From Hydrogenovibrio marinus (lineage in GTDB: Bacteria > Pseudomonadota > Gammaproteobacteria > Thiomicrospirales > Thiomicrospiraceae), in contig NZ_AP020335.1 of assembly GCF_013340845.1 (NCBI RefSeq), forward strand, positions 806,001-870,000: a stretch of 64,000 nt of DNA, in the 5' to 3' direction. How positions within the stretch are numbered: the stretch's first letter is position 1; every line of letters begins with the position of its first letter. Shown piece by piece: positions 1 to 64,000 of this stretch. A program made the translations under genes and the position numbers. The notes beneath the pieces are model-generated. The model saw nothing but the letters and a program-made list of their open reading frames with translations, did not search any database and was not told the DNA's origin.

Positions 1-515
1 TCTGCGTGATTCAAACGTTCCTGACGGGAAACCTGACGTTTCATAATATTGGCAATATCTTCGTATGCCCAGTTGTTGCGCTGTTGAACGCGTTGTATTT
101 GTTGCGACGGAGGGCAGTCGGATACGATGACCTTATCAATGTAATCCGGTTTGCCCGTCTCCACCAAAAGAGGAATTTCCACAACAGCGATTGGGTGGAC
201 TTTTGCTTCAAACTTAGCCAGCTGCTCTGCCGTGGTCTGCCTAATAAGAGGATGGAGAATGGCTTCAAGTTGCTTGCGGCGTTTCTCGTTGTTAAACACT
301 GTTTGGCGCATCGCTTTTCGGTTTAAATGGCCGTCCTCTTGGATGAATTCGTTTCCGAAGCTTAAGGCAATTTGTTGGAGCGCTGGCATACCAGGCTGAA
401 CCAAGTCTCGTGCCATCTCATCAGCGTTGAGTGTGGGCACGCCTTGTTCTTCAAACCAGTGTTTGAGAGTGGACTTGCCACTGCCGATGCCGCCTGTAAT
501 CGCGTAGGTTTTCAT
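1..515 (-). CDS. coaE: Dephospho-CoA kinase, C-terminus cut by window edge
   Basis: This is the last enzyme of coenzyme A synthesis; it phosphorylates the 3'-hydroxyl of dephospho-CoA using ATP in the cytoplasm. Translated on the minus strand from the ATG at 513-515, the protein begins MKTYAITGGIGSGKS, a perfect N-terminal P-loop. Further family hallmarks follow: NADEMARDLVQPG (CoA/adenine lid region), HPLIR, and a VEIPLLVETG segment typical of CoaE. The frame stays open for 171 codons to position 3, so roughly 30 C-terminal residues lie outside the window. In many proteobacteria coaE sits beside pilD and yacG, which would be expected further left. Identification is firm; only the 3' end is missing. 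Confidence 0.93.
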   Translation of the reverse strand, partial: MKTYAITGGIGSGKSTLKHWFEEQGVPTLNADEMARDLVQPGMPALQQIALSFGNEFIQEDGHLNRKAMRQTVFNNEKRRKQLEAILHPLIRQTTAEQLAKFEAKVHPIAVVEIPLLVETGKPDYIDKVIVSDCPPSQQIQRVQQRNNWAYEDIANIMKRQVSRQERLNHA

Positions 516-555
516 AGTGTTTGATTCGTGAAGATGTGTTTGGGTGTTAATACAG

Positions 556-2772
556 TTAATCTTGACTAAGCGGACTAGGTTTGTCAAACAAATAGCCTTG
601 CAGGTGTGTTGCTCCGGCAGAAATTGCGGCTTGTTTCATTTCTTCTGTTTCAATACCTTCCATGACTAAGTCGTAGCCTGCCGAACGAATCATGGCAGCG
701 GTTTTCTCAATGATATTTTTGCTTTTATCGTCCGTCATCAAACCTTGCGTCAGTGTCATGTCGAATTTGACGATATCCACTGGCATCCATGATAGGTATT
801 TTATTGAGGAGTAACCGCTACCGAAATCATCAAGAGCCACTTTGAAACCTTCACTGCGGATACTGTTAAGGGTTTCGGTTGCTTGATCGATATTGGTAAT
901 CAGTGTACTTTCGAGAATTTCGATGACCAGTTTATGTTCCGGCAAGAATCGTTTGAAAGGTATAAGCAGAGAAGGCAGGTTACCTTGCAGTAAAGTCTGA
1001 GCCGAAATGTTGATGGAAAGTCCCATTCCTGAAGGAATTTTGTTTTGGGTGAGTAATGTCAATATCGTGCCCAACACGCATTGATCCAACTCAATCTCTA
1101 GGTTACGATGATGCACGACCTTGAGAATTTCCACCGGTTGGATAAGCGTGTCGTCTGCTTTGATTCTGACCAACGCTTCTTTATAAGAAGAATTTTTGTC
1201 TTTTAATGAAACAATTGTTTGACCATAAATTTGCAGAGAGTTATTGCACTGCAAGCTTTCCACAATGGCATTAACATGTTTTTTGGAGAGCAGCACGGCT
1301 TCTTCGAATTCCGTTTCATGTTCGTACACACTGATTTTCTTCTGCAAAGATTTTTTGGCTCGGTAAAGCGCAATATCTGCTTGGCGGTTCATCAGGTAAA
1401 CTTCATTGGCAATGTCTGGTGTGACAATACTGATACCAATACTAAATACCACTTTTTCGTTAATACCCAACAGTTGTTCAAAGTTGAACTTTGAAATAGC
1501 TTCATAACATTTTTCAGCGATTTTGACACTTTCTTCCGGGCTACGATCTTTAACGATAGCAGCGAATTCGTCCCCGCCTAGTCGGTAGAGGTCGGCGTCA
1601 AGCGGTAGAGCTCTTTTAATGGTCGAGGCGGAAATTCGGATGATTTCATCTCCAATTTCATGTCCGTATGTGTCATTGATAGCTTTGAAGAAATCACAGT
1701 CGAACAAAAGGAATGCGAGGTTTCTAGGGTTTTTAGGGTAATTTTGAATGATTTTTAGCCAGTTTTCTTCGAATGCTCGGCGATTCATTACGTGAGAAAG
1801 TGCATCAACTCTAGCTTGCTCGTGGGCGATTTGGCGTTGTTCTTCTATTTCGATATTTGCGCTGACAATTTGCTTGTGGTAATGGTAAATAGCATCCTTG
1901 AGTCGCTCAAACTCTTTGAGGATGTAACGTTTGTTCAGTGGCGATTCAAGTTTGTTGGGACTATTTTTTAAGCGTTCAATATAGCCTGTCATTTGATGCA
2001 GAGGACGCACAATGAAATGTGCAAACAAAATGACAAACATAAATGAAATGAGTAGGCCTAGAATAGCGACTTGAATCAGGAAATCCTGAATCCATCCCCA
2101 TAGATACTCGTTCATTGGGTTTATGAAGATCTGATAGGACACATAATGAGGAAGGTCCGCAGCAAGGAAAGTACTTAGGCTTTTCGTCAAATTAAGTCTT
2201 AAGGAGCCACTTTTTATATGAGTCAAATGCTCATCAGCGTTCAGTTCTGGCAAAAAGTCAGTTGCTAATCCAGCGTAACCAATGATATTTTGAGTGTAGG
2301 GTTTATAAATTGGCTTAAACTGGATAAGCACAAGCTTTCCGTGCCAAACTACAAAGTAGAGTGGATGGTTTGGAATGTTATTCGGTAAAGGGTTAAAGTC
2401 CTTGTCTGGACTGGCAGCGACTAGGTGGCCATTTTCATTGTATAGCTGGAGTTGTAGATAGTTTTTGCGCCACAAGCGGGATGGTCTTAAGGTTTTGAGG
2501 TACCATGATGGGAAGCTATCACGGTTGATGAGTTGCTTATACACATCGTCCCAATAGGTGATTTGGTCTAAACTTTGATTTATTCTATCAATACTGGTGA
2601 CAATTTCATGTTGTAACTCTTTCTTTGCTAGGGCTTCCGTTTTTGTTTGAGCAAGTGAGCGCAGAGATTCTGTTTCTGAATACAACTGAAAATGGAAAAA
2701 TGAGTAAATACCCAACATGGTCATAACAAAGACAGCCAAATAGACTTTTGCAGTGAGTTGAGGGAATTTCAT
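556..2772 (-). CDS. Membrane GGDEF/EAL cyclic-di-GMP protein with periplasmic sensor
   Basis: This is a 738-residue inner-membrane protein that should make and/or degrade cyclic-di-GMP. A transmembrane helix (about 8-28) is followed by a periplasmic domain to about residue 230 that resembles CHASE4 (a WDD motif near 74-76). A second helix (about 232-254) leads into a HAMP-like linker. The GGDEF domain (about 320-485) has an intact GGDEF motif at 399-403, but no RxxD inhibitory site at the expected position just upstream. The EAL domain (about 500-735) keeps EAL (532-534), the Asn of NIS (588), DDFGSGYSS (648-656) and the KFD lysine region, so both activities look possible. The signal sensed cannot be read from the sequence. 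It is monocistronic, downstream of coaE's start and divergent from the amidotransferase gene. Confidence 0.9.
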   Translation of the reverse strand: MKFPQLTAKVYLAVFVMTMLGIYSFFHFQLYSETESLRSLAQTKTEALAKKELQHEIVTSIDRINQSLDQITYWDDVYKQLINRDSFPSWYLKTLRPSRLWRKNYLQLQLYNENGHLVAASPDKDFNPLPNNIPNHPLYFVVWHGKLVLIQFKPIYKPYTQNIIGYAGLATDFLPELNADEHLTHIKSGSLRLNLTKSLSTFLAADLPHYVSYQIFINPMNEYLWGWIQDFLIQVAILGLLISFMFVILFAHFIVRPLHQMTGYIERLKNSPNKLESPLNKRYILKEFERLKDAIYHYHKQIVSANIEIEEQRQIAHEQARVDALSHVMNRRAFEENWLKIIQNYPKNPRNLAFLLFDCDFFKAINDTYGHEIGDEIIRISASTIKRALPLDADLYRLGGDEFAAIVKDRSPEESVKIAEKCYEAISKFNFEQLLGINEKVVFSIGISIVTPDIANEVYLMNRQADIALYRAKKSLQKKISVYEHETEFEEAVLLSKKHVNAIVESLQCNNSLQIYGQTIVSLKDKNSSYKEALVRIKADDTLIQPVEILKVVHHRNLEIELDQCVLGTILTLLTQNKIPSGMGLSINISAQTLLQGNLPSLLIPFKRFLPEHKLVIEILESTLITNIDQATETLNSIRSEGFKVALDDFGSGYSSIKYLSWMPVDIVKFDMTLTQGLMTDDKSKNIIEKTAAMIRSAGYDLVMEGIETEEMKQAAISAGATHLQGYLFDKPSPLSQD

Positions 2773-2912
2773 GAGAGGTGTTCGTCAGTTGTCTGTTAAA
2801 AATCTTTTTGCAGCGATTGTACATGAATAATTGTAGCGAATGAAACATATCAGAAAAAGATAAAGTGTTTCCGTTAGAATAACGGCGAATAAGTGCGAAA
2901 CGAGATGGTTTT

Positions 2913-4718
2913 ATGTGTGGAATTTGTGGTGAAATTTATTGGAATGGACGTGGTGTTTCTGAAGCTTCTTTAACCCCGATGTTAAAGGCTTTGGAGCGAA
3001 GAGGGCCTGATGATGGTGGTACTTGGATACAGAATCAAGTCGGCCTGGGGCACCGCCGTTTGTCCATTATTGATTTGAGTGATGCAGGCCATCAACCGAT
3101 GATTGATAATGAACTGTCTCTGGTATTCAACGGTTGTATTTATAATTACCAATCCCTAAGATCACTTTTGATCGAACTAGGGCATGAATTCTGCTCTCAC
3201 TCAGACACTGAAGTTATTTTGAAAGCTTATCGCCAGTGGGGCATGGATTGTGTTACGCGCTTTGAGGGAATGTTTGCCTTTGCTGTTTGGGATGATCACC
3301 ATCAGCAATTGCTCATTGCCAGAGACCGTTTTGGCATAAAACCACTTTACTATGCGCCAGTGGACGGTGGAGTAAAGTTTGCATCCAACACGCAAGCATT
3401 GCTGGCGTCGGGTGATATCAATACTGAAATAGATCCTATTGGCCTACATCACCAATTCACTTTACATGGTGTGATTCCAGCGCCTTATACCATTTTGAAA
3501 GGTATCAGAAAGCTTGAACCTGGGCATTGGATGATTGTTAATCCTGATGGGCAAATGTTCAAGAAATCCTATTGGCATCTAATGGCCGAGCGTCCTGCTG
3601 GGGCTGAAAACCTGAATGAAGAAGATTGGATAAATCGTATTCATGACTCACTGAAGCAAGCTGTACATAAACGTCTAACAGCGGCAGATGTACCTGTTGG
3701 TGTGTTGTTATCAGGGGGACTTGATTCCAGTTTGATTGTTGCATTGCTAGCGGAAGCAGGTGTAGAGAATATTCGAACCTTTTCAATCGGGTTTGAAGAT
3801 GTCCCAGAAGAGAAGGGAAGTGAGTTTGAATACTCCGATCAGGTGGTTGAACGCTACCAAACGATACACAAAAAATACCTCATTTCAAACGAGGAAGTGT
3901 TACCTAGGCTGCCAGGAGCGGTAGATGCTATGGCTGAACCTATGTTTGGTCAAGATGCTGTTGCTTTCTATTTACTGTCCGAACAGGTTTCTAAGGATGT
4001 GAAAGTGGTGATGTCCGGTCAGGGAGCAGATGAAGTGTTTGCAGGATACTTTTGGTATCCGCAAATGGCTGAAGCTTATGAAAAGCTTAGTCCTGGTGAA
4101 CCTCCAGTCAATGCATTTGCCCCTTTCTACTTTGATAGAACGCATGAAGAATGGTTGGAGATGGTTAACCCAAAATACCATGTGCACGATGTGACTTCCG
4201 AATGGGCAAATGACCGATTAAGCGAGCCAGGGGCAACGACATTTTTAGATCAAGTTTTGAGATTGGACGCTTCAACATTGATTGTTGATGATCCTGTTAA
4301 GCGCGTGGACAATATGACTATGGCTTGGAGTTTGGAAGCTAGAGTGCCATTTTTGGATCATGATTTGGTCGAGTTAACCATGTCGGCACCTGAGTCGCTA
4401 AAAAGAAAAGACTTCAAATATGTGCTGAAGAAAATTGCCCGCGGTATTGTGCCAGATAGTGTGATTGATAGACCAAAAGGCTATTTTCCTATGCCCGCAT
4501 TAAAGTACGTGCGGGATGATTTTTATCAGTGGATGAAGGATGTATTGACGAGTGATGCTGCTAAAACGCGTGGAATTTTTAACCCGGACTACATCGAAAA
4601 TTTATTGGCAAACCCTGAAAATGAAGCGAGTTTTACTGCGATTAAAGGTAGTAAGCTTTGGCATGCTGCCTTGCTTGAGTTATGGCTTCAACGTAATGTG
4701 GATCGACATATTTCTTAA
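2913..4718 (+). CDS. asnB: Asparagine synthase-family glutamine amidotransferase (NAGGN-amidotransferase-like)
   Basis: This is a 601-residue two-domain enzyme that uses glutamine ammonia to amidate a carboxylate activated by ATP. The N-terminal glutaminase domain starts MCGICGE, so Cys2 is exposed as the nucleophile after Met removal. It continues with RRGPDD, LGHRRLSIIDLS and the SDTEV motif. The synthase domain has the pyrophosphate loop LLSGGLDSS near residue 265. From memory of the families, the wording IPAPYTILKGIRKL and the C-terminal stretch ending KLWHAALLELWLQR look closer to N-acetylglutaminylglutamine amidotransferase than to ordinary AsnB. That enzyme normally sits beside an ngg synthetase gene, which is absent here. 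The start is fixed by the required MCG. Family membership is certain; the substrate (aspartate or an osmolyte dipeptide) is open. Confidence 0.85.
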   Translation: MCGICGEIYWNGRGVSEASLTPMLKALERRGPDDGGTWIQNQVGLGHRRLSIIDLSDAGHQPMIDNELSLVFNGCIYNYQSLRSLLIELGHEFCSHSDTEVILKAYRQWGMDCVTRFEGMFAFAVWDDHHQQLLIARDRFGIKPLYYAPVDGGVKFASNTQALLASGDINTEIDPIGLHHQFTLHGVIPAPYTILKGIRKLEPGHWMIVNPDGQMFKKSYWHLMAERPAGAENLNEEDWINRIHDSLKQAVHKRLTAADVPVGVLLSGGLDSSLIVALLAEAGVENIRTFSIGFEDVPEEKGSEFEYSDQVVERYQTIHKKYLISNEEVLPRLPGAVDAMAEPMFGQDAVAFYLLSEQVSKDVKVVMSGQGADEVFAGYFWYPQMAEAYEKLSPGEPPVNAFAPFYFDRTHEEWLEMVNPKYHVHDVTSEWANDRLSEPGATTFLDQVLRLDASTLIVDDPVKRVDNMTMAWSLEARVPFLDHDLVELTMSAPESLKRKDFKYVLKKIARGIVPDSVIDRPKGYFPMPALKYVRDDFYQWMKDVLTSDAAKTRGIFNPDYIENLLANPENEASFTAIKGSKLWHAALLELWLQRNVDRHIS

Positions 4719-4776
4719 AGAAAGTCGTGTAAAAAAGTTAAATGGAAGCAGTTTTCGCTTAACGGGAAAAGTTTGA

Positions 4777-4782
4777 TATAAT
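4777..4782 (+). promoter_or_regulatory. Candidate -10 element of the grxD promoter
   Basis: A perfect TATAAT lies 66 bases upstream of the grxD start. The matching -35 position holds only a weak TTCGCT at 17-base spacing. The call rests on the -10 match and its location in the asnB-grxD gap. Confidence 0.45.
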
Positions 4783-4848
4783 AACTTACCAAATCACTCG
4801 GGTATTTTTTGGCAATACATCGTCAAATAGCAATTTTCAGGAGATAAA

Positions 4849-5202
4849 ATGGATAATCAGCAACAAGAAACACTTGACCGCATTCACCAACAAGTGACGA
4901 GTAACCCAGTCGTTATTTATATGAAAGGTACACCTCAGATGCCTTCTTGCGGTTTTTCAAGCCGCGCAGCGCAAGCATTGGTAGAAACAGGCGAGAAGTT
5001 TGCATTTGTTAACGTCTTGGCTGATCCGTACATTTTTGAACACTTGCCTAAGTATCAAGACTGGCCAACGTTTCCTCAGCTGTATATTGATGGTGAGCTT
5101 CAAGGTGGCTGCGATATTACGTTGGAACTGGCAGAATCTGGCGATCTGAAGAAGTTGATGCAAGCTGCTAATGAAAAGCATGCTCATTCGGATGCGTCTT
5201 AA
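4849..5202 (+). CDS. grxD: Monothiol glutaredoxin (Grx4/GrxD type)
   Basis: This is a 117-residue cytoplasmic CGFS glutaredoxin that binds and transfers [2Fe-2S] clusters with glutathione as co-ligand. The active-site motif is PSCGFSSRA, followed by the cis-proline loop WPTFPQLYI and the GGCD glutathione-binding motif. Length and domain content match E. coli GrxD, with a slightly longer, His-containing tail. A good ribosome site (CAGGAG) precedes the ATG. It stands alone, with its own -10 element and a strong terminator, and faces rnt convergently. Confidence 0.95.
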   Translation: MDNQQQETLDRIHQQVTSNPVVIYMKGTPQMPSCGFSSRAAQALVETGEKFAFVNVLADPYIFEHLPKYQDWPTFPQLYIDGELQGGCDITLELAESGDLKKLMQAANEKHAHSDAS

Positions 5203-5224
5203 TTGTTAAGATAATCTGCATGCT

Positions 5225-5252
5225 AAAAAGCGCCTAAACGGCGCTTTTTTTA
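5225..5252 (+). terminator. Rho-independent terminator after grxD
   Basis: The hairpin AAAAGCGCC-TAAAC-GGCGCTTTT is followed by a T run. It lies 23 bases after the grxD stop. The A-rich left arm means it could also work on rnt transcripts from the minus strand. Confidence 0.85.
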
Positions 5253-5257
5253 TCGCT

Positions 5258-5277
5258 AAAATCTGCCTGGTTGGGGG
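5258..5277. repeat. Dispersed intergenic repeat, half-element copy 1
   Basis: The sequence reads AAATCTGCCTGGTTGGGGG. It differs by one base from the half-element core AAATCTGCCAGGTTGGGG seen elsewhere in the window. It lies between the convergent genes grxD and rnt, just past the grxD terminator, and no right-hand inverted arm is visible. Confidence 0.7.
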
Positions 5278-5282
5278 CTTGG

Positions 5283-5909
5283 TTAAGTTAGTGTGTTGTT
5301 GGGCATTTGCAATGGCCATTGATTGACGATTTTGCAGAAAAGCTCAGCGGTTTTTTCAGTATCGTACTCGGCAGAGTGAGCCTTACTGTCTTCCCAGTCG
5401 ATGCCTGCTTCGGTAACAGCCTTTGCCAGCACAGTTTGACCATAGACTAAGCCAGAAAGTGAAACGGTATCGAATGTGCTGAATTCATGAAAGGGGGATT
5501 TTATCTTGCATCTCTCAGAAGCGGCTTTAACAAAACTCAAGTCGAAAAACGCATTGTGACCAACCAAAATGGCACGGCTACAGTCTTGGTCTTTTAAAAG
5601 TTTTCTGATGGGGGCAAAACATTTTTCCAAAGCGTCTTTTTCCGACATTGCCATGCGAAATGGGTGAGTTGGGTCTTCAACGCCGATGAACTTCAGTGCA
5701 CCGGGATCGAGTTTTGAGCCTCTAAAGGGCAGAACATTCGCTTGAATGGTTTGGTCTTTCTCAAGCAAGCCTTCGCCATTCATTTTGAGTGTGACAACGG
5801 CAATTTCAATCAGTGCATTTGTTTGTGAGTCAAAACCGGCTGTTTCAACATCAACAACAACCGGCAAAAAGCCACGGAAACGGTCTTTAATTAGTGTTAC
5901 TGGTCTCAT
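5283..5909 (-). CDS. rnt: Ribonuclease T
   Basis: This is a 208-residue DEDDh-family 3'-5' exoribonuclease that trims the 3' ends of tRNA and other stable RNAs. The acidic and catalytic residues are visible in order: D20 and E22 in VVVDVETAG, D123 in GHNAFFD, H178 and D183 in AHSAEYD. The N-terminal DRFRGFLPVVVD and the ATFDT-like STFDTVSLSGL segment are RNase T signatures that separate it from DNA polymerase III epsilon. The length equals the E. coli enzyme. It lies 11 bases downstream of argA on the same strand and is probably cotranscribed. Confidence 0.95.
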   Translation of the reverse strand: MRPVTLIKDRFRGFLPVVVDVETAGFDSQTNALIEIAVVTLKMNGEGLLEKDQTIQANVLPFRGSKLDPGALKFIGVEDPTHPFRMAMSEKDALEKCFAPIRKLLKDQDCSRAILVGHNAFFDLSFVKAASERCKIKSPFHEFSTFDTVSLSGLVYGQTVLAKAVTEAGIDWEDSKAHSAEYDTEKTAELFCKIVNQWPLQMPNNTLT

Positions 5910-5920
5910 AATTTAGTGGG

Positions 5921-7219
5921 TTAAAGCTTTTTTATCAGTATTTTGGATTGTCTTTGGTAGTTGTAGAGCATTTGCCGTTTTTCAGGCAGCATCTCAAGGC
6001 TTGACTTTTCAAAACCTTGTTCTTGGAACCAATGATCGGTATGGGTGGTGAGAAGAAAAAGTTTTTGTACGGCTTGCAGCTTCGCCATTTCTTCAATTTT
6101 ATTGAGAATTTCCTGGCCCAGTTCGCCGCCCTGATAACTTGGATCGACAGCAAGGCAGGCTAGCTCTGCCTGGTGCTCATCCATTCGATAAAGTGCGGCG
6201 CAACCCATAATCTGGTGATCTCTTTCTGCGACGATAAAGTTATTTATTTCAAGCTCAAGCGCTTCACGAGAACGTTTGACTAGAATGCCTTGTTCTTCAA
6301 GGGGAGAAATTAGTTTGAGAATACCTGCGACATCATCGATCGTTGCAGGGCGTAACTGGTGGTAGCGGTCGGCATAAATTAGCGTGCCTAGTCCGTCACG
6401 ACTGAATAATTCAAACAGCATGCTACTGGGTTCTTGTTGTGACACGATGTGGATGCGTTTGACGGAGCTGGCGGCATTAAGTGATAACTTCAATAGATTC
6501 GCCAAACTATATAAATTGCCATCAGTTTTAATGGCTTCCAAATAACGTTGTGCTTCCAATAAGCTCATTGTCTTTGGAATGTCGGTCAGTTCATCCGTAT
6601 CTGAATAAACAATCAGCTTGTCTGCATTCAGTGCTTGAGAAACGGCAAAAGCCTGCTCAAGCGTGTTGAGGTTAAATACTTCTCCAGTCAGAGAATAAGC
6701 CAGAGGCGTTAAAAGACAGACTTGGTTGTTGTTCAAGCAAGCATTAATGGCTGAACTATTAATTTTTCTCAAAGAGCCTGTGTGCTGAAAATCAATGCCA
6801 TTAATTACGCCCTTGGGCTTAGCAATGACCCAGTTGCCGGAAACCAGCGAAAGAGGAGAGTGTTGTTCTGCACAAGCCTGGCTGAATACGGCTTCAAGTT
6901 TTGAACGGACCCAGCCTATGGTTTTTTGAATCGTTTCTACATGATCGGTTTGAGTCACTCGGCAGAATTGGTGTGTTTCCCATTGATGTCCTGCAAGTTT
7001 AAGCGCGTCATCAATTTGCACACTGGCTCCAAGCGTTAAGACAACTTTTATGCCGAGATTGTTAAGCAAAACGATATCTTTGGCAAACTGCAGGAGATGG
7101 TCTGAAACTTGAAGCATTTCACCCGGAAGATAAATAACCAGAGTTTTACCTCTGTGCGTAGCAATATAGGGCGAAGACTGACGTAGGTTATTAATAAAAT
7201 CTAATTCAGATTGCAGCAT
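5921..7219 (-). CDS. argA: N-acetylglutamate synthase
   Basis: This 432-residue enzyme catalyses the first step of arginine synthesis, acetyl-CoA plus glutamate to N-acetylglutamate. The N-terminal two thirds is an amino-acid-kinase fold used for arginine feedback (start FINNLRQSSPYIATHRGKTLV, then LTLGAS and GVINGIDFQHTG). The C-terminal GNAT domain (about 290-430) has the acetyl-CoA loop LAVDPSYQGGELGQ near residue 355. This is the classical ArgA architecture and length. It is divergent from ilvD and probably transcribed together with rnt. Confidence 0.95.
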   Translation of the reverse strand: MLQSELDFINNLRQSSPYIATHRGKTLVIYLPGEMLQVSDHLLQFAKDIVLLNNLGIKVVLTLGASVQIDDALKLAGHQWETHQFCRVTQTDHVETIQKTIGWVRSKLEAVFSQACAEQHSPLSLVSGNWVIAKPKGVINGIDFQHTGSLRKINSSAINACLNNNQVCLLTPLAYSLTGEVFNLNTLEQAFAVSQALNADKLIVYSDTDELTDIPKTMSLLEAQRYLEAIKTDGNLYSLANLLKLSLNAASSVKRIHIVSQQEPSSMLFELFSRDGLGTLIYADRYHQLRPATIDDVAGILKLISPLEEQGILVKRSREALELEINNFIVAERDHQIMGCAALYRMDEHQAELACLAVDPSYQGGELGQEILNKIEEMAKLQAVQKLFLLTTHTDHWFQEQGFEKSSLEMLPEKRQMLYNYQRQSKILIKKL

Positions 7220-7349
7220 AGTTATGAGAGAATACCAAGTTATTTGGATTAGTATAACAGGCTGCCGTCAAAAACAAAGAAAATGCGCTGAAAAAGCGTT
7301 TTGAGCGGCAAGGTTTTAACGCACTTAGCCTGCATAACAGGAGACAACT

Positions 7350-9203
7350 ATGCCCGCATATCGTTCGAAAACGAGTACACATGGAAGAAATATGGCCGGA
7401 GCACGTGCTTTATGGCGTGCAACAGGTATGCAAACTGAAGATTTTGGTAAGCCGATTATTGCGATTGCCAACTCCTTTACTCAGTTTGTTCCTGGACATG
7501 TGCATTTGAAAGATATGGGGCAGCTAGTCGCACGTGTCATTGAAGGTGCCGGTGGTGTTGCTAAAGAATTTAATACTATTGCTGTGGATGATGGGATCGC
7601 CATGGGGCATGATGGTATGTTGTACTCATTACCTTCAAGAGATTTGATTGCCGATTCTGTTGAGTATATGTGTAATGCACATTGTGCGGATGCATTGGTG
7701 TGTATTTCCAACTGCGACAAAATCACTCCTGGTATGATGATGGCTGCGATGCGTCTGAATATTCCGACTATTTTTGTAACGGGTGGGCCAATGGAGTCCG
7801 GTAAAACCGTTCTAGGTGGCGAAGGGATTAAACTCGATTTGGTGGATGCCATGGTTATGGCCGCGGATAGTCATTGTTCCGATAGCGATGTTGAAGAAGT
7901 CGAACGTTCAGCCTGCCCAACATGTGGTTCGTGCTCTGGAATGTTCACCGCTAATTCTATGAATTGTTTGGCGGAAGCCTTGGGTATTGCATTGCCTGGT
8001 AACGGTACAACGTTGGCGACGCACGCGGATAGAAGACATTTGTTTGAAGAAGCTGGCAGAAGAATTGTTGAGCTTGCCAAGCAATACTATGAACAAGATG
8101 ATGCAAGCGTATTGCCAAGATCTATTGCCACTCGAGAAGCTTTTGAGAATGCGATGGCTTTAGATGTGGCAATGGGGGGCTCAACCAATACGGTTTTGCA
8201 TTTGCTTGCCATTGCCCGCGAAGCAGAAGTGAATTTCACTATGGCTGATATGGATCATATTTCTCGCAGAGTACCGTGCCTTGTTAAAGTTGCGCCTAAC
8301 TCGAAAATCTTCCATATGGAGGATGTGCATAGAGCGGGTGGCATCATGCGTATTTTGGGGGAGTTGGAACGTGGTGGCCTAATCAATACGGATGTTAAAA
8401 CGGTACATGCTTCAACAATGGGGGCTGCTCTAGAATTATGGGACATTACACGCACAGATGATGAGGCAGTTACAACTTTTTACCGTGCAGCACCCGGAAA
8501 TGTCAGAACAACCGAAGCCTTCAGTCAAAATAAGCGCTGGAAAGAGGTTGACGATGATGATGAAAAAGGGTGTGTCAGAAGTTTAGAGCATGCCTATACC
8601 CAAGAGGGCGGTTTGGCTGTGCTTTATGGAAACATTGCGCTAGATGGTTGTATCGTTAAAACTGCTGGTGTGGATGAAGAAATTTTCAAATTTTCTGGAC
8701 CAGCTAAAATCTACGAAAGTCAAGAGGATGCTGTAGCTGCAATTTTAGGCGATGAAGTTAAAGCGGGTGATGTCGTCGTTATTCGATACGAAGGACCAAG
8801 AGGTGGTCCAGGGATGCAGGAAATGCTGTATCCTACAAGCTATCTTAAATCCAAAGGTTTGGGTAAAAGCTGCGCACTTCTAACGGATGGACGCTTCTCA
8901 GGAGGTACATCAGGCCTATCAATTGGGCATTGTTCTCCCGAAGCCGCAGAAGGCGGAAATATTGGTTTGATTGAAAGTGGGGATATTATCGAAATAGATA
9001 TTCCTAATAGAAGTATTCAAGTTAAATTAACGGATGAAGAGTTGGCAGAAAGGCGTCAGGCAATGGTTGCCAAAGGTAAGCTTGCTTGGAAGCCAATGAA
9101 AGAGCGTCCTAGAAAAGTAAGTGCTGCGCTTAGAGCGTATGCAGCTATGACAACCAGTGCGGCTTTTGGTGCCGTTCGAAATGTTGAACAGATTGAAAAG
9201 TAG
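7350..9203 (+). CDS. ilvD: Dihydroxy-acid dehydratase
   Basis: This 617-residue Fe-S dehydratase of valine, leucine and isoleucine synthesis converts 2,3-dihydroxy-3-methylbutanoate to 2-oxoisovalerate (and the isoleucine analogue). Cluster cysteines lie in [11 protein letters not shown] and in [17 protein letters not shown]. The C-terminal [16 protein letters not shown] motif is diagnostic. Length matches E. coli IlvD. An AGGAG site precedes the ATG by a usual distance. The leuA gene lies about 10 kb away; no ilvBNC is present in the window. Confidence 0.97.
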
Positions 9204-9273
9204 CCTGATTCGCTAAGTCAAATATTGACCTGAACAGTTGGTTTTCACTTAATAGTTTATTGTGGAGTAAAGA

Positions 9274-9678
9274 ATGTTTGCAGATAGATTGACAACTGAG
9301 CAAAGACAAGCGGTTTTTGATTTGGCTGTTATGTTAGCGAATGCTGACATGGATGTTTCCGAAGAGGAGCTAGGGTACTTAAAAACCTTCAGTGAAGCAT
9401 TTGGAATTGAGTTTGAGCTTGATAAATCACAGATCAATTTGGAAGAGACCCTGCGTGTTTTTGACTCTAAACGCTCAAAAATTATCCTTCTTCAAGAGTT
9501 GATTAAGTTGTCCTATAAGGATGGCCATTTCGGCGAAGAAGAGCAGGACAAGGTATTTATGATTGCTCAAAAAATCGGCATGAATGATTCTGATTTATTT
9601 TTGAAGATAGAGAGATGGGTTAGACAAGGAGCTGACTGGTTATTTGAAGGTGAGCAAATGCTAGAGGATGGTTATTGA
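9274..9678 (+). CDS. TerB-like small acidic protein
   Basis: This is a 134-residue, helical, acidic cytoplasmic protein. The N-terminal half (LTTEQRQAVFDLAVMLANADMDVSEEELGYL) resembles the start of TerB/DjlA-type domains, in which conserved acidic residues sit in the first helices. No signal peptide or membrane helix is visible. It has its own ribosome site (TGGAG) and is followed by a terminator, so it is probably a single-gene unit after ilvD. TerB domains are linked to tellurite resistance and envelope stress, but no specific role can be stated here. Confidence 0.7.
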   Translation: MFADRLTTEQRQAVFDLAVMLANADMDVSEEELGYLKTFSEAFGIEFELDKSQINLEETLRVFDSKRSKIILLQELIKLSYKDGHFGEEEQDKVFMIAQKIGMNDSDLFLKIERWVRQGADWLFEGEQMLEDGY

Positions 9679-9715
9679 TTTAATTACTTCTTAGATTAGA
9701 TAGCTGGTAAATTAG

Positions 9716-9741
9716 AAAGGCCTCGTATGAGGCCTTTTTAT
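9716..9741 (+). terminator. Terminator after the TerB-like gene
   Basis: The hairpin AAAGGCCTC-GTAT-GAGGCCTTT is followed by TTA. It ends the plus-strand unit and lies 38 bases after the stop codon. Confidence 0.8.
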
Positions 9742-9764
9742 TATGGCGAATAAATTTCAGGCAA

Positions 9765-9794
9765 TAAAAAACCCAGCATAGCTGGGTTTTTTTA
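9765..9794. terminator. Bidirectional terminator at the end of the sox operon
   Basis: The hairpin AAAACCCAGC-ATA-GCTGGGTTTT has A/T runs on both sides, so it can terminate in either direction. On the minus strand it lies 23 bases after the soxA stop and closes soxXYZA. Confidence 0.85.
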
Positions 9795-9816
9795 TTGGAT
9801 CTAGTCTAGTGAGCGA

Positions 9817-10647
9817 TTACTCGCGGTAGCTTGGACCGTTAATTTCTAGACCGTTATCCATATAAGCTTCGTAGAACTCTAGATTTCTGTAGACTTCGCT
9901 TTGAGCTTTAAATGGTTTCAAACGCATGTTTTTGTTACAACCACCATAACGACGGTGCAATGTACCTAGCTCTTGCCATTTAGCACGGAAAACAGGGAAA
10001 CCTGTTGTGTGCCCTAGGTTAGCAGAAAGGATGTTAGCACGAGCCTTACGACCTGCGTTGTAAGTGTGACATTTAGCACAAGAAAGGTTCAATTGACCAT
10101 GTGGTGTAATAAAGAACTTCTCACCCTCAAGGAATGCTTTTTTAGCACCTTCAGAGTTGATTACAACATGGATTTTTTGACCGCGTGCTTGGTCTGCATA
10201 AAAGGCTGAAAGTTTTGCAATATCGCCTTTTTTCCATTTAAAAGGTTTTAGTCCAGCATCAGTACGACATTGGTTGATTTGACCTTCTAGAGTTTCTACT
10301 TGTTGTGTTTTCTCGTCGAAGCGAGGGAACATAACACGTACTTTAGTTACGTCAGAACCGAAACATTTGTCGTAAACGGCTTTATCTTTGTTGTACAAAG
10401 CTTCACCTGCATCAATTGCATCTAGATATGGAGGAAATTCCATAACAGCTTTGAATTGAGACATTTTGTCAGCTGAGTAGATATAAGCACCGTCTTTGTA
10501 TGCTGAAATATCAATATTCGGGTTTTTTGCTTTGAAATATTTGACTAAGTCTTGACGACTTTGTTCTGGATCAATGCTGGCAGCCATAGAAACTGTGGCT
10601 GTCGCTGTTGCGCCTAACGCTAAGGCAACTAGCAATGTTTTCTTCAT
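9817..10647 (-). CDS. soxA: Sulfur oxidation c-type cytochrome SoxA
   Basis: This periplasmic subunit of SoxAX oxidatively joins thiosulfate sulfur to the SoxY carrier cysteine. The 276-residue precursor has a cleavable signal peptide (about 1-22, ending SMAA). It has one haem motif, CAKCH, at 190-194. The persulfidated ligand cysteine is C237 in GGCNKNMRLKPF. C95 and C127 sit where diheme SoxA proteins carry the other haem or disulfide, making this a mono-haem SoxA. It is the last gene of soxXYZA, separated from soxZ by a 91-base gap containing a perfect hairpin, with a strong GGAGG ribosome site. Confidence 0.97.
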   Translation of the reverse strand: MKKTLLVALALGATATATVSMAASIDPEQSRQDLVKYFKAKNPNIDISAYKDGAYIYSADKMSQFKAVMEFPPYLDAIDAGEALYNKDKAVYDKCFGSDVTKVRVMFPRFDEKTQQVETLEGQINQCRTDAGLKPFKWKKGDIAKLSAFYADQARGQKIHVVINSEGAKKAFLEGEKFFITPHGQLNLSCAKCHTYNAGRKARANILSANLGHTTGFPVFRAKWQELGTLHRRYGGCNKNMRLKPFKAQSEVYRNLEFYEAYMDNGLEINGPSYRE

Positions 10648-10669
10648 CCCATTCCTCCGTCCGAGAACT

Positions 10670-10727
10670 CTTTATTTATAAAGTATTATTATAGAGAATT
10701 TTGGAATCTGCCATTTGGCAGATTCCA
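10670..10727 (-). promoter_or_regulatory. Hairpins in the soxZ-soxA gap
   Basis: A perfect 12-bp inverted repeat with a 2-base centre (10702-10727, arms TGGAATCTGCCA) follows soxZ. A second small hairpin (CTTTAT/ATAAAG, 10670-10683) lies closer to soxA. Neither is followed by a long T run on the minus strand, so mRNA processing or partial attenuation is likelier than full termination. The arm contains AATCTGCCA, which matches the core of the dispersed repeat in this window. Confidence 0.6.
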
Positions 10728-10738
10728 GGCAGATTAAA

Positions 10739-11050
10739 TTACTTCAAAGTAATAGAATCAGTACCTTTATCACCGATGTTAGAAGCAACGTTTAGAGTTA
10801 CTTTATCACCTTTGTTTGCTTTAACTTTAACACCAAGGTATGGGTTTGCAGAAACAGCACCAGACCATTGAGCGTCGATTGCTTTAGTTCCGTTAACCAA
10901 TACTTCAACTACGTTGATGTAGTTAGCTGGATATGGCTTACCAGTTTTTTTGTTCATGCGAGCACCTGATTCCATTGGGTGCTTGATTAGTGCCTTAACT
11001 TCAGCGATGCCACCTTTAGATTTTCCACGCATTCTGATTTTGATTGACAT
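10739..11050 (-). CDS. soxZ: Thiosulfate oxidation carrier complex protein SoxZ
   Basis: This 103-residue partner subunit forms the SoxYZ heterodimer on which thiosulfate is oxidised in the periplasm. The family start is seen in IKIRMRGKSKGGIAEVKALIKHPME. The C-terminal beta-sandwich wording (GTKAIDAQWSGAVSANPYL) is also characteristic. It has no signal peptide, as usual, because it is exported with SoxY. It lies 54 bases after soxY with a clear AAAGGA ribosome site. Confidence 0.96.
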   Translation of the reverse strand: MSIKIRMRGKSKGGIAEVKALIKHPMESGARMNKKTGKPYPANYINVVEVLVNGTKAIDAQWSGAVSANPYLGVKVKANKGDKVTLNVASNIGDKGTDSITLK

Positions 11051-11104
11051 GTTATTTCCTTTAAAATTTGCAGTTATTCTAATAAAGTTTACGTGAAAAG
11101 TGGA

Positions 11105-11572
11105 TTAACCACCACAACCACCGATAGTAACTTTAACTTCTTGTTCTGCTTTGTATAGCTTACCACCAGCTTTAACGATAGCTACTACGTTTTGAGTTTC
11201 ACCCATTTTGATGCGAGTAGAAACATAACCTTCTGCAGCACTTGCGAAGCTGTATTCGCAAACTAGAGGCATAGGGTTTTTGCTAGCAACGATTGAAATA
11301 GACTCGACGCCTTTCATTTTAGAAGCGTCTACAGTGATAGGTGTAACTGCACCGTTTTCAGCGATAGCCGGAGCTTTAAGGCTGATGTCGCCAGAAGCAG
11401 TAGCTGCAGCAGTACCATACATGCCGTTAAGAGCGTCATCTACTTTTTTAGCATCAAAAGCTTTTTTGTTCCAATCAGCTAAAACAGTTGAAGGTGTTAG
11501 AAGACCAGCGTTAACTGCAACAGCAGCTGCACCAGTAGCTAGAGTACCTTTAAGGAAAGATCTACGTTTCAT
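11105..11572 (-). CDS. soxY: Thiosulfate oxidation carrier protein SoxY
   Basis: This 155-residue carrier protein holds sulfur intermediates on a cysteine at the end of a flexible C-terminal arm. The precursor begins MKRRSFLKG, a twin-arginine signal, so it is exported folded with SoxZ. The mature protein ends in GGCGG, with the carrier Cys at 153. All key features are present and the length is normal for the family. It is the second gene of the soxXYZA operon, 37 bases after soxX. Confidence 0.97.
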   Translation of the reverse strand: MKRRSFLKGTLATGAAAVAVNAGLLTPSTVLADWNKKAFDAKKVDDALNGMYGTAAATASGDISLKAPAIAENGAVTPITVDASKMKGVESISIVASKNPMPLVCEYSFASAAEGYVSTRIKMGETQNVVAIVKAGGKLYKAEQEVKVTIGGCGG

Positions 11573-11609
11573 AAGGTTTTAAACTCCCGTTTAAGGTTTA
11601 ATTTAAAAA

Positions 11610-11984
11610 TTACAGTGTATAGATGAAATCAACGATTTCATGTATTTGTTTATCTGTAAGGATTCCGTTTTGTCCGAACGGAGGCATCATGCTGTTTGGA
11701 ACCTGAGTATTTGGTTTACCCCAAATTTTGTCAAAAAGTTTTTGCTTGTCTGGGTAACGCAACTTCATGGCAATTAACGCAGGACCAATATTTCCAGCCA
11801 GTTCGCCGCCTTGAATAGCATGGCATGCAAGACAGTTTCCTTGGGATCTACTGAAAGCCAGTTTTTTGCCTGCTTCAACACTTGTCATCTCTTTATCACC
11901 AGCTTGTGCTGATAACGGAGCTACGGCAAATGCTGTAGTAATTGCGGCGGCAGTCAGTAAGTGCTTCATTTTAGTTTTCAACAT
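11610..11984 (-). CDS. soxX: Sulfur oxidation c-type cytochrome SoxX
   Basis: This 124-residue mono-haem subunit of SoxAX receives the electrons released when thiosulfate is conjugated to SoxY. It has a Sec signal peptide (about 1-28, ending AQA), a haem site CLACH at 51-55, and a distal Met ligand in SMMPPFG (about 99-100). It is short, like type-I SoxX. Its ATG has a strong AGGAGG ribosome site seven bases upstream, and it is the first gene of the operon. No confident promoter could be picked out in the 188-base gap to the M48 protease gene. Confidence 0.96.
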   Translation of the reverse strand: MLKTKMKHLLTAAAITTAFAVAPLSAQAGDKEMTSVEAGKKLAFSRSQGNCLACHAIQGGELAGNIGPALIAMKLRYPDKQKLFDKIWGKPNTQVPNSMMPPFGQNGILTDKQIHEIVDFIYTL

Positions 11985-12172
11985 TCTTATCCTCCTGAAA
12001 AAAAGCCAGACGACTTTTTTATCTGTTCTTCCTATTTATATTTTGAATAGGTTTTGAGCAGTTTGTGCTCTTAGACGCATAGGTTACTGATATATGAAAT
12101 ATACGCAAGTGTTTTATCAAAAATCCCGATAGCAATATTTAATACTGCTAAAAAAAAATTTATGCCAGGAGA

Positions 12173-13591
12173 TTATTTTAATTTTTGTTCTGCAATTTTT
12201 TGATCCATAGATGCTTGATTTTCAAGCTGAATCAGCTTATTGAAGAAGAGGCTGCTTTTATCTTTTTCAAGCAGTTTTGCCTGTTTGACTAGGTAAAGGG
12301 TTTTGGAAGTGTTGCCAATATTGTAGTTTGCCAAGGCGTTGTAGTAATAGGAGTATTTTGTTTCATTTTGAGTTGAAAATAGGCGAGCAAGCTCTGAATA
12401 CATCAAGTACTGGGAGTGAAATTTTGGGGTCGCTTTTCTCAGTAGTTCAATTGCCTTATCAATTTGATTATTTTGCTCTAATGCTAAAGCATGCAGGTAT
12501 GGAATACTGAAGTCAGATGGATAAATTGCTTCTAAATAGGTGAACTCGCGATGTCCTAGCTCAGGGTTTATCACAGAATCAACCTGTGCCTGCAACAAGC
12601 GATAAAGTTTATTGTTAGGATATTGCTTGGTGGCATCTTTTAAACATTGTATGTTGAATGACGATACTTTTTTTGGAGTTGACTGGAGTGACTTTAAATT
12701 TTCCAAGTAGCATTGCTCGTTTTTATCAAGGTGCTTGTCACCATAACTATCGTCAATATGAAGTAATAATTTCATACGTAGTTGTATGAGCTTTAATGAA
12801 TTTTTGTGGTAAACCCGTTTGCTGTCTTTGGAGAGTTGATAGGCTCTTTCTTTTGCTTTGGCTAAGCGCTCTTCTGTTACAGGGTGTGTTAGGAGAATTT
12901 CTGGTGCTTTGAATTCATTGAGTTGAGATTCTTTTTCTAAGCGGCCAAAAAAATCTGACATGGCGTAAGGGTTGTAACCTGCTTTATCTAAGTACTTGAT
13001 GCCAAAATAATCAGCTTCGTTTTCATGAATACGCGAGTTTTTTAGTTGTTGTTGAATGTTGAGCCCCATGCCACCCATATAGGTTGCGATGCCGGCGCTA
13101 ACGTCTTGAGAGCCAATGAGGATTGCCGCAATAAGCGAGGCGATGCTGGTGACGCTAACATTGTTTTGGTATTCAAATGTTCGTGATAAATGTCGCTGGG
13201 TTACGTGAGCGATTTCGTGCGCCATGACAGAAGCAAGTTCATCTTCGGTTCTTGCGGCAAGTATGAGTCCTGTATGTATTCCAATGACGCCATTGGGGCC
13301 AGCAAAGGCGTTGACTTCTGGATCATTGAGTATGTAGAAAGTGAATTGGCGGTCTTGTCCGGTTTGGCTGGCAATTTTATTACCGATATGCCGGACATAG
13401 CTAAGCGTGGTTGGGTCGTAAAACAAGTCATATTGTTCATGAAGTGCTACAGAGAAAGCCCTACCCAAAGAGGTCTCCGTTTGAGAGTCATAATCCTTTA
13501 AGTCGGGAGCGCCAAGATCAGGTAGGTTGCTACCGAGTGCCAAGGGCGACATACTAAGGGTTAAACATAAGAAGAGTATGGTTTTTTGCAT
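12173..13591 (-). CDS. Periplasmic M48 metalloprotease with TPR domain (BepA-like)
   Basis: This 472-residue zinc protease is of the BepA/YfgC type, which monitors outer-membrane protein assembly in the periplasm. A Sec signal peptide covers about 1-20. The catalytic motif HEIAHVTQRH and the third zinc ligand in NEADYFGIKYL are intact. An alpha-helical C-terminal half (about 270-470), with repeated LYRLLQAQ and HALALEQNNQIDKAIELLRKA segments, is a TPR array. It is upstream of soxX on the same strand but separated from it by 188 bases, so a functional link to Sox is not implied. Confidence 0.9.
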   Translation of the reverse strand: MQKTILFLCLTLSMSPLALGSNLPDLGAPDLKDYDSQTETSLGRAFSVALHEQYDLFYDPTTLSYVRHIGNKIASQTGQDRQFTFYILNDPEVNAFAGPNGVIGIHTGLILAARTEDELASVMAHEIAHVTQRHLSRTFEYQNNVSVTSIASLIAAILIGSQDVSAGIATYMGGMGLNIQQQLKNSRIHENEADYFGIKYLDKAGYNPYAMSDFFGRLEKESQLNEFKAPEILLTHPVTEERLAKAKERAYQLSKDSKRVYHKNSLKLIQLRMKLLLHIDDSYGDKHLDKNEQCYLENLKSLQSTPKKVSSFNIQCLKDATKQYPNNKLYRLLQAQVDSVINPELGHREFTYLEAIYPSDFSIPYLHALALEQNNQIDKAIELLRKATPKFHSQYLMYSELARLFSTQNETKYSYYYNALANYNIGNTSKTLYLVKQAKLLEKDKSSLFFNKLIQLENQASMDQKIAEQKLK

Positions 13592-13649
13592 AAAATTCGG
13601 TTAGGCTTTAGTTGAGAGTATTATAAAACGAAGCATGAAAGACATATAT

Positions 13650-13682
13650 AAAGAATCATGACTTTTAAAGAATCATGACTTT
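13650..13682 (+). repeat. Tandem 17-base duplication before tusA
   Basis: AAAGAATCATGACTTT occurs twice (13650-13665 and 13667-13682), with a period of 17 bases. Each copy carries an ATG. The second opens an in-frame 17-codon extension of tusA that is probably not used. Confidence 0.75.
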
Positions 13683-13725
13683 GTTTCAGTTGGTTTGTCA
13701 TCTAAAATTTATAATTTTCGTTTTG

Positions 13726-13971
13726 ATGGGTGATAGAGTTTTGTATAAAAACTATGAGTTGGATATGACAGGGTTGGCTTGTCCAATGCCGATTGTAAAG
13801 TTGAAAAAGTTTTTGGCGGAGCATCCAGGTGAAAGCCTTGAAATTGATTTTAAAGCTTCGGATAAAGGTGCTATGAAAGATGTTCCGGCGTTTTGCCGGC
13901 AGCAAGGCTTGGATTGCCTCTTCAAAAAAGAAGATCAAGGTTTTTTGTATTTCAAGCTGACGAAGAGTTGA
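13726..13971 (+). CDS. tusA: TusA-family sulfur carrier protein
   Basis: This small sulfurtransferase carries persulfide on the Cys of the CPMP motif (LDMTGLACPMPIVKLKK). The chosen ATG gives 81 residues and an N-terminal spacing like E. coli TusA. An in-frame ATG at 13675 would add 17 mostly hydrophobic residues and has no better ribosome site. In sulfur oxidisers, TusA with a DsrE-type partner shuttles sulfane sulfur in the cytoplasm toward oxidation or cofactor synthesis. The next gene, dsrE2-like, begins four bases after the stop, indicating one transcript and a shared role. Confidence 0.88.
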   Translation: MGDRVLYKNYELDMTGLACPMPIVKLKKFLAEHPGESLEIDFKASDKGAMKDVPAFCRQQGLDCLFKKEDQGFLYFKLTKS

Positions 13972-13975
13972 ATGT

Positions 13976-14497
13976 ATGGATAGTGAAACATCACAGGAAC
14001 AGGTCAGTATTATTTTGACAAAAGGGTCGCTTGACTGGGTTTATGCAACGCTTATTCTTGCGAGTACAGCCGCCGCGATGGGGAAAAAAGTAGATGTTTT
14101 TTGTTCTTTTTATGGTGTGAAAGGGTTGTATCGTAATACCTCTAGCCTAAAAGTTTCCCCTCTAGCAAATCCAGCCATGATTTTAAGACTTCCAGTTGGC
14201 CCAGGTTGGTTGAAAAAAATTGACTGGAATAAAGTATTGCCTCAGGTTATATGGATTATTCCCGGCATGACCGCTCTGGTTACCTTTGCATTCAAGCTAC
14301 AGATGAAGCGTCAAAATCAACTGCCCATTGATGAGCTTAGAACATTATGTTTGGATTTAGGGGTGAAGTTTACTGCCTGTTCAATGGCGTTTGACCTTTT
14401 AGGTATTAGTGAATCAGATCTTATAGATGAAATAGAAATAGCAGGTGCAGCGACGTACTTTGCAGAAAGCCCACCTTCTCAGAGCTTGTTTATCTGA
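13976..14497 (+). CDS. DsrE2-like sulfurtransferase (DsrE/DsrF/DrsH family)
   Basis: This 173-residue member of the DsrE superfamily most resembles the membrane-associated DsrE2 subtype. The start VSIILTKGSLDWVYATLILASTAAAMGKKV is the family alpha/beta fold. A hydrophobic stretch (VIWIIPGMTALVTFAFKL, about 84-101) follows the PVGPG turn. The conserved Cys lies in KFTACSMAFDLLG, with GAATYFAE near the end. DsrE2 proteins accept sulfur from rhodanese or TusA. Adjacency to tusA fits this, whereas dsrAB and hdr genes are not in the window. Confidence 0.85.
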   Translation: MDSETSQEQVSIILTKGSLDWVYATLILASTAAAMGKKVDVFCSFYGVKGLYRNTSSLKVSPLANPAMILRLPVGPGWLKKIDWNKVLPQVIWIIPGMTALVTFAFKLQMKRQNQLPIDELRTLCLDLGVKFTACSMAFDLLGISESDLIDEIEIAGAATYFAESPPSQSLFI

Positions 14498-14536
14498 AGC
14501 AAGCTGAGAAAAGGGAACGGAAAGAAGAGAGAAGTA

Positions 14537-15421
14537 ATGTTGTATAAGAAGATTACCAAAGCCATTTTACCTGTAGCCGGTTTGGGTACACGGTTTTTAC
14601 CTGCAACCAAGGCTATTCCAAAAGAGATGTTGACAGTGGTTGATAAGCCGTTGATTCAATATATTGTTCATGAAGCTGCTGAAGCTGGCATAACCGATAT
14701 TATATTAGTGACCCACTCTAGTAAGAATGCAATAGAAAACCATTTTGATAAGCACTATGAGCTGGAAACAGAGCTGCAGTTAAGGGGGAAAGAGGAACGT
14801 CTGATCCCGATTCAAGAGATTACGCCTGAAGGTGTTCGGATTGTGAGTGTTCGTCAGCCAGAAGCGCTAGGACTGGGGCATGCTATTTTATGTGCAGAGC
14901 CTGTTATCGCAAGTGATGAACCTTTTGCGGTGTTGCTGCCGGATGTTTTGATGTATCACTCGAAAAAAGGGTGTTTGGCACAGATGGTGGATTTTTATGA
15001 AAAAGTCCATACAAGTGTTATTGCTTTGGAAGCGGTACCAGAGGATCAGGTGGAAAAGTACGGTATTGCAGCAATCAATGGCGCGGATATGCGTATTTCC
15101 AGTTTGGTGGAAAAACCCAAAAAAGGAGACGCACCATCTAATCTGTCTGTTGTCGGGCGTTATATTTTTACCCCTCGTTTGATGCAACTTTTAAAAATTA
15201 CTAAACCTGGGGCAGGCGGTGAAATTCAGCTGACTGACGCAATGGATAGGTTGCTAGATGAAGAGGTAATGTTCGGCTTTGAATTTAAAGATGGTAAAAG
15301 CTACGATTGTGGTGATAAACAGGGGTTTTTACAAGCTAATATCGAATATGCATTGCGTGATCCAAAACTAGGAGCTGACTTTAAAGAATACTTGAAATCT
15401 TTGGATATAGATTCGATTTAA
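14537..15421 (+). CDS. galU: UTP-glucose-1-phosphate uridylyltransferase
   Basis: This 294-residue enzyme makes UDP-glucose from glucose-1-phosphate and UTP in the cytoplasm, feeding polysaccharide and lipopolysaccharide synthesis. The nucleotide-binding loop LPVAGLGTRFLPATKAIPKEML occurs at the N-terminus. VEKPKKGDAPSNLSVVGRYIF and a GEIQLTDAM motif follow in the expected places. It is the first gene of a galU-pgi-dehydrogenase cluster concerned with sugar nucleotides. Confidence 0.97.
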   Translation: MLYKKITKAILPVAGLGTRFLPATKAIPKEMLTVVDKPLIQYIVHEAAEAGITDIILVTHSSKNAIENHFDKHYELETELQLRGKEERLIPIQEITPEGVRIVSVRQPEALGLGHAILCAEPVIASDEPFAVLLPDVLMYHSKKGCLAQMVDFYEKVHTSVIALEAVPEDQVEKYGIAAINGADMRISSLVEKPKKGDAPSNLSVVGRYIFTPRLMQLLKITKPGAGGEIQLTDAMDRLLDEEVMFGFEFKDGKSYDCGDKQGFLQANIEYALRDPKLGADFKEYLKSLDIDSI

Positions 15422-15461
15422 GAATTAAAGTTAGACGAAGAATAAAAAAAGAAGGGTGCTT

Positions 15462-17096
15462 ATGACATTAGATGCTTCACCTGCTTGGCAAGCTTTACAA
15501 GTACATTGTGATGCTGGCTTGGGAACAATGTCCATGTCTCAGTTGTTTAAAAACGATAGTAATCGAACAGACAAATTTTCTCATGAATTTGATGATCTTT
15601 ACGTTGATTATTCCAAAAATCGCATCACAGAAGAGACAATGTCTCTTCTTTTTGAATTGGCGGATCAACAAGATTTGTCAGGCTGGATTTATAAATTGTT
15701 ATCCGGTGAAAAGGTCAATGACACAGAAGATAGACCAGCGCTTCACACTGCGCTAAGGGCTAATCACAAAGGTGTTAGCGGGCTTGCAGCACTGGTACAG
15801 GATGATGTTGATGCTCAGTTTGACAGCATGGCAAGAATTGTCAATAAAGTACGTTCTGGACACTGGCGTGGCTTTAGTGGTAAGGCAATTACGGATGTTG
15901 TGAATATTGGTGTGGGTGGTTCTGATTTGGGGCCATTAATGATTACTCAAAGCTTGCAGACCATTCAATCCCCAGTGAATCTTCATTTCATTTCCTCTAT
16001 CGACGGTACCCAAACATCTAATCTTCTAAACAAACTTAAACAAGAAACGACACTCTTCATTTTGGCGTCAAAATCTTTTACGACGATTGATACACTTTCC
16101 AATGCTGAAACAGCAATAGACTGGTTGGAAGAGGCTATTAAGGACAAGCAAGAAATCTACTCGCAGCACTTTATCGGTGTGTCGACTAAGCCCGATATGA
16201 TGACGGAATGGGGGATTCCCCCTGAAAACCAGCTTATTTTTTGGGATTGGGTAGGAGGTCGCTATTCATTGTGGTCTGCCATTGGTTTGCCTATAGCGCT
16301 ACAAATTGGTATGGATAAGTTCAGAGAGTTGCTTGAAGGTGCCAGAATTATGGATGAGCACTTTGGATTAGAGCCTTTTGAGCGGAATCTTCCTGTTATC
16401 TTGGGCTTGATAGATATCTGGAATATTAATTTTTTAAACATTCAGAAAAAAGCGATTCTTCCTTACGATGCCCGTCTGAAATACCTTCCTTCATATCTTG
16501 AACAGTTAGTTATGGAGAGCAACGGGAAATCCGTCAATAGAGATGGTAAAGAAGTTGGTTACAAGACTTGTCCTGTTCTTTGGGGGGAGGTCGGCCCTAA
16601 TGCACAACATGCCTTTTATCAGTTGCTGCATCAAGGGACACAAAAGGTGATGTGTGATTTTTTTGCTCTGAAGATTAGAGATGATTTTGATGCCAGTTCT
16701 CATACAGGCAGAAATGAAAGTTTGAAGTCTCAGCATGAGTTGGCTTTGGCGAATTGTTTTGCGCAATCCCGTGTGTTGATGCTGGGGGATGATGCGATTC
16801 CGGAGAGCTTGAAGGCTAACTTTGATTCTCCTTTTAAGCACTATCCGGGTAACCAGCCGTCGAATACGATTTTGATGAAGGATATTTCGCCTAAAACACT
16901 AGGGATGTTGATTGCACTTTACGAGCATAAGACTTTTGTAGAAGGAGTGATTTGGGAGATTAACTCTTTTGATCAGTGGGGGGTTGAGCTTGGAAAATTG
17001 ATTGCCAAAGAGACCAAAGCGGCATTACGGGATGCTTCTTTAGCGGAACAGTTTGATGCTTCAACAAGAAAACTGATTGAGAAGGTGACATCATGA
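15462..17096 (+). CDS. pgi: Glucose-6-phosphate isomerase
   Basis: This 544-residue enzyme interconverts glucose-6-phosphate and fructose-6-phosphate. Both PGI signatures are present: GRYSLWSAIGLPIAL in the middle and GVIWEINSFDQWGVELGK near the C-terminus. NVGVGGSDLGP-like wording (VNIGVGGSDLGPLM) is also intact. The ATG at 15462 is chosen over the in-frame GTG six bases earlier because GAAGG lies at good spacing for it. The stop overlaps the next gene by four bases, showing translational coupling. Confidence 0.95.
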   Translation: MTLDASPAWQALQVHCDAGLGTMSMSQLFKNDSNRTDKFSHEFDDLYVDYSKNRITEETMSLLFELADQQDLSGWIYKLLSGEKVNDTEDRPALHTALRANHKGVSGLAALVQDDVDAQFDSMARIVNKVRSGHWRGFSGKAITDVVNIGVGGSDLGPLMITQSLQTIQSPVNLHFISSIDGTQTSNLLNKLKQETTLFILASKSFTTIDTLSNAETAIDWLEEAIKDKQEIYSQHFIGVSTKPDMMTEWGIPPENQLIFWDWVGGRYSLWSAIGLPIALQIGMDKFRELLEGARIMDEHFGLEPFERNLPVILGLIDIWNINFLNIQKKAILPYDARLKYLPSYLEQLVMESNGKSVNRDGKEVGYKTCPVLWGEVGPNAQHAFYQLLHQGTQKVMCDFFALKIRDDFDASSHTGRNESLKSQHELALANCFAQSRVLMLGDDAIPESLKANFDSPFKHYPGNQPSNTILMKDISPKTLGMLIALYEHKTFVEGVIWEINSFDQWGVELGKLIAKETKAALRDASLAEQFDASTRKLIEKVTS

Positions 17097-18406
17097 AAAT
17101 TTCGGTTTTTGGGTGCGAATTAAGTGGTTTGGTGACAGCGGGAGCTTTGGCGCAGACGGGAAATGAAGTCATGGCTTTGCCTATCGGTATTGTCAAAGTC
17201 GAGGATTTGCAAAACGGTGTTTTACCGAGGGAAGAGCCTGGGCTTGCATCATTAATAAAGTCACAATATGAAGAAGAACGTTTGTTTTTTGAAGCAGATT
17301 GGTCTTTAGGGGTCGAATATGGTGATGTACTGTTTTTGAGTATGCCGTCATGGAATATTCGGAAAGCAGAAGACATAGTTGACCTTATTTCCAGTACGGC
17401 TGAAAAAGACCTGATTGTTGTGAATCAAAGCACTTTTCCTATCGGTACAGCGGATCGTTTTTTACAGATTATCCAACAAGGGTTTGCGCGTCGTGGTGTA
17501 GAAGCTAAAGTAGCAGTGGTCTCTATGCCGGAATTCATGAGTGAAGGGTCAGCCGTGAAGGATTTCACGCGACCAGATCGTGTTGTGTTGGGCGGAGATT
17601 GTCAGGAAGCTATTGCAACCATCAGAGACATTATGCGCCCTTTTAACTATACGGTCGATCAAATCAAAGTTATGTCGACAAGAGCTGCGGAATATACCAA
17701 GTATGCGGTTAATGCGCTTTTGGCAACTCGAATGAGTTTGGTGAACGAGTTGGCCAATAATGCTGAGCATTTTGATATCGATATGGAGCAGGTTCGTCAA
17801 GGTCTAGGTTCAGATGGACGCGTTGGATTTAGCTATCTTTATCCTGGTTGTGGTTTTGGTGGACCGAGCTTTGCTGAAGATGTTAAAACCCTTGTTGGAA
17901 CACTTGAATCTAAGGGTTATGATGCAGATTTGTTAAAAACGGTTTTGAGTAATAATGAATCTCAAAAAGAGGTTTTGTTTAGAAAAGCATGGCGCTATTT
18001 TCATAACCGACTGCAGGATAAGACCATTGCAATATGGGGGCTTTCGTTTAAGCCAAATACGGCTACTGTCGATAATGCACCAAGTTTGAAAACAGTTGAA
18101 GCTTTGGTGGCACAAGGCGCAAAAGTTGTGGCTTATGATCCTAAAGGGAAAAAAGCATTTCAGCGTTACTGGGGAGAAGATCGTCAAGGTGTATCCTACG
18201 TTAATGACATGTATCAGGCGCTGGAAAATGCTGATGCATTAATGGTGTTGACCGAATGGAAGCACTTTTGGAACCCGGATTATGAACGTATGAAATCACT
18301 CATGGCTCAGCCTGTTATTTTTGACGGTCGCAATATCTATGACTTGAATGTAATGCAATCCAAAGGGTTTGAATACTTTGGTGTCGGTAGGGGGCAATTT
18401 ATTTAA
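17093..18406 (+). CDS. UDP-glucose/GDP-mannose dehydrogenase family protein with altered active site
   Basis: The 437 residues align end to end with UDP-glucose 6-dehydrogenases, enzymes that oxidise UDP-glucose to UDP-glucuronate. Conserved pieces include PEFMSEGSAVKDF, the KYAVNALLATRMSLVNELAN helix, and the C-terminal WGLSFKPNTATVDNAPS and LTEWKHF blocks. Key residues differ, however. The Rossmann GxGxxG is GCELSG, with Glu for the middle Gly. The catalytic block usually written GGSCFPKD reads GGPSFAED, so the Cys is Ser (259) and the Lys is Glu. A Cys does occur six residues earlier (253). The gene overlaps pgi by four bases. It may be a non-catalytic or repurposed paralogue. Confidence 0.85.
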   Translation: MKISVFGCELSGLVTAGALAQTGNEVMALPIGIVKVEDLQNGVLPREEPGLASLIKSQYEEERLFFEADWSLGVEYGDVLFLSMPSWNIRKAEDIVDLISSTAEKDLIVVNQSTFPIGTADRFLQIIQQGFARRGVEAKVAVVSMPEFMSEGSAVKDFTRPDRVVLGGDCQEAIATIRDIMRPFNYTVDQIKVMSTRAAEYTKYAVNALLATRMSLVNELANNAEHFDIDMEQVRQGLGSDGRVGFSYLYPGCGFGGPSFAEDVKTLVGTLESKGYDADLLKTVLSNNESQKEVLFRKAWRYFHNRLQDKTIAIWGLSFKPNTATVDNAPSLKTVEALVAQGAKVVAYDPKGKKAFQRYWGEDRQGVSYVNDMYQALENADALMVLTEWKHFWNPDYERMKSLMAQPVIFDGRNIYDLNVMQSKGFEYFGVGRGQFI

Positions 18407-18540
18407 TTCGTTTTTCCGTTTTTAAGCCAAACCATTTCTTTTTCCCTGTGCTACTTGCAGAAATAGTTTGGTCTCCATCTTGTTACCTATACGCTTTCTT
18501 TATAGAATGTGTGTCTACTTAAAATAAAAAGAATTTCACA

Positions 18541-19347
18541 ATGAAACCTTCGTTTGAAAAAGGCATTTATCTTTTGCCTAACCTCATGACGACAAGCGCT
18601 CTCTTCGCAGGATTTTATGCTGTTATTGCCGGAATGAACGGTTATTTCGAGCAGGGCGCTATCGCTATTTTCGTCGCAATGATTTTTGATGGGTTGGACG
18701 GCCGTGTTGCACGCATGACCAACTCGTGCAGTGCTTTCGGCGCAGAGTATGACAGTCTCGCCGATATGATTTCATTTGGATTGGCGCCAGCGCTGCTTAT
18801 CTATCAATGGGCGCTTCATGATTTCGGTAAGCTAGGTTGGTTAATTGCCTTTGTTTATACGGTAGGCGCAGCGCTGAGATTGGCAAGATTCAACACGCAA
18901 GTCGGTATTGCAGATAAACGCTATTTCCAAGGGTTACCGAGTCCTGCGGCCGCGGCACTATTGGCAGGTTTTGTTTGGATGGTGGAAACCAATCATATTC
19001 AAACTGGGTTAGAGTCGTTCTTTACATTATTCCTGACATTGGCTGCGGGTTTGATGATGGTTAGTAATATGCGATTTAACTCTTTTAAAGAGTTAAATTT
19101 AAAAGGAAAAGTGCCTTTTGTTACCTTACTGTTAATCGTGTTGGTGTTTGTGGTTATTACTTTAAAGCCAGCCGTAATTTTGTTCGGTTTCTTTTTCCTT
19201 TATGCGCTGTCAGGCCCAATTTTGACACTGAGGCTTTTGCAACAAAAACGTTCTGAAAGACGTAGTAAAAAGCGTAAGGCTTCAGAACAAAACGAAACGG
19301 AAAAAAAGGAGACGGAACAACCGTCTGCTGAAAGTGATGCACCTTAA
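18541..19347 (+). CDS. pssA: CDP-diacylglycerol-serine O-phosphatidyltransferase
   Basis: This 268-residue integral membrane enzyme makes phosphatidylserine, the precursor of phosphatidylethanolamine. The CDP-alcohol phosphotransferase motif is complete between residues 51 and 76 (DGLDGRVAR, then G, D and D at the required spacing in GAEYDSLAD). About six to seven hydrophobic helices follow. The tail from about residue 236 is highly charged and cytoplasmic. It lies 47 bases before leuA, an arrangement seen in other proteobacteria. Confidence 0.95.
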   Translation: MKPSFEKGIYLLPNLMTTSALFAGFYAVIAGMNGYFEQGAIAIFVAMIFDGLDGRVARMTNSCSAFGAEYDSLADMISFGLAPALLIYQWALHDFGKLGWLIAFVYTVGAALRLARFNTQVGIADKRYFQGLPSPAAAALLAGFVWMVETNHIQTGLESFFTLFLTLAAGLMMVSNMRFNSFKELNLKGKVPFVTLLLIVLVFVVITLKPAVILFGFFFLYALSGPILTLRLLQQKRSERRSKKRKASEQNETEKKETEQPSAESDAP

Positions 19348-19394
19348 TCTGTTTAGCGATTAAGCACTAGATTTAGAAAATAGAAGAGATAATT

Positions 19395-20939
19395 ATGAAG
19401 CAACAGCTTGTTATTTTTGACACGACTTTAAGAGATGGTGAGCAAAGTCCTGGCGCATCGATGACAAAGGATGAAAAAATCCGTATTGCGCGCCAATTGG
19501 AAAAATTAAAAGTTGATGTTATTGAAGCTGGATTTCCAGCGGCGAGCCAAGGTGATTTTGAGTCGGTTCACGCTGTTGCTTCTGTTGTGAAGGATAGTAC
19601 GATTTGTGGATTGGCTCGTGCTGTCGAAAACGACATTGTGCGTGCTGGTGAAGCGATCAAGCCTGCAAACTCTGGGCGTATCCATACTTTTATTGCGACC
19701 TCTCCTATTCACATGGAAATGAAGTTGCGCATGTCGCCGGATGAAGTGGTAGAACGTGCAGTTTGGGCGGTTAAGAGAGCAAGAGACTTTACGGATAATG
19801 TCGAGTTCTCTCCTGAGGATGCAGGTCGTTCAGAGTTGGATTTTCTATGCCGAGTGATTGAAGCCGCTATTGATGCTGGTGCAACCACAATCAATATTCC
19901 AGATACGGTCGGTTATAACATTCCGGAGCAGTTCGGTGACTTGATGCATAACTTGTTGACGAAAATTCCGAACTCAGATAAGGCGATTTTTTCTGCCCAC
20001 TGTCATAACGACTTGGGCTTGGCGGTAGCCAACTCTTTGGCTGCCGTAAAAGCAGGTGCGAGACAAGTTGAGTGTACGATCAATGGCTTGGGTGAGCGCG
20101 CAGGTAATACGGCGCTAGAAGAATTGGTCATGGCAGTACGTACTCGGCAAGATGCTTTTGCAGTGGATACACGCATTAATACCAGAGAAATTTTAGCGAC
20201 ATCCCGTTTGGTTTCAGGGATTACGGGGTTTGCTGTACAGCCTAATAAAGCGATTGTAGGTGCCAATGCATTCGCGCATGAGTCTGGTATTCACCAAGAC
20301 GGTGTTCTGAAGCATCGCGAGACCTATGAAATCATGCGTGCAGAAGATGTGGGCTGGAGCACGAACAAAATGGTTCTAGGGAAACACTCTGGACGCAGTG
20401 CTTTCCGTAGCCGCTTAGAAGAATTAGGCATTGAGTTTGATACTGAGCAAGAGCTGAATGAGGCTTTTGTTAGATTTAAAGAATTAGCCGATCTTAAACA
20501 CGAAATTTACGATGAAGACCTTCAAGCATTGGTTACCGATAATAGTGCTCAGCGCTTAGAAAATGAACGTTATCGTTTGGTTGCTTTGAATGCTGGAACC
20601 ACTACCGGTGATGCGCCTAATGCTGAAGTGACACTGTGGGTGGACGGTGTTGAGAAAACGGCAAGTGCCAGCGGCGGCGGTGTGGTTGATGCTACCTTTA
20701 AAGCCATTGAAAAAATGGTGAATTCAGGAGCAAGCTTGGAATTGTACTCAGTGAGTAATGTGACCAATGGTACCGATTCATTGGGAGAGACTTCTGTACG
20801 CATGGAGAAGGCAGGACGTATCGTCAATGGGCAAGGTTCCGATACTGATATCATCACGGCTTCTGCTAAAGCTTATATCAATGCGCTGAACAAGCTTGAA
20901 TCCACGCAGCAAAAATCACATCCTCAAGCATCTGTATAG
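19395..20939 (+). CDS. leuA: 2-isopropylmalate synthase
   Basis: This 514-residue enzyme catalyses the first committed step of leucine synthesis, condensing 2-oxoisovalerate with acetyl-CoA. The HMGL-like signature [16 protein letters not shown] starts at residue 7. [18 protein letters not shown] and the [18 protein letters not shown] block provide metal and substrate ligands. The C-terminal LeuA allosteric domain (about 390-505, with [12 protein letters not shown]) is intact, so leucine feedback is expected. It is probably cotranscribed with pssA. Confidence 0.97.
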
Positions 20940-21032
20940 AGATCATGATGTTTTCTTTTCTAGGAAACAGTCAAAACAACCGGCTTGCGATAGCATTGTT
21001 AAAAGCCGGTACTATTTTTGAGCAAGCCCGTT

Positions 21033-21632
21033 ATGTCTAAAACAACGCTTGACCCTTCTTTACTTGAACAACTCGGTATCGTGAATTGGCGAATGCACAC
21101 GCAGTTCGCACGTTCTCCTGAGGCACCGGTATATGAGAGTGCCAACCAAAACCAAGTAGCAGCAGTGGTGAAAGAAAGTCCGCAGCCAGCCTATAGCGCA
21201 CTAGAAGAGCCTGTTGAGCAGATAGTGGGTGATGTTGTCGAGCTAGAAGCTTCTGAAGCCTTGCAGTCAGAGAATCAGAGCACAACGGAACTGGTTTTTG
21301 TTGGTGTTGGGTTGGAGCAGGTTTGGCAAAATGAAGAAAGCCCTGCTTGGCGCTTGATGTTGAATATTTTGAACGCACTTGAGATTTCGGAAGAAGATGT
21401 TCTTTATTTCGATACTGGATTGTTACACACGGAGGATGCCATTTGGATGACCCTTGAAGAGATTATTGATACAGGGGTTGAGCAGGTATTTAGTTTTGAC
21501 GAAGATGGTATGTTGAACGAAGCCCTTTCTGAAGGGCTTCAAGTGGAAACTTTGCCGAGCTTAGACGCAATGTTGATGCAAGGTTATGCAAAAAAACAAG
21601 GTTACTATCGGTTAGCAAATTATGTTCGCTGA
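21033..21632 (+). CDS. holD: Probable DNA polymerase III psi subunit (HolD-like)
   Basis: This 199-residue protein looks like HolD, which links the clamp loader to chi and single-stranded-DNA-binding protein. The N-terminal LLEQLGIVNWRMH matches the short HolD helix that contacts chi. The C-terminal half (SPAWRLMLNILNALEISEEDVLYFD) matches the psi core. Between them (about 35-90) is a long acidic, Glu-rich insert absent from E. coli HolD. The gene overlaps rimI by 11 bases, and holD-rimI is the known gammaproteobacterial order. A TTG five codons earlier is a possible but less likely start. Confidence 0.65.
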   Translation: MSKTTLDPSLLEQLGIVNWRMHTQFARSPEAPVYESANQNQVAAVVKESPQPAYSALEEPVEQIVGDVVELEASEALQSENQSTTELVFVGVGLEQVWQNEESPAWRLMLNILNALEISEEDVLYFDTGLLHTEDAIWMTLEEIIDTGVEQVFSFDEDGMLNEALSEGLQVETLPSLDAMLMQGYAKKQGYYRLANYVR

Positions 21633-22089
21633 ATTTAGTTATTTTCGTCCAATGGACGAATATGATGTCAAATGGGTGTTGAGTACAGAAAAAGCATCCT
21701 ATGATTTTCCCTGGTCTCCTCAGGGTTTCACCAAAGCCATGGATGATGGCTTAGCCTATATTTTGTGTGATGTAGATGATAGGAAGCTTGGATATGCCTG
21801 TTTCCTAGCAGTGTTGGATGAGATTCATTTACTGAATTTATGTGTCGCGCCAGACTTTAGGCAGCAAGGGATCGCGGGGGATGCTCTGCGAAAGTTCAAG
21901 GATTATTTTCTGGATTCCGACTATGAGAAGATGTTGCTAGAAGTCAGGGTTTCCAATCCTGCGAAAGTGCTCTATGAAAAACATGGTTTCATTGAAGATG
22001 GTATTCGAAAAGGTTACTACCCGCTGAAGAATACGCATGATAAGGAAGATGCTGTCCTGATGTCTTGCTTGCTGGCGGAGAGTGCTTAA
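21622..22089 (+). CDS. rimI: Ribosomal-protein-alanine N-acetyltransferase
   Basis: This 155-residue GNAT enzyme of the RimI type acetylates the N-terminal alanine of ribosomal protein S18. The family region FPWSPQGF is present near residue 30. The acetyl-CoA loop LCVAPDFRQQGIAGDAL and the catalytic-site stretch VRVSNPAKVLYEKHGF are intact. It overlaps the HolD-like gene, supporting cotranscription. An ATG ten codons in could be an alternative start. A dispersed repeat follows directly. Confidence 0.9.
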   Translation: MFAEFSYFRPMDEYDVKWVLSTEKASYDFPWSPQGFTKAMDDGLAYILCDVDDRKLGYACFLAVLDEIHLLNLCVAPDFRQQGIAGDALRKFKDYFLDSDYEKMLLEVRVSNPAKVLYEKHGFIEDGIRKGYYPLKNTHDKEDAVLMSCLLAESA

Positions 22090-22134
22090 AAAAATACCAG
22101 GTTGGGGTGTCTTACCCCAACCTGGCAGATTTTA
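22090..22134. repeat. Dispersed repeat, palindromic copy 2
   Basis: This is an inverted repeat with perfect 11-bp arms CCAGGTTGGGG / CCCCAACCTGG (22097-22107 and 22115-22125) around a 7-base loop. Partly paired AAAATA / AGATTTT flanks extend the stem. It fills the gap between convergent rimI and suhB and probably serves as a bidirectional terminator. Confidence 0.85.
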
Positions 22135-22147
22135 TGAAAAGATAGGC

Positions 22148-22948
22148 TTAAGCGCGGTATTCTTTTGGGATGGTGTTGCTGATAACCTGAGCCATCGCTT
22201 TCATCATTTTCGGATTGGCCGCAATCAAGTTGCCTGATTCCAGGTATTTATCACCTCCTAGCATGTCACTGACCAGTCCGCCTGCTTCATTCACAATCAA
22301 CGCACCAGCTGCAATATCCCATGGTTTTAGGTTTAGCTCCCAGTAGCCATCCACACGCCCGCATGCAACGTAAGCCAAGTCCAGTGCTGCTGAACCTGGT
22401 CTGCGGATGCCCGCAGTTTGCAGCATGAATTCCTTGAAACAAGCCAGGTAAGCATCAGCGAATTCAAAGTTGTAATAAGGAATGCCTGTCGCCAAAAGCG
22501 CGTTTTTCAATGTCTTTTGTTCACTGACTCGAATACGGTAATTGTTCATACGAGCTCCGCCTCCACGAGATGCAGAGAACAACTCGTCACGAGTTGGATC
22601 AAAAATGACACCGTGCATCAGACGCCCTTTTTCAGTCACTGCGATGGAAACTGCAAACTGTGGGAATCCGTGCAAAAAGTTGGTTGTGCCATCTAGTGGA
22701 TCGATAATCCATTCAAAATCGGAATCTTTTTTGTGAGCACCACTTTCTTCAGCCAATATGCTGTGTTGAGGATAGTATTTGCGGATGGTGTCGATAATGA
22801 TTTTTTCCGCATGCTTGTCGATTTCGCTGACGTAATCGTTGCGTCCTTTCTCTTCAACGTTGAGCTGCTCGATGTTTCGCATTTGATTTGCGATAAAATA
22901 ACCAGCTTCTTTTGCGGCGATGCTGGCAACATTCAAAATAGGATGCAT
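22148..22948 (-). CDS. suhB: Inositol-1-monophosphatase (SuhB)
   Basis: This is a 266-residue magnesium-dependent phosphatase of the IMPase family; in E. coli SuhB also acts with Nus factors in rRNA antitermination. Motifs are EESG (metal ligand), WIIDPLDGTTNFLHGFP (catalytic loop) and WDIAAGALIVNEAGG near the C-terminus. Length equals E. coli SuhB. It is divergent from trmJ, as in many gammaproteobacteria. Confidence 0.96.
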   Translation of the reverse strand: MHPILNVASIAAKEAGYFIANQMRNIEQLNVEEKGRNDYVSEIDKHAEKIIIDTIRKYYPQHSILAEESGAHKKDSDFEWIIDPLDGTTNFLHGFPQFAVSIAVTEKGRLMHGVIFDPTRDELFSASRGGGARMNNYRIRVSEQKTLKNALLATGIPYYNFEFADAYLACFKEFMLQTAGIRRPGSAALDLAYVACGRVDGYWELNLKPWDIAAGALIVNEAGGLVSDMLGGDKYLESGNLIAANPKMMKAMAQVISNTIPKEYRA

Positions 22949-23016
22949 AAGACGTTTTCCAATTGTTAGAATATCGGGTTAAACTTTAGAACTGACGGAA
23001 TTATAACGGAAAATAA

Positions 23017-23829
23017 ATGATAGAAGACTATAGAAGCCATCCGAAACTGTCAAAAATTAAAATTGTTTTGATTGAGACTTCCCATCCAGGCAATATTGGC
23101 GCGGTTGCGCGAGCAATGAAAAATATGGGGTTAAGTCAGTTAGTGCTGGTAAATCCGAAAGAATTCCCAAGTCAGGTTGCCTCGGCTAGAGCGTCGGGAG
23201 CGGCTGATGTTTTGAGTGAAGCGGTTGTAAAAGAGACTTTGGATGAGGCCATCGCTGATTGCAAATTGGTTGTGGGGGCGAGTGCTCGTCTGCGCAAAGT
23301 GTCTTGGCCACAAATGGATGTTAGAGAAACCGCTACCATGATCATGGAAGTAACTGAGAATGAAGATGACCAAGTGGCGTTGTTGTTTGGTCGAGAAGAC
23401 TCTGGGTTGAGCAATGCAGAGCTGGATAAATGTCATTACCTTGCACATATTCCGACGAACCCAACCTACAGTTCTTTGAACATTGCGGCGGCAGTACAGG
23501 TTTTTGTTTATGAGTGCTTGATGGCGACGGATCTGAAGAACAGTTTTTCATCTGGTCAATACAATCACAAGTTAGCTTCATCCGAACAATTAGAAGGGTT
23601 TTATGATCACTTGTATCAAAGTTTGCAAGATATCGGCTTCTTAGACCCAGCAAAGAATGCACGTTTCATGCGAAGAATGCGTAAGTTGTTTAACCGCACT
23701 CAGTTGGATGTCAAAGAGATTGATATACTAAGAGGAATTTTGACTGCGTCGCAGAGACAGTCAGTTAAACTTCAAGAGCTTCAAGCATTGCAAAGTTCAG
23801 AACCAGAAGTGGAACCAAAAAATGTTTAA
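23017..23829 (+). CDS. trmJ: tRNA (cytidine/uridine-2'-O-)-methyltransferase TrmJ
   Basis: This 270-residue SPOUT methyltransferase modifies position 32 of tRNAs using S-adenosylmethionine. The N-terminal block [23 protein letters not shown] contains the conserved Asn and Arg. The knot region has [16 protein letters not shown] and the C-terminal [14 protein letters not shown]. It overlaps cysE by eight bases, and the trmJ-cysE-iscR order is common in this class. Confidence 0.95.
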
Positions 23830-24610
23830 AAGAATCAGATCAGATGTCCAGTCAGTCTTCGAGCGTGATCCTGCAGCAAGAAGTACGTTCGAAGTTCTAA
23901 CGACTTACCCTGGTTTGCATGCCATTTTGTTTTACCGTCTGACACATTGGTTGTGGGGTAAAGGTCTGAAATGGTTGGCCAGATTTATTTCGGGATTCGC
24001 TCGATGGTTTACCGGGATTGAAATTCACCCAGCGGCAAAAATTGGTGAGCGATTCTTTATTGACCACGGTATGGGGATTGTTATTGGAGAAACGGCGGAA
24101 ATTGGTGATGATTGTACGCTGTACCAAGGTGTGACTCTAGGTGGTGTTAGCGCAAGCGAAGGCAAACGACATCCTACTTTAGGGAATCGTGTTGTTGTGG
24201 GCGCTGGCGCAAAAGTTCTGGGTCCCTTTACTGTAGGTGACGATGCTCGTATCGGTTCTAACGCAGTGGTGTTGAAATCGGTTCCTGCTAACCGAACTGT
24301 GGTTGGAATTCCTGGAAGGGTGGTTGACCCTGATCGTAAAAAATCACGTCGTGAGAAGATGGCAGAAAAAATCGGGTTTGATGCTTATGGTGTCAGTCAG
24401 GATGTTCAAGATCCAATCGAGAAAGCTATCTTCAGTTTGTTGGATCATGTGCAGAGTCAGGATGAACAGTTAGAGAAGCTCAATCAAGCAGTTAAGCAAC
24501 TTGGTGGTTCGGATTCTCATGTGGATTTACCGAGTCTTGAAGATGCGGTGTTAGAGCCGGATAATCCGGAGTATCAAGCGCACATTAAAAAAGTGGACAC
24601 TAATAGATAA
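23822..24610 (+). CDS. cysE: Serine O-acetyltransferase
   Basis: This 262-residue enzyme makes O-acetylserine from serine and acetyl-CoA for cysteine synthesis. The left-handed beta-helix hexapeptide repeats are visible from about residue 65 ([24 protein letters not shown]), followed by GVTLGG and [20 protein letters not shown]. It is the shorter EpsC-type form without the long N-terminal domain of E. coli CysE, but has an acidic tail of about 70 residues. It is translationally coupled to trmJ by overlap. Confidence 0.94.
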
Positions 24611-24661
24611 GGATTGATTTAGTCGCTCACTCATCATCGAATAATTCTTGAGTTGTTCACT

Positions 24662-24681
24662 AGGTTATTATAGAATAACCT
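24662..24681. promoter_or_regulatory. Candidate operator upstream of iscR
   Basis: AGGTTATT-ATAG-AATAACCT is a perfect 8-bp inverted repeat in the promoter region 58 bases before iscR. IscR autoregulates in other bacteria, so this may be its site, although it does not clearly match the E. coli consensus. Confidence 0.4.
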
Positions 24682-24738
24682 TAGTTTTTACATGTTAATC
24701 AAGCTTTAAAGCGGATAAAGCTTTAAAGGGGAAGGGTG

Positions 24739-25167
24739 ATGAAGCTGACTTCAAAGGGTCGTTATGCAGTAACGGCAATGCTCGATATTGCGATTAATCA
24801 GTCGAAAGGACCGATTACTTTAGCGATGATTTCCGAAAGGCAGGATATTTCGCTGTCTTATCTAGAGCAAATTTTTGCCAAACTGAAAAAATCAGATTTG
24901 GTTTTGAGTGCTAGAGGGCCAGGCGGCGGATATCGTTTGAGTCGTGACCCAGGTGAAATTTCAGTGAGTGAAGTTATTGCGGCGGTGAACGAGGATTTGG
25001 AGGCCAGAAAGTGCAAAGGCCGTGAGAATTGTAAAGGCGGTGAAGAGTGTCTTTCTCATGAGTTGTGGTCAGATTTGAGTGAGATGATCGAGCAATTTTT
25101 GGAAAATATCACCCTGCAAAAAATTATCGAAAAACGTTCAAGCGTGAAAGAAATTATTTTTGCTTAG
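24739..25167 (+). CDS. iscR: Fe-S cluster-sensing Rrf2 regulator IscR
   Basis: This 142-residue winged-helix transcription regulator binds a [2Fe-2S] cluster and controls cluster-assembly genes. The N-terminal [18 protein letters not shown] and the wing [11 protein letters not shown]-like segment ([13 protein letters not shown]) are typical. Cluster ligands C92, C98, C104 and H107 lie exactly where E. coli IscR has them. The ATG at 24739 is preferred over the GTG one codon earlier because a GGGGAAGG site precedes it. It is followed directly by iscA, but not by iscS or iscU. Confidence 0.95.
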
Positions 25168-25191
25168 GCGTTTGCGTAAAGGAGAATATCA

Positions 25192-25518
25192 ATGGCTGTT
25201 ACCTTAACAGAATCTGCTGCTGAGAGAGTCAGAATCATGCTGGCAAAAAGAGGTCATGGTTTAGGACTGAAGCTGGCAACAAAAGTAAGTGGGTGTGCCG
25301 GTTTTGCATATGTCGTTGACTATGCAGATGAAATTACCGATGATGACGCTGTTTTTGAAAGTCATGGACAGAAAGTCGTCGTTCCCAAAAAGAGTTTAGA
25401 GCAAGTGGACGGTACTGAGCTGGACTATGTCAAAGAAAGCTTGTTGAATGAAGGTTTTGAGTTCCATAATCCGAAAGTTAAAGACGCTTGTGGTTGTGGA
25501 GAATCTTTTACCATATAG
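25192..25518 (+). CDS. iscA: Iron-sulfur cluster assembly protein IscA
   Basis: This 108-residue A-type carrier receives and delivers Fe-S clusters. The three ligand cysteines are C35 (KVSGCAGF), C100 and C102 (CGCG). Wording throughout is closest to IscA rather than ErpA or SufA. A GGAG site precedes the start. It forms a two-gene unit with iscR and is followed by a terminator. The usual iscS-iscU-hscBA-fdx genes are absent, so another location or the SUF system must supply the rest. Confidence 0.93.
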   Translation: MAVTLTESAAERVRIMLAKRGHGLGLKLATKVSGCAGFAYVVDYADEITDDDAVFESHGQKVVVPKKSLEQVDGTELDYVKESLLNEGFEFHNPKVKDACGCGESFTI

Positions 25519-25542
25519 TGCCAGCATTTCGCCCAAACTCAT

Positions 25543-25574
25543 AAAAAGACCCCGGTTTTGATCGGGGTCTTTTA
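25543..25574 (+). terminator. Terminator after iscA
   Basis: The hairpin AAAAGACCCCG / CGGGGTCTTTT with an 8-base loop ends in TTTTA. It lies 24 bases after the iscA stop and closes the iscR-iscA unit. Confidence 0.9.
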
Positions 25575-25661
25575 TTTTCAGACTTTTTTCAGCAATCAGC
25601 AAGCTAGATTGTTAAAATACCTCATATTTTGTCACTACAGACCAAACAGGATTCTTTCATT

Positions 25662-26084
25662 ATGGTACAACGCACTTTTTCTATTATTAAACCGGATGCG
25701 GTGAATAGAAATTTAATCGGTGAAATTACGGCCAGGCTAGAGAAAAGTGGCTTGTCAGTGATTGCATCTAAGATGCTTCATTTAACGACCGAACAGGCCG
25801 CAGGTTTTTATGCTGAACATGAGGGTAAACCCTTTTATGAGACGTTGATTACCAACATGACAGCAGGGTCGATTATTGTCCAGGTGCTGGAAGGTGAAGA
25901 TGCTGTTGCTAAGAACCGTGAGGTGATGGGTACGACGGATCCTGAAAAAGCGGCACCGGGTACGATTCGAAAAGATTTTGCGGTTTCAATGCAAAAAAAC
26001 TCTGTTCATGGGTCAGATTCTCCAGAAAGTGCGGCAAGAGAGATTGCCTACTTCTTTAATGAAAATGAAATTTATCCTCGATAG
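25662..26084 (+). CDS. ndk: Nucleoside diphosphate kinase
   Basis: This 140-residue enzyme transfers the gamma-phosphate between nucleoside triphosphates and diphosphates. The start is the ATG giving [14 protein letters not shown]. The active-site His lies in the [12 protein letters not shown] motif, and [15 protein letters not shown] is intact. An upstream TTG would add eleven residues not found in the family. It is followed 30 bases later by rlmN, the usual neighbour. Confidence 0.96.
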
Positions 26085-26114
26085 CCATTAATCGATTTTA
26101 AGGTTGGAACTGCA

Positions 26115-27254
26115 TTGCAATTTGTCGAAGAAAAAGTAGAAGAAAGTCAGCCGGTCATTTATGACGGCAAAGTGGACCTTTTGGGCTTAGATGCTAAAGG
26201 GTTGGCGGACTTTTTTGTGTCGATTGGAGAGAAGCCATTCCGTTCTACGCAGGTGATGAAATGGATTCACCAATTCGGTATCAGCGATTTCGATGAAATG
26301 ACGAACCTCAGTAAAGCTCTGCGAGAGAGGCTGAAGCAAACTGCGATTATTCGTACGCCTAAGATTATTGCAGAACAGAAGTCTGCGGACGGTACGATTA
26401 AGTGGTTGTTGGAAGTCGATAACAACAATAGCGTTGAAGCGGTATTTATTCCTGAGAAATCTCGAGGCACTCTTTGTATTTCCTCTCAAGTAGGTTGTGC
26501 TTTGGATTGCAGTTTTTGTGCGACGGGTAAACAAGGTTTTAACCGTAACCTTGAAAACTGGGAAATCGTGGCACAGATGTGGGTTGCAAACAAGGCTCTG
26601 GGCTGCAAACCAAAAGAAGAACGCGTTATCTCCAATATCGTTTTCATGGGAATGGGCGAGCCTTTGCTGAATGTGACACACACGTTCCCTGCGGCCAGAA
26701 TTCTTATGGATGACAATGCCTATGGTTTGTCTAAGCGCCGAGTGACTATCAGTACTGCTGGCGTTGTTCCTGCAATTGATCGAATCAAAGAGAATTTGGA
26801 TGTCAGTTTGGCGATTTCACTTCATGCACCGAACAATCGCTTGAGAGATAAGTTGGTTCCGATTAACCAAAAATATCCGTTAGAAGTTTTGATGCCTGCA
26901 TTACATCGTTATGTTGAAGGCGGGCATAGCAAGAAGCACGTTACTGTTGAGTATGTGATGTTAGATGGAGTCAATGACTCTTTGGAAAATGCACAAGAGC
27001 TGATTGACCTATTAGGGGATTTGCCATGTAAAGTTAATTTGATTCCCTTTAATCCATTTAAGGGAACGCCTTATCAGCGATCTTCAAACAACGCGGTAAG
27101 AAGATTTCAAGATAAGTTGGTTAATGCAGGTCTTAAATGCACTGTACGTAAGACCCGTGGCGATGACATTGACGCGGCTTGCGGGCAGCTTGCCGGAAAA
27201 ATTACAGACAGAACTAAAAGGACTTTAAACAAATTGGAAGTGAAGTCCGTCTGA
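26115..27254 (+). CDS. rlmN: Dual-specificity 23S rRNA/tRNA adenine C2-methyltransferase
   Basis: This 379-residue radical-SAM enzyme methylates C2 of A2503 in 23S rRNA and A37 in some tRNAs. The cluster motif CxxxCxxC is C128-C132-C135 (CALDCSFCATGKQGF). The GMGEPLLN motif and a Cys near the end (LKCTVRKTRGDDIDAACGQL) for the methyl-transfer step are present. The start appears to be a TTG, because the family's N-terminal KGLADFFVSIGEKPFRSTQ follows with no usable ATG before it. Confidence 0.94.
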   Translation: MQFVEEKVEESQPVIYDGKVDLLGLDAKGLADFFVSIGEKPFRSTQVMKWIHQFGISDFDEMTNLSKALRERLKQTAIIRTPKIIAEQKSADGTIKWLLEVDNNNSVEAVFIPEKSRGTLCISSQVGCALDCSFCATGKQGFNRNLENWEIVAQMWVANKALGCKPKEERVISNIVFMGMGEPLLNVTHTFPAARILMDDNAYGLSKRRVTISTAGVVPAIDRIKENLDVSLAISLHAPNNRLRDKLVPINQKYPLEVLMPALHRYVEGGHSKKHVTVEYVMLDGVNDSLENAQELIDLLGDLPCKVNLIPFNPFKGTPYQRSSNNAVRRFQDKLVNAGLKCTVRKTRGDDIDAACGQLAGKITDRTKRTLNKLEVKSV

Positions 27255-27270
27255 AACACAGGAAGGAATC

Positions 27271-27651
27271 ATGACAGAAACCGCGAAACCAAAGTTGCAC
27301 GAGCTTTTGAAAAAAGCGCGCGTATCTCAAGCGCTAACACTTGAGATGGTAAGTGAACGACTGAAGCTGACCAAGGCGCAAATTGAGTATTTTGAAAGCC
27401 CTGATTTGGACTTGGAGCACTTAAGCCCATTTCAGCGTGGTTACCTGCGAAATTATGCAGATATTTTGTCGATAGACATCGGTGAGTTTGAATCGGCGTT
27501 CCCTGATGGTATTACCGTCAGTTCTCATTTATCGAGAGTGGAGCAAGATTCTGCAGAACAGAAGCCAATGATTTCAAATAGCGTTATGCGTTGGGGGATG
27601 TGGGCGATTATTGCCGTGATTGTCATTGTGTTGATAGCTATTAATCAGTAA
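27271..27651 (+). CDS. Short RodZ-like helix-turn-helix membrane protein
   Basis: This 126-residue protein has a Cro/CI-type helix-turn-helix of the RodZ kind at its N-terminus (LLKKARVSQALTLEMVSERLKLTKAQIEYFE) and the conserved FQRGYLRNYA segment. A single transmembrane helix (WGMWAIIAVIVIVLIAI) lies at the very C-terminus. RodZ normally continues into a periplasmic domain of some 150 residues, which is missing here. Placement between rlmN and hisS (ispG is absent) resembles the rodZ locus. A role in MreB-linked cell shape is inferred. Confidence 0.75.
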   Translation: MTETAKPKLHELLKKARVSQALTLEMVSERLKLTKAQIEYFESPDLDLEHLSPFQRGYLRNYADILSIDIGEFESAFPDGITVSSHLSRVEQDSAEQKPMISNSVMRWGMWAIIAVIVIVLIAINQ

Positions 27652-27691
27652 AGCCAATAAAAAGAATAAGAAAGTAACCTAAGAGAAAAGT

Positions 27692-28969
27692 ATGTCAAAA
27701 CAAATTTCAGCCATTCGTGGTATGAATGACTATTACGGTAAATCGGCACAAGTACTTGATTTTATCGTTGAATCTGCTGAGACCGTACTGCGCCAGTACG
27801 GCTATCAATCCATTCGATTGCCGATTGTTGAAAAAACAGAACTTTTTGCACGCTCTATCGGGGAAGTGACCGATATCGTCGAAAAAGAAATGTATACCTT
27901 TGAAGACCGAAATGGGGATAGTCTGACATTACGGCCTGAAGGAACGGCAGGGTGTGTGCGAGCGGTCATTGAAAATGGTTTGACACATAACCAAATCCAA
28001 AAGCTTTATTACATGGGGCCTATGTTCCGCCATGAACGCCCTCAGAAAGGTCGTTATCGTCAGTTTCACCAGTTTGGCGTTGAAGTTTTTGGTTTGGCAG
28101 ATGCCGACATTGATGCAGAGTTGATTGCACTAACGGCACGTTTGTGGGAAAAGCTTGGGTTGGATAATCTTGAACTTCAGATTAACTCCTTGGGTAGTCT
28201 GGAAGCGAGACAAGCCTATAAAACGATTTTGGTTGCGTATTTAACACAGCATAAAAGTCAGTTGGATGAAGACAGCTTAAGACGTTTAGAAACCAATCCT
28301 TTAAGGGTTCTGGACAGCAAGAATCCTGATATGAAATCCATCATAGAGAATGCTCCCAAGTTGATGGATCACTTGGATGATGCTTCTAAAATGCATTTTG
28401 AACAGCTAAAAACTTACCTTGACGATTTGGGTGTTGACTATGTGGTCAACCCGAACTTAGTAAGGGGGCTAGACTACTACAATAAAACCGTTTTTGAGTG
28501 GGTGACAACTGAGTTAGGTGCGCAAGGAACGGTATGTGCCGGTGGGCGCTACGATGGTCTTGTTGAGCAAATCGGTGGTAAGTCTACGCCAGCGAGCGGT
28601 TTTGCTATGGGTCTAGAGCGTTTGATGGCGCTTCTGATGGACAAAAATTTGGTTGCAGATGCTGCTGAAGCAGATATTTTTATGGTGTTGGTTGGTGAGG
28701 CTGCGTCCCGTCCTGGATTTGTCATTGCAGAGCAGTTAAGAGAACGTTTGCCGCAAGTGAAGGTTGTCATGAACTGTGGCGGTGGTAGTTTTAAGAGCCA
28801 GTTCAAAAAAGCCGATAAATCAGGTGCACGAGTTGCATTGATTATGGCTGAAGATGAAGTGAATAATCAGCAAATTGGTGTGAAATTCCTTCGTGAAGAA
28901 AAAGAACAGGTGACGCTGGGTTGGCAAAGTTTAGAAGCTGAAATGGCTAATTATTTCAACGAAATTTAA
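27692..28969 (+). CDS. hisS: Histidyl-tRNA synthetase
   Basis: This 425-residue class II synthetase charges tRNA-His. Motif 2 is seen in [21 protein letters not shown]. The histidine-specific segments [15 protein letters not shown] and [11 protein letters not shown] are intact, with motif 3 at GFAMGLERL. The C-terminal anticodon-binding domain follows. It is the first of a hisS-yfgM-bamB-der run conserved in gammaproteobacteria. Confidence 0.97.
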
Positions 28970-28994
28970 AGTTTATAATCATAGGAAATGTCCA

Positions 28995-29636
28995 ATGAAT
29001 CGTTATGAAACAGATGAAGAACAATTAACGGCATTAAAAAACTGGTGGGATAAGTACGGTACGGCACTTCTTTCGGCAGTATTGGTTGTGGTGTTGGCTT
29101 GGGCTGGTTGGAGTTATTATCAAAAGTCGCAATTTGCAAAAGCGTCAAACGCTTCAACGACTTTTGAGGTGTTGCAGTCTAAAGTTGAACAAAATGCTTT
29201 TGGTGATGTTGCACGTGAAGGTTTGAAGTTGATGGAAGATCAACCAAAAAGTCCTTATGCAACAGCAACGGCACTAATGGAAGCCCAGTTTGAGTTGGAA
29301 AAAGGGCATACGGATAAAGCGATTGAAAACCTACAATGGGTTATCAATCAAAATATTGATGCTTCTCTGGTATTGGTCGCCAAGTTAAGAATGACTGGTA
29401 TTTATATCGATCAGAAGCAGTACGACAAAGCAGCCAGCGTTTTGAAATCAGTTGATGCGGCGAAACTTGCGGCAGGTGAAAAAGCGAACTTTGATTTCAC
29501 CTCAGGGTTTTTAGCACTACAACAAAACCAGTTGGATGTTGCCCGTCAGTTCTTGCAGCAGGTTGTAGACAATACAGCAGCTGCGGCAAACTTGCAGAAT
29601 GTTGCGCGTTTGCAGTTGGGTGATTTAACGCAATAA
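28995..29636 (+). CDS. yfgM: YfgM-like TPR membrane protein (Sec translocon ancillary subunit)
   Basis: This 213-residue inner-membrane protein has an N-terminal cytoplasmic stub (YETDEEQLTALKNWWDKYG) and one transmembrane helix (about 22-42, ALLSAVLVVVLAWAGWSYY). A periplasmic TPR domain follows. E. coli YfgM associates with SecYEG and periplasmic chaperones. Length and position between hisS and bamB agree with this assignment. Confidence 0.9.
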   Translation: MNRYETDEEQLTALKNWWDKYGTALLSAVLVVVLAWAGWSYYQKSQFAKASNASTTFEVLQSKVEQNAFGDVAREGLKLMEDQPKSPYATATALMEAQFELEKGHTDKAIENLQWVINQNIDASLVLVAKLRMTGIYIDQKQYDKAASVLKSVDAAKLAAGEKANFDFTSGFLALQQNQLDVARQFLQQVVDNTAAAANLQNVARLQLGDLTQ

Positions 29637-29660
29637 TAATTAATTAAGACAGGTTTTCTC

Positions 29661-30923
29661 TTGAAGCACTTTCCTTTGAATCGTCATACCTTTTTCGCTC
29701 TGCCGCTGTTGCTTTTGGCAGTGACTTTACAATCTTGCTCACAGCCAGGACTTGTGCGCGAACCGACGCCTTTGGTTAAGATGTCTTCCCCTTACAGTTT
29801 GCACAAAGACTGGCAGTTGCAGTCGGATAAATTTAAATACTCCGATAGTGAAGGCCTTTATTTTGCAGAGAATAAAAAAGCTGCTTTCTTTGCCAATCCA
29901 GATGGTGTGTTGACGTCTGCATTGAAAGCCAACCAAAACCGTTGGACGGATCAGGTTTTGTGGCAGCGCAAGTTTAATGAACCGATTTTGTCTGGGCCTA
30001 CATTGTTCCAGTCAAATTTGATCATTGGGACGGCAAAGGGAAGCTTGATGAGCGTTTCCCAAGACTCCGGCGAAATCGTATGGCGAACTGAGTTGTCCAG
30101 TGAAGTTTTGAGCTTACCGGTTATTGTGGATAACACAATTTTTGTGCGCACAGTTGATGGCAAGCTTGATTCTGTCAATGCGGTTACAGGTAAAATCAAT
30201 TGGACGGTCGAACACCAGCTTCCGAATCTTTCGCTAAGAGGCATTGCACCTGTTACTTACGCAAACGATACCTTGTATGTTGGCTGGGAGTCAGGCACTG
30301 TGCAGGCACTGGATGCCAAGACCGGAGAGACTAAGTGGCAAACTCAGGTCTTGATTCCAAAAGGAAGAACTGATCTAGAGAGAATGGTTGATATCCAGTC
30401 TGAATTGGTGCTGAAGTCTGGCCGTTTATATGTGCTCGGTTACCATGGTAAGCTGGTTGCACTTAGCCCGGAAAACGGTAACCTTTTCTGGTCTAAGGAT
30501 ATTTCCGGCTTCAGAGATTTTTTGGTGGATGATAAGGCTGTCTATATCGCAGACGAAGACGACATTCTTCACGCCTATGATCTGTATACTGGGACGGAAA
30601 TCTGGAAACAAACACATTTCAAGTATCGTGTGTTGACGGATTTGTCTTTCTATAATGATCATCAAATTTTGGTGGCAGACGGCTATGGTGTGATTCATTG
30701 GGTTGATAAACTTGATGGTACTTTGGTAGCTCGTGCACGTCACAGTTCACCAGATTCAATTCGCGCTAAGATCGTTCGAGTATGGAACGATGGCAAACGC
30801 ATTTATATTCAAGATACAGGCGGCTATATTACGGCTTACACAGTGGAACCTTCGGATTGGTATGAATTTAATCATCCTGAAGACCCAATGGGCATCCTTA
30901 AAACAGCTGTGAAGAAGGGGTAG
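29661..30923 (+). CDS. bamB: Outer membrane assembly lipoprotein BamB
   Basis: This 420-residue beta-propeller lipoprotein of the BAM complex inserts outer-membrane proteins. The signal peptide ends in a lipobox LQSCSQ, so Cys26 should be lipidated. Repeated PQQ-like blades are visible (GSLMSVSQDSGEIVWRTEL, GKLDSVNAVTGKINWTVE, GTVQALDAKTGETKWQT). The start is a TTG, since no ATG lies between it and the lipobox. It is the third gene of the hisS-der run and ends three bases before der. Confidence 0.93.
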   Translation: MKHFPLNRHTFFALPLLLLAVTLQSCSQPGLVREPTPLVKMSSPYSLHKDWQLQSDKFKYSDSEGLYFAENKKAAFFANPDGVLTSALKANQNRWTDQVLWQRKFNEPILSGPTLFQSNLIIGTAKGSLMSVSQDSGEIVWRTELSSEVLSLPVIVDNTIFVRTVDGKLDSVNAVTGKINWTVEHQLPNLSLRGIAPVTYANDTLYVGWESGTVQALDAKTGETKWQTQVLIPKGRTDLERMVDIQSELVLKSGRLYVLGYHGKLVALSPENGNLFWSKDISGFRDFLVDDKAVYIADEDDILHAYDLYTGTEIWKQTHFKYRVLTDLSFYNDHQILVADGYGVIHWVDKLDGTLVARARHSSPDSIRAKIVRVWNDGKRIYIQDTGGYITAYTVEPSDWYEFNHPEDPMGILKTAVKKG

Positions 30924-30925
30924 TT

Positions 30926-32368
30926 GTGAGTAAACCTGTTATTGCCCTTGTGGGGCGTCCTAATGTCGGAAAGTCGACTCTATTCAATCGGCTGACCCGA
31001 ACCAGGGATGCGATTGTAGCCGATTATCCCGGCTTAACCCGAGATCGTCAGTATGGCACCGGTAGAACGGGGAATCACCCTTACATCGTAGTCGATACCG
31101 GTGGTTTAAGTGGCGAGCAAGAGGGGGTCGATCCTTTGATGGCGGGGCAAGTTCGCTCGGCAATAGAAGAGTCTGATGCCATTTTGTTTTTGGTGGATGG
31201 TCGAGCAGGTTTGATTCCTGCGGATGAAGCCATTGCCAATTATATTCGCCAGTTTAACAAGCCTACCTATCTTTTGGTCAACAAAGCGGAAGGCCATAGT
31301 CACCAATTGATTTCTGCGGATTTCTTTCAAATGGGGTTGGGGCAACCTTTCGTAATCTCTTCTGCGCATGGTGATAATGTCAAAGAAACCATCGATCACA
31401 TATTGGATGAAGTCGTTACTGAAGAGGAAGAAGAAAAAGCTTTTGATTTGGACGAACATCCTGGGATTCGAGTAGCTGTTGTCGGTCGTCCTAATGTTGG
31501 TAAATCAACATTGATCAACCGAATGATCGGTGAAGAGCGTGTGGTGGCATTTGATATGCCGGGGACCACTCGAGACAGTATTTTTGTGCCTTTTGAGCGC
31601 GATGGTCAAGCTTATACGTTGATTGACACCGCTGGGGTTAGACGTCGCAAGAACATCAAAGAGAAAATTGAGAAATTCAGTATTGTCAAAGCTATTGAAG
31701 CCATGGAGTCTTGTAATGTCGTGGTGTTGGTTATTGACGGTTCAGAAGGTATCACTGATCAGGATTTAACGTTGCTTGGTTTGGCGCTTGAGTCGGGACG
31801 AGGCTTGGTTATTGCTATCAATAAATGGGATAACCTAACCGAAGACCAGCGTAACAAGATCAAACATGAGTTGGAGTTTAAACTACACTTTGTCGACTAT
31901 GCGAAGAAGCATTTGATCTCTGCTCTACACGGTTCTGGTGTTGGCGACCTGTTTAAAACCATTCGTGGTGTGTATCAAGCGGTTATGAAGAAAGTGTCTA
32001 CCTCTGATCTTAACCGTGTTTTGGAACAAGCTGTTTTAGATCATCAGCCGCCTTTGATTGGTGGCAGACGTGTTAAATTGCGTTACGCTCATTTGGGTGG
32101 TTCAAACCCGCCACGCGTGATTATCCATGGTACTCAGGTGGATAAATTGCCACAGGCTTATACTAAGTATTTGATGAACGTGTTCCGTAAAGCTTTCAAG
32201 TGGCAGGGCACGCCTGTGTTTATCGAATATAAAGTGACGGTGAACCCTTATGAAAATCGTAAAAGCTCCTTCAGTAGCCGTCGTGGTAAATCCGAATCAC
32301 AGTCGGAAAACTTGGCTGTAAAACGTCGTAAAAAGAAGAATACTCAGCAAAAGAGACGGACGAATTAA
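30926..32368 (+). CDS. der: Ribosome biogenesis GTPase Der (EngA)
   Basis: This 480-residue protein has two tandem GTPase domains and assists 50S subunit maturation. Both P-loops read GRPNVGKST (residues about 10 and 186). The linked switch motifs (DYPGLTRDR, DMPGTTRDS) and NKWD are present. The C-terminal KH-like domain ends in a basic tail rich in Lys and Arg. The start is a GTG two bases after the bamB stop codon. No clear terminator follows. Confidence 0.96.
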   Translation: MSKPVIALVGRPNVGKSTLFNRLTRTRDAIVADYPGLTRDRQYGTGRTGNHPYIVVDTGGLSGEQEGVDPLMAGQVRSAIEESDAILFLVDGRAGLIPADEAIANYIRQFNKPTYLLVNKAEGHSHQLISADFFQMGLGQPFVISSAHGDNVKETIDHILDEVVTEEEEEKAFDLDEHPGIRVAVVGRPNVGKSTLINRMIGEERVVAFDMPGTTRDSIFVPFERDGQAYTLIDTAGVRRRKNIKEKIEKFSIVKAIEAMESCNVVVLVIDGSEGITDQDLTLLGLALESGRGLVIAINKWDNLTEDQRNKIKHELEFKLHFVDYAKKHLISALHGSGVGDLFKTIRGVYQAVMKKVSTSDLNRVLEQAVLDHQPPLIGGRRVKLRYAHLGGSNPPRVIIHGTQVDKLPQAYTKYLMNVFRKAFKWQGTPVFIEYKVTVNPYENRKSSFSSRRGKSESQSENLAVKRRKKKNTQQKRRTN

Positions 32369-32464
32369 TTGCTATTTTGCTATGTACGATAGTCAGGCGG
32401 AATGCTTGGCTGAGTGGCAAAATTATTTTATGCAGCTATTCAAATTGTTAAAATAGTCGTTTTC

Positions 32465-32552
32465 CCTAAATGCCTAAGGCTTTAGGAGGAATTGGGGGGA
32501 GTGTTAGGCCTTAAAATCGGCTATTTCACTTACCCCAACCTGGCAAATTTTT
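32465..32552. repeat. Hairpin and half-element of the dispersed repeat, copy 3
   Basis: A hairpin (CCTAAA/TTTAGG with inner GCC/GGC, 32465-32486) is followed at 32533-32552 by CCCCAACCTGGCAAATTTTT, the right-hand arm of the dispersed repeat. The left arm is missing or too diverged to pair. The element lies between der and the large oxidoreductase gene, which run in the same direction. Confidence 0.6.
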
Positions 32553-32630
32553 GCCGTCAATTCAAAGAAGATTTTGGTGACATTCAGAGCGTTGAATGTC
32601 TTTTTGTTATCGACAGATTTCGTTTCTGAA

Positions 32631-35600
32631 ATGTCGAAACCAGCTTGGGATGTTTTCATGGGTCATAGAATTAGAGAGATTCCTTACAACTACACCTCCT
32701 TTTCCGATAAAGAAATTGCATTGCGCTTTGTTGGCATGGAAGGCTGGAAATGTATCGAGTCGCTTCGTGATTCCAGAAATACTGGGCGTTCTGCACGCAT
32801 GCTATTTGAAGTGCTGGGTGACATGTGGGTTGTTTCGCGTAACCCATACATTCAAGATGACTTGATTGAAAACCCTAAGCGTCGTGATGCCCTGATCAAG
32901 GCACTTGAACACAGACTTAAGCAAGTTGAATCCCGTCTGAATGGTAACCAGAAAGCGGAAGAATTACTGTCTTCTATTCGTGGTGCCGTCAACAAATTCA
33001 CCGAATGGTTTCCGCATCAAATCGAACTGCGTAGCAAAGTTCGTAAAAAACTTTCTAAACACACTCGCCTAGATAATATTGACTTCGGCGGTCTAGCGCG
33101 TGTTTCTCACGCGACCGACGCGACTGACTGGCGTGTAGAGTTGCCGCTGGTTGTGGTCTCTCCGGACACCGAAGAAGAAGTTGCCTATCTGGTTGATGGT
33201 TGTATTCAACTTGGTTTGACGATTATTCCTCGTGGAGGCGGAACGGGTTACACAGGTGGTGCGATTCCGCTTTATCAAGATTCTGTTGTCATCAACACTG
33301 AAAAGCTTGAGTACATGAGTTTGGTTGAGCATGTTGACCTGCCGGGCATTGGTAAGGTGCCGACTATTCAAACGGGTGCGGGTGTGGTGACACGCCGAGT
33401 ATCCGAACAAGCTGAGCGTTTCGGTTATGCGTTTGCAGTAGACCCAACTTCTCAAGATGCATCTTGTATCGGTGGGAATATCGCAATGAATGCGGGGGGT
33501 AAAAAAGCCGTTCTGTGGGGGACAACGCTGGATAACCTTGCTTCATGGAAGATGGTTACGCCTGATGCCGAGTGGTTGGAAGTGGAGCGTATCAACCATA
33601 ACCTCGGTAAATTGCAGGATCAAAATACTGTTAAGTTCCGCATTAATCGTTATGAAAAAGATGGTAAAACGCCTGTCGGTAAAACTGAAACACTTGAAAT
33701 GCCAGGATCAGCTTTCCGTCATGCAGGGTTAGGTAAGGATGTTACCGATAAGTTTCTAAGTGGGTTGCCAGGGATTCAAAAGGAAGGTTGTGACGGGCTT
33801 ATCACCTCTGCGCGTTTCGTTGTGCACCGTATGCCAAGCCATATCCGTACGGTTTGTTTGGAGTTTTTCGGAACTGATTTGAGCAAGGCTGTGCCTGCGA
33901 TTGTAGAAATTACAGATTATATCGAATCCAAGAAAGCACATGGCATCTTGCTGTCAGGCCTTGAGCATTTGGACGAACGTTATATCAAGGCTGTCAACTA
34001 CAACACTAAGGCTAACCGCAAAGGTCTGCCGAAAATGATTCTGCTTGCAGATATTGCTGGTGAGAATGGTTTTGAAGTTGCCAACACGGCGCAAGAGATT
34101 GTAGAGCTGGCGAAAAAGCGTGATGCCGAAGGGTTTATCGCCGTTTCTGAAGAAGCGAGAAAGCGCTTCTGGGCGGATCGTTCTCGTACAGCAGCCATTT
34201 CAAAGCATACCAACGCGTTTAAAATCAACGAAGATGTAGTTATCCCGCTTGAGAATCTCAACGAGTACAACACGGAAATTGAGCGCATCAACATTGAAGA
34301 ATCCATCAAGAATAAACTTCAAATATTGGATCAGTTGAACGCTTATTTCGCAGGTGAAATTCCTGAGTACACGTTAGAAGACGATTTCGAGAACTCGGAA
34401 GGACAGCCTGCAAGCTATTTCAAAGACAAAGTGGCCGCAACACTTGGACATATTGGTAAAACCAAAGCCAGATGGGAAGGTATTTTGCAGAATCTGGATG
34501 TTCAGGTGTTGACTAAACCAGAGTTGTTGCTGGAAGGTGAGGCTCTGAAATTAAGTGCAGACGATACTTTTGTTAGCTTGCTGCTAAAACGTGAGATCAA
34601 GATTTCCTACAAATCGGAAATGGTGACTTTCTTACAAGAAGTGTTTATGGGACATGATTTTGAAGCCCTGCACACACGCTTGAAGAAACTGCATTTTGAA
34701 ATCCGTAACGCTCGCTTGTTTGTTGCGCTGCACATGCATGCGGGAGATGGAAACATTCATACGAATATTCCAGTTCACTCCAATAATTATGAAATGATTC
34801 ATCAGGCGGAAGTGATTGTCGACCGCATCATGGAGATTGCCAAGCGCTTGAACGGGGTTATTTCCGGTGAGCATGGCATTGGACTGACCAAATTCCAATA
34901 TCTGGATAAAGATAAGATTCAGGCTTTTGTGGATTACAAGAATAAGGTTGATCCACACGGACACTTCAACAAAGGTAAGTTGATGCCGGGCTCAGGCCTG
35001 CAAAATGCCTATACACCTTCGTTGCACTTGGTGGAACAAGAAGCCTTGATTCTTGAAGCGAACGACCTGGATTTACTGAACAAAGACATTAAAGACTGTT
35101 TGCGTTGCGGTAAGTGCAAACCCGTTTGTCAGACGCATATTCCTCGCGCGAATTTATTGTATTCGCCGCGCAACAAGATTTTAGCGACTGGTCAGGTGAT
35201 TGAAGCCTTCTTGTATGAAGAACAGACAAGACGCGGTATTTCGTTACATCACTTTGATGCAATGAATGACGTTGCCGACCATTGTACAACTTGCCATAAG
35301 TGCGAAACACCGTGTCCGGTTGATATCGACTTTGGGGATGTTTCCATCCATATGCGTACGATTTTGACCAATATGGGGCAGAAGAGGTCCAGCATTATGG
35401 TGAAGCTGGCATTATATTTCTTGAATACCAAGCATCCATTCACTATCAATTTTCTTCGAAAAACGATGATCGGTTGGGGTGCGGTAGCCATGACCATTGG
35501 TCACCGTTTTGCCAGATTGTTTGGTTTGGTTGAACGTAAGAATGCTTTACCAGCCAGTACCAGTGAACCGGCACCAATACAGCAGCATGTCATTAACTTT

Positions 35601-36509
35601 GTCAGAAAGCCATTGGATACCGGACCAAACCAAAGTAGTTACCGTTCTGTGCTGGGACTGGAAGATGCAACTCAAGTGCCGATTGTTCGCGATCCGAATA
35701 AGACGACTGAAGATACGGAAGCGGTATTCTATTTCCCAGGATGTGGTTCTGAGCGCTTGTTTAGTGATATCGGCTTGGCAACCATTTCATCATTGTATGA
35801 TGCTGGCGTGCAGACAGTATTGCCACCGGGTTATCTATGTTGTGGTTATCCGCAAGCGGCAGCAGGCTTGGCACAAAAAAGCTCTCAAATTACAACAGAG
35901 AACCGAGCATTGTTCCATCGTGTCGCCAATACTCTGAATTACATGGATATCAATACGGTCATCGTCTCTTGCGGGACTTGTTATGACCAATTGACTAAAT
36001 ATGAATTCGAACGCATTTTCCCAGGTTGTCGATTGATGGATATCCACGAGTTCCTAACCGAAAGAGGGATGGGTTTGGAAAGCCCAACAGGTAAGCAATA
36101 TCTGTATCATACTCCTTGTCATGATCCGATGAAGAAAATGGATGGTACGACGGTCGCGAAAGATTTGCTGCAATCTGAAGTTTTGTTCTCCGACCGTTGT
36201 TGTGCGGAGGCCGGAACCTTAGCAACAAGTCGTCCTGATATTGCCAACCAATTGCGCTTCCGTAAAGAGGAAGAATTGACGAAAGGAATTGTTGAGTTGA
36301 CGGGTGAATCCAAAGTGAAAAACGGTGAGGTGAAACTGCTGACGTCTTGCCCAGCGTGTCAACAAGGGTTAAACCGCTATCACGATAATACAGGCTTAGA
36401 CACGGATTATATTGTTGTTGAGTTGATGAAAAACCGTTATGGCAACACTTGGAACAAAGAGTTCTATGAAAAGCTTAAGAATGGCGGCGTAGAAAAAGTG
36501 CTGCTGTAA
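32631..36509 (+). CDS. Giant FAD-linked/Fe-S oxidoreductase (DUF3683-type, GlcD/GlpC-like fusion)
   Basis: This protein has about 1292 residues. An N-terminal region with [13 protein letters not shown] is typical of DUF3683. The FAD-binding domain includes [15 protein letters not shown] near residue 205 and [13 protein letters not shown]. The FAD-oxidase C-terminal domain follows ([13 protein letters not shown] and GEHGIG, about 700-755). Two 4Fe-4S motifs come next ([12 protein letters not shown] and [12 protein letters not shown], about 822-895). Two CCG domains end the protein (GCGSER with CCGYP, then HTPCHD with CCAEAGT). The substrate is probably a 2-hydroxy acid such as D-lactate or glycolate, but this is an inference. 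The start is uncertain: a TTG at 32574 and an ATG at 32658 are alternatives. Confidence 0.85.
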
Positions 36510-36529
36510 AACATACTGATTTACAGGCA

Positions 36530-36559
36530 TAAAAAAACCTCCGTAACGGAGGTTTTTTT
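36530..36559. terminator. Bidirectional terminator
   Basis: The hairpin AAAAAACCTCC-GTAAC-GGAGGTTTTTT lies between the convergent oxidoreductase and cytochrome c genes. A and T runs on both sides allow termination on both strands. Confidence 0.9.
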
Positions 36560-36576
36560 GTATTCCGGTTAAGGAA

Positions 36577-36876
36577 TTATTTTTGAGATGAGTAGTAAGC
36601 AGCTAATGCTTTGATTTCATCATCAGTTAGACCTTTAGCAAACATTTGCATAGTTGCGTTGTGACGGAAACCATCTCTGAAGTCTTTCAGGGCTTTTTCA
36701 AGGTAAGCAGCATGCTGGCCAGCCAATACTGGGAAGTTTGGAACAACGCTATGACCACCCTGACCATGGCAACCTACACAGGTTTTTACTTTTGCAGGTT
36801 CTTCCGCTGCATTTGCAGCAGGTGCAAGTGTTAAAGTTGCTACAGATGCGAGTAGAGCTAAAGTTGTTTTTTTCAT
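36577..36876 (-). CDS. Small periplasmic c-type cytochrome
   Basis: This 99-residue class I cytochrome c resembles cytochrome c553/c4 domains. A Sec signal peptide (about 1-23, ending ANA) precedes the haem motif CVGCH at about 37-41. A Met that could be the sixth ligand lies in NATMQMFAKGLTDDEI. It is probably a soluble electron carrier between respiratory or Sox complexes and a terminal oxidase. The gene is monocistronic. Confidence 0.9.
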   Translation of the reverse strand: MKKTTLALLASVATLTLAPAANAAEEPAKVKTCVGCHGQGGHSVVPNFPVLAGQHAAYLEKALKDFRDGFRHNATMQMFAKGLTDDEIKALAAYYSSQK

Positions 36877-36999
36877 TTTTACTTTCTCATTTCATAGTAT
36901 TTAGAAAAATAGTCCGCTTATTAGAAACTATCCCTGCAATGAGGTCAAGTTTAAGACAATTGCTAAAGCTTGAATTCAGCCCAAAGTTTTTAAATAGGG

Positions 37000-37584
37000 C
37001 TAGAAGATAGCGGCTTGTTTTTCTGTTACCAACCCATTTAATTTGATGTCCCATGGCTGGCTAGGGAGTGCATCGACTTTTTGGCATTGGTGTGCCCAGC
37101 CAATCAATTTTGGTGAAAGGTTTGGAAAATGGCGTTTGAATTGAAATGTCTTGTCATAGTAACCGCCACCCATTCCGATTCGGTTTCCTGAAGTATCAAA
37201 GCAGACAAGAGGCGTGATAACCAAGTCCAAGTGTTTGCCGTCAATCAAGAGATGCTTGTCTACTTTCGGTTCTCGAATGCCAAAATACTTAGGTACCAAG
37301 CGCGTTGTAGGCGTATAAGGTGCAAACATCATTGGACGTCTTAGATACTGCGTTAATACAGGAAGGTAGACTTCAATTTTTCGTTGCCACAAAACTTGGA
37401 GTAAATATTGGGTGCCCAATTCGCCGTCTTCGGACAAGAAAAGGGAAACTTTACGGGCACGCATTAAAAAGCGACTTCGTAAAATCAGTTTGGCAGCAGC
37501 TTTGGCGTGTTGTTTCTGTACTTCTGGGGAAAGAGATCTTCGGTTTTTACGACATTGTTGGCGAAGAGTTGCTTGAGATGTCAT
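37000..37584 (-). CDS. fau: 5-formyltetrahydrofolate cyclo-ligase
   Basis: This 194-residue enzyme converts 5-formyltetrahydrofolate to 5,10-methenyltetrahydrofolate with ATP. The conserved ATP-binding loop is GNRIGMGGGYYDKTF, preceded by DLVITPLVCFD. The N-terminal LRQQCRKNRRSLSPEVQ is also typical. It lies immediately downstream of 6S RNA, the arrangement conserved from E. coli (zapA-ssrS-fau), and is probably read partly from the same promoter. Confidence 0.94.
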   Translation of the reverse strand: MTSQATLRQQCRKNRRSLSPEVQKQHAKAAAKLILRSRFLMRARKVSLFLSEDGELGTQYLLQVLWQRKIEVYLPVLTQYLRRPMMFAPYTPTTRLVPKYFGIREPKVDKHLLIDGKHLDLVITPLVCFDTSGNRIGMGGGYYDKTFQFKRHFPNLSPKLIGWAHQCQKVDALPSQPWDIKLNGLVTEKQAAIF

Positions 37585-37612
37585 GAGTTAGAGTGCTTGA
37601 TTGAAATGTTAT

Positions 37613-37771
37613 GTGAATACGGACTAGGCAAATTACCCTGAACCGTGAAGTTCAGGTGGCAGCCTTCTCAAAAGATTTAGGCTTCTCGGACATAAGCGAG
37701 ATGCTCACCATCTTAAGGTTCTGGCCCCAAGGTCAAAGCTATCGGCAGGGGGTTAAACCTAGCCCGTATGT
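37613..37771 (-). ncRNA. ssrS: 6S RNA
   Basis: This RNA binds sigma-70 RNA polymerase and regulates transcription in stationary phase. On the minus strand a closing stem pairs 37758-37769 with 37617-37628 (twelve pairs, one of them G-U). A large central bulge region lies between the arms. The internal stretch GGTGAGCATCTCG followed by GTCCGAGAAGCCT is nearly identical to E. coli 6S RNA. Its placement between zapA and fau is the conserved synteny. Ends are estimated from the stem and the promoter; the RNA is about 155-160 bases, a little short. Confidence 0.88.
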
Positions 37772-37777
37772 GACTTT

Positions 37778-37783
37778 ATTATA
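37778..37783 (-). promoter_or_regulatory. -10 element of the 6S RNA promoter
   Basis: A perfect TATAAT on the minus strand lies about seven bases upstream of the predicted 6S RNA 5' end. This fixes the likely transcription start near 37771. Confidence 0.65.
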
Positions 37784-37877
37784 GCAATATTTCGCTCTTT
37801 ACAAGCTTAAAATTCATCAGAAAAACTGATTCTCTTTAAGAGAAGAGATTAATGAGAGGTGTCAGAGAAGCGATGGA

Positions 37878-38159
37878 TTATTCTTGAGATTGAGCCAATT
37901 GTGCAATGGTTTCATCAAGTTGGTCTTCCAACTGCAGGCAGTATTGAGTTGTTTCAGATTTAAGTTGTAGATAGTCGTAACACATGTTTAGCGCAACCAT
38001 CAATACTTTGCTTTCCCCTTTGAGCCCTTTAACTTGATCAAGTTTATCTTCCAATAATGTTGCGGCTTCAATCAGTTTTTCTCTGTCTTCTGGCTCGCAA
38101 GGAACTTGGAAAGTGTGGTTCATTAAAGATAGGGTTAGCATAGCTTTCTCAACTGTCAT
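37878..38159 (-). CDS. zapA: Cell division protein ZapA
   Basis: This 93-residue protein crosslinks FtsZ filaments at the division ring. The N-terminal domain (LMNHTFQVPCEPEDREKL) and a C-terminal coiled-coil helix (LQLEDQLDETIAQLAQ) match ZapA. Length is close to the family norm. It is upstream of 6S RNA and fau on the same strand and divergent from ygfB, as in other gammaproteobacteria. Confidence 0.9.
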   Translation of the reverse strand: MTVEKAMLTLSLMNHTFQVPCEPEDREKLIEAATLLEDKLDQVKGLKGESKVLMVALNMCYDYLQLKSETTQYCLQLEDQLDETIAQLAQSQE

Positions 38160-38267
38160 TGGTGTTCGTGATTTATGGTATTATTCATCATTTATAGCAA
38201 TTACTCAAGGCAATACTCAAGACAATTTCTTAAGCATGCCTGACAATAATATTTAGGTTAGTCAACG

Positions 38268-38837
38268 ATGAATTTTGATCAAATTAATGAGGCAATGGTT
38301 CCTTATCCTGAGCTTGAATCCCCGTCTTTTTTACAAGGTATGTTGATGGGGTTGATGTGCGGAGATGCCGATTTAAAAGAAAGCGCTTGGGTGAAGAGAA
38401 TACTTGAAGAAGCCGACATCAAGTCTGTTAAGGAAAGTTTTCTATTAGCGCTACATGATCTTTATTTAGAAGCGGAGAAAGGGTTGAACGGCTCAGGTTT
38501 TGAACTGGAGCTGTGCTTGCCTGAAGAAAATGAGTCTTTGAAATTCCGTGCGGCAATGCTTGGCCAGTGGTGTGAAGGCTTTTTGTATGGAATGGGGCTT
38601 GTCGGACAAAGTGAAGACAAACTAAAAGGCGATGTTGCCGAATTATTCAGAGACTTTGGAGATATTGCACGTATCGAAATTCTCGAATTGGATGAGCCGA
38701 CTGATGAAGATGAGTCGGATTTTATGCAGCTGATGGAATTTGTGAAAATTGGTGTGTTGACCATCAATGAAACACTTAATCCGGTTGAAGGCTCACCTAT
38801 CATGACTCAGCAACCACCAACGGATACTCTGCACTAA
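38268..38837 (+). CDS. ygfB: UPF0149/YgfB family protein
   Basis: This 189-residue acidic, helical protein of the YecA/YgfB family has the conserved PSFLQGMLMGLMCGD start. The WCEGFLYGMGL motif (about 100-110) and the conserved DEPTDEDE-SDFMQLMEFVKIGV region are also present. It lacks the C-terminal SEC-C metal-binding motif found in YecA, which favours YgfB. It begins the ygfB-pepP-ubiH-ubiI operon. The molecular role is not established from sequence. Confidence 0.88.
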   Translation: MNFDQINEAMVPYPELESPSFLQGMLMGLMCGDADLKESAWVKRILEEADIKSVKESFLLALHDLYLEAEKGLNGSGFELELCLPEENESLKFRAAMLGQWCEGFLYGMGLVGQSEDKLKGDVAELFRDFGDIARIEILELDEPTDEDESDFMQLMEFVKIGVLTINETLNPVEGSPIMTQQPPTDTLH

Positions 38838-38866
38838 TCAATTAACTCATTAAAGGACACGGCTGA

Positions 38867-40264
38867 ATGACCTCCAACATCAACGCGGCTCAAAAAAGGC
38901 GAGAACAGGTGTTTGACACCATGGTCGAAAACTCGATCATGATGATAGCGTCTGGAGAAGAGCAGATACGCAACCATGATGTGGAGTTTCCTTTCAGAGT
39001 TCAGTCCGACTTTCACTATCTAACGGGTCTTGAAGAGCCAGATGCTGTTTTAGTCCTAATAAAGCGCAATCAAGAAAACCAAAGCAAACAGCAAAGTGTG
39101 TTGTTCCTTCGCCCAAAAGACGTTGAAAAAGAAATTTGGCAAGGCCGACGCTTGGGTGTGTTGGATGCTCCCTCAACCTTACTTATTGATGATGCTTTCT
39201 CCATAGAAGACTTCGAGGATGAAATGTCTGACTTGGTTGAAGATATCGAAACACTTTACTTCAGTTTTGCACAGCTATCGGAATGGTCGGATTTATTAAG
39301 TGGCTGGATTTCGGCGCAGAAAGCCAAGGCCAGAAAAGGCGTTGAGGCGCCAGCGACTTTGTCGGATGCTGACGTGATTTTGCATGAAATGCGTTTGGTG
39401 AAGTCTTCCGACGAAATTGAGTTGATGAAACAAGCTGCTCAGATTTCAGTGCAAGGACACTTGGCAGCGATGTCTTGGGTGGCGCAGTCAATTGCAAAAT
39501 CTGCCAGGTTGGGGATGGCGCAAGATTTTGAGCCAGTCTATGAATATCAAATGCAGGCTGCATTGGAGCATAAGTTTAAGGAGCAGGGTTCTGCTCGCGT
39601 TGCATTTAACTCAATTGTGGCTGGCGGGGATAACGCTTGTATTTTGCACTACACCGAAAACAACATGCACTTGAAAGCAGGTGATTTGGTGTTGGTAGAT
39701 GCCGGTGCGGAATACCTAGGCTATGCGGGTGATATCACGAATACTTTTCCTGTGGACGGTAGGTTTTCAGAGGCACAACGAGTGTTGTATCAAATTGTTT
39801 TGGATGCACAACAAGCCGCTATTTCAGCGATTGCTCCGGGTGTTCATTATGATGAAATGCATAAGGCGTCAACACGCGTATTGACGGAAGGTCTGGTTGG
39901 CCTCGGTATTTTAGACGGCGAGATAAGTACACTTCTTGAAAACGAAGCCTACAAACCGTTTTTTATGCATGGAACCGGGCATTGGCTTGGGCGAGATGTA
40001 CATGATGTAGGGCGCTATAAGCTTAAGGGACAGTGGCGCCCTTTAGAACCGGGTATGGTGATTACCGTAGAGCCAGGGTTGTATATTTCCGAGGAAGTAG
40101 GGCGTGAACACCAAGTGGACAAAAAGTATTGGAATATTGGTATCAGAATCGAAGATGATGTCTTGGTGACTTATTCAGGACACGAGGTGTTGACTTTCGG
40201 TTTACCGAGAACGCCAGAAGAGATTGAGCGCTTTATGAAAAGTGCTGCTGGAGATGAGGCTTAA
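38867..40264 (+). CDS. pepP: Xaa-Pro aminopeptidase P
   Basis: This 465-residue metallopeptidase releases N-terminal residues preceding proline. The N-terminal creatinase-like domain contains FPFRVQSDFHYLTGLEEPDAV. Metal ligands lie in LVDAGAEYLGYAGDITNTFP, HGTGHWLGRDVHDVG, and ITVEPGLY. Between the helix LAAMSWVAQ and EYQMQAALEHKF there are about ten more residues than in E. coli PepP (compared from memory). This extra part coincides with a copy of the window's dispersed repeat (39496-39530). It ends three bases before ubiH. Confidence 0.95.
   Translation: MTSNINAAQKRREQVFDTMVENSIMMIASGEEQIRNHDVEFPFRVQSDFHYLTGLEEPDAVLVLIKRNQENQSKQQSVLFLRPKDVEKEIWQGRRLGVLDAPSTLLIDDAFSIEDFEDEMSDLVEDIETLYFSFAQLSEWSDLLSGWISAQKAKARKGVEAPATLSDADVILHEMRLVKSSDEIELMKQAAQISVQGHLAAMSWVAQSIAKSARLGMAQDFEPVYEYQMQAALEHKFKEQGSARVAFNSIVAGGDNACILHYTENNMHLKAGDLVLVDAGAEYLGYAGDITNTFPVDGRFSEAQRVLYQIVLDAQQAAISAIAPGVHYDEMHKASTRVLTEGLVGLGILDGEISTLLENEAYKPFFMHGTGHWLGRDVHDVGRYKLKGQWRPLEPGMVITVEPGLYISEEVGREHQVDKKYWNIGIRIEDDVLVTYSGHEVLTFGLPRTPEEIERFMKSAAGDEA
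39496..39530. repeat. Dispersed repeat copy 4, embedded in pepP
   Basis: The 19 bases AAAATCTGCCAGGTTGGGG (39496-39514) are identical to the intergenic repeat half. They are followed by ATGGCGCA and an inverted AGATTTT (39524-39530) that can pair with the start. The copy is in frame within pepP and encodes KSARLG and neighbouring residues. Confidence 0.8.
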
Positions 40265-40266
40265 AC

Positions 40267-41478
40267 ATGGCATCGAAAAATGCTCAGTCAAGTGTTGAAA
40301 CCCCAATAAACGTTGATGCCTTTATTAATGGCGGTGGTCCTGTCGGTTTGATTTTGGCACTGGGGCTAGCAAAGCAAAACAGACAAGTTGTTCTGGTCGA
40401 AAAGTCAGTACCCAAGCAAGGACCGTCTTTTGATGGACGTGTACTGGCGTTGAGTTATGGTTCACGCTTGGTGCTGGAGCAGTTAGGCATTTGGCAGCAG
40501 TTAGAACCTTTTACCACGGAAATATCGGATATTCATGTTTCCCAAAAAGGGTTTATGGGTGTCACACATTTGCATGCAAAAGAAGTGAAAGTGCCGGCAC
40601 TGGGTTACAGTGTAACCGCTTATGATTTAGGTCAGGTACTTTGGCAGATTGCCAGTGAAGAAAGTCATATTCAGCTATTCACAGAATGTTCCTTAGCATC
40701 ATTTGAGCAACAAGATTCGGGAGTCTCGGTTGCTATTCAATGTCAGAAAAAAGAGATAGAACATCATCATTTTCATGCCAAGCTATTGGTTGGCGCGGAT
40801 GGAACCTACTCTAAAGTCAGAGAAATTCTCGGGTTGCCGCTTGAAGAGAACGATTATGGCGCATTTGGCTTTATTGCCAAGATAGAAACCGAACTTGAGC
40901 CAAATGGCTGGGCGTTTGAACGCTTCACTAGTGAAGGTCCTGTTGCGTTGTTGCCAATGGGGGGCGCTTTTCATAAGGCGGTTATGGTGGTTCCTAATGA
41001 CAAAAGAGAAGCTGTTGCTGCTTTGGATGATCGTTCCTTTATGGCACTGTTTAGTGAGAAAATGGGCGAAAGACTTGGGCGATTTGTTAGTATCAGTGAC
41101 AGAGTCGCCTATCCATTAAAAGAAACTTATGTGCCGGAAATGGTTCAGGGACGAGTGGTGTTGATGGGGAATGCATCACACACTCAGCACCCGGTCGCCG
41201 CGCAAGGGTTGAATTTGGGGATTAGTGATATTCAAACTTTCTTGTCGATGATGGACGATGTTGAAGATTTAGGTGATGACACGGTTTTGCAACAATATCA
41301 GACAGAACAACAAGCTCATCACCAGAAAATTATGGGCTTTACAGATGGTTTGATTCAGGTGTTTCAAGCACCGTCTTCCGTTGTTGGGCATATGCGAGGC
41401 ATCGGTTTGATGGCGATGGAAGCCATGCCTAATTTGCGTAAACGCTTGTCGCGCATGGCGATGGGTTTGGCAAAATAA
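40267..41478 (+). CDS. ubiH: FAD-dependent ubiquinone hydroxylase UbiH
   Basis: This 403-residue flavoprotein monooxygenase of ubiquinone synthesis is assigned to the UbiH step (C6 hydroxylation of the ring). The N-terminal dinucleotide motif is NGGGPVGLILALGLA. The second FAD motif has GNASHTQHPVAAQGLNLGISD. LLVGADGTYSKVRE lies between. It starts three bases after pepP. Order relative to ubiI, together with conserved wording, separates the two paralogues. Confidence 0.9.
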   Translation: MASKNAQSSVETPINVDAFINGGGPVGLILALGLAKQNRQVVLVEKSVPKQGPSFDGRVLALSYGSRLVLEQLGIWQQLEPFTTEISDIHVSQKGFMGVTHLHAKEVKVPALGYSVTAYDLGQVLWQIASEESHIQLFTECSLASFEQQDSGVSVAIQCQKKEIEHHHFHAKLLVGADGTYSKVREILGLPLEENDYGAFGFIAKIETELEPNGWAFERFTSEGPVALLPMGGAFHKAVMVVPNDKREAVAALDDRSFMALFSEKMGERLGRFVSISDRVAYPLKETYVPEMVQGRVVLMGNASHTQHPVAAQGLNLGISDIQTFLSMMDDVEDLGDDTVLQQYQTEQQAHHQKIMGFTDGLIQVFQAPSSVVGHMRGIGLMAMEAMPNLRKRLSRMAMGLAK

Positions 41479-41497
41479 ACTGATGAGAAGGGTTTAA

Positions 41498-42751
41498 ATG
41501 ACAAAGCAAACCAAGGAACAATTAGAAACACTTTATGATGTTGCCATTGTTGGTGGTGGTATGGTCGGAGCAACAGTTGCACTTGGCTTGGCAGAGCAAG
41601 GTTTTAACGTCGTTGTGTTAGAAAAATCACGTCCGGAATTAGCGTGGGATGAAACTAATCCATTTGAGACACGAGTCAGTGCGCTGACGCGTGCTTCCGA
41701 AAATATTCTAAAGAGTCTTGGCGCTTGGCAAGGCGTGTTAGATAAGCGTTACCATGCTTTTACCGATATGCATGTTTGGGAAGATATTTCCAATGCTCAG
41801 GTACACTTTTCTGCCAAAGATATTGATGAGAGCAATTTAGGCTTTGTGGTTGAAAACAAGGTCATCCAGTTAGCACTTTGGGAAAAGCTTGTGGAGAAAG
41901 ACAATGTTTCTTTGCTAACAGAAAAGGCTCTGGTGGCGATTGAGACTAAAGTTGGACCAGGGAACGTAGCCCTGAATGAGTTGTCGTTTGAAGAGGGTGT
42001 TAAGCTTCGCGCTAAATTGGTCGTTGGCGCAGATGGTGCGTTTTCAAAAGTGCGACAATTGGTCGGTATTGGTTTGGAAACTCATGACTATGAACAATGT
42101 GCTGTTGTTGGCTGTGTCGAAACCGAGTTAAGTCACCAAAATACCTGTTGGCAGCGCTATCGTTCAGAAGGGCCTTTTGCCTATTTATGTATGGATGGGC
42201 ATGTTAGCTCTATCGCTTGGTACATGCCGGTAGAAAAGATGGGTTGGACTTTATCTTTGGATGATAAGGCTTTTGCTGAAGCGGTAGAAGAAGCCTCAGG
42301 CGGCTGTTTAGGCCGCGTTACTCATGTGAGCGCGCGCGATGCGTTTCCGTTGACGAGACGCCATGCTTTGGAATACGTTAAGCAAGGTGTTGTTTTGGTA
42401 GGTGATGCAGCCCATACTATTCACCCGCAAGCAGGGCAAGGCGTTAACCTAGGGTTGTTGGATGCGGCAGCTTTGATAGAAACCTTGTCGGACGCAAAGC
42501 AGGAAAATGCCATAACGTGGAATCGACTTTCGGTACTGCGCCGTTATGAGCGTTGGCGTAAAGGTGATAATCATATTGTTCAACGCTCGATGGAAGGTTT
42601 TGATTGGCTGTTTGAGCAAGACAGTGGCGTGAAAAATGCTGTACGTAAAACATTATTGCCGTTTGCAGACAGAATGCAAATGGCAAAAAACTGGCTGATG
42701 CGTCAAGCCTTGAAGGGGCGCCAAGCCTTACCGGAACTAGCAAGAGATTGA
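41498..42751 (+). CDS. ubiI: FAD-dependent ubiquinone hydroxylase UbiI (VisC)
   Basis: This is a 417-residue paralogue of UbiH, most like UbiI/VisC, which adds the C5 hydroxyl in ubiquinone synthesis. Motifs are VGGGMVGATVALGLAEQG, LVVGADGAFSKVRQL and GDAAHTIHPQAGQGVNLGLLDA. The pepP-ubiH-ubiI order equals E. coli. It is followed seven bases later by a potassium channel gene, which probably shares the transcript. Confidence 0.88.
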   Translation: MTKQTKEQLETLYDVAIVGGGMVGATVALGLAEQGFNVVVLEKSRPELAWDETNPFETRVSALTRASENILKSLGAWQGVLDKRYHAFTDMHVWEDISNAQVHFSAKDIDESNLGFVVENKVIQLALWEKLVEKDNVSLLTEKALVAIETKVGPGNVALNELSFEEGVKLRAKLVVGADGAFSKVRQLVGIGLETHDYEQCAVVGCVETELSHQNTCWQRYRSEGPFAYLCMDGHVSSIAWYMPVEKMGWTLSLDDKAFAEAVEEASGGCLGRVTHVSARDAFPLTRRHALEYVKQGVVLVGDAAHTIHPQAGQGVNLGLLDAAALIETLSDAKQENAITWNRLSVLRRYERWRKGDNHIVQRSMEGFDWLFEQDSGVKNAVRKTLLPFADRMQMAKNWLMRQALKGRQALPELARD

Positions 42752-42757
42752 GCTTAA

Positions 42758-43765
42758 ATGAAGGATGATGATTTTAGTTCCTCCGGCCAATTAAAAGAGT
42801 CGGTTCAAGAAAAAATCAAACAGGTCAACCTAAGAGCGATTCTCGGGGTTGAAGGGGTTCATTCAGAAGAAAGCCAGCTGGCGATAAACGTTGGGCATGT
42901 TTTCTCAGTGGCTGTGGTGATGGCGCTGATGGTTGTGCTGGTTCAGCTGTTGCTTGGGTTGGCACACGAGAAAGAAGGCGACTTTTATGTCACTATCGGT
43001 GTATGGGCTGTTTTTGCCGCCGAGTTGGGCGTCAATCTCATGTTGGTTAAAAATAAAAAACGATATTTGTTGCACAATTGGCTGAACGTCACTATTGTGG
43101 TGTTTGCATTCCCATGGCTTAACTATGGAAGTGAGTGGACAGCAATCTTAAGAACTTTAAGGTTTATGTTGCTCATCCGAGTTGTTGCCGATATCTTTTG
43201 GGACGTCGTTCTCATCCTGAAGCGCAACAATTTCTGGATGGTGTTGCTGGCAGAAACCTTACTGATTATTGTATCCGGCGCTATTTTTGCAGCACTTGAA
43301 AATCGTGATTTTGCCACTGGTGTCTGGTATTCATTGGTAACCATTACTACGGTTGGTTATGGTGACGTCGTGCCTTATACAGAAAAAGGGCGTATTTTCG
43401 GAACGATTCTGATCGTGTTTGGGGTGATATTCTTTTCACTGATCACTGCAAACATTGCAGCTTTTTTGGTTGGGGCAGAACAGCGAAGAACTGAAAAAGA
43501 GATTTTGGATTATGTCAAAACGACCAAATTGCGCTTGGAAGAACAATCTGAAGTGCATGAAAGACGTATGAATCACATTCTGACGCAGTTAACTGAAAAA
43601 CTTGATGAAATTGAAAGTGAAATCGACGAAAAGCAACACGCTCAAAGGTTGTCTAAGCGTGTGAGTGATTTTGAAGATAAATTTGCAAGTGATTCAAGAC
43701 ATTTCCAACACAGATTGGATGAAATAGAAAAACATATTAATAGACGCACTAACGAATTAGAGTGA
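42758..43765 (+). CDS. Voltage-gated-type potassium channel with C-terminal coiled coil
   Basis: This 335-residue inner-membrane ion channel has hydrophobic helices between about residues 45 and 240. The potassium selectivity filter TTVGYGD is at about 196-202. An Arg-containing helix (LRTLRFMLLIRVVADIF) resembles a voltage-sensor S4, which supports a six-helix layout. The C-terminal 100 residues form a long charged coiled coil (EEQSEVHERRMNHILTQL and onward) likely to help tetramer assembly. It is the last gene of the ygfB-pepP-ubiH-ubiI unit. Confidence 0.9.
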   Translation: MKDDDFSSSGQLKESVQEKIKQVNLRAILGVEGVHSEESQLAINVGHVFSVAVVMALMVVLVQLLLGLAHEKEGDFYVTIGVWAVFAAELGVNLMLVKNKKRYLLHNWLNVTIVVFAFPWLNYGSEWTAILRTLRFMLLIRVVADIFWDVVLILKRNNFWMVLLAETLLIIVSGAIFAALENRDFATGVWYSLVTITTVGYGDVVPYTEKGRIFGTILIVFGVIFFSLITANIAAFLVGAEQRRTEKEILDYVKTTKLRLEEQSEVHERRMNHILTQLTEKLDEIESEIDEKQHAQRLSKRVSDFEDKFASDSRHFQHRLDEIEKHINRRTNELE

Positions 43766-43905
43766 ATCCGCCGCCAGAGGCAGGTTTTTTCTCTGAAAGG
43801 TTTTGACTTTTAGCGGCAATGGCTCTATAGTCAAAGCACTAAATTTTTTTATGAGGCAGATGAGAAAATTCATTTCATCGCTTCCTGAACATAGAGGCAA
43901 AATGA

Positions 43906-44883
43906 ATGGCAGATAGAAGGCTCCAAGTTTTTTATACTGTTGCAAAGGTGCTAAGTTTTACAAAAGCAGCAGAAACCCTTCATATGACCCAGCCAGCGGT
44001 CACATTCCAAGTTAAGCAACTCGAAGAATTTTTCAATACGCGTCTATTTGACAGGACTCATAATAAAATCTCTTTAACTGATGCCGGTAAAATCGTTTAC
44101 GACTACGCCGAGAAGATACTTGATCACTATGAGAAGATGAATAGTGAGGTGAGGGAACTCACCGGAGAGGTCACGGGCAGCTTGTTGATTGGTGCTAGTA
44201 CGACGATAGCAGAGTATCTGCTGCCAAGTTTGCTGGGTGCATTCAAAAAGCAGTTTGAAGAAGTGAACATCCGTCTTCAAGTGGGTAACACCGATGCGAT
44301 TGTTGCCATGGTTGAAAACAACATGATTGACTTAGGTGTAGTTGAAGCACCGGTTTACAACAAAAACCTTGAAGTTGAAGTCTGTCGTTTGGATGAAATG
44401 GTTTTGATTGTCCCGGTTGGGCATCCATTGTCGAACAGAGACAAGATTTCAGTTGAAGACATTCGCAAGTATCATTATATCTCTCGTGAAGAAGGTTCTG
44501 GTTCTCGTTCGGTCATTGATAGTTATATCCGTGAGCAAGGTTTAAGTTATTCCGACTTGAATGTTGTGATGGAGCTGGGTAGTCCAGAAGCTGTGAAAAT
44601 GGCTGTAGAGTCTGATGTGGGTGTGGCGATTGTTTCTAGAACGACGATTACGAAAGAGTTGAAGCTGGCGACTTTGAAAGCTATTCCATTGGATCCACCA
44701 TTGGATCGGCCATTTTCACATGTTCGCCAAAAGCATAAATTCAGACATAGAGCTGTGGGCGAACTTTTGGATTTTGCAGTGGATTACTGTAAAGAAAAAG
44801 CAGTTGAACAAGGCTTTAAACTACCTTCTGAAGCAGACATGGAAAAATATACCTCTAAGGCACAGCAATCAGATAATCGCTAA
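43906..44883 (+). CDS. LysR-family transcriptional regulator
   Basis: This 325-residue regulator has an N-terminal winged helix-turn-helix (LQVFYTVAKVLSFTKAAETLHMTQPAVTFQVKQLE) and a periplasmic-binding-protein-like effector domain (about 90-300) with the GSGSRSVID segment. The general form resembles regulators of sulfur or selenium metabolism and CbbR-like proteins, but no effector can be assigned. No divergent target gene adjoins it: the channel gene upstream runs in the same direction. A terminator and a dispersed repeat follow. Confidence 0.85.
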   Translation: MADRRLQVFYTVAKVLSFTKAAETLHMTQPAVTFQVKQLEEFFNTRLFDRTHNKISLTDAGKIVYDYAEKILDHYEKMNSEVRELTGEVTGSLLIGASTTIAEYLLPSLLGAFKKQFEEVNIRLQVGNTDAIVAMVENNMIDLGVVEAPVYNKNLEVEVCRLDEMVLIVPVGHPLSNRDKISVEDIRKYHYISREEGSGSRSVIDSYIREQGLSYSDLNVVMELGSPEAVKMAVESDVGVAIVSRTTITKELKLATLKAIPLDPPLDRPFSHVRQKHKFRHRAVGELLDFAVDYCKEKAVEQGFKLPSEADMEKYTSKAQQSDNR

Positions 44884-44904
44884 ACAAGCGTGAATTAGAG
44901 AAAT

Positions 44905-44932
44905 AAAAAAACGGGCTATATGCCCGTTTTTT
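44905..44932. terminator. Terminator after the LysR gene
   Basis: The hairpin AAAAACGGGC-TATAT-GCCCGTTTTT lies 22 bases after the stop. It has flanking A and T runs, so it may act on both strands. Confidence 0.9.
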
Positions 44933-44961
44933 GTTTGAGTGATTTTGAAGTTGCTATGGTT

Positions 44962-45019
44962 AAAAATCTGCCAGGTTGGGGGTGTTGGTTGGTGTTAACC
45001 CCCAACCTGGCAGATTTTT
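44962..45019. repeat. Dispersed repeat, complete palindromic copy 5
   Basis: This is the best copy in the window: two perfect 21-bp inverted arms (44962-44982 and 44999-45019) containing AAATCTGCCAGGTTGGGG. They surround a 16-base GT-rich loop. It lies between convergent LysR and phoH genes, starting 30 bases past another terminator. Confidence 0.95.
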
Positions 45020-45023
45020 CAGG

Positions 45024-46430
45024 TCATAGATTGTCAGAAGCAAACTCTGCCAATCGAGAGCGCTCACCTTGTTTTAAGGTGATGTGCGCCGCATGAGGCC
45101 AGTTCTTGAAGCGGTCAACAATGTAGGTTAAACCTGTTGTTGTTTCTGTAAGGTAAGGAGAGTCGATCTGACCGATATTACCGAGACAGACAATCTTAGT
45201 ACCTTCACCAGCACGAGTCACCAACGTCTTCATTTGCTTCGGTGTCAGGTTTTGTGCTTCATCCAGGATGATGAACTTGTTTTGGAAGGTTCGGCCACGC
45301 ATAAAGTTCAATGATTTGATTTTGATGCGCTTGTTCAGTAGCTCTTGGGTGGTTTCCTTTTCCCAATCGGTATGACCCTCTGACTTGGTCAGTACTTCAA
45401 GGTTATCCATTAAAGCCCCCATCCAAGGAGTCATTTTCTCCTCTTCGGTACCAGGAAGGAAACCAATGTCGTCACCGATTGGAATGGTGGCGCGCGTCAT
45501 GATGATTTCGTTATAGATACCTTCATCCAGAGTTTGCTGTAAGGCTGCAGCCAAAGCAAGTAGCGTTTTCCCTGTACCGGCTACACCGAGTAGGGAAACA
45601 AAGTCGATATTTGGATCGATCAGGAAGTTGAGCGCCATGTTCTGCTCATGGTTTCTGGCACTAATTCCCCAAACGTTGTGTTTGTTGTTTTCAAAATTGT
45701 GCATGTATTCGAGTGTTGCAACGCCATTGTGAATATTGCGGACAATCGCGCTGAAACCGGATTCGTTTTCGCTCACTAGGCATTGGTTTGGATACCAATG
45801 GTGGTTGTCTCCAACCTCGATTTCATAAAAGGTATTATTGTTTTCCTGCCAAGACTTCATTTTGCTGAAGTTCTCTTCGAAGAAATTCTCAGGCAAAATT
45901 TCCCAGCCGGTAAATAGCAAGTCGGCATCTTCAAGCACGCGATCATTGTAGTAGTCTTCTGAGTGCAACCCAGCTGCAGAAGATTTGATGCGCATGTTAA
46001 TGTCTTTGGTGACGAGGGTAACGCCACGATTTGGGTACATTTCTTTTAGCGCTAGACCGGTTTGAAGAATGTGATTGTCGGCTTTATGGCTTGGTAGAGA
46101 CTTAGGCAGTTCAGCCAAGAGAGGCTCTGTTTCAAAAAAGAGTTTTCCAAGGTAGGAGTTGTCCGAGTCTTTGTTTGGGTGAATGCGTTCTAGATCCAGC
46201 CCTTGTTTGATTTCTTCAAACGTGGCGTTGCTGATAATCTGGTCAATCAAACGGTTGGTTTCACGTACGTTTCGTGAGACTTCCGACATCCCTTTTTTTC
46301 CGGCGTCCAACTCTTCAAGTACGGTCATAGGCAAGAAAATGTCATGTTCTTCAAAGTTGAACAATGCCATCGGGTCATGCATCAATACATTGGTGTCGAG
46401 AATAAAAAGTCTTTTTACTGCATCTGTCAT
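45024..46430 (-). CDS. PhoH-family ATPase with N-terminal PIN domain
   Basis: This 468-residue protein joins a PIN-type RNase domain (about 1-140, start LFILDTNVLMHDPMALFNF with conserved acidic residues) to a PhoH ATPase domain (about 240-468). The Walker A is GVAGTGKTLLALAAAL, and FIILDEAQNLTPKQMKT is the Walker B region. This PhoH2-like architecture is thought to unwind and cut RNA. It is upstream of nothing on its strand but a repeat, and lies 27 bases downstream of bcp. Confidence 0.92.
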   Translation of the reverse strand: MTDAVKRLFILDTNVLMHDPMALFNFEEHDIFLPMTVLEELDAGKKGMSEVSRNVRETNRLIDQIISNATFEEIKQGLDLERIHPNKDSDNSYLGKLFFETEPLLAELPKSLPSHKADNHILQTGLALKEMYPNRGVTLVTKDINMRIKSSAAGLHSEDYYNDRVLEDADLLFTGWEILPENFFEENFSKMKSWQENNNTFYEIEVGDNHHWYPNQCLVSENESGFSAIVRNIHNGVATLEYMHNFENNKHNVWGISARNHEQNMALNFLIDPNIDFVSLLGVAGTGKTLLALAAALQQTLDEGIYNEIIMTRATIPIGDDIGFLPGTEEEKMTPWMGALMDNLEVLTKSEGHTDWEKETTQELLNKRIKIKSLNFMRGRTFQNKFIILDEAQNLTPKQMKTLVTRAGEGTKIVCLGNIGQIDSPYLTETTTGLTYIVDRFKNWPHAAHITLKQGERSRLAEFASDNL

Positions 46431-46457
46431 GAACTTTTCCTAATTAAAGATTCATTT

Positions 46458-46931
46458 TCAATGTGATTGCAACTGACGAAGTTGAGTGAGCACGTCGGTA
46501 ACATGGTCTTTCACTTTTACTTTGCGCCATTCATGGATCAGTTTGCCGTTAGGGTCGATCAAAAACGTACTCCTTTCAATACCAAGATATTCACGACCGT
46601 AGTTCTTTTTAAGTTTGATAACATCAAAGAGTTGGCAGAGGACTTCGTCGCCATCACTAATCAACTCAAATGGAAAATCGTATTTTGCTTTGAAGTTTTC
46701 GTGTTTTTTAATGGAGTCTTTTGAAACCCCTAGAATTTGTGCGTTGAGTGCTTGAAAGTCAGAAAGGTGTTCGCCGAAGTCAGCCCCTTCGGTTGTGCAG
46801 CCTGGCGTATTGTCCTTAGGGTAGAAATAGAGGACGGTGTAGTGTCCTTTGAGGTCGCTTTCGGTAATGGTGAGGTTGGATGTGGCTTCTATACTGAACT
46901 TTGAAACTGTGTCCCCAATTCGTACACTCAT
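46458..46931 (-). CDS. bcp: Thioredoxin-dependent peroxiredoxin, Bcp/PrxQ type
   Basis: This 157-residue peroxiredoxin reduces hydrogen and organic peroxides. The peroxidatic Cys lies in YPKDNTPGCTTEGADF. The resolving Cys found five residues later in E. coli Bcp is absent; another Cys occurs in DEVLCQLFD. The ATG at 46931 is chosen because AAGGAG precedes it by seven bases; an in-frame start ten codons earlier is unlikely. It is divergent from dapA and likely cotranscribed with the PhoH gene. Confidence 0.92.
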   Translation of the reverse strand: MSVRIGDTVSKFSIEATSNLTITESDLKGHYTVLYFYPKDNTPGCTTEGADFGEHLSDFQALNAQILGVSKDSIKKHENFKAKYDFPFELISDGDEVLCQLFDVIKLKKNYGREYLGIERSTFLIDPNGKLIHEWRKVKVKDHVTDVLTQLRQLQSH

Positions 46932-47110
46932 TTCGACTCCTTTTTGATAGTCAGTATGCATTGAAAAAAAACATTGTTCAATGAAAATTTTATGAAAACA
47001 AAAAAAGCGTCGAAAGCGGGCTGAAACGCGAAAAGTCTGCTTGAAGAAAGTGGGTGGAAAAGGTAATATTATGCCTTTGTCTTTCGGTCATTTTTTTGGA
47101 GAATTTCACC

Positions 47111-47986
47111 GTGTTTAGAGGAAGTATGGTTGCTTTGGTCACGCCAATGTTGGCGGACGAATCTGTGGATTTTGCGGCGCTCGAAAATCTAATTGAGCTT
47201 CATGTCAAATCCAAGACTAAGGCGATTGTTGCTGTGGGAACAACCGGTGAATCAGCAACATTGGATTTTGAAGAGCACTGCAAAGTAGTGCGTTTTGTTG
47301 TTGAAAAAGCTGCAGGTCGTATTCCTGTGATTGCCGGGACGGGCGCCAACTCTACCTCTGAAGCGATTGAATTAACTCAGTGTGCTAAAGATGCTGGTGC
47401 GGATGCCTGTCTTTTGGTAACGCCTTATTATAATAAGCCTACACAAGAAGGTTTATATCTGCACTACAAAAAAGTGGCTGAAACGGTTGATATCCCTCAG
47501 ATTCTTTACAATGTTCCAGGTAGAACGGCTTGTGATTTGTTGCCTGAAACAGTTGGTCGTTTAGCATCAATTAAAAACATCATCGGTATTAAAGAAGCCA
47601 CGGGGGATTTGTCTCGTGTGGCAAAAATCAAAGCTTTAGTGCCTGATGATTTTGATCTGTATACGGGTGATGATGCTACAGGTATTGAATTCGTTTTATT
47701 GGGTGGCCACGGCACAATCTCTGTAACCGCAAATGTCGCGCCAGCCATTATGGCCGAGGCTTTTGACGAAGCTTTGGCGGGTAATGCTGAAAAAGCTAAA
47801 GCACTTGATGCCAAAGTGGCTGGGTTGCACTCAAAACTTTTTGTCGAAGCTAACCCAATTCCTGTGAAATGGGCGATGACTGAGATGGGATTGATCGGGT
47901 CAGCTATTCGATTGCCGATGACGCCTTTATCACCCGCCTACCATGAAGAGGTAAGACAGGCCTTAAAAACCGCCGGGGTTCTCTAA
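47111..47986 (+). CDS. dapA: 4-hydroxy-tetrahydrodipicolinate synthase
   Basis: This 291-residue enzyme starts the lysine/diaminopimelate branch from pyruvate and aspartate semialdehyde. The GTG start gives [13 protein letters not shown], aligned with E. coli DapA. It is preceded by GGAG; an upstream TTG would add 19 hydrophobic residues. Active-site elements are [22 protein letters not shown] and the Schiff-base Lys in [10 protein letters not shown]. It is followed six bases later by bamC, the conserved order. Confidence 0.95.
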
Positions 47987-47992
47987 ATAATT

Positions 47993-49147
47993 ATGACTTT
48001 TTTTCAAATGTTCAATCGAGTGGTCATTTTAGTGATGACCTCTTTTTTACTTATCTCCTGTTCATCAACTGCTTCCAAAAATGCTAACGATGTTTTAAAT
48101 AACTACGATGATTCTGATGTTGACTATCGTGCAACGGAATCAAAGCTGGCACCTAACTTAGACGTGCCACCTGACCTGCTAGCACCTAGAGCTGCTAATG
48201 ATGGATTTGCACAAGCATTGGCTGCGCAAGTTAAAGATGAACCTGAATCTACAATTCCTACCTATCAGGCACAAAACATTCGGGTTGAGTCAAACCTCTC
48301 TGAGCGTTGGTTGGTTGTCAAAGGGTTGAATGACGAGCAGGTCTGGAAAGGTGTGCAGGCATTTTTAGTCTCTGCAGGCTTTAAAATCAAAGATGTCAGA
48401 AAAGACACTGGATTCATCAAGACTGAATTCACGCCAAGAAAAGAAATTGTTCCGCCAGATGCAATGGGGCCGATTTCACGTGTGTTGAACAGCTGGCGAC
48501 CTGAGTTGGCTGATGGTGCTTATGACCGTATTATCGCTAGAGTAGTTTATGATGCAGGCAAAAGTGAGACTCGCGTTTATTTCTATAACACAACCATTTA
48601 TGACGCTTCATCTGTTAACGACGAAGACGCGGTTGTAACCGGTGGTAAGACAGGTTGGCAAATTCTTCCATATAGCCCTCTGATTGAGGCTGAAACACTG
48701 TATCAAGCGCTAATTTTCTTTGGGACTTCGCAGCAAAATGCTATGAAGCAAATCGCGACAGTTGAAAAACAGCGTGATCTGGTTGATGGAAGCAAAGAGT
48801 TTGACGGCGTTGTCTTTGATGCGGATAAAGACACAGTATGGAGTTATTTGGTTGCCATGGTTTACCGTTCAGGTTGGCAGATTGACCATATGAAACCGCA
48901 ATCTTATGCTGTTTGGGTCAAAATTCCGGAAGGATTGCAAAAGAAAAAAGGCTTTATGTCGAAGTTGGCATTCTGGAGTTCGGATGATGAGCATAAGCCA
49001 GCAACGGTTATTTTGACCGTGGAAAACATCAAAGATGCTACGAAACCGCAAAGCTTGCTAAGAGTGCATGCGGAAGAAAATGCCACGCCATTGTCAGCAG
49101 AGCAACAAAAAGCAGTTGTTGAGTCGATGGGGCTGCTGGCGCAGTGA
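47993..49147 (+). CDS. bamC: Outer membrane assembly lipoprotein BamC
   Basis: This 384-residue lipoprotein of the BAM complex has a signal peptide ending in LLISCSS (lipidated Cys about 23). The long unstructured N-terminal segment that contacts BamD includes ESKLAPNLDVPPDLLAP. Two helix-grip domains follow, with the second (about 255-384) containing VWSYLVAMVYRSGWQID. It is coupled to dapA and followed by a terminator. Confidence 0.92.
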   Translation: MTFFQMFNRVVILVMTSFLLISCSSTASKNANDVLNNYDDSDVDYRATESKLAPNLDVPPDLLAPRAANDGFAQALAAQVKDEPESTIPTYQAQNIRVESNLSERWLVVKGLNDEQVWKGVQAFLVSAGFKIKDVRKDTGFIKTEFTPRKEIVPPDAMGPISRVLNSWRPELADGAYDRIIARVVYDAGKSETRVYFYNTTIYDASSVNDEDAVVTGGKTGWQILPYSPLIEAETLYQALIFFGTSQQNAMKQIATVEKQRDLVDGSKEFDGVVFDADKDTVWSYLVAMVYRSGWQIDHMKPQSYAVWVKIPEGLQKKKGFMSKLAFWSSDDEHKPATVILTVENIKDATKPQSLLRVHAEENATPLSAEQQKAVVESMGLLAQ

Positions 49148-49160
49148 TATTAAATTTGAT

Positions 49161-49187
49161 TAAAACCCTGGTCTCAGGGTTTTTTTG
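49161..49187 (+). terminator. Terminator after bamC
   Basis: The hairpin AAAACCCTG-GTCT-CAGGGTTTT is followed by T residues. It lies 14 bases after the stop and separates dapA-bamC from purL. Confidence 0.88.
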
Positions 49188-49212
49188 TATTGCTTCAATT
49201 TAAGGAATTGTC

Positions 49213-52200
49213 ATGCAAGTTATTTGGGGAAATCCAGCTCATTCTCAATATCGTTTAGAAAAATTATTGGCAAAGCTTCGTCTGAAGCAGGCCATTAACA
49301 CGGTTCGCTCTCAATATGTGTATTTTGTAGAGACTATTGATAATGGGGCATTGGCTGAGTCAGATGTTCAAAAATTGAATGTTTTGTTGAACGAATCCAA
49401 GGAAATAATCAGTGGCGAGTTAAATGATTCTTCATTCATTATTGTGCCGCGTTTAGGAACCATTTCGCCATGGTCATCAAAAGCAACGGATATTACTCGT
49501 ACTTGCGGTATTGAAGCTGTACAGCGTATCGAAAGAGGGGTTGTCTATTTCGTCGAAGGCGCCTCTGATAAACAAAGTATTGCTACAGACATCCATGACC
49601 GAATGATGGAGCAGGTGTTTTATTCGTTTAATGGATTGTCTGAGCTATTCTCACATCAAACACCTAGGCCTTATACTACGGTTGATATTCTGGGTGGTGG
49701 TAAAGAAGCACTTGTGGCTGCCAACAGAGAAATGGGTTTGGCGCTATCAGCCGATGAAGTTGATTATCTTGTTGAAGCATTTCAAACGTTGAACCGTAAT
49801 CCGGTGGATGCTGAGCTTATGATGTTTGCTCAAGCGAACTCAGAGCATTGCCGTCATAAGATATTCAACGCTGATTGGACAATTGATGGCGAGAATAAAC
49901 CAAACTCTTTGTTTGGGATGATTCGCAATACCTATCAGAAGAACCCAGAAGGGGTTTTGTCAGCCTATAGTGATAATGCCGCGGTTATCGAAGGTTCAAA
50001 AGCGACGCGCTTTTTTCCGAACCCTAAAACACGCCAATATCAATATTCCGCTGAGAATGTTCACTTTCAAATCAAAGTAGAAACTCACAATCATCCAACC
50101 GCAATTTCGCCATGGCCAGGTGCAGCAACGGGTTCTGGTGGGGAGATTCGTGATGAAGGTGCGACTGGACGTGGTTCAAAACCTAAAGCAGGTTTGACTG
50201 GTTTTACCGTTTCCAACTTGAATATCCCAGGTTATAAGCAACCATGGGAAAGAGACTATGGTAAACCTTCACGTATTGTTTCTGCTTTTGACATCATGAT
50301 AGAAGGGCCTTTGGGAGCAGCTGGATTCAATAATGAATTTGGCCGTCCTGCGATCAATGGTTATTTCCGTACTTATGAAAATGCCATGATCACTCATGAT
50401 GGCGAGGAAATGCGTGGCTATCACAAACCGATTATGTTGGCGGGTGGTTTAGGAAATATCCGTGAAGAACATATTCAGAAAAACGATATTCCTGTTGGCG
50501 CAAAACTGGTTGTTTTAGGTGGTCCAGCGATGTTGATTGGTTTGGGAGGCGGTGCTGCGTCATCTGTTGACAGTGGTGCGGGCTCTGAAACTTTGGATTT
50601 TGCCTCTGTACAACGTGAAAACCCAGAAATGGAAAGACGTGCTCAAGAGGTAATTGATCGTTGTACCTATTTGGGAAATGACTCTCCAATTGCTTCGATT
50701 CACGATGTAGGTGCGGGTGGTCTATCTAATGCCTTTCCAGAATTGGTGAATGATTCTGGTCGTGGTGGACGCTTTAATTTGCGTGATGTGCCAAACGATG
50801 AACCAGGCATGTCTCCGATGGAAATCTGGTGCAATGAGTCTCAAGAGCGTTATGTTATTGCGATTTACCCTGAAAAAATTGAACAGTTTGAAGCTATTTG
50901 TAAGCGTGAGCGTTGCCTGTACGCCATTGTAGGTGAAGCAACAAAAGAACAAAAATTGGTTGTTAATGATACCGTTTTTGACAATAACCCAGTTGATATG
51001 CCGTTGAATGTTCTGTTGGGTAAGCCACCAAAGATGCATCGCCAAGTTGAATCACGTCCTATTCCGCAGCCAGGATTTGAGCCTGCTGTATTGGATATGA
51101 ATGATGTTACGGAAAGATTGTTAAAACTGCCAACCATCGCCAGCAAGAACTTTTTGATTACAATCGGTGATAGAAGTATTACCGGTATGGTGACCCGCGA
51201 TCAGATGGTGGGGCCTTGGCAGATCCCAGTCGCAAATGCTGGGATTACCTGTAGTGATTACCAGGGATATACCGGTGAAGCGATGGCTTCTGGTGAAAGA
51301 CCGCCTGTTGCGTTGATCAACCCGAAGGCCTCTGCTCGCCTCTCTATTGCTGAAGCGATTACCAATATTGCCTGTGCAAAAATTTCCGATATCAGTGATA
51401 TTAAAATTTCTGCGAACTGGATGGCAGCAGCAGGGCACCCTGGCGAAGATTCTGCGTTGTACGATGCTGTAGAAACGGTCGGTTTGGAATTGTGTCCAGT
51501 GCTGGGTATCGCTGTACCGGTTGGAAAAGATTCCATGTCAATGAAGACGGTCTGGGAAGAAAATGGTGAACAAAAATCTGTTACGTCACCGGTTTCATTG
51601 AATATCACCACTTTCGCCAAAGTTGAAGATGTGCGTAAAACAGTGACGCCTCAATTGAGAGCGGATTTGGGTGATACACGTATCTTGGCGATTGACCTAG
51701 GGAAAGGGCAAAACCGTTTAGGTGGAAGTTGCTTAGCTCAGGTATATAACCAGATTGGCGATGAAGCTGCTGACTTAGATTCAGCAGAAGATTTGAAGAA
51801 TTTCTTTGCAGCAGTGCAGGAGTTGATTGCACAAGACAAGCTATTGGCTTATCACGACCGTGCTGATGGTGGTTTCTTGATTACCGCACTTGAGATGGCT
51901 TTTGCTGGACATTGTGGTTTGAACTTAGATGTCACTCAACTAGGGGAAGAGCCTGTATCTGCATTGTGTTCGGAAGAGGTTGGTGCGCTTATCCAGGTTA
52001 AATCTTCTGATTTAGAAGCGGTGAACGCTGTTATCACCAAGCATGGTTTGACAGATATGGTTGCGGACATCGGAAGAGTGTCAAATGATGATGTGGTTGC
52101 TATTTCAGCGCATGGTAAAACGATTCTTCAAGGCGCTCGTAAGCACTATCAAAAGTGGTGGACTGAAACGAGTTATAAGATGCAGGCTTATCGTGATAAT

Positions 52201-53082
52201 GAAGAGTGTGCACAACAAGAGTTTGATGCCATTGAAAATGATGAGCATACCGAAATCAAGCCTTTCGTCAGTTTTGATCAAAACGAAGATATTACAATAA
52301 GCTTCAGCCGTGAAAACCGACCAAAGGTGGCGATTTTAAGAGAGCAAGGTGTTAACGGTCAGCAAGAAATGGCGGCCGCCTTTGAAAAGGCTGGGTTTGA
52401 TGCCATAGATGTGCATATGACGGATGTACTGTCCGGTGATATCAACTTTGCAGACTTTAAAGGTCTGGTTGCCTGTGGCGGTTTCTCTTATGGAGATGTA
52501 TTGGGCGCGGGACGTGGTTGGGCAAACTCAATTTTGTTCAACCCTGTTGCAAGAAGCGCTTTTGAAACCTTCTTCAATCGTCAAGATACGTTCTCTTTAG
52601 GGGTTTGTAACGGTTGTCAAATGTTGTCAAATCTAAAAGAGATTATTCCCGGTGCGGAAAGCTGGCCGAAGTTTGTACGAAACAAATCAGAACAGTTCGA
52701 AGCACGTTTCTCTTTGGTTGAGATTCAGCCATCCCCCTCTATTTTATTGCAAGGCATGGAAGGTTCAAGAATTCCAGTTGCTGTTGCGCATGGTGAGGGG
52801 CGTATGGACTTTGGCACAGTTTCTTCGGCTGGTGTAGATGGTTTGGTTGGCGTGCGCTATGTCAATGCAGAAGGGCAGCCAACTGAAACCTATCCATTTA
52901 ACCCGAATGGTTCTGAAGCAGGGATGACGGGATTAACCACTACCGATGGGCGTGTCACTATTATGATGCCGCACCCTGAGCGAGTATTTAGAACCGTACA
53001 AAACTCATGGCATCCAGATGATTGGCAGGAAGATGCCCCTTGGATGCGTTTATTTAGAAACGCCAGAAAATGGGTTGGGTAA
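49213..53082 (+). CDS. purL: Phosphoribosylformylglycinamidine synthase
   Basis: This 1289-residue single-chain enzyme catalyses the fourth step of purine synthesis, using ATP and glutamine. It has an N-terminal PurS-like region, two AIRS-type synthase halves ([21 protein letters not shown] and HDRADGGFL), and a C-terminal glutaminase domain. In the glutaminase the nucleophile Cys is in [10 protein letters not shown] and the catalytic His in MPHPERVFR. Length agrees with the long gammaproteobacterial form. The gene stands alone. Confidence 0.97.
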
Positions 53083-53159
53083 TTAAAAGGACTTAGGTTA
53101 CGTTTTTGTAGCGTATTTATTCCATAAAAATTAGATAGGTAGTAATAATATGTCTTTAT

Positions 53160-53188
53160 TTGACATTTATTAGCGTTTTCTTTAATGT
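53160..53188 (+). promoter_or_regulatory. Candidate promoter of soxB
   Basis: A perfect -35 TTGACA (53160-53165) is followed at 17-base spacing by TAATGT, an imperfect -10. It lies about 90 bases upstream of the soxB start, in a 194-base gap after purL. Confidence 0.4.
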
Positions 53189-53276
53189 TATCCGACTTTA
53201 AAAATTTTTATTACTTATAACGGTTGCTAAAGAAATTTAATAGCCAATTTCAATTTACAAAACGGAGTAGGAGACT

Positions 53277-55187
53277 ATGTCTTTAAATCGTCGTGAATTT
53301 CTTCATGTGATGTCTATGGCCGCAGCGGCAGGTATGTTGCCAGGTACTGCGAGCGCAATGTCATCTAGCCCAGCTAAAAAAGGTGCTGCGGCATCAATGG
53401 ATATGTATAACTTACCAATGAAAGGTAAAGTTCGTTTACTACACATTACTGATACGCATGCGCAGTTAAAGCCTATCTTCTTCCGTGAGCCAAACGTTAA
53501 CCTTGGAACAGGCCCTGCATTTGGTAAATTGCCGCACGTTGTTGGTCATAAATTGATCAAAGAACTAGGCATTGAAGAAAACACGCCTTTATCTTATGCG
53601 TTCTCATTCTTGAACTTCCAAGACGCTGCAGACCAGTATGGTAAAGTTGGTGGTTTTGCTCATATCAAAACATTGCTAGACAAGCTACGTGAAACGGCCG
53701 GTGGTCGTGATAACACATTGACTATGGATGGTGGTGACCTTTGGCATGGTTCAGGGACTGCTCTTTGGACGCGTGCGCAAGACATGGTTGAAGCTTCTAA
53801 CATTATCGGTGTTGACATCATGACTGGTCACTGGGAATTTACTTACCATGAAGAAGAAGTTCTAGCGAACCTTCAGAAGTTCAAAGGTGAATTCTTGGCA
53901 CAAAACATCCGTATCAAAGAAGATTCACTATTTGGTGATGACTATAAAGATATGGTTGAGCGTCATGGTGGAATCGGTCTGTTCAACGAAGACGAAGCGC
54001 GTGCATTCAAGCCTTACACTATTAAGATTGTAAATGGTGAGCGTATTGCTGTTGTTGGTCAAGCTTTTCCACGTACAGCAAATGCTAACCCTCAATCAAA
54101 CTTCCCAGATTGGTCATTCGGTCTTCGTGTAGATGCACTTCAGGATACGGTTAACAAAATCCGTCAAACAGAGAAGGTTGCTGCTGTTGTAATGATTTCT
54201 CACAACGGTATGGATGTTGATATCAAAATGGCATCACAAGTTAGCGGTATTGACGCTATCTTCGGTGGTCACACGCATGATGGTATTCCAAAAACAATCA
54301 ACATTAAAACACCAGAAGGTGGTGTTTGTTACGTAACTAATGCTGGTTCAAACGGTAAGTTTGTTGGTTGTATGGATCTAGATATCCAAAACGGTAAATT
54401 GAAAGGTGTCAACTATACGTTACTACCTGTATTCTCAAATGTACTACCTGCTGACAAAGAAGTTGATGCTTTCTTGACGCAATTGTATTTGAAAAAATAC
54501 GACGACAACGTTGTAGAGTCTCGTGATCCTTCACGTGCATACAGCAAAGAACGTCTAGGTAAAACTTATGGTGAAATCCTAAGTGAAGAACTAGCAGTAG
54601 CTGAAGATACACTATACCGTCGTGGTAACTTCATGGGTACTTGGGACCAAATCATCGTAAATGCATTGCGTGAAGAGCATGATACTCAAATCGCTATGTC
54701 TGCAGGTGTTCGTTGGGGTACTTCTGTTCTAGCTGGTGAAACCATCACTATGGAACGCGTTATGGATGAAACTTCTATGACTTATGGTGAAACTTATAAG
54801 TCAGAAGTTTCTGGTGCTCAAATGAAAGATATCCTAGAAGGTATCTGTGAAAACTTATTCCAAAAAGACCCATACCTACAGTCTGGTGGTGATATGGTAC
54901 GTCTTGGTGGTATGGACTACACTTGTGAGCCAAACGCTACTCTTGGTAACCGTATCACAGAGATGCGCTTGGATGACGGTACACCTCTTGAGCCAAACAA
55001 AAAGTACACTGTTGCTGGTTGGGCGCAAGTTGAAGCAGTTGGAAGCGGTCGCTTGATGTGGGACGTAACAGCTGATTACCTACGTCGCCATAAAAACGAC
55101 ATGAAGCTTAAGAAAGTAAACCACCCATCACTTAAGGGTGTTAAAAACAACCCAGGTATCGAAGCATACCCAGGTAAAATGCTTTAA
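53277..55187 (+). CDS. soxB: Thiosulfohydrolase SoxB
   Basis: This 636-residue periplasmic dimanganese enzyme hydrolyses the sulfone group from SoxY-bound cysteine S-thiosulfonate to release sulfate. The signal MSLNRREFLHVMSMAAAAG is a twin-arginine type. Metal and active-site motifs are HITDTHAQLKP, MDGGDLWHGSG, TGHWEFTYH and IFGGHTHDGIP; the C-terminal 5'-nucleotidase domain follows. It is transcribed alone, 42 kb from soxXYZA, with its own GGAG site and terminator. Confidence 0.98.
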   Translation: MSLNRREFLHVMSMAAAAGMLPGTASAMSSSPAKKGAAASMDMYNLPMKGKVRLLHITDTHAQLKPIFFREPNVNLGTGPAFGKLPHVVGHKLIKELGIEENTPLSYAFSFLNFQDAADQYGKVGGFAHIKTLLDKLRETAGGRDNTLTMDGGDLWHGSGTALWTRAQDMVEASNIIGVDIMTGHWEFTYHEEEVLANLQKFKGEFLAQNIRIKEDSLFGDDYKDMVERHGGIGLFNEDEARAFKPYTIKIVNGERIAVVGQAFPRTANANPQSNFPDWSFGLRVDALQDTVNKIRQTEKVAAVVMISHNGMDVDIKMASQVSGIDAIFGGHTHDGIPKTINIKTPEGGVCYVTNAGSNGKFVGCMDLDIQNGKLKGVNYTLLPVFSNVLPADKEVDAFLTQLYLKKYDDNVVESRDPSRAYSKERLGKTYGEILSEELAVAEDTLYRRGNFMGTWDQIIVNALREEHDTQIAMSAGVRWGTSVLAGETITMERVMDETSMTYGETYKSEVSGAQMKDILEGICENLFQKDPYLQSGGDMVRLGGMDYTCEPNATLGNRITEMRLDDGTPLEPNKKYTVAGWAQVEAVGSGRLMWDVTADYLRRHKNDMKLKKVNHPSLKGVKNNPGIEAYPGKML

Positions 55188-55213
55188 TAGAGCAAGCTTG
55201 ACTTAAGCAAATA

Positions 55214-55241
55214 AAAAACCCGCGCTAATGCGGGTTTTTTT
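55214..55241. terminator. Terminator after soxB
   Basis: The hairpin AAAAACCCGC-GCTAAT-GCGGGTTTTT lies 26 bases after the soxB stop. It has A and T runs on both sides. Confidence 0.9.
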
Positions 55242-55278
55242 ATGTCCGGAGAATATGTCCTCATATTGCTTATCACCT

Positions 55279-55310
55279 AAAAATCTACCAGGTTGGGTAT
55301 GGCGCAGTAA
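55279..55310. repeat. Dispersed repeat, half-element copy 6
   Basis: AAAAATCTACCAGGTTGGG is followed by TATGGCGCAGTAAAA. This extends the match to the pepP-embedded copy, which also has ATGGCGCA after GGTTGGG. It lies between convergent soxB and the CysB-like regulator gene; no right-hand arm is seen. Confidence 0.75.
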
Positions 55311-55386
55311 AACACTGTTTATGGTTTTCGAGCTTGTGGACAGTAAGTAGATAAGGGTAGGCGTGTGTGGCCCTAGCTAATTTTGC

Positions 55387-56280
55387 TTATTGGTTCAATT
55401 GTACGCTTAGAAATGAATCTACTAAAGCCTGTTGGTAAGGAGCTAAAATGCGTTTTTTTAAGGAGGCGCAAAATGCTGTGGAAAATCCGAGCTCCTTTGT
55501 TAAAAAATGAGATCTTAAATCGATCTTATCACTGTCTTCAAACGCCATTTGCGCAACGATTCCTATTCCAAATCCTTGACGTACATATGTTTTGATAACA
55601 TCAGCGTCAGAAGCAACGATTTCAAATTGAAATTGAGGGTTTAATGCCTTTAAAGCGCATGCAACCTTATCACTATGGCTAAAGCCTTTTCTGTAAGAAA
55701 GAATTGGAAAATTCAATAGTTTTTCTAGACTTAAATCCGTGTTCCAAACAGGGTGCTTGTGGGGGGCTATTAATAAATGAGACCATTTATAGCCACTAAG
55801 AGCCTCTAACTCCTCTTTGTCGGCTAAAACTTCAGAACAAATTGCTATATCAATAATATCTTTTTTAAGCATGTTATATAAGTTTTCTGGAGAGCTTTCT
55901 TCAATATGAAATTTTGTATCAGGATGTGTTTGCTTGAAAATCGATAATACTCGCGGGAGAACGTAACGAGCCTGAGTGTGAGTGGTGCCAAGTCTAATAC
56001 ATCCTTTATGCGGATTTTTACAGGCTTCGCTTACTGTTTGAATATTCTTCTGTGCCATGCAAATAATTTTTGCTTGCTCAAGAATTTTTTCTCCATCCAA
56101 TGTAAAGGATACTAGTTTTTTTGAATGGCGGACAAATATAGGAAACCCTAACTCGTCTTCAAGAAGCTTAAGCTGCCTGCTGCCTGCAGACTGCACTATA
56201 TGAAGGTTTTGAGATGCGAGTGATAAATTTAAGTTGGTTTTATTGAGTTCAATGAGTAATTTAATTTGTGTAAGAGTCAT
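55387..56280 (-). CDS. CysB-type LysR transcriptional regulator
   Basis: This 297-residue regulator resembles CysB and Cbl, the activators of sulfate and sulfonate assimilation genes. The N-terminal helix-turn-helix has NLNLSLASQNLHIVQSAGSRQLKLLEDELGF. The effector domain shows the CysB-specific TTHTQARYVLP and ASDADVIKTYVRQGFGIGIV. The ATG giving MTLTQIK is chosen because GGAG lies upstream at good spacing. It is divergent from a YeeE/YedE sulfur transporter gene 99 bases away, which is its most likely target. Confidence 0.9.
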   Translation of the reverse strand: MTLTQIKLLIELNKTNLNLSLASQNLHIVQSAGSRQLKLLEDELGFPIFVRHSKKLVSFTLDGEKILEQAKIICMAQKNIQTVSEACKNPHKGCIRLGTTHTQARYVLPRVLSIFKQTHPDTKFHIEESSPENLYNMLKKDIIDIAICSEVLADKEELEALSGYKWSHLLIAPHKHPVWNTDLSLEKLLNFPILSYRKGFSHSDKVACALKALNPQFQFEIVASDADVIKTYVRQGFGIGIVAQMAFEDSDKIDLRSHFLTKELGFSTAFCASLKKRILAPYQQALVDSFLSVQLNQ

Positions 56281-56379
56281 TGATATCTCCAATTTAGATA
56301 TAAAGTTCAATTAATATCATTTAATTTAATACATTGCAATGTGTAGAATGACTTATAAATCATTTTTTGGAGTTTATAA

Positions 56380-57591
56380 ATGTTGTTTACAGTTTGTCAA
56401 TACGTAGGAATTTCGAAAAGCAAGATATACGCTACAACGTTATTTTTTGTAGGTTTTTTGGTGTGGCTTTTAGTGTCAGTTGGAAATGTGTGGTTGTTAT
56501 TATCAGGGGTGGCATTGGGAATCGTTTTTTATTATTTTAGTTTTGGTTTTGCGGGTTTTTGGAAACATGCAATTCTTGACAGAAAAACATTAGGTATGAG
56601 GTCTCATCTTGTTCTTCTTGCAGTAGGCGGCGCGTTATTTTTCCCTTCACTATCTCTTTTCCCTGAATTTGGTTATAACATTGCTGGAGCAGTACGTCCA
56701 TTGGGTATAAATGTGTTTATTGGAGCATTTATTTTTGGCTCTGGCATGGCTCTAATGGGGAGTTGTTCTTCTGGTACTTTAAAGAAGATGGGATCATTTG
56801 ATTGGTTATTTTATTATGTATTCTTGTGGATGATTATTGGAGGAACTTTGGCAGCCTCACAAATGGGATTTTGGCTAGAGTTGCCTTCGTTAGAACCGTT
56901 TTCGGTAGCTACCGACATTCCTTGGTATTTGGGCTTATGTTTACATTTACTCGTCATATTTGTTTTGTATCGTTTATTATTGAAATGGGAAGCAAGTCGT
57001 TATGAATATATTGAACTACTGGTGTTTAAAGGAGAGAGAGGCGTAGTTTCTTCTCCCTTACTTCTAGCGGCAACTCTAGTGGTTATTCTGAACTATATAA
57101 TTTTATTGGTGAGTCATCACCCATGGGCTATAAGCTGGATATTTCCTAAATTAGGTATTATTGGAATCCAAGAGTTATCTTTACCTATTGACTGGGAATT
57201 TTGGGAGTTTAGTTCACAAAATGAAAGTTCTTTGTCCAAAAGGGTTTTGGATGACTCAATAGTTTTGACAAGTTTAGGGATGGTCATCGGTGTATCTTTA
57301 GCTTTTTTGGGACAAACATTAGTCTCTAGGAGAGAACATCATCATCTGTCGAGCGCCAATTTAACTCCAGCATGTAGCAATTATGAGATTGTGAAGCGTA
57401 TATTGTTTGCAACATTTACAGGCGGCATGATGGGATATGGTTCAGTGATAGCTTTTGGCTGCAATGTAGGTGGTTTTTTTAGTGGAATCATTTCCGGAAG
57501 TTTACATGGTTGGCTATGGTTAGTTTCAGCCTTGCTGGGAATGACTTTGACACTCTTTATTATGAACAACTTTAAGCGAGTCAGGGCTTGA
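56380..57591 (+). CDS. YeeE/YedE family sulfur-compound transporter
   Basis: This 403-residue membrane protein has about nine or ten hydrophobic helices. The two sulfur-transport signatures of the family are present, each with a cysteine near the pore: FGSGMALMGSCSSGTL (Cys129) and GSVIAFGCNVGGFFSG (Cys361). Characterised relatives (TsuA) import thiosulfate through such cysteines. A good GGAG ribosome site precedes the ATG. Divergence from a CysB-type regulator supports sulfur-responsive expression. The exact substrate is inferred, not shown. Confidence 0.85.
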   Translation: MLFTVCQYVGISKSKIYATTLFFVGFLVWLLVSVGNVWLLLSGVALGIVFYYFSFGFAGFWKHAILDRKTLGMRSHLVLLAVGGALFFPSLSLFPEFGYNIAGAVRPLGINVFIGAFIFGSGMALMGSCSSGTLKKMGSFDWLFYYVFLWMIIGGTLAASQMGFWLELPSLEPFSVATDIPWYLGLCLHLLVIFVLYRLLLKWEASRYEYIELLVFKGERGVVSSPLLLAATLVVILNYIILLVSHHPWAISWIFPKLGIIGIQELSLPIDWEFWEFSSQNESSLSKRVLDDSIVLTSLGMVIGVSLAFLGQTLVSRREHHHLSSANLTPACSNYEIVKRILFATFTGGMMGYGSVIAFGCNVGGFFSGIISGSLHGWLWLVSALLGMTLTLFIMNNFKRVRA

Positions 57592-58823
57592 AATTTAAAA
57601 GTTGATTATGTTTTCTCAATGTTGGGGAGCTGGAGAGTAAAGTGTTTGATAAGTTGTATCGCTTTGTGTAAATTTAAAACTTATACTCAATCTGCAATCT
57701 AGTTGCGCTATTTGTGATGGACTTGTTTAATACAGAAAATACGCAGAGTAGTGCTTCAAATTTCCAATCCTTCCAAAAATTCTAGGCTAAGCTTCTACTT
57801 CTTAAAGTCTTAGAGATTATTATATTCGAAACGATTTTTAATCGGTTTATCTGTATTTTTATATCGCATAGCAACTGTATTTGAAGAAGGGGTAATACTC
57901 TTCTTCATTGCTTTAAAGAGTATGTTGAAGTTGTGGAGCTCTCTATTTTCTGAGTTCGTTTGAATAAGTGGAAGCGGTAAATTGATAATGTGCTTCCTAC
58001 ATTTGGAAGAAATTTCCAGTTCAGTAACCAAATCCTAAATTGATTTCATTCTTATTATAATCAGAATTTTCGCTGCTTCTTACCGATAGAACAATTGTTA
58101 TTTAGATCTCCCTCGCCGCGAATATCGGGGGTAAACACACTTAGTATTGCTTGAGAGAGCTAGTTGTGAGAATAGAAAATCCACGTAAAACCCGAATGTA
58201 ATTGACTTAAGTGTTTTTATATGTCCTGCTTTAGTTTATATAGTTTTTGCTGTCGTTTTAATTGCGTTATAAGTCTAAAAGTTGAGAGAAAGAGACGGTC
58301 TTGAATGGTTATCCTGGAGTTGCATGGTAGAGTCCAGCCAGTGTTTTTAAAAATCTTCCTATATAGATCGATTGGATAATTCTGACGTTAAACACATAGT
58401 GTTGTTTCCTGCAGTATCAGTTTGTCTGTCTAAACAAAATACTCAGCCATTTGGGATTGCGTGTTAGAAGCAGTTATCTGAATAGACGTTGCCTAAAAAA
58501 ACAATTTGAAAGCAATATAGATTAATCCAGAATAGATGATGTATCCAAAATAATGTCCGGATAATGCCGATAAAACTCCAGATCTTAGTCACTTCTTTCT
58601 CTGGAATGATATTAGTTGTTGTAGTAATAATTCTAATTACAACCTTTGATTGGAGTAGTTCTCTAAAACAATAGCTGCTGCTTCAAACGCTTAATACGAT
58701 CAAAAAGGACCCGGACTTGATTAATTTCCGGGCCAAAAGGAGGAATGATAGGAATATTCTATGCAAGTAAGAGGGGGGAGTTGATATTTTTAATTATTAT
58801 TGAATTTTATTAACTAAAAAATT
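57592..58823 (-). pseudogene. Gene-poor, apparently decayed stretch with a possible porin remnant
   Basis: These 1.2 kb are AT-rich and broken by stops in all frames. At 57674-57781 on the minus strand a 35-codon fragment reads NFWKDWKFEALL, then NKSITNSATRLQIEYKF and a stop. This alternating pattern ending in Phe looks like the last strands of an outer-membrane beta-barrel. A TTG-initiated frame at 57810-58031 contains the similar wording KKSITPSSNTVAMRYKN. No complete gene is supported, and the porin idea is tentative. The remainder (58040-58700) holds nothing I can identify. Confidence 0.35.
58702..58734 (-). terminator. Terminator of the hydrogenase operon
   Basis: On the minus strand GGCCCGGA pairs with TCCGGGTCC (one bulged base) around an 11-base loop and is followed by TTTTT. 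It lies about 90 bases after the last gene of the hydrogenase operon. Confidence 0.75.
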
Positions 58824-59582
58824 CTAGCCTTGCCAAGTGTTTATGTCAGACTTTTTGCCTATCCACGGCATAATCCACATTTGATACAGCGAAGTAAAAA
58901 TCATAATCGAAGAAGCCAAGCTATACCCAAAACCACCAATGATTACAAGCCATGCATATTCAGGGTTGCTCTTGGTCAACCACCAAGAAGCCACATCTAT
59001 CACCAAAAACGCAAATGGAATGAAGATAAGAGTTCCTTTCACCCACCGGTTCCAGCTGACAGACATGGAGAAAATCAGCCCAACAAAGAAGAAAATAAAT
59101 GAAATCCCAAACAAATGGATATGCGCGACACGTACCATAGAGGTTTCCGTAGCACCATGATCAACTTTTGCAAATAATTTAATGACATCGTACTTCGGAA
59201 TGTCAGGAATACCAGGAATCACACCATGACACTTAGCACAATACTTGTCGACTATTGGCTTGATTTTCGGTTCCCACTGAGACTTTGGGGCACCGTCACG
59301 CGCCCATTGAATCAAAGTAAAACGAGCCTCCGGTGGCGCATTCATTTTCATTGAGCCGTTGAGTTTTGCTTCTAGCGTTGAACCTGTACGGTTTCCGTAA
59401 TAACTGTAAACAATATCATTCACTGATAAGCCAAACTTTCCGTCAGCCATACCATGAGTTAACATAATCTGTACCCCCGCCATTAAAAGGCCTAGGCATG
59501 TTACCATCAAATATCCTGTGAACAATGCTTTAACTGGAATAGATATATTAGTGAGGTTAAGCGAAGAACAATTACTATTCAT
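58824..59582 (-). CDS. Membrane c-type cytochrome protein of the hydrogenase operon
   Basis: This 252-residue protein is not one I can name. It has an N-terminal transmembrane helix (about 16-38). A periplasmic part follows with a haem c motif CAKCH in DKYCAKCHGVIPGIPDIP. Then come four hydrophobic helices with a His-rich turn (VRVAHIHLFGISFIFFF) that could hold another cofactor. It follows hupC on the same strand by 121 bases. Its position suggests a role in passing electrons from the hydrogenase to the respiratory chain. The ATG at 59582 is chosen; an in-frame TTG at 59651 would add 23 residues. Confidence 0.75.
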   Translation of the reverse strand: MNSNCSSLNLTNISIPVKALFTGYLMVTCLGLLMAGVQIMLTHGMADGKFGLSVNDIVYSYYGNRTGSTLEAKLNGSMKMNAPPEARFTLIQWARDGAPKSQWEPKIKPIVDKYCAKCHGVIPGIPDIPKYDVIKLFAKVDHGATETSMVRVAHIHLFGISFIFFFVGLIFSMSVSWNRWVKGTLIFIPFAFLVIDVASWWLTKSNPEYAWLVIIGGFGYSLASSIMIFTSLYQMWIMPWIGKKSDINTWQG

Positions 59583-59703
59583 TGGTTGAATACCTTGTGA
59601 TTTAATATATAAAAAAAGAACATCCTGGCTTTTTAAACCAAGAATGTTCAAAGACCGAGGAGCACTCGAGTCAAACGTAAAATCGTAACGATATGTGGGT
59701 GTT

Positions 59704-60390
59704 TTATCGTTTATCTTTAAAGAAACGCCATCCGCTAATCATTGTGCTAACCATTGATTGGCGAGACATAATATCTTCGCGGATTGCGACATATACATGG
59801 GCAATTACAAAAACAACGATAATCCATAGACCAAGTCGGTGCCACGAATGGACATCTTGGCTTTGACCAAAAAGTGGTATTACCCATCCAAACAACTGAT
59901 TTGCCCAACTTCCAGGGCCTGTTCCCTCTCCATAAAGTGCAAACCCAGTAAAGATCATTAAAATGGAGCCAAGGACAAACATACTAAACATTGCAAGTTG
60001 TGCCATAGGGTTATGACCTTCATGCTTGCCAGGTTCTTTTTTTAGAAATAGATACCATTTTAATTCGTCAATAAATCCTTTACGCCATGAGGCACGCCAG
60101 ATTGGTACATAAAACAGTTCACGAGCGTGATGATTCCCTACAAAAGCCCAATAAATTCGACCTGCAAAACCAATTGCAAAAATATAGGCCGCACTGAAAT
60201 GTAGAAAACGAATAGTTCCCATCAGGTAGTGATCTGATGCTTCGCCGCTCATCGTTGGTAAAGGATTGCCTATTAAATAGCCAGTTATTCCAAGTACAAT
60301 AATGGCCAACATATTTATCCAGTGCCAGAGTCGTATAGGGGCTTCATACACATAAACTTTGTCTACACCCGTTAAATTGGCATCACTCAT
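59704..60390 (-). CDS. hupC: Ni/Fe-hydrogenase b-type cytochrome subunit
   Basis: This 228-residue inner-membrane cytochrome b anchors the hydrogenase dimer and passes electrons to quinone. The start YVYEAPIRLWHWINMLAI is the family signature. Haem-ligand histidines lie in RLWHW, RFLHFSAAYIF and in the later HSWHRLGLW and VIAHVYVAIRED segments. Four transmembrane helices are apparent. It follows hupL by 65 bases in the operon. Confidence 0.95.
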   Translation of the reverse strand: MSDANLTGVDKVYVYEAPIRLWHWINMLAIIVLGITGYLIGNPLPTMSGEASDHYLMGTIRFLHFSAAYIFAIGFAGRIYWAFVGNHHARELFYVPIWRASWRKGFIDELKWYLFLKKEPGKHEGHNPMAQLAMFSMFVLGSILMIFTGFALYGEGTGPGSWANQLFGWVIPLFGQSQDVHSWHRLGLWIIVVFVIAHVYVAIREDIMSRQSMVSTMISGWRFFKDKR

Positions 60391-60455
60391 TTGAGTTCTC
60401 CTATTTTATTAAAGTGTGTGCATTCACAGGTAGTGCGGATGCACACTTTTTGTAG

Positions 60456-62291
60456 TTATCGAACCTTGACGGTCGCCATTTCTTCGCCTTCTTCACTCAT
60501 AACATGCGTTGAACACGCTAAGCACGGATCAAAACTGTGAAGGGTACGAAGTACTTCGACCGGTTCATCTGGGCGTTCCATTGGAGTTCCCATAAGAGAT
60601 GCTTCAAAAGCTCCTATATTTCCTTTAGGGTCACGAGGAGAGCCATTCCAAGTTGTTGGCACAACACACTGGTAGTTTTTGATCTTTCCTTTCTCAATAA
60701 CAATCCAGTGCGCCAGAGCACCGCGAGGAGCTGCAACTGTTCCCACACCTTTGGCATGTTCAGGCCAGCTCGAAGGATCCCACTTGTCTGTATTAGCCGT
60801 ACTGCTATCACCGTTTTTAATGTTGCTGATCAATTGGTTGAAGTCATCTAGCATCATGTCTCCGCAATACTCTGATTCAAGAGCACGAGCAAGAGTTCGG
60901 CCGATTGTTGATCCAAGGAAAGCTTTCAGGTCGGTGATGTCTTTATGGTTTGGGTCTAGCAAACGACATACAGCGTTAAACCTATTTAGGCTTGTGTGAA
61001 CCTGAGTCTTAACGTATTCAACGCCTTGGGCATAGGCAAGTATATAGCGTGCAAGTGGCCCTACTTCGACAGCATGCCCCCTCCAGCGCGGGGATTTGAT
61101 CCAGGAATATTTTGCAGATTCGTCGATTTCGATGATGTTTGTTCTCGACCCTTTTGTTTTAGATCCTAGTTCATAGTTTGGCTCTGTAATACCATCCCAT
61201 GGATGAAGTCCTTTTGTTTCGTCTGGGTATTTGTACCAAGAATGAGTGACAAATTCTTGAACCTGCTCAGGATCTCTAGGGTCAACTGGATGAATTTTCC
61301 CCCAATCTCCATTAATGATTGCACCTCCAGGTAGTTGATCTGTAGATTTATCATATGGAGTTTTAGGGTATGCGCCATAATCCATAACGTTTGTCGCGGA
61401 TAGCCCTCCACCATATAGCCAGTCGCGATAGAAAGCTGCGATAGCTATAACGTCGGGTACATAGACATTGGTGTTAAAGGTTCGCCCTTGTTCTATAAGT
61501 GATTTGACAAAGTTTAAACGCTCCATGTTTATAGGGGCACCCGCGGCCATATCTCCATCGATGTTTATTGCACAAGGCACACCTCCAACCATATAGTTAG
61601 GGTGAGGGTTTTTACCACCGAATATCGCATGGATTTTGACGATTTCTTTTTGGAAGTCCAGAGCTTCAAGATAGTGGGTAACAGCCATAAGATCTGCTTC
61701 GGGAGATAATTTATAGGCGGGGTTACTCCAATAACCATTCTTGAAGATTCCGAGTTGCCCAGAATCTACGAACTTTTGGATTCTGATTTGAATGTCTTTG
61801 AAGTAGCCAGGGCTAGACATTGGGTGATGCGGTGAGACTAGTTTTTGTAGTTCAGAGGTTGCCTGAGGATCTGCCTTCAAAGCATTTACTGGATTGACCC
61901 AGTCTAGAGCATGTAAATGGTAGAAATGCACAATATGGTCATGAATTTGAAGTGTTTTGGCCATAATTTCGCGAATTAAAGTGGCATTGTGCGGAATTTT
62001 GATATCTAGAGCATCCTCAACCGCTCGAACTGATGCCAAAGCATGGCAGCCAGTGCAGACACCACATATGCGTTCTACAAATGCCCATGCGTCACGAGGG
62101 TCGCGTCCGCGAAGAATAACCTCAAGGCCTCGCCACATAGTGCCTGTGGATACGGCATTTTGGATGACATTGTTTTCATCAACGTTGACTTCACAACGCA
62201 TGTGGCCTTCGATACGAGTAACAGGATCAATGACTACTCGACGACCGGAGTTGTCCATCTTATAGTGGTTTGGTGTGTTTAATACGCTCAT
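60456..62291 (-). CDS. hupL: [NiFe] hydrogenase large subunit
   Basis: This 611-residue catalytic subunit carries the nickel-iron-cyanide centre that splits hydrogen. The N-terminal ligand motif [10 protein letters not shown] has C76 and C79. The C-terminal motif DPCLACSTH has C590 and C593. A 15-residue tail after His596 should be removed by the maturation protease encoded divergently at 63725. Close similarity to the E. coli HyaB ending supports a group 1 membrane-bound enzyme. It starts two bases after hupS. Confidence 0.97.
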
Positions 62292-62293
62292 TA

Positions 62294-63379
62294 TTATTTA
62301 TCTCCTTTCTTTTGAGCCGCTTTTACAGCACTTATCGCTGCATGAGCGACTACTGCTGCACCGACAACACCGATGGCGGTTTTACCAATATCGTCTGCCG
62401 TTGCTTCAATGCCAAATGCGTTCATCTCTGTATCGCGTGAGTAGAAGGATCCTTTGTCCCAGAACCCATCTTCAGAACAGCCGATACAGCCATGACCAGA
62501 TTGAATCGGGAAGGAAGTTCCTCCATTCCAACGGACGGTTGAGCAGGCGTTATAAGTTGTTGGGCCTTTGCATCCAACTTTGTATAAACAGTAACCTTTA
62601 CGAGCACCTTCGTCATCCCACTCTTCTACAAATTGACCGGCATCAAAGTGAGGGCGGCGGTAGCATTTATCATGAATACGTTGTGAGTAGAACATTTTAG
62701 GACGACCTTGTCGGTCCAGCTCAGGGATGCGATCAAAGGTTAGCATATAGGTAATGACGCCAGTCATGACTTCAGCAATTGGAGGACACCCAGGCACTTT
62801 GATAATCGGTTTGTCATACCCGCCGCCAAGAAATTTATGTACTGGCGTGGCCTGCGTAGGGTTTGGTTTTGCTGCCTGTACGCATCCCCATGACGCGCAA
62901 GAACCCCATGAAATGATAGCTTTTGCATCATCGGCCATGCGTTTTAATTGTTCGGAAAAAGGGCGGCCACCGATAATGCAGGACATTCCATCCTGATTAA
63001 GCGGAGGGTTCCCTTCTACCGCAAGAATATAGTTTCCTTTATATTTTTCTTTAATTTCATCAAGAATCGCTTCCGCTGCATGTCCAGAGGCTGCCATGAG
63101 GGTGTCGTCATAATCCAGAGAGATCATGGATAACACTACGTCTTTTGCTAGTGGGTGAGCAGAACGAATAAAGGATTCTGAACAACACGTACATTCCAAA
63201 CCATGCAACCAGATAACAGGCGTGCGAGGCTTTGTTTCCATCGCATGAGCAATTTTGTTCGCATAAGCAGGACTAAGCCCTAATGCAGCCGCAGTAAGGC
63301 TACAGTATTTCAAAAAGCTGCGACGCGTAATTCCTTGGCGCCGCATGACTTCATAGAACGTTTCAACTTGAGATGACAT
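62294..63379 (-). CDS. hupS: [NiFe] hydrogenase small subunit, oxygen-tolerant type
   Basis: This 361-residue electron-transfer subunit has a twin-arginine signal TRRSFLKYC (residues 19-26). It has the cysteines of three Fe-S clusters and a C-terminal membrane anchor (about 330-352). The proximal-cluster cysteines are C63, C65, C66, C161, C166 and C198. The extra pair C65 and C166 equals the supernumerary cysteines of E. coli Hyd-1, giving a [4Fe-3S] cluster that confers oxygen tolerance. This is known for Hydrogenovibrio marinus hydrogenase. It is the first gene of the operon. Confidence 0.97.
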
Positions 63380-63471
63380 AGCAATCCTCGTTTTTATTTT
63401 TTAACTTGAAATAGATTAAGTACTAAAAAGGGCGTAAGCCAAAGTGCATGTACTTATGTTCTTGTTGCTCT

Positions 63472-63489
63472 AAGCGCGCCTAGTGCCAA
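63472..63489 (-). promoter_or_regulatory. Candidate sigma-54 promoter of the hydrogenase operon
   Basis: The minus strand reads TTGGCACTAGGCGCGCTT. It has the invariant GG and GC exactly ten bases apart and a perfect TGGCAC box. It would start transcription near 63462, about 80 bases before hupS. Sigma-54 control of uptake hydrogenases is known in Ralstonia. Confidence 0.5.
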
Positions 63490-63539
63490 GTTGATAAAAA
63501 TACATATATTTCAATAGGTAATGGTGATTTTTTAAGATT

Positions 63540-63703
63540 CCATTTCTTGTTTTTTGAAAACAAACTTTTCGTATATTTATTTTTTCGAAAACAAAGTTTC
63601 CGTTTTTTTTTGAAAGAGCTATAAGTTTTTTGAAATGGCCATAAGTTTTTTTGATTTTTTTAATTGAAGGAAAAGAGTACTATTTTAAAAAAAACGGAAA
63701 CTT
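63540..63703. repeat. AT-rich repeat region between hupS and the protease gene
   Basis: Two direct repeats of GAAAACAAA with T-runs (about 63556 and 63587) are followed by two copies of CATAAG/TATAAG plus TTTTTT (about 63620 and 63641). A 17-bp perfect inverted pair lies at 63594-63610 and 63687-63703, with the core AAGTTTCCG / CGGAAACTT. This 345-base gap holds no gene and is likely the control region for both divergent units. Confidence 0.6.
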
Positions 63704-63724
63704 AATTATCTATTTGGAATGAAA

Positions 63725-64000
63725 ATGAAAACTTTAGTTTTAGGTATCGGTAATTTACTATGGGCCGATGAAGGATTTGGTATTCGCTGTATTGAGTATA
63801 TGGATGCGGAGTATTCTTTTGATGACTCTGTTGAGCTAATGGATGGTGGTACTCAGGGGATATATTTAGCTCACCATGTTCAGGAGGCTGATAATCTGAT
63901 TATTTTTGATGCAATTGATTACGGTATGTATCCAGGAGAAAAGCGTGTTATTCGTAATGATGCTATTCCGAATTTTATGGGCTGTAAGAAAATGAGTTTA
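63725..64000 (+). CDS. hyaD: Hydrogenase maturation protease, cut by window edge
   Basis: This endopeptidase removes the C-terminal tail of the hydrogenase large subunit after nickel insertion. The first 92 residues show the family start KTLVLGIGNLLWADEGFGIR, containing the metal-sensing Glu, and MDGGTQG with the second conserved Asp. IIFDAIDYG and GCKKMSL follow. It is divergent from hupS. The ATG at 63725 is preceded by GGA; another in-frame ATG at 63719 is possible. The C-terminal half lies beyond the window. Confidence 0.93.
   Translation, partial: MKTLVLGIGNLLWADEGFGIRCIEYMDAEYSFDDSVELMDGGTQGIYLAHHVQEADNLIIFDAIDYGMYPGEKRVIRNDAIPNFMGCKKMSL

Follow-up and report, generated by a model that had tools for sequence, protein, structure and literature searches.

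A dispersed 18-bp motif of Hydrogenovibrio as a putative DNA-uptake sequence with lineage-specific dialects

What is the short inverted repeat that lies between a LysR-family gene and a phoH2-like gene of Hydrogenovibrio marinus, and what connects it to similar sequences nearby? The window, that is, the whole stretch of 64,000 nucleotides analyzed here, is part of a genome (G000) assembled as a single contig of 2,491,293 bases (2.49 Mb). An earlier note had reported a repeat at six loci of the window. All six are present, at coordinates good to 1–2 bases, and together they contain eight half-sites with up to three mismatches to the 18-mer defined below, where shuffling predicts 0.07. Gene neighbors were assigned by NCBIfam and convergence by the strands of open reading frames, which confirmed convergent neighbors for four of the five intergenic loci. 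The features are as follows:

5259..5276, plus strand: single motif copy with 1 mismatch, between convergent grxD-like (Grx4-type glutaredoxin) and rnt (RNase T) genes
22090..22132, no strand assigned: inverted pair in the convergent rimI/suhB-like gap, with a hairpin on both strands
22090–22107, plus strand: left half of the 22090 pair, degenerate, 3 mismatches
22115–22132, minus strand: right half of the 22090 pair, exact match
32533..32550, minus strand: single motif copy with 1 mismatch, downstream of der, in the gap that separates der from a large codirectional gene for FAD-oxidase domains
39497..39514, plus strand: exact motif copy within a Xaa-Pro aminopeptidase-like gene (38867–40264)
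44903..44933, plus strand: hairpin of the LysR gene that resembles an ordinary intrinsic terminator (GC stem and T run), adjoining the 44962 pair and outside the motif
44962..45019, no strand assigned: inverted pair in the convergent LysR-family/phoH2-like gap, with a 22-bp mismatch-free stem and a 14-nt loop
44964–44981, plus strand, and 45000–45017, minus strand: halves of the 44962 pair
55281..55298, plus strand: single motif copy that departs from the 18-mer at 2 positions, in the convergent soxB/cysB-like gap; synteny with Hydrogenovibrio sp. JE_KL2 (G001) stops about 100 bases further on

Folding upheld the perfect arms claimed for the palindrome at 44962, whose stem of 22 bp has no mismatch. 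The second palindrome, at 22090, had been called full; it does form a palindromic hairpin, but its left half is degenerate. A search of the window against Rfam 15 at gathering score returned no matches. Over the LysR–phoH stretch, the genome is 93% identical to that of its neighbor JE_KL2.

The right-hand part of the window has features of its own. Synteny with JE_KL2 and with a second compared genome, G004, stops at about 55.2–55.4 kb, right at the 55281 copy. Past this copy (55300–64000) follow a sulphur transporter and a [NiFe] hydrogenase operon. These 8.7 kb contain no motif copies where about 1.3 are expected, which matches acquired DNA on a stretch too short for proof. Beside the hydrogenase region, about 1.2 kb (57600–58800) carry neither a called gene nor an open reading frame of 100 codons.

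Counts over the whole H. marinus genome showed that the repeat is a dispersed family, as the earlier note had proposed: a 17-mer of the motif occurs 374 times with up to two mismatches (172 forward, 202 reverse), and the reversed control word does not occur. To define its extent and gene context, we used 20 evenly spaced 20-kb stretches together with the window, 464 kb in all. The logo of 68 sites gives the consensus AAAATCTRCCAGGTTGGGK, 18–19 bp long, with an information content of about 34 bits summed over logo columns for sites preselected at up to two mismatches. Information is at background on both sides of these 18–19 bp. The same 464 kb contain 40 exact copies, 63 with up to one mismatch, 68 with up to two, and 72 with up to three, compared with none for the reversed word at any of these levels; at up to four mismatches, the counts are 86 and 8. 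Flat flanks and mismatch counts together identify a sharp, short motif rather than the end of a longer repeat. An extra ATGGCGCA after GGTTGGG, earlier described as a shared trait of two copies, does not characterize the family, as the next position carries 0.84 bits and later ones at most 0.2 across the 68 sites.

For the gene context of the copies, genes were called heuristically over the 464 kb, which gave a coding fraction of 0.887. The 68 sites comprise 23 genic copies, 20 in convergent, 20 in codirectional, and 4 in divergent gaps, and 1 at an edge; the caller skipped the cysB-like gene, so that the 55281 copy is counted as codirectional but is actually convergent. The number of copies per kb is highest in convergent gaps (1.5), followed by codirectional (0.85) and divergent gaps (0.33), and lowest within genes (0.056); the concentration between convergent genes first seen in the window thus extends to the sampled genome. 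Genic copies sit in either orientation. Enlarging the sample to 544 kb yielded 85 half-sites with up to three mismatches, among which 12 pairs lie within 60 bp of each other (5 inward, 7 outward); at up to 10 bp, the distance used in PMC1852404, 1 pair faces inward and 6 outward.

The copies are also spaced more evenly than random. With pairs collapsed, the coefficient of variation (CV) is 0.59 compared with 0.91, and none of 2000 simulations was as low. Even spacing recurs for the related words (see below) of G009 (CV 0.48) and of H. halophilus DSM 15072 (G005; CV 0.57), each with a p of 0.0015. G004 displays a trend only (CV 0.77, p 0.11), with short distances underrepresented (p 0.005). With respect to GC skew, the 80 sites in the 544 kb divide into 47 of one orientation and 33 of the opposite one, a lean that chance could give; in the negative-skew half, the count is 24 of 34 sites.

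Comparison with the sister species G004 revealed that positions are kept while the spelling changes. The DNA around shared sites is 61–81% identical, about 75%. Starting from 80 H. marinus sites, 46 have no ortholog in the G004 stretches covered and 2 are one-sided, which leaves 32 testable sites; 28 of these carry the motif at the same place, 2 have a diverged or shifted copy nearby, and 2 lack it, both through substitutions across the motif. In the opposite direction, 86 G004 sites divide into 50 without ortholog, 4 one-sided, 28 present, and 4 near, one of the latter being a pair with one arm missing from H. marinus in a local gap. At the 28 shared sites, motif identity is 0.953 with position 13 excluded, whereas the flanks, 25 columns to each side, reach 0.58 when gaps are scored as differences. 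Position 13 itself is T in H. marinus and C in G004 at 27 of the 28 shared sites, and throughout the sampled sequence it is T at 79 of 80 sites in the former and C at 85 of 86 in the latter. The sole shared site that keeps T in G004 is the motif copy within comEC of H. marinus (L159:7833), which is also in register with a palindrome of G009. These alignments indicate that the motif evolves in place, by substitution at conserved positions. As many sites have changed the same base in place, a common trans-acting reader of the motif would be needed.

Farther from H. marinus, the word itself differs. The 18-mer is absent from 8 of 11 Hydrogenovibrio genomes (0–2 matches). Seven of these eight contain 93–515 copies of a palindrome, ACCAGGCCTGGT, which has no copies in the three 18-mer genomes. 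Among 34 genomes of the family, ACCAGGCCTGGT is present in 93–660 copies in 15 and in 16 and 25 copies in two more, and 0–1 copies were counted in each of 21 genomes that represent as many other families of the class. De novo k-mer counts on short stretches uncovered further spellings, namely AAAAATCGCCAGGGGTGGG in G008, TACCGGCCGGTA in G031, and AACAGGCCGGGT in G029. The word is AGCAGGCCTGCT in Thiomicrospira sp. ALE5, CAGGCCTG in Thiomicrorhabdus sp. ZW0627, and CCAGGCCTGG in both Thiomicrorhabdus sp. Milos-T2 and H. halophilus. Total intergenic density of the dialect words is raised in G009, H. halophilus, G002, and G031 as well. With both strands counted, the palindrome of G009, and less sharply that of G002, has A-rich positions at a distance that matches the A-tract of the 18-mer, and the H. 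halophilus palindrome is T-rich at the corresponding positions.

A tree of the single gene ComEC (20 rows) unites the genomes with asymmetric spellings, G000, G001, G004, and G008, in one clade with moderate support (88/88). Judged by this one gene tree, the lineage-specific dialects appear to follow phylogeny, and since the only asymmetric clade lies among palindromic relatives, the palindrome is probably ancestral to the asymmetric 18-mer. Conservation in register between dialects is modest: the 18-mer of H. marinus coincides with the G009 palindrome at 2 of 13 testable sites (both genic, one within comEC) and with the word of G002 at none of 3, and 1 of 7 sites has a match within 40 bp in H. 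halophilus.

Two further words were considered as dialects and set aside: AGAAACCGAACTGCG in G017 is a local repeat within about 300 bases, and TGATGCATCA in G016 is probably one too, as its overlapping words make up a single family within the first 27 kb and a further 60 kb brought no gain. Six genomes with a ComEA-type protein (G011, G012, G017, G018, G024, and G028) yielded no dialect in the 0–60 kb sampled from each (0 kb in G028), which may reflect loss, a dialect that escaped detection, or sparse sampling.

Genes of the competence machinery are widespread in the family. ComEC (PF03772) is encoded in all 11 Hydrogenovibrio genomes. A ComEA-type HHH_3 domain scores above cut-off in 29 of the 34 family genomes, including all 23 in which a motif was found (20 by whole-genome count, two of them with the 16 and 25 copies, and G008, G029, and G031 by k-mers). 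The domain is below cut-off in G014, G016, G020, G023, and G027, all of which have zero counts for both searched words; G014 and G027 are 85 and 84% complete, and k-mer discovery among the five covered G016 only. The association between ComEA and the motif has a p of about 0.002 by Fisher's exact test, with relatedness ignored. As HHH_3 also matches in controls such as E. coli, it serves as a marker and is no proof of competence. Six genomes of genus g6 (G015, G019, G022, G026, G030, and G032; L276–L281) contain, besides a small ComEA-like protein, an open frame of 732–788 aa with a very strong HHH_3 match (101–110 bits).

T2SSE ATPases were found in all four genomes searched, with four in H. 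marinus. Based on size, neighbors, and the MshEN domain, three of these are read as PilB/MshE, PilT, and PilU. The PilB-type ATPase is part of an MSHA-like pilus locus (L157:5418–14761) with a secretin, an AAA ATPase, the MshEN-bearing ATPase, and a T2SSF protein. In the 20-kb stretch that holds this locus no pilin-like gene was found, and searches with TIGR02532, PF07963, and a regular expression located pilin-like genes of H. marinus in one cluster only, at about 2.036–2.039 Mb. GspH/FimT was considered as a receptor and rejected, as nothing matched above cut-off in six genomes.

Taken together, the observed properties of the motif are its sharpness and abundance on both strands, its positions with a preference for gene ends, its even spacing, its concerted change in place, its dialects, and its link to ComEA, in genomes with ComEA-like, ComEC, and pilus-type ATPase genes. 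An uptake sequence fits this combination better than any rival, and we consider it likely that the motif is a DNA-uptake sequence of Hydrogenovibrio, one dialect of a family-wide system. It is a short, non-mobile word in hundreds of copies on both strands; its copies lie within genes and are enriched at gene ends, some of them as inverted pairs, as is characteristic of uptake sequences. The gene content suggests, in addition, that the host possesses competence machinery. Counting against the uptake reading are the negative GspH/FimT search, the single pilin-like cluster and the MSHA-like character of the pilus locus, the six ComEA-positive genomes that yielded no dialect, the limited specificity of HHH_3 for competence, a copy number below and a motif length above those of known uptake sequences, the modest conservation in register between dialects, the mostly outward orientation of close pairs, and nine contigs in IMG/VR with one motif copy apiece, from which no conclusion on depletion from prophages is drawn.

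The receptor, biased uptake, and the resulting drive are the parts of this explanation that we infer. On the cell surface, a receptor that is probably a type IV pilin-like protein would bind the motif on free double-stranded DNA, and the tagged DNA would be brought in by pilus retraction, ComEA, and ComEC. Homologous recombination would then favor tagged alleles, so that copies accumulate at tolerated places and stay near-perfect. Shifts in receptor specificity would let the copies drift in place to a new spelling, giving rise to dialects, and inverted pairs downstream of genes may have been co-opted as bidirectional terminators.

Uptake sequences are discussed for Neisseriaceae and Pasteurellaceae in the available parts of three papers (PMC1852404, PMC3630211, and PMC12616744). 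In the first, the DUS copies of Neisseria meningitidis divide into 635 intragenic, 375 tail-to-tail, 760 (396+364) tail-to-head, and 104 head-to-head; close DUS pairs in Neisseria are 226 inward and 5 outward, those in Pasteurellaceae are mixed, and USS pairs are described as bidirectional terminator shapes (PMC1852404, in part). Eight DUS dialects that act as barriers have been described in Neisseriaceae (Frye et al, 2013; PMC3630211, in part), and the same eight are counted alongside two USS types of Pasteurellaceae, for which ComN/PpdA is the receptor candidate (Helsem et al, 2025; PMC12616744, in part).

As far as these accessible portions go, the Hydrogenovibrio motif resembles the DUS in its hundreds of copies on both strands, a comparable distribution over genes and the types of gap, gene-end copies arranged as inverted pairs, lineage dialects, and the presence of competence genes. 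It differs in its unrelated core (CAGGCCTG or CCAGGTTGGG in the Hydrogenovibrio family, GCCGTCTGAA in the DUS), its greater length (18–19 bp), its lower copy number, and its palindromic dialects, and its close pairs are 1 inward and 6 outward instead of 226 and 5; a counterpart of the ComP receptor was not identified. Likewise, the 18-mer shares with the Pasteurellaceae USS the combination of a core with an A-tract, copies in and between genes, and mixed pair orientation, but its core is not GCGG (AAGTGCGGT) and its copies are fewer. The consensus AAAATCTRCCAGGTTGGGK matches neither the GCCGTCTGAA nor the AAGTGCGGT core and is thus not a known DUS or USS by sequence.

The rival that survives best, although we judge it unlikely, is the binding site of some other genome-wide DNA-binding protein, involved in nucleoid organization, segregation, or repair, whose specificity changed between lineages and dragged all sites along. 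Even spacing and the concerted T-to-C change would fit such a protein too, the palindromic dialects resemble sites of dimeric proteins, and the lean with GC skew is slight at most (47 of 80; 24 of 34 in the negative-skew half). However, the strong preference for gene ends and convergent over divergent gaps is the known DUS pattern, the motif went from symmetric to asymmetric in one clade, and the five family genomes that have no ComEA-type match contain neither searched word. Chi sites, which are over-represented genome-wide and related to recombination, offer a further comparison; the Hydrogenovibrio motif is far longer, rich in intergenic copies, and palindromic in sister lineages, and leans only slightly with GC skew (47/80).

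The reading proposed by the earlier note, a REP or MITE-like family that acts as a terminator or mRNA stabilizer, would have the copies spread by transposition; it is largely refuted, and we regard it as very improbable. Like REP/BIME elements with a RAYT, the motif is dispersed, high in copy number, partly palindromic, and close to gene ends; the pairs at 22090 and 44962 form hairpins, copies are enriched between convergent genes, and at four sampled places two outward-facing copies surround a second structured repeat, which gives the look of a composite element. Yet the search of the H. marinus genome for the RAYT domain (Y1_Tnp, PF01797), which the note had called for, returned no match, while the E. 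coli control was positive; this disposes of a REP family with its own RAYT. A MITE is at odds with the logo, in which no sequence is conserved beyond the 18–19 bp, and with the ortholog alignments, in which the two sites absent from G004 differ by substitution. Moreover, G004 has the motif at 28 of the 32 testable positions, the missing half of one G004 pair corresponds to a local gap in H. marinus, and a third of the sampled copies (23 of 68) are genic; copies stay put and change by point substitution.

A function primarily as intrinsic terminators with a common stem sequence appears still less probable. Inward pairs do place the A-tract outside, as a terminator requires, and the 44962 pair folds into a stem of −40.7 kcal/mol (z −6.6); a GC-rich hairpin with a T run is present at this pair and, less well, at the 22090 pair. 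However, most sampled copies are single, inward pairs number 5 against 7 outward ones among the 85 half-sites, and genic copies occur in both orientations. Two single copies that were folded form no terminator hairpin (z −1.5 and −1.1). The proposed role as a bidirectional terminator could therefore apply only to a minority of copies, with some inverted pairs forming strong hairpins, and the small number of inward pairs makes it at most a secondary use.

Equally hard to credit is a site that serves restriction-modification or is highly iterated in the manner of HIP1 and plays no part in uptake. The sister dialects are short palindromes with a CAGGCCTG core, reminiscent of the cyanobacterial HIP1, itself a highly iterated palindromic word of lineage-specific presence. 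However, the 18-bp asymmetric form with its A-tract is longer than modification sites usually are, enrichment between genes holds in G009, H. halophilus, G002, and G031 too, and both the longer asymmetric dialects and this enrichment set the motif apart from HIP1.

Returning to the uptake-sequence reading, we also favor, with somewhat less confidence, a broader proposal: the family of Hydrogenovibrio, Thiomicrospira, and Thiomicrorhabdus may be a third one with its own putative uptake code, unrelated to those of Neisseriaceae and Pasteurellaceae. The ancestral tag would have been palindromic, with a core of the CAGGCCTG type between AT-rich flanks, so that it could be read both ways; in one Hydrogenovibrio clade it would have become asymmetric and 18 bp long, with the copies changing their spelling where they stood. 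If so, the dialect series CCAGGCCTGG, CCAGGCTGGG, CCAGGGGTGG, CCAGGTTGGG, GCAGGCCTGC, and CCGGCCGG would allow the co-evolution of receptor and tag to be watched, and tested, in free-living chemolithoautotrophs. A separate system with many dialects in sulfur-oxidizing bacteria of marine and vent habitats would show that sequence-tagged DNA exchange arose repeatedly, and would point to natural transformation as a route of gene flow and a species barrier in these autotrophs. It also provides a practical hint, as DNA meant to transform Hydrogenovibrio could be given the strain's own tag.

As far as we searched, an uptake sequence is new for this family. Among the matches listed by title in the open-licence literature, we found none on uptake sequences of Thiomicrospira, Hydrogenovibrio, or Thiomicrorhabdus, and no uptake experiment with the motif. 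In the accessible part of the main text of the SP-41/XCL-2 Hydrogenovibrio genome paper (PMC6501319), competence, transformation, and pili are absent as terms, and uptake, repeat, and palindrom- appear in other senses.

Finally, the second structured repeat is a unit of about 36–40 bases (TTTTCTCGCCTTACCCCTTCGGGCGGCGAGTGCTTCGTTT) that recurs in H. marinus, G004, H. halophilus, and JE_KL2 (L158:1659–1806, L014:1442–1517, L023:1442–1517, and L027:1442–1517; L162:2466 in G004; L093:18548 and L169:7210 in H. halophilus; L099:2296 in JE_KL2). At the places in H. marinus and G004, it lies between two outward-facing motif copies, as a threefold tandem in L158, whereas it has no flanking motif in H. 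halophilus and JE_KL2. The loci searched gave no Rfam match up to an E of 1. The H. halophilus unit contains a compensatory change in its stem (CTCGAC/GTCGAG), and the same genome also carries a cobalamin riboswitch (L169:16144–16361, 90 bits).
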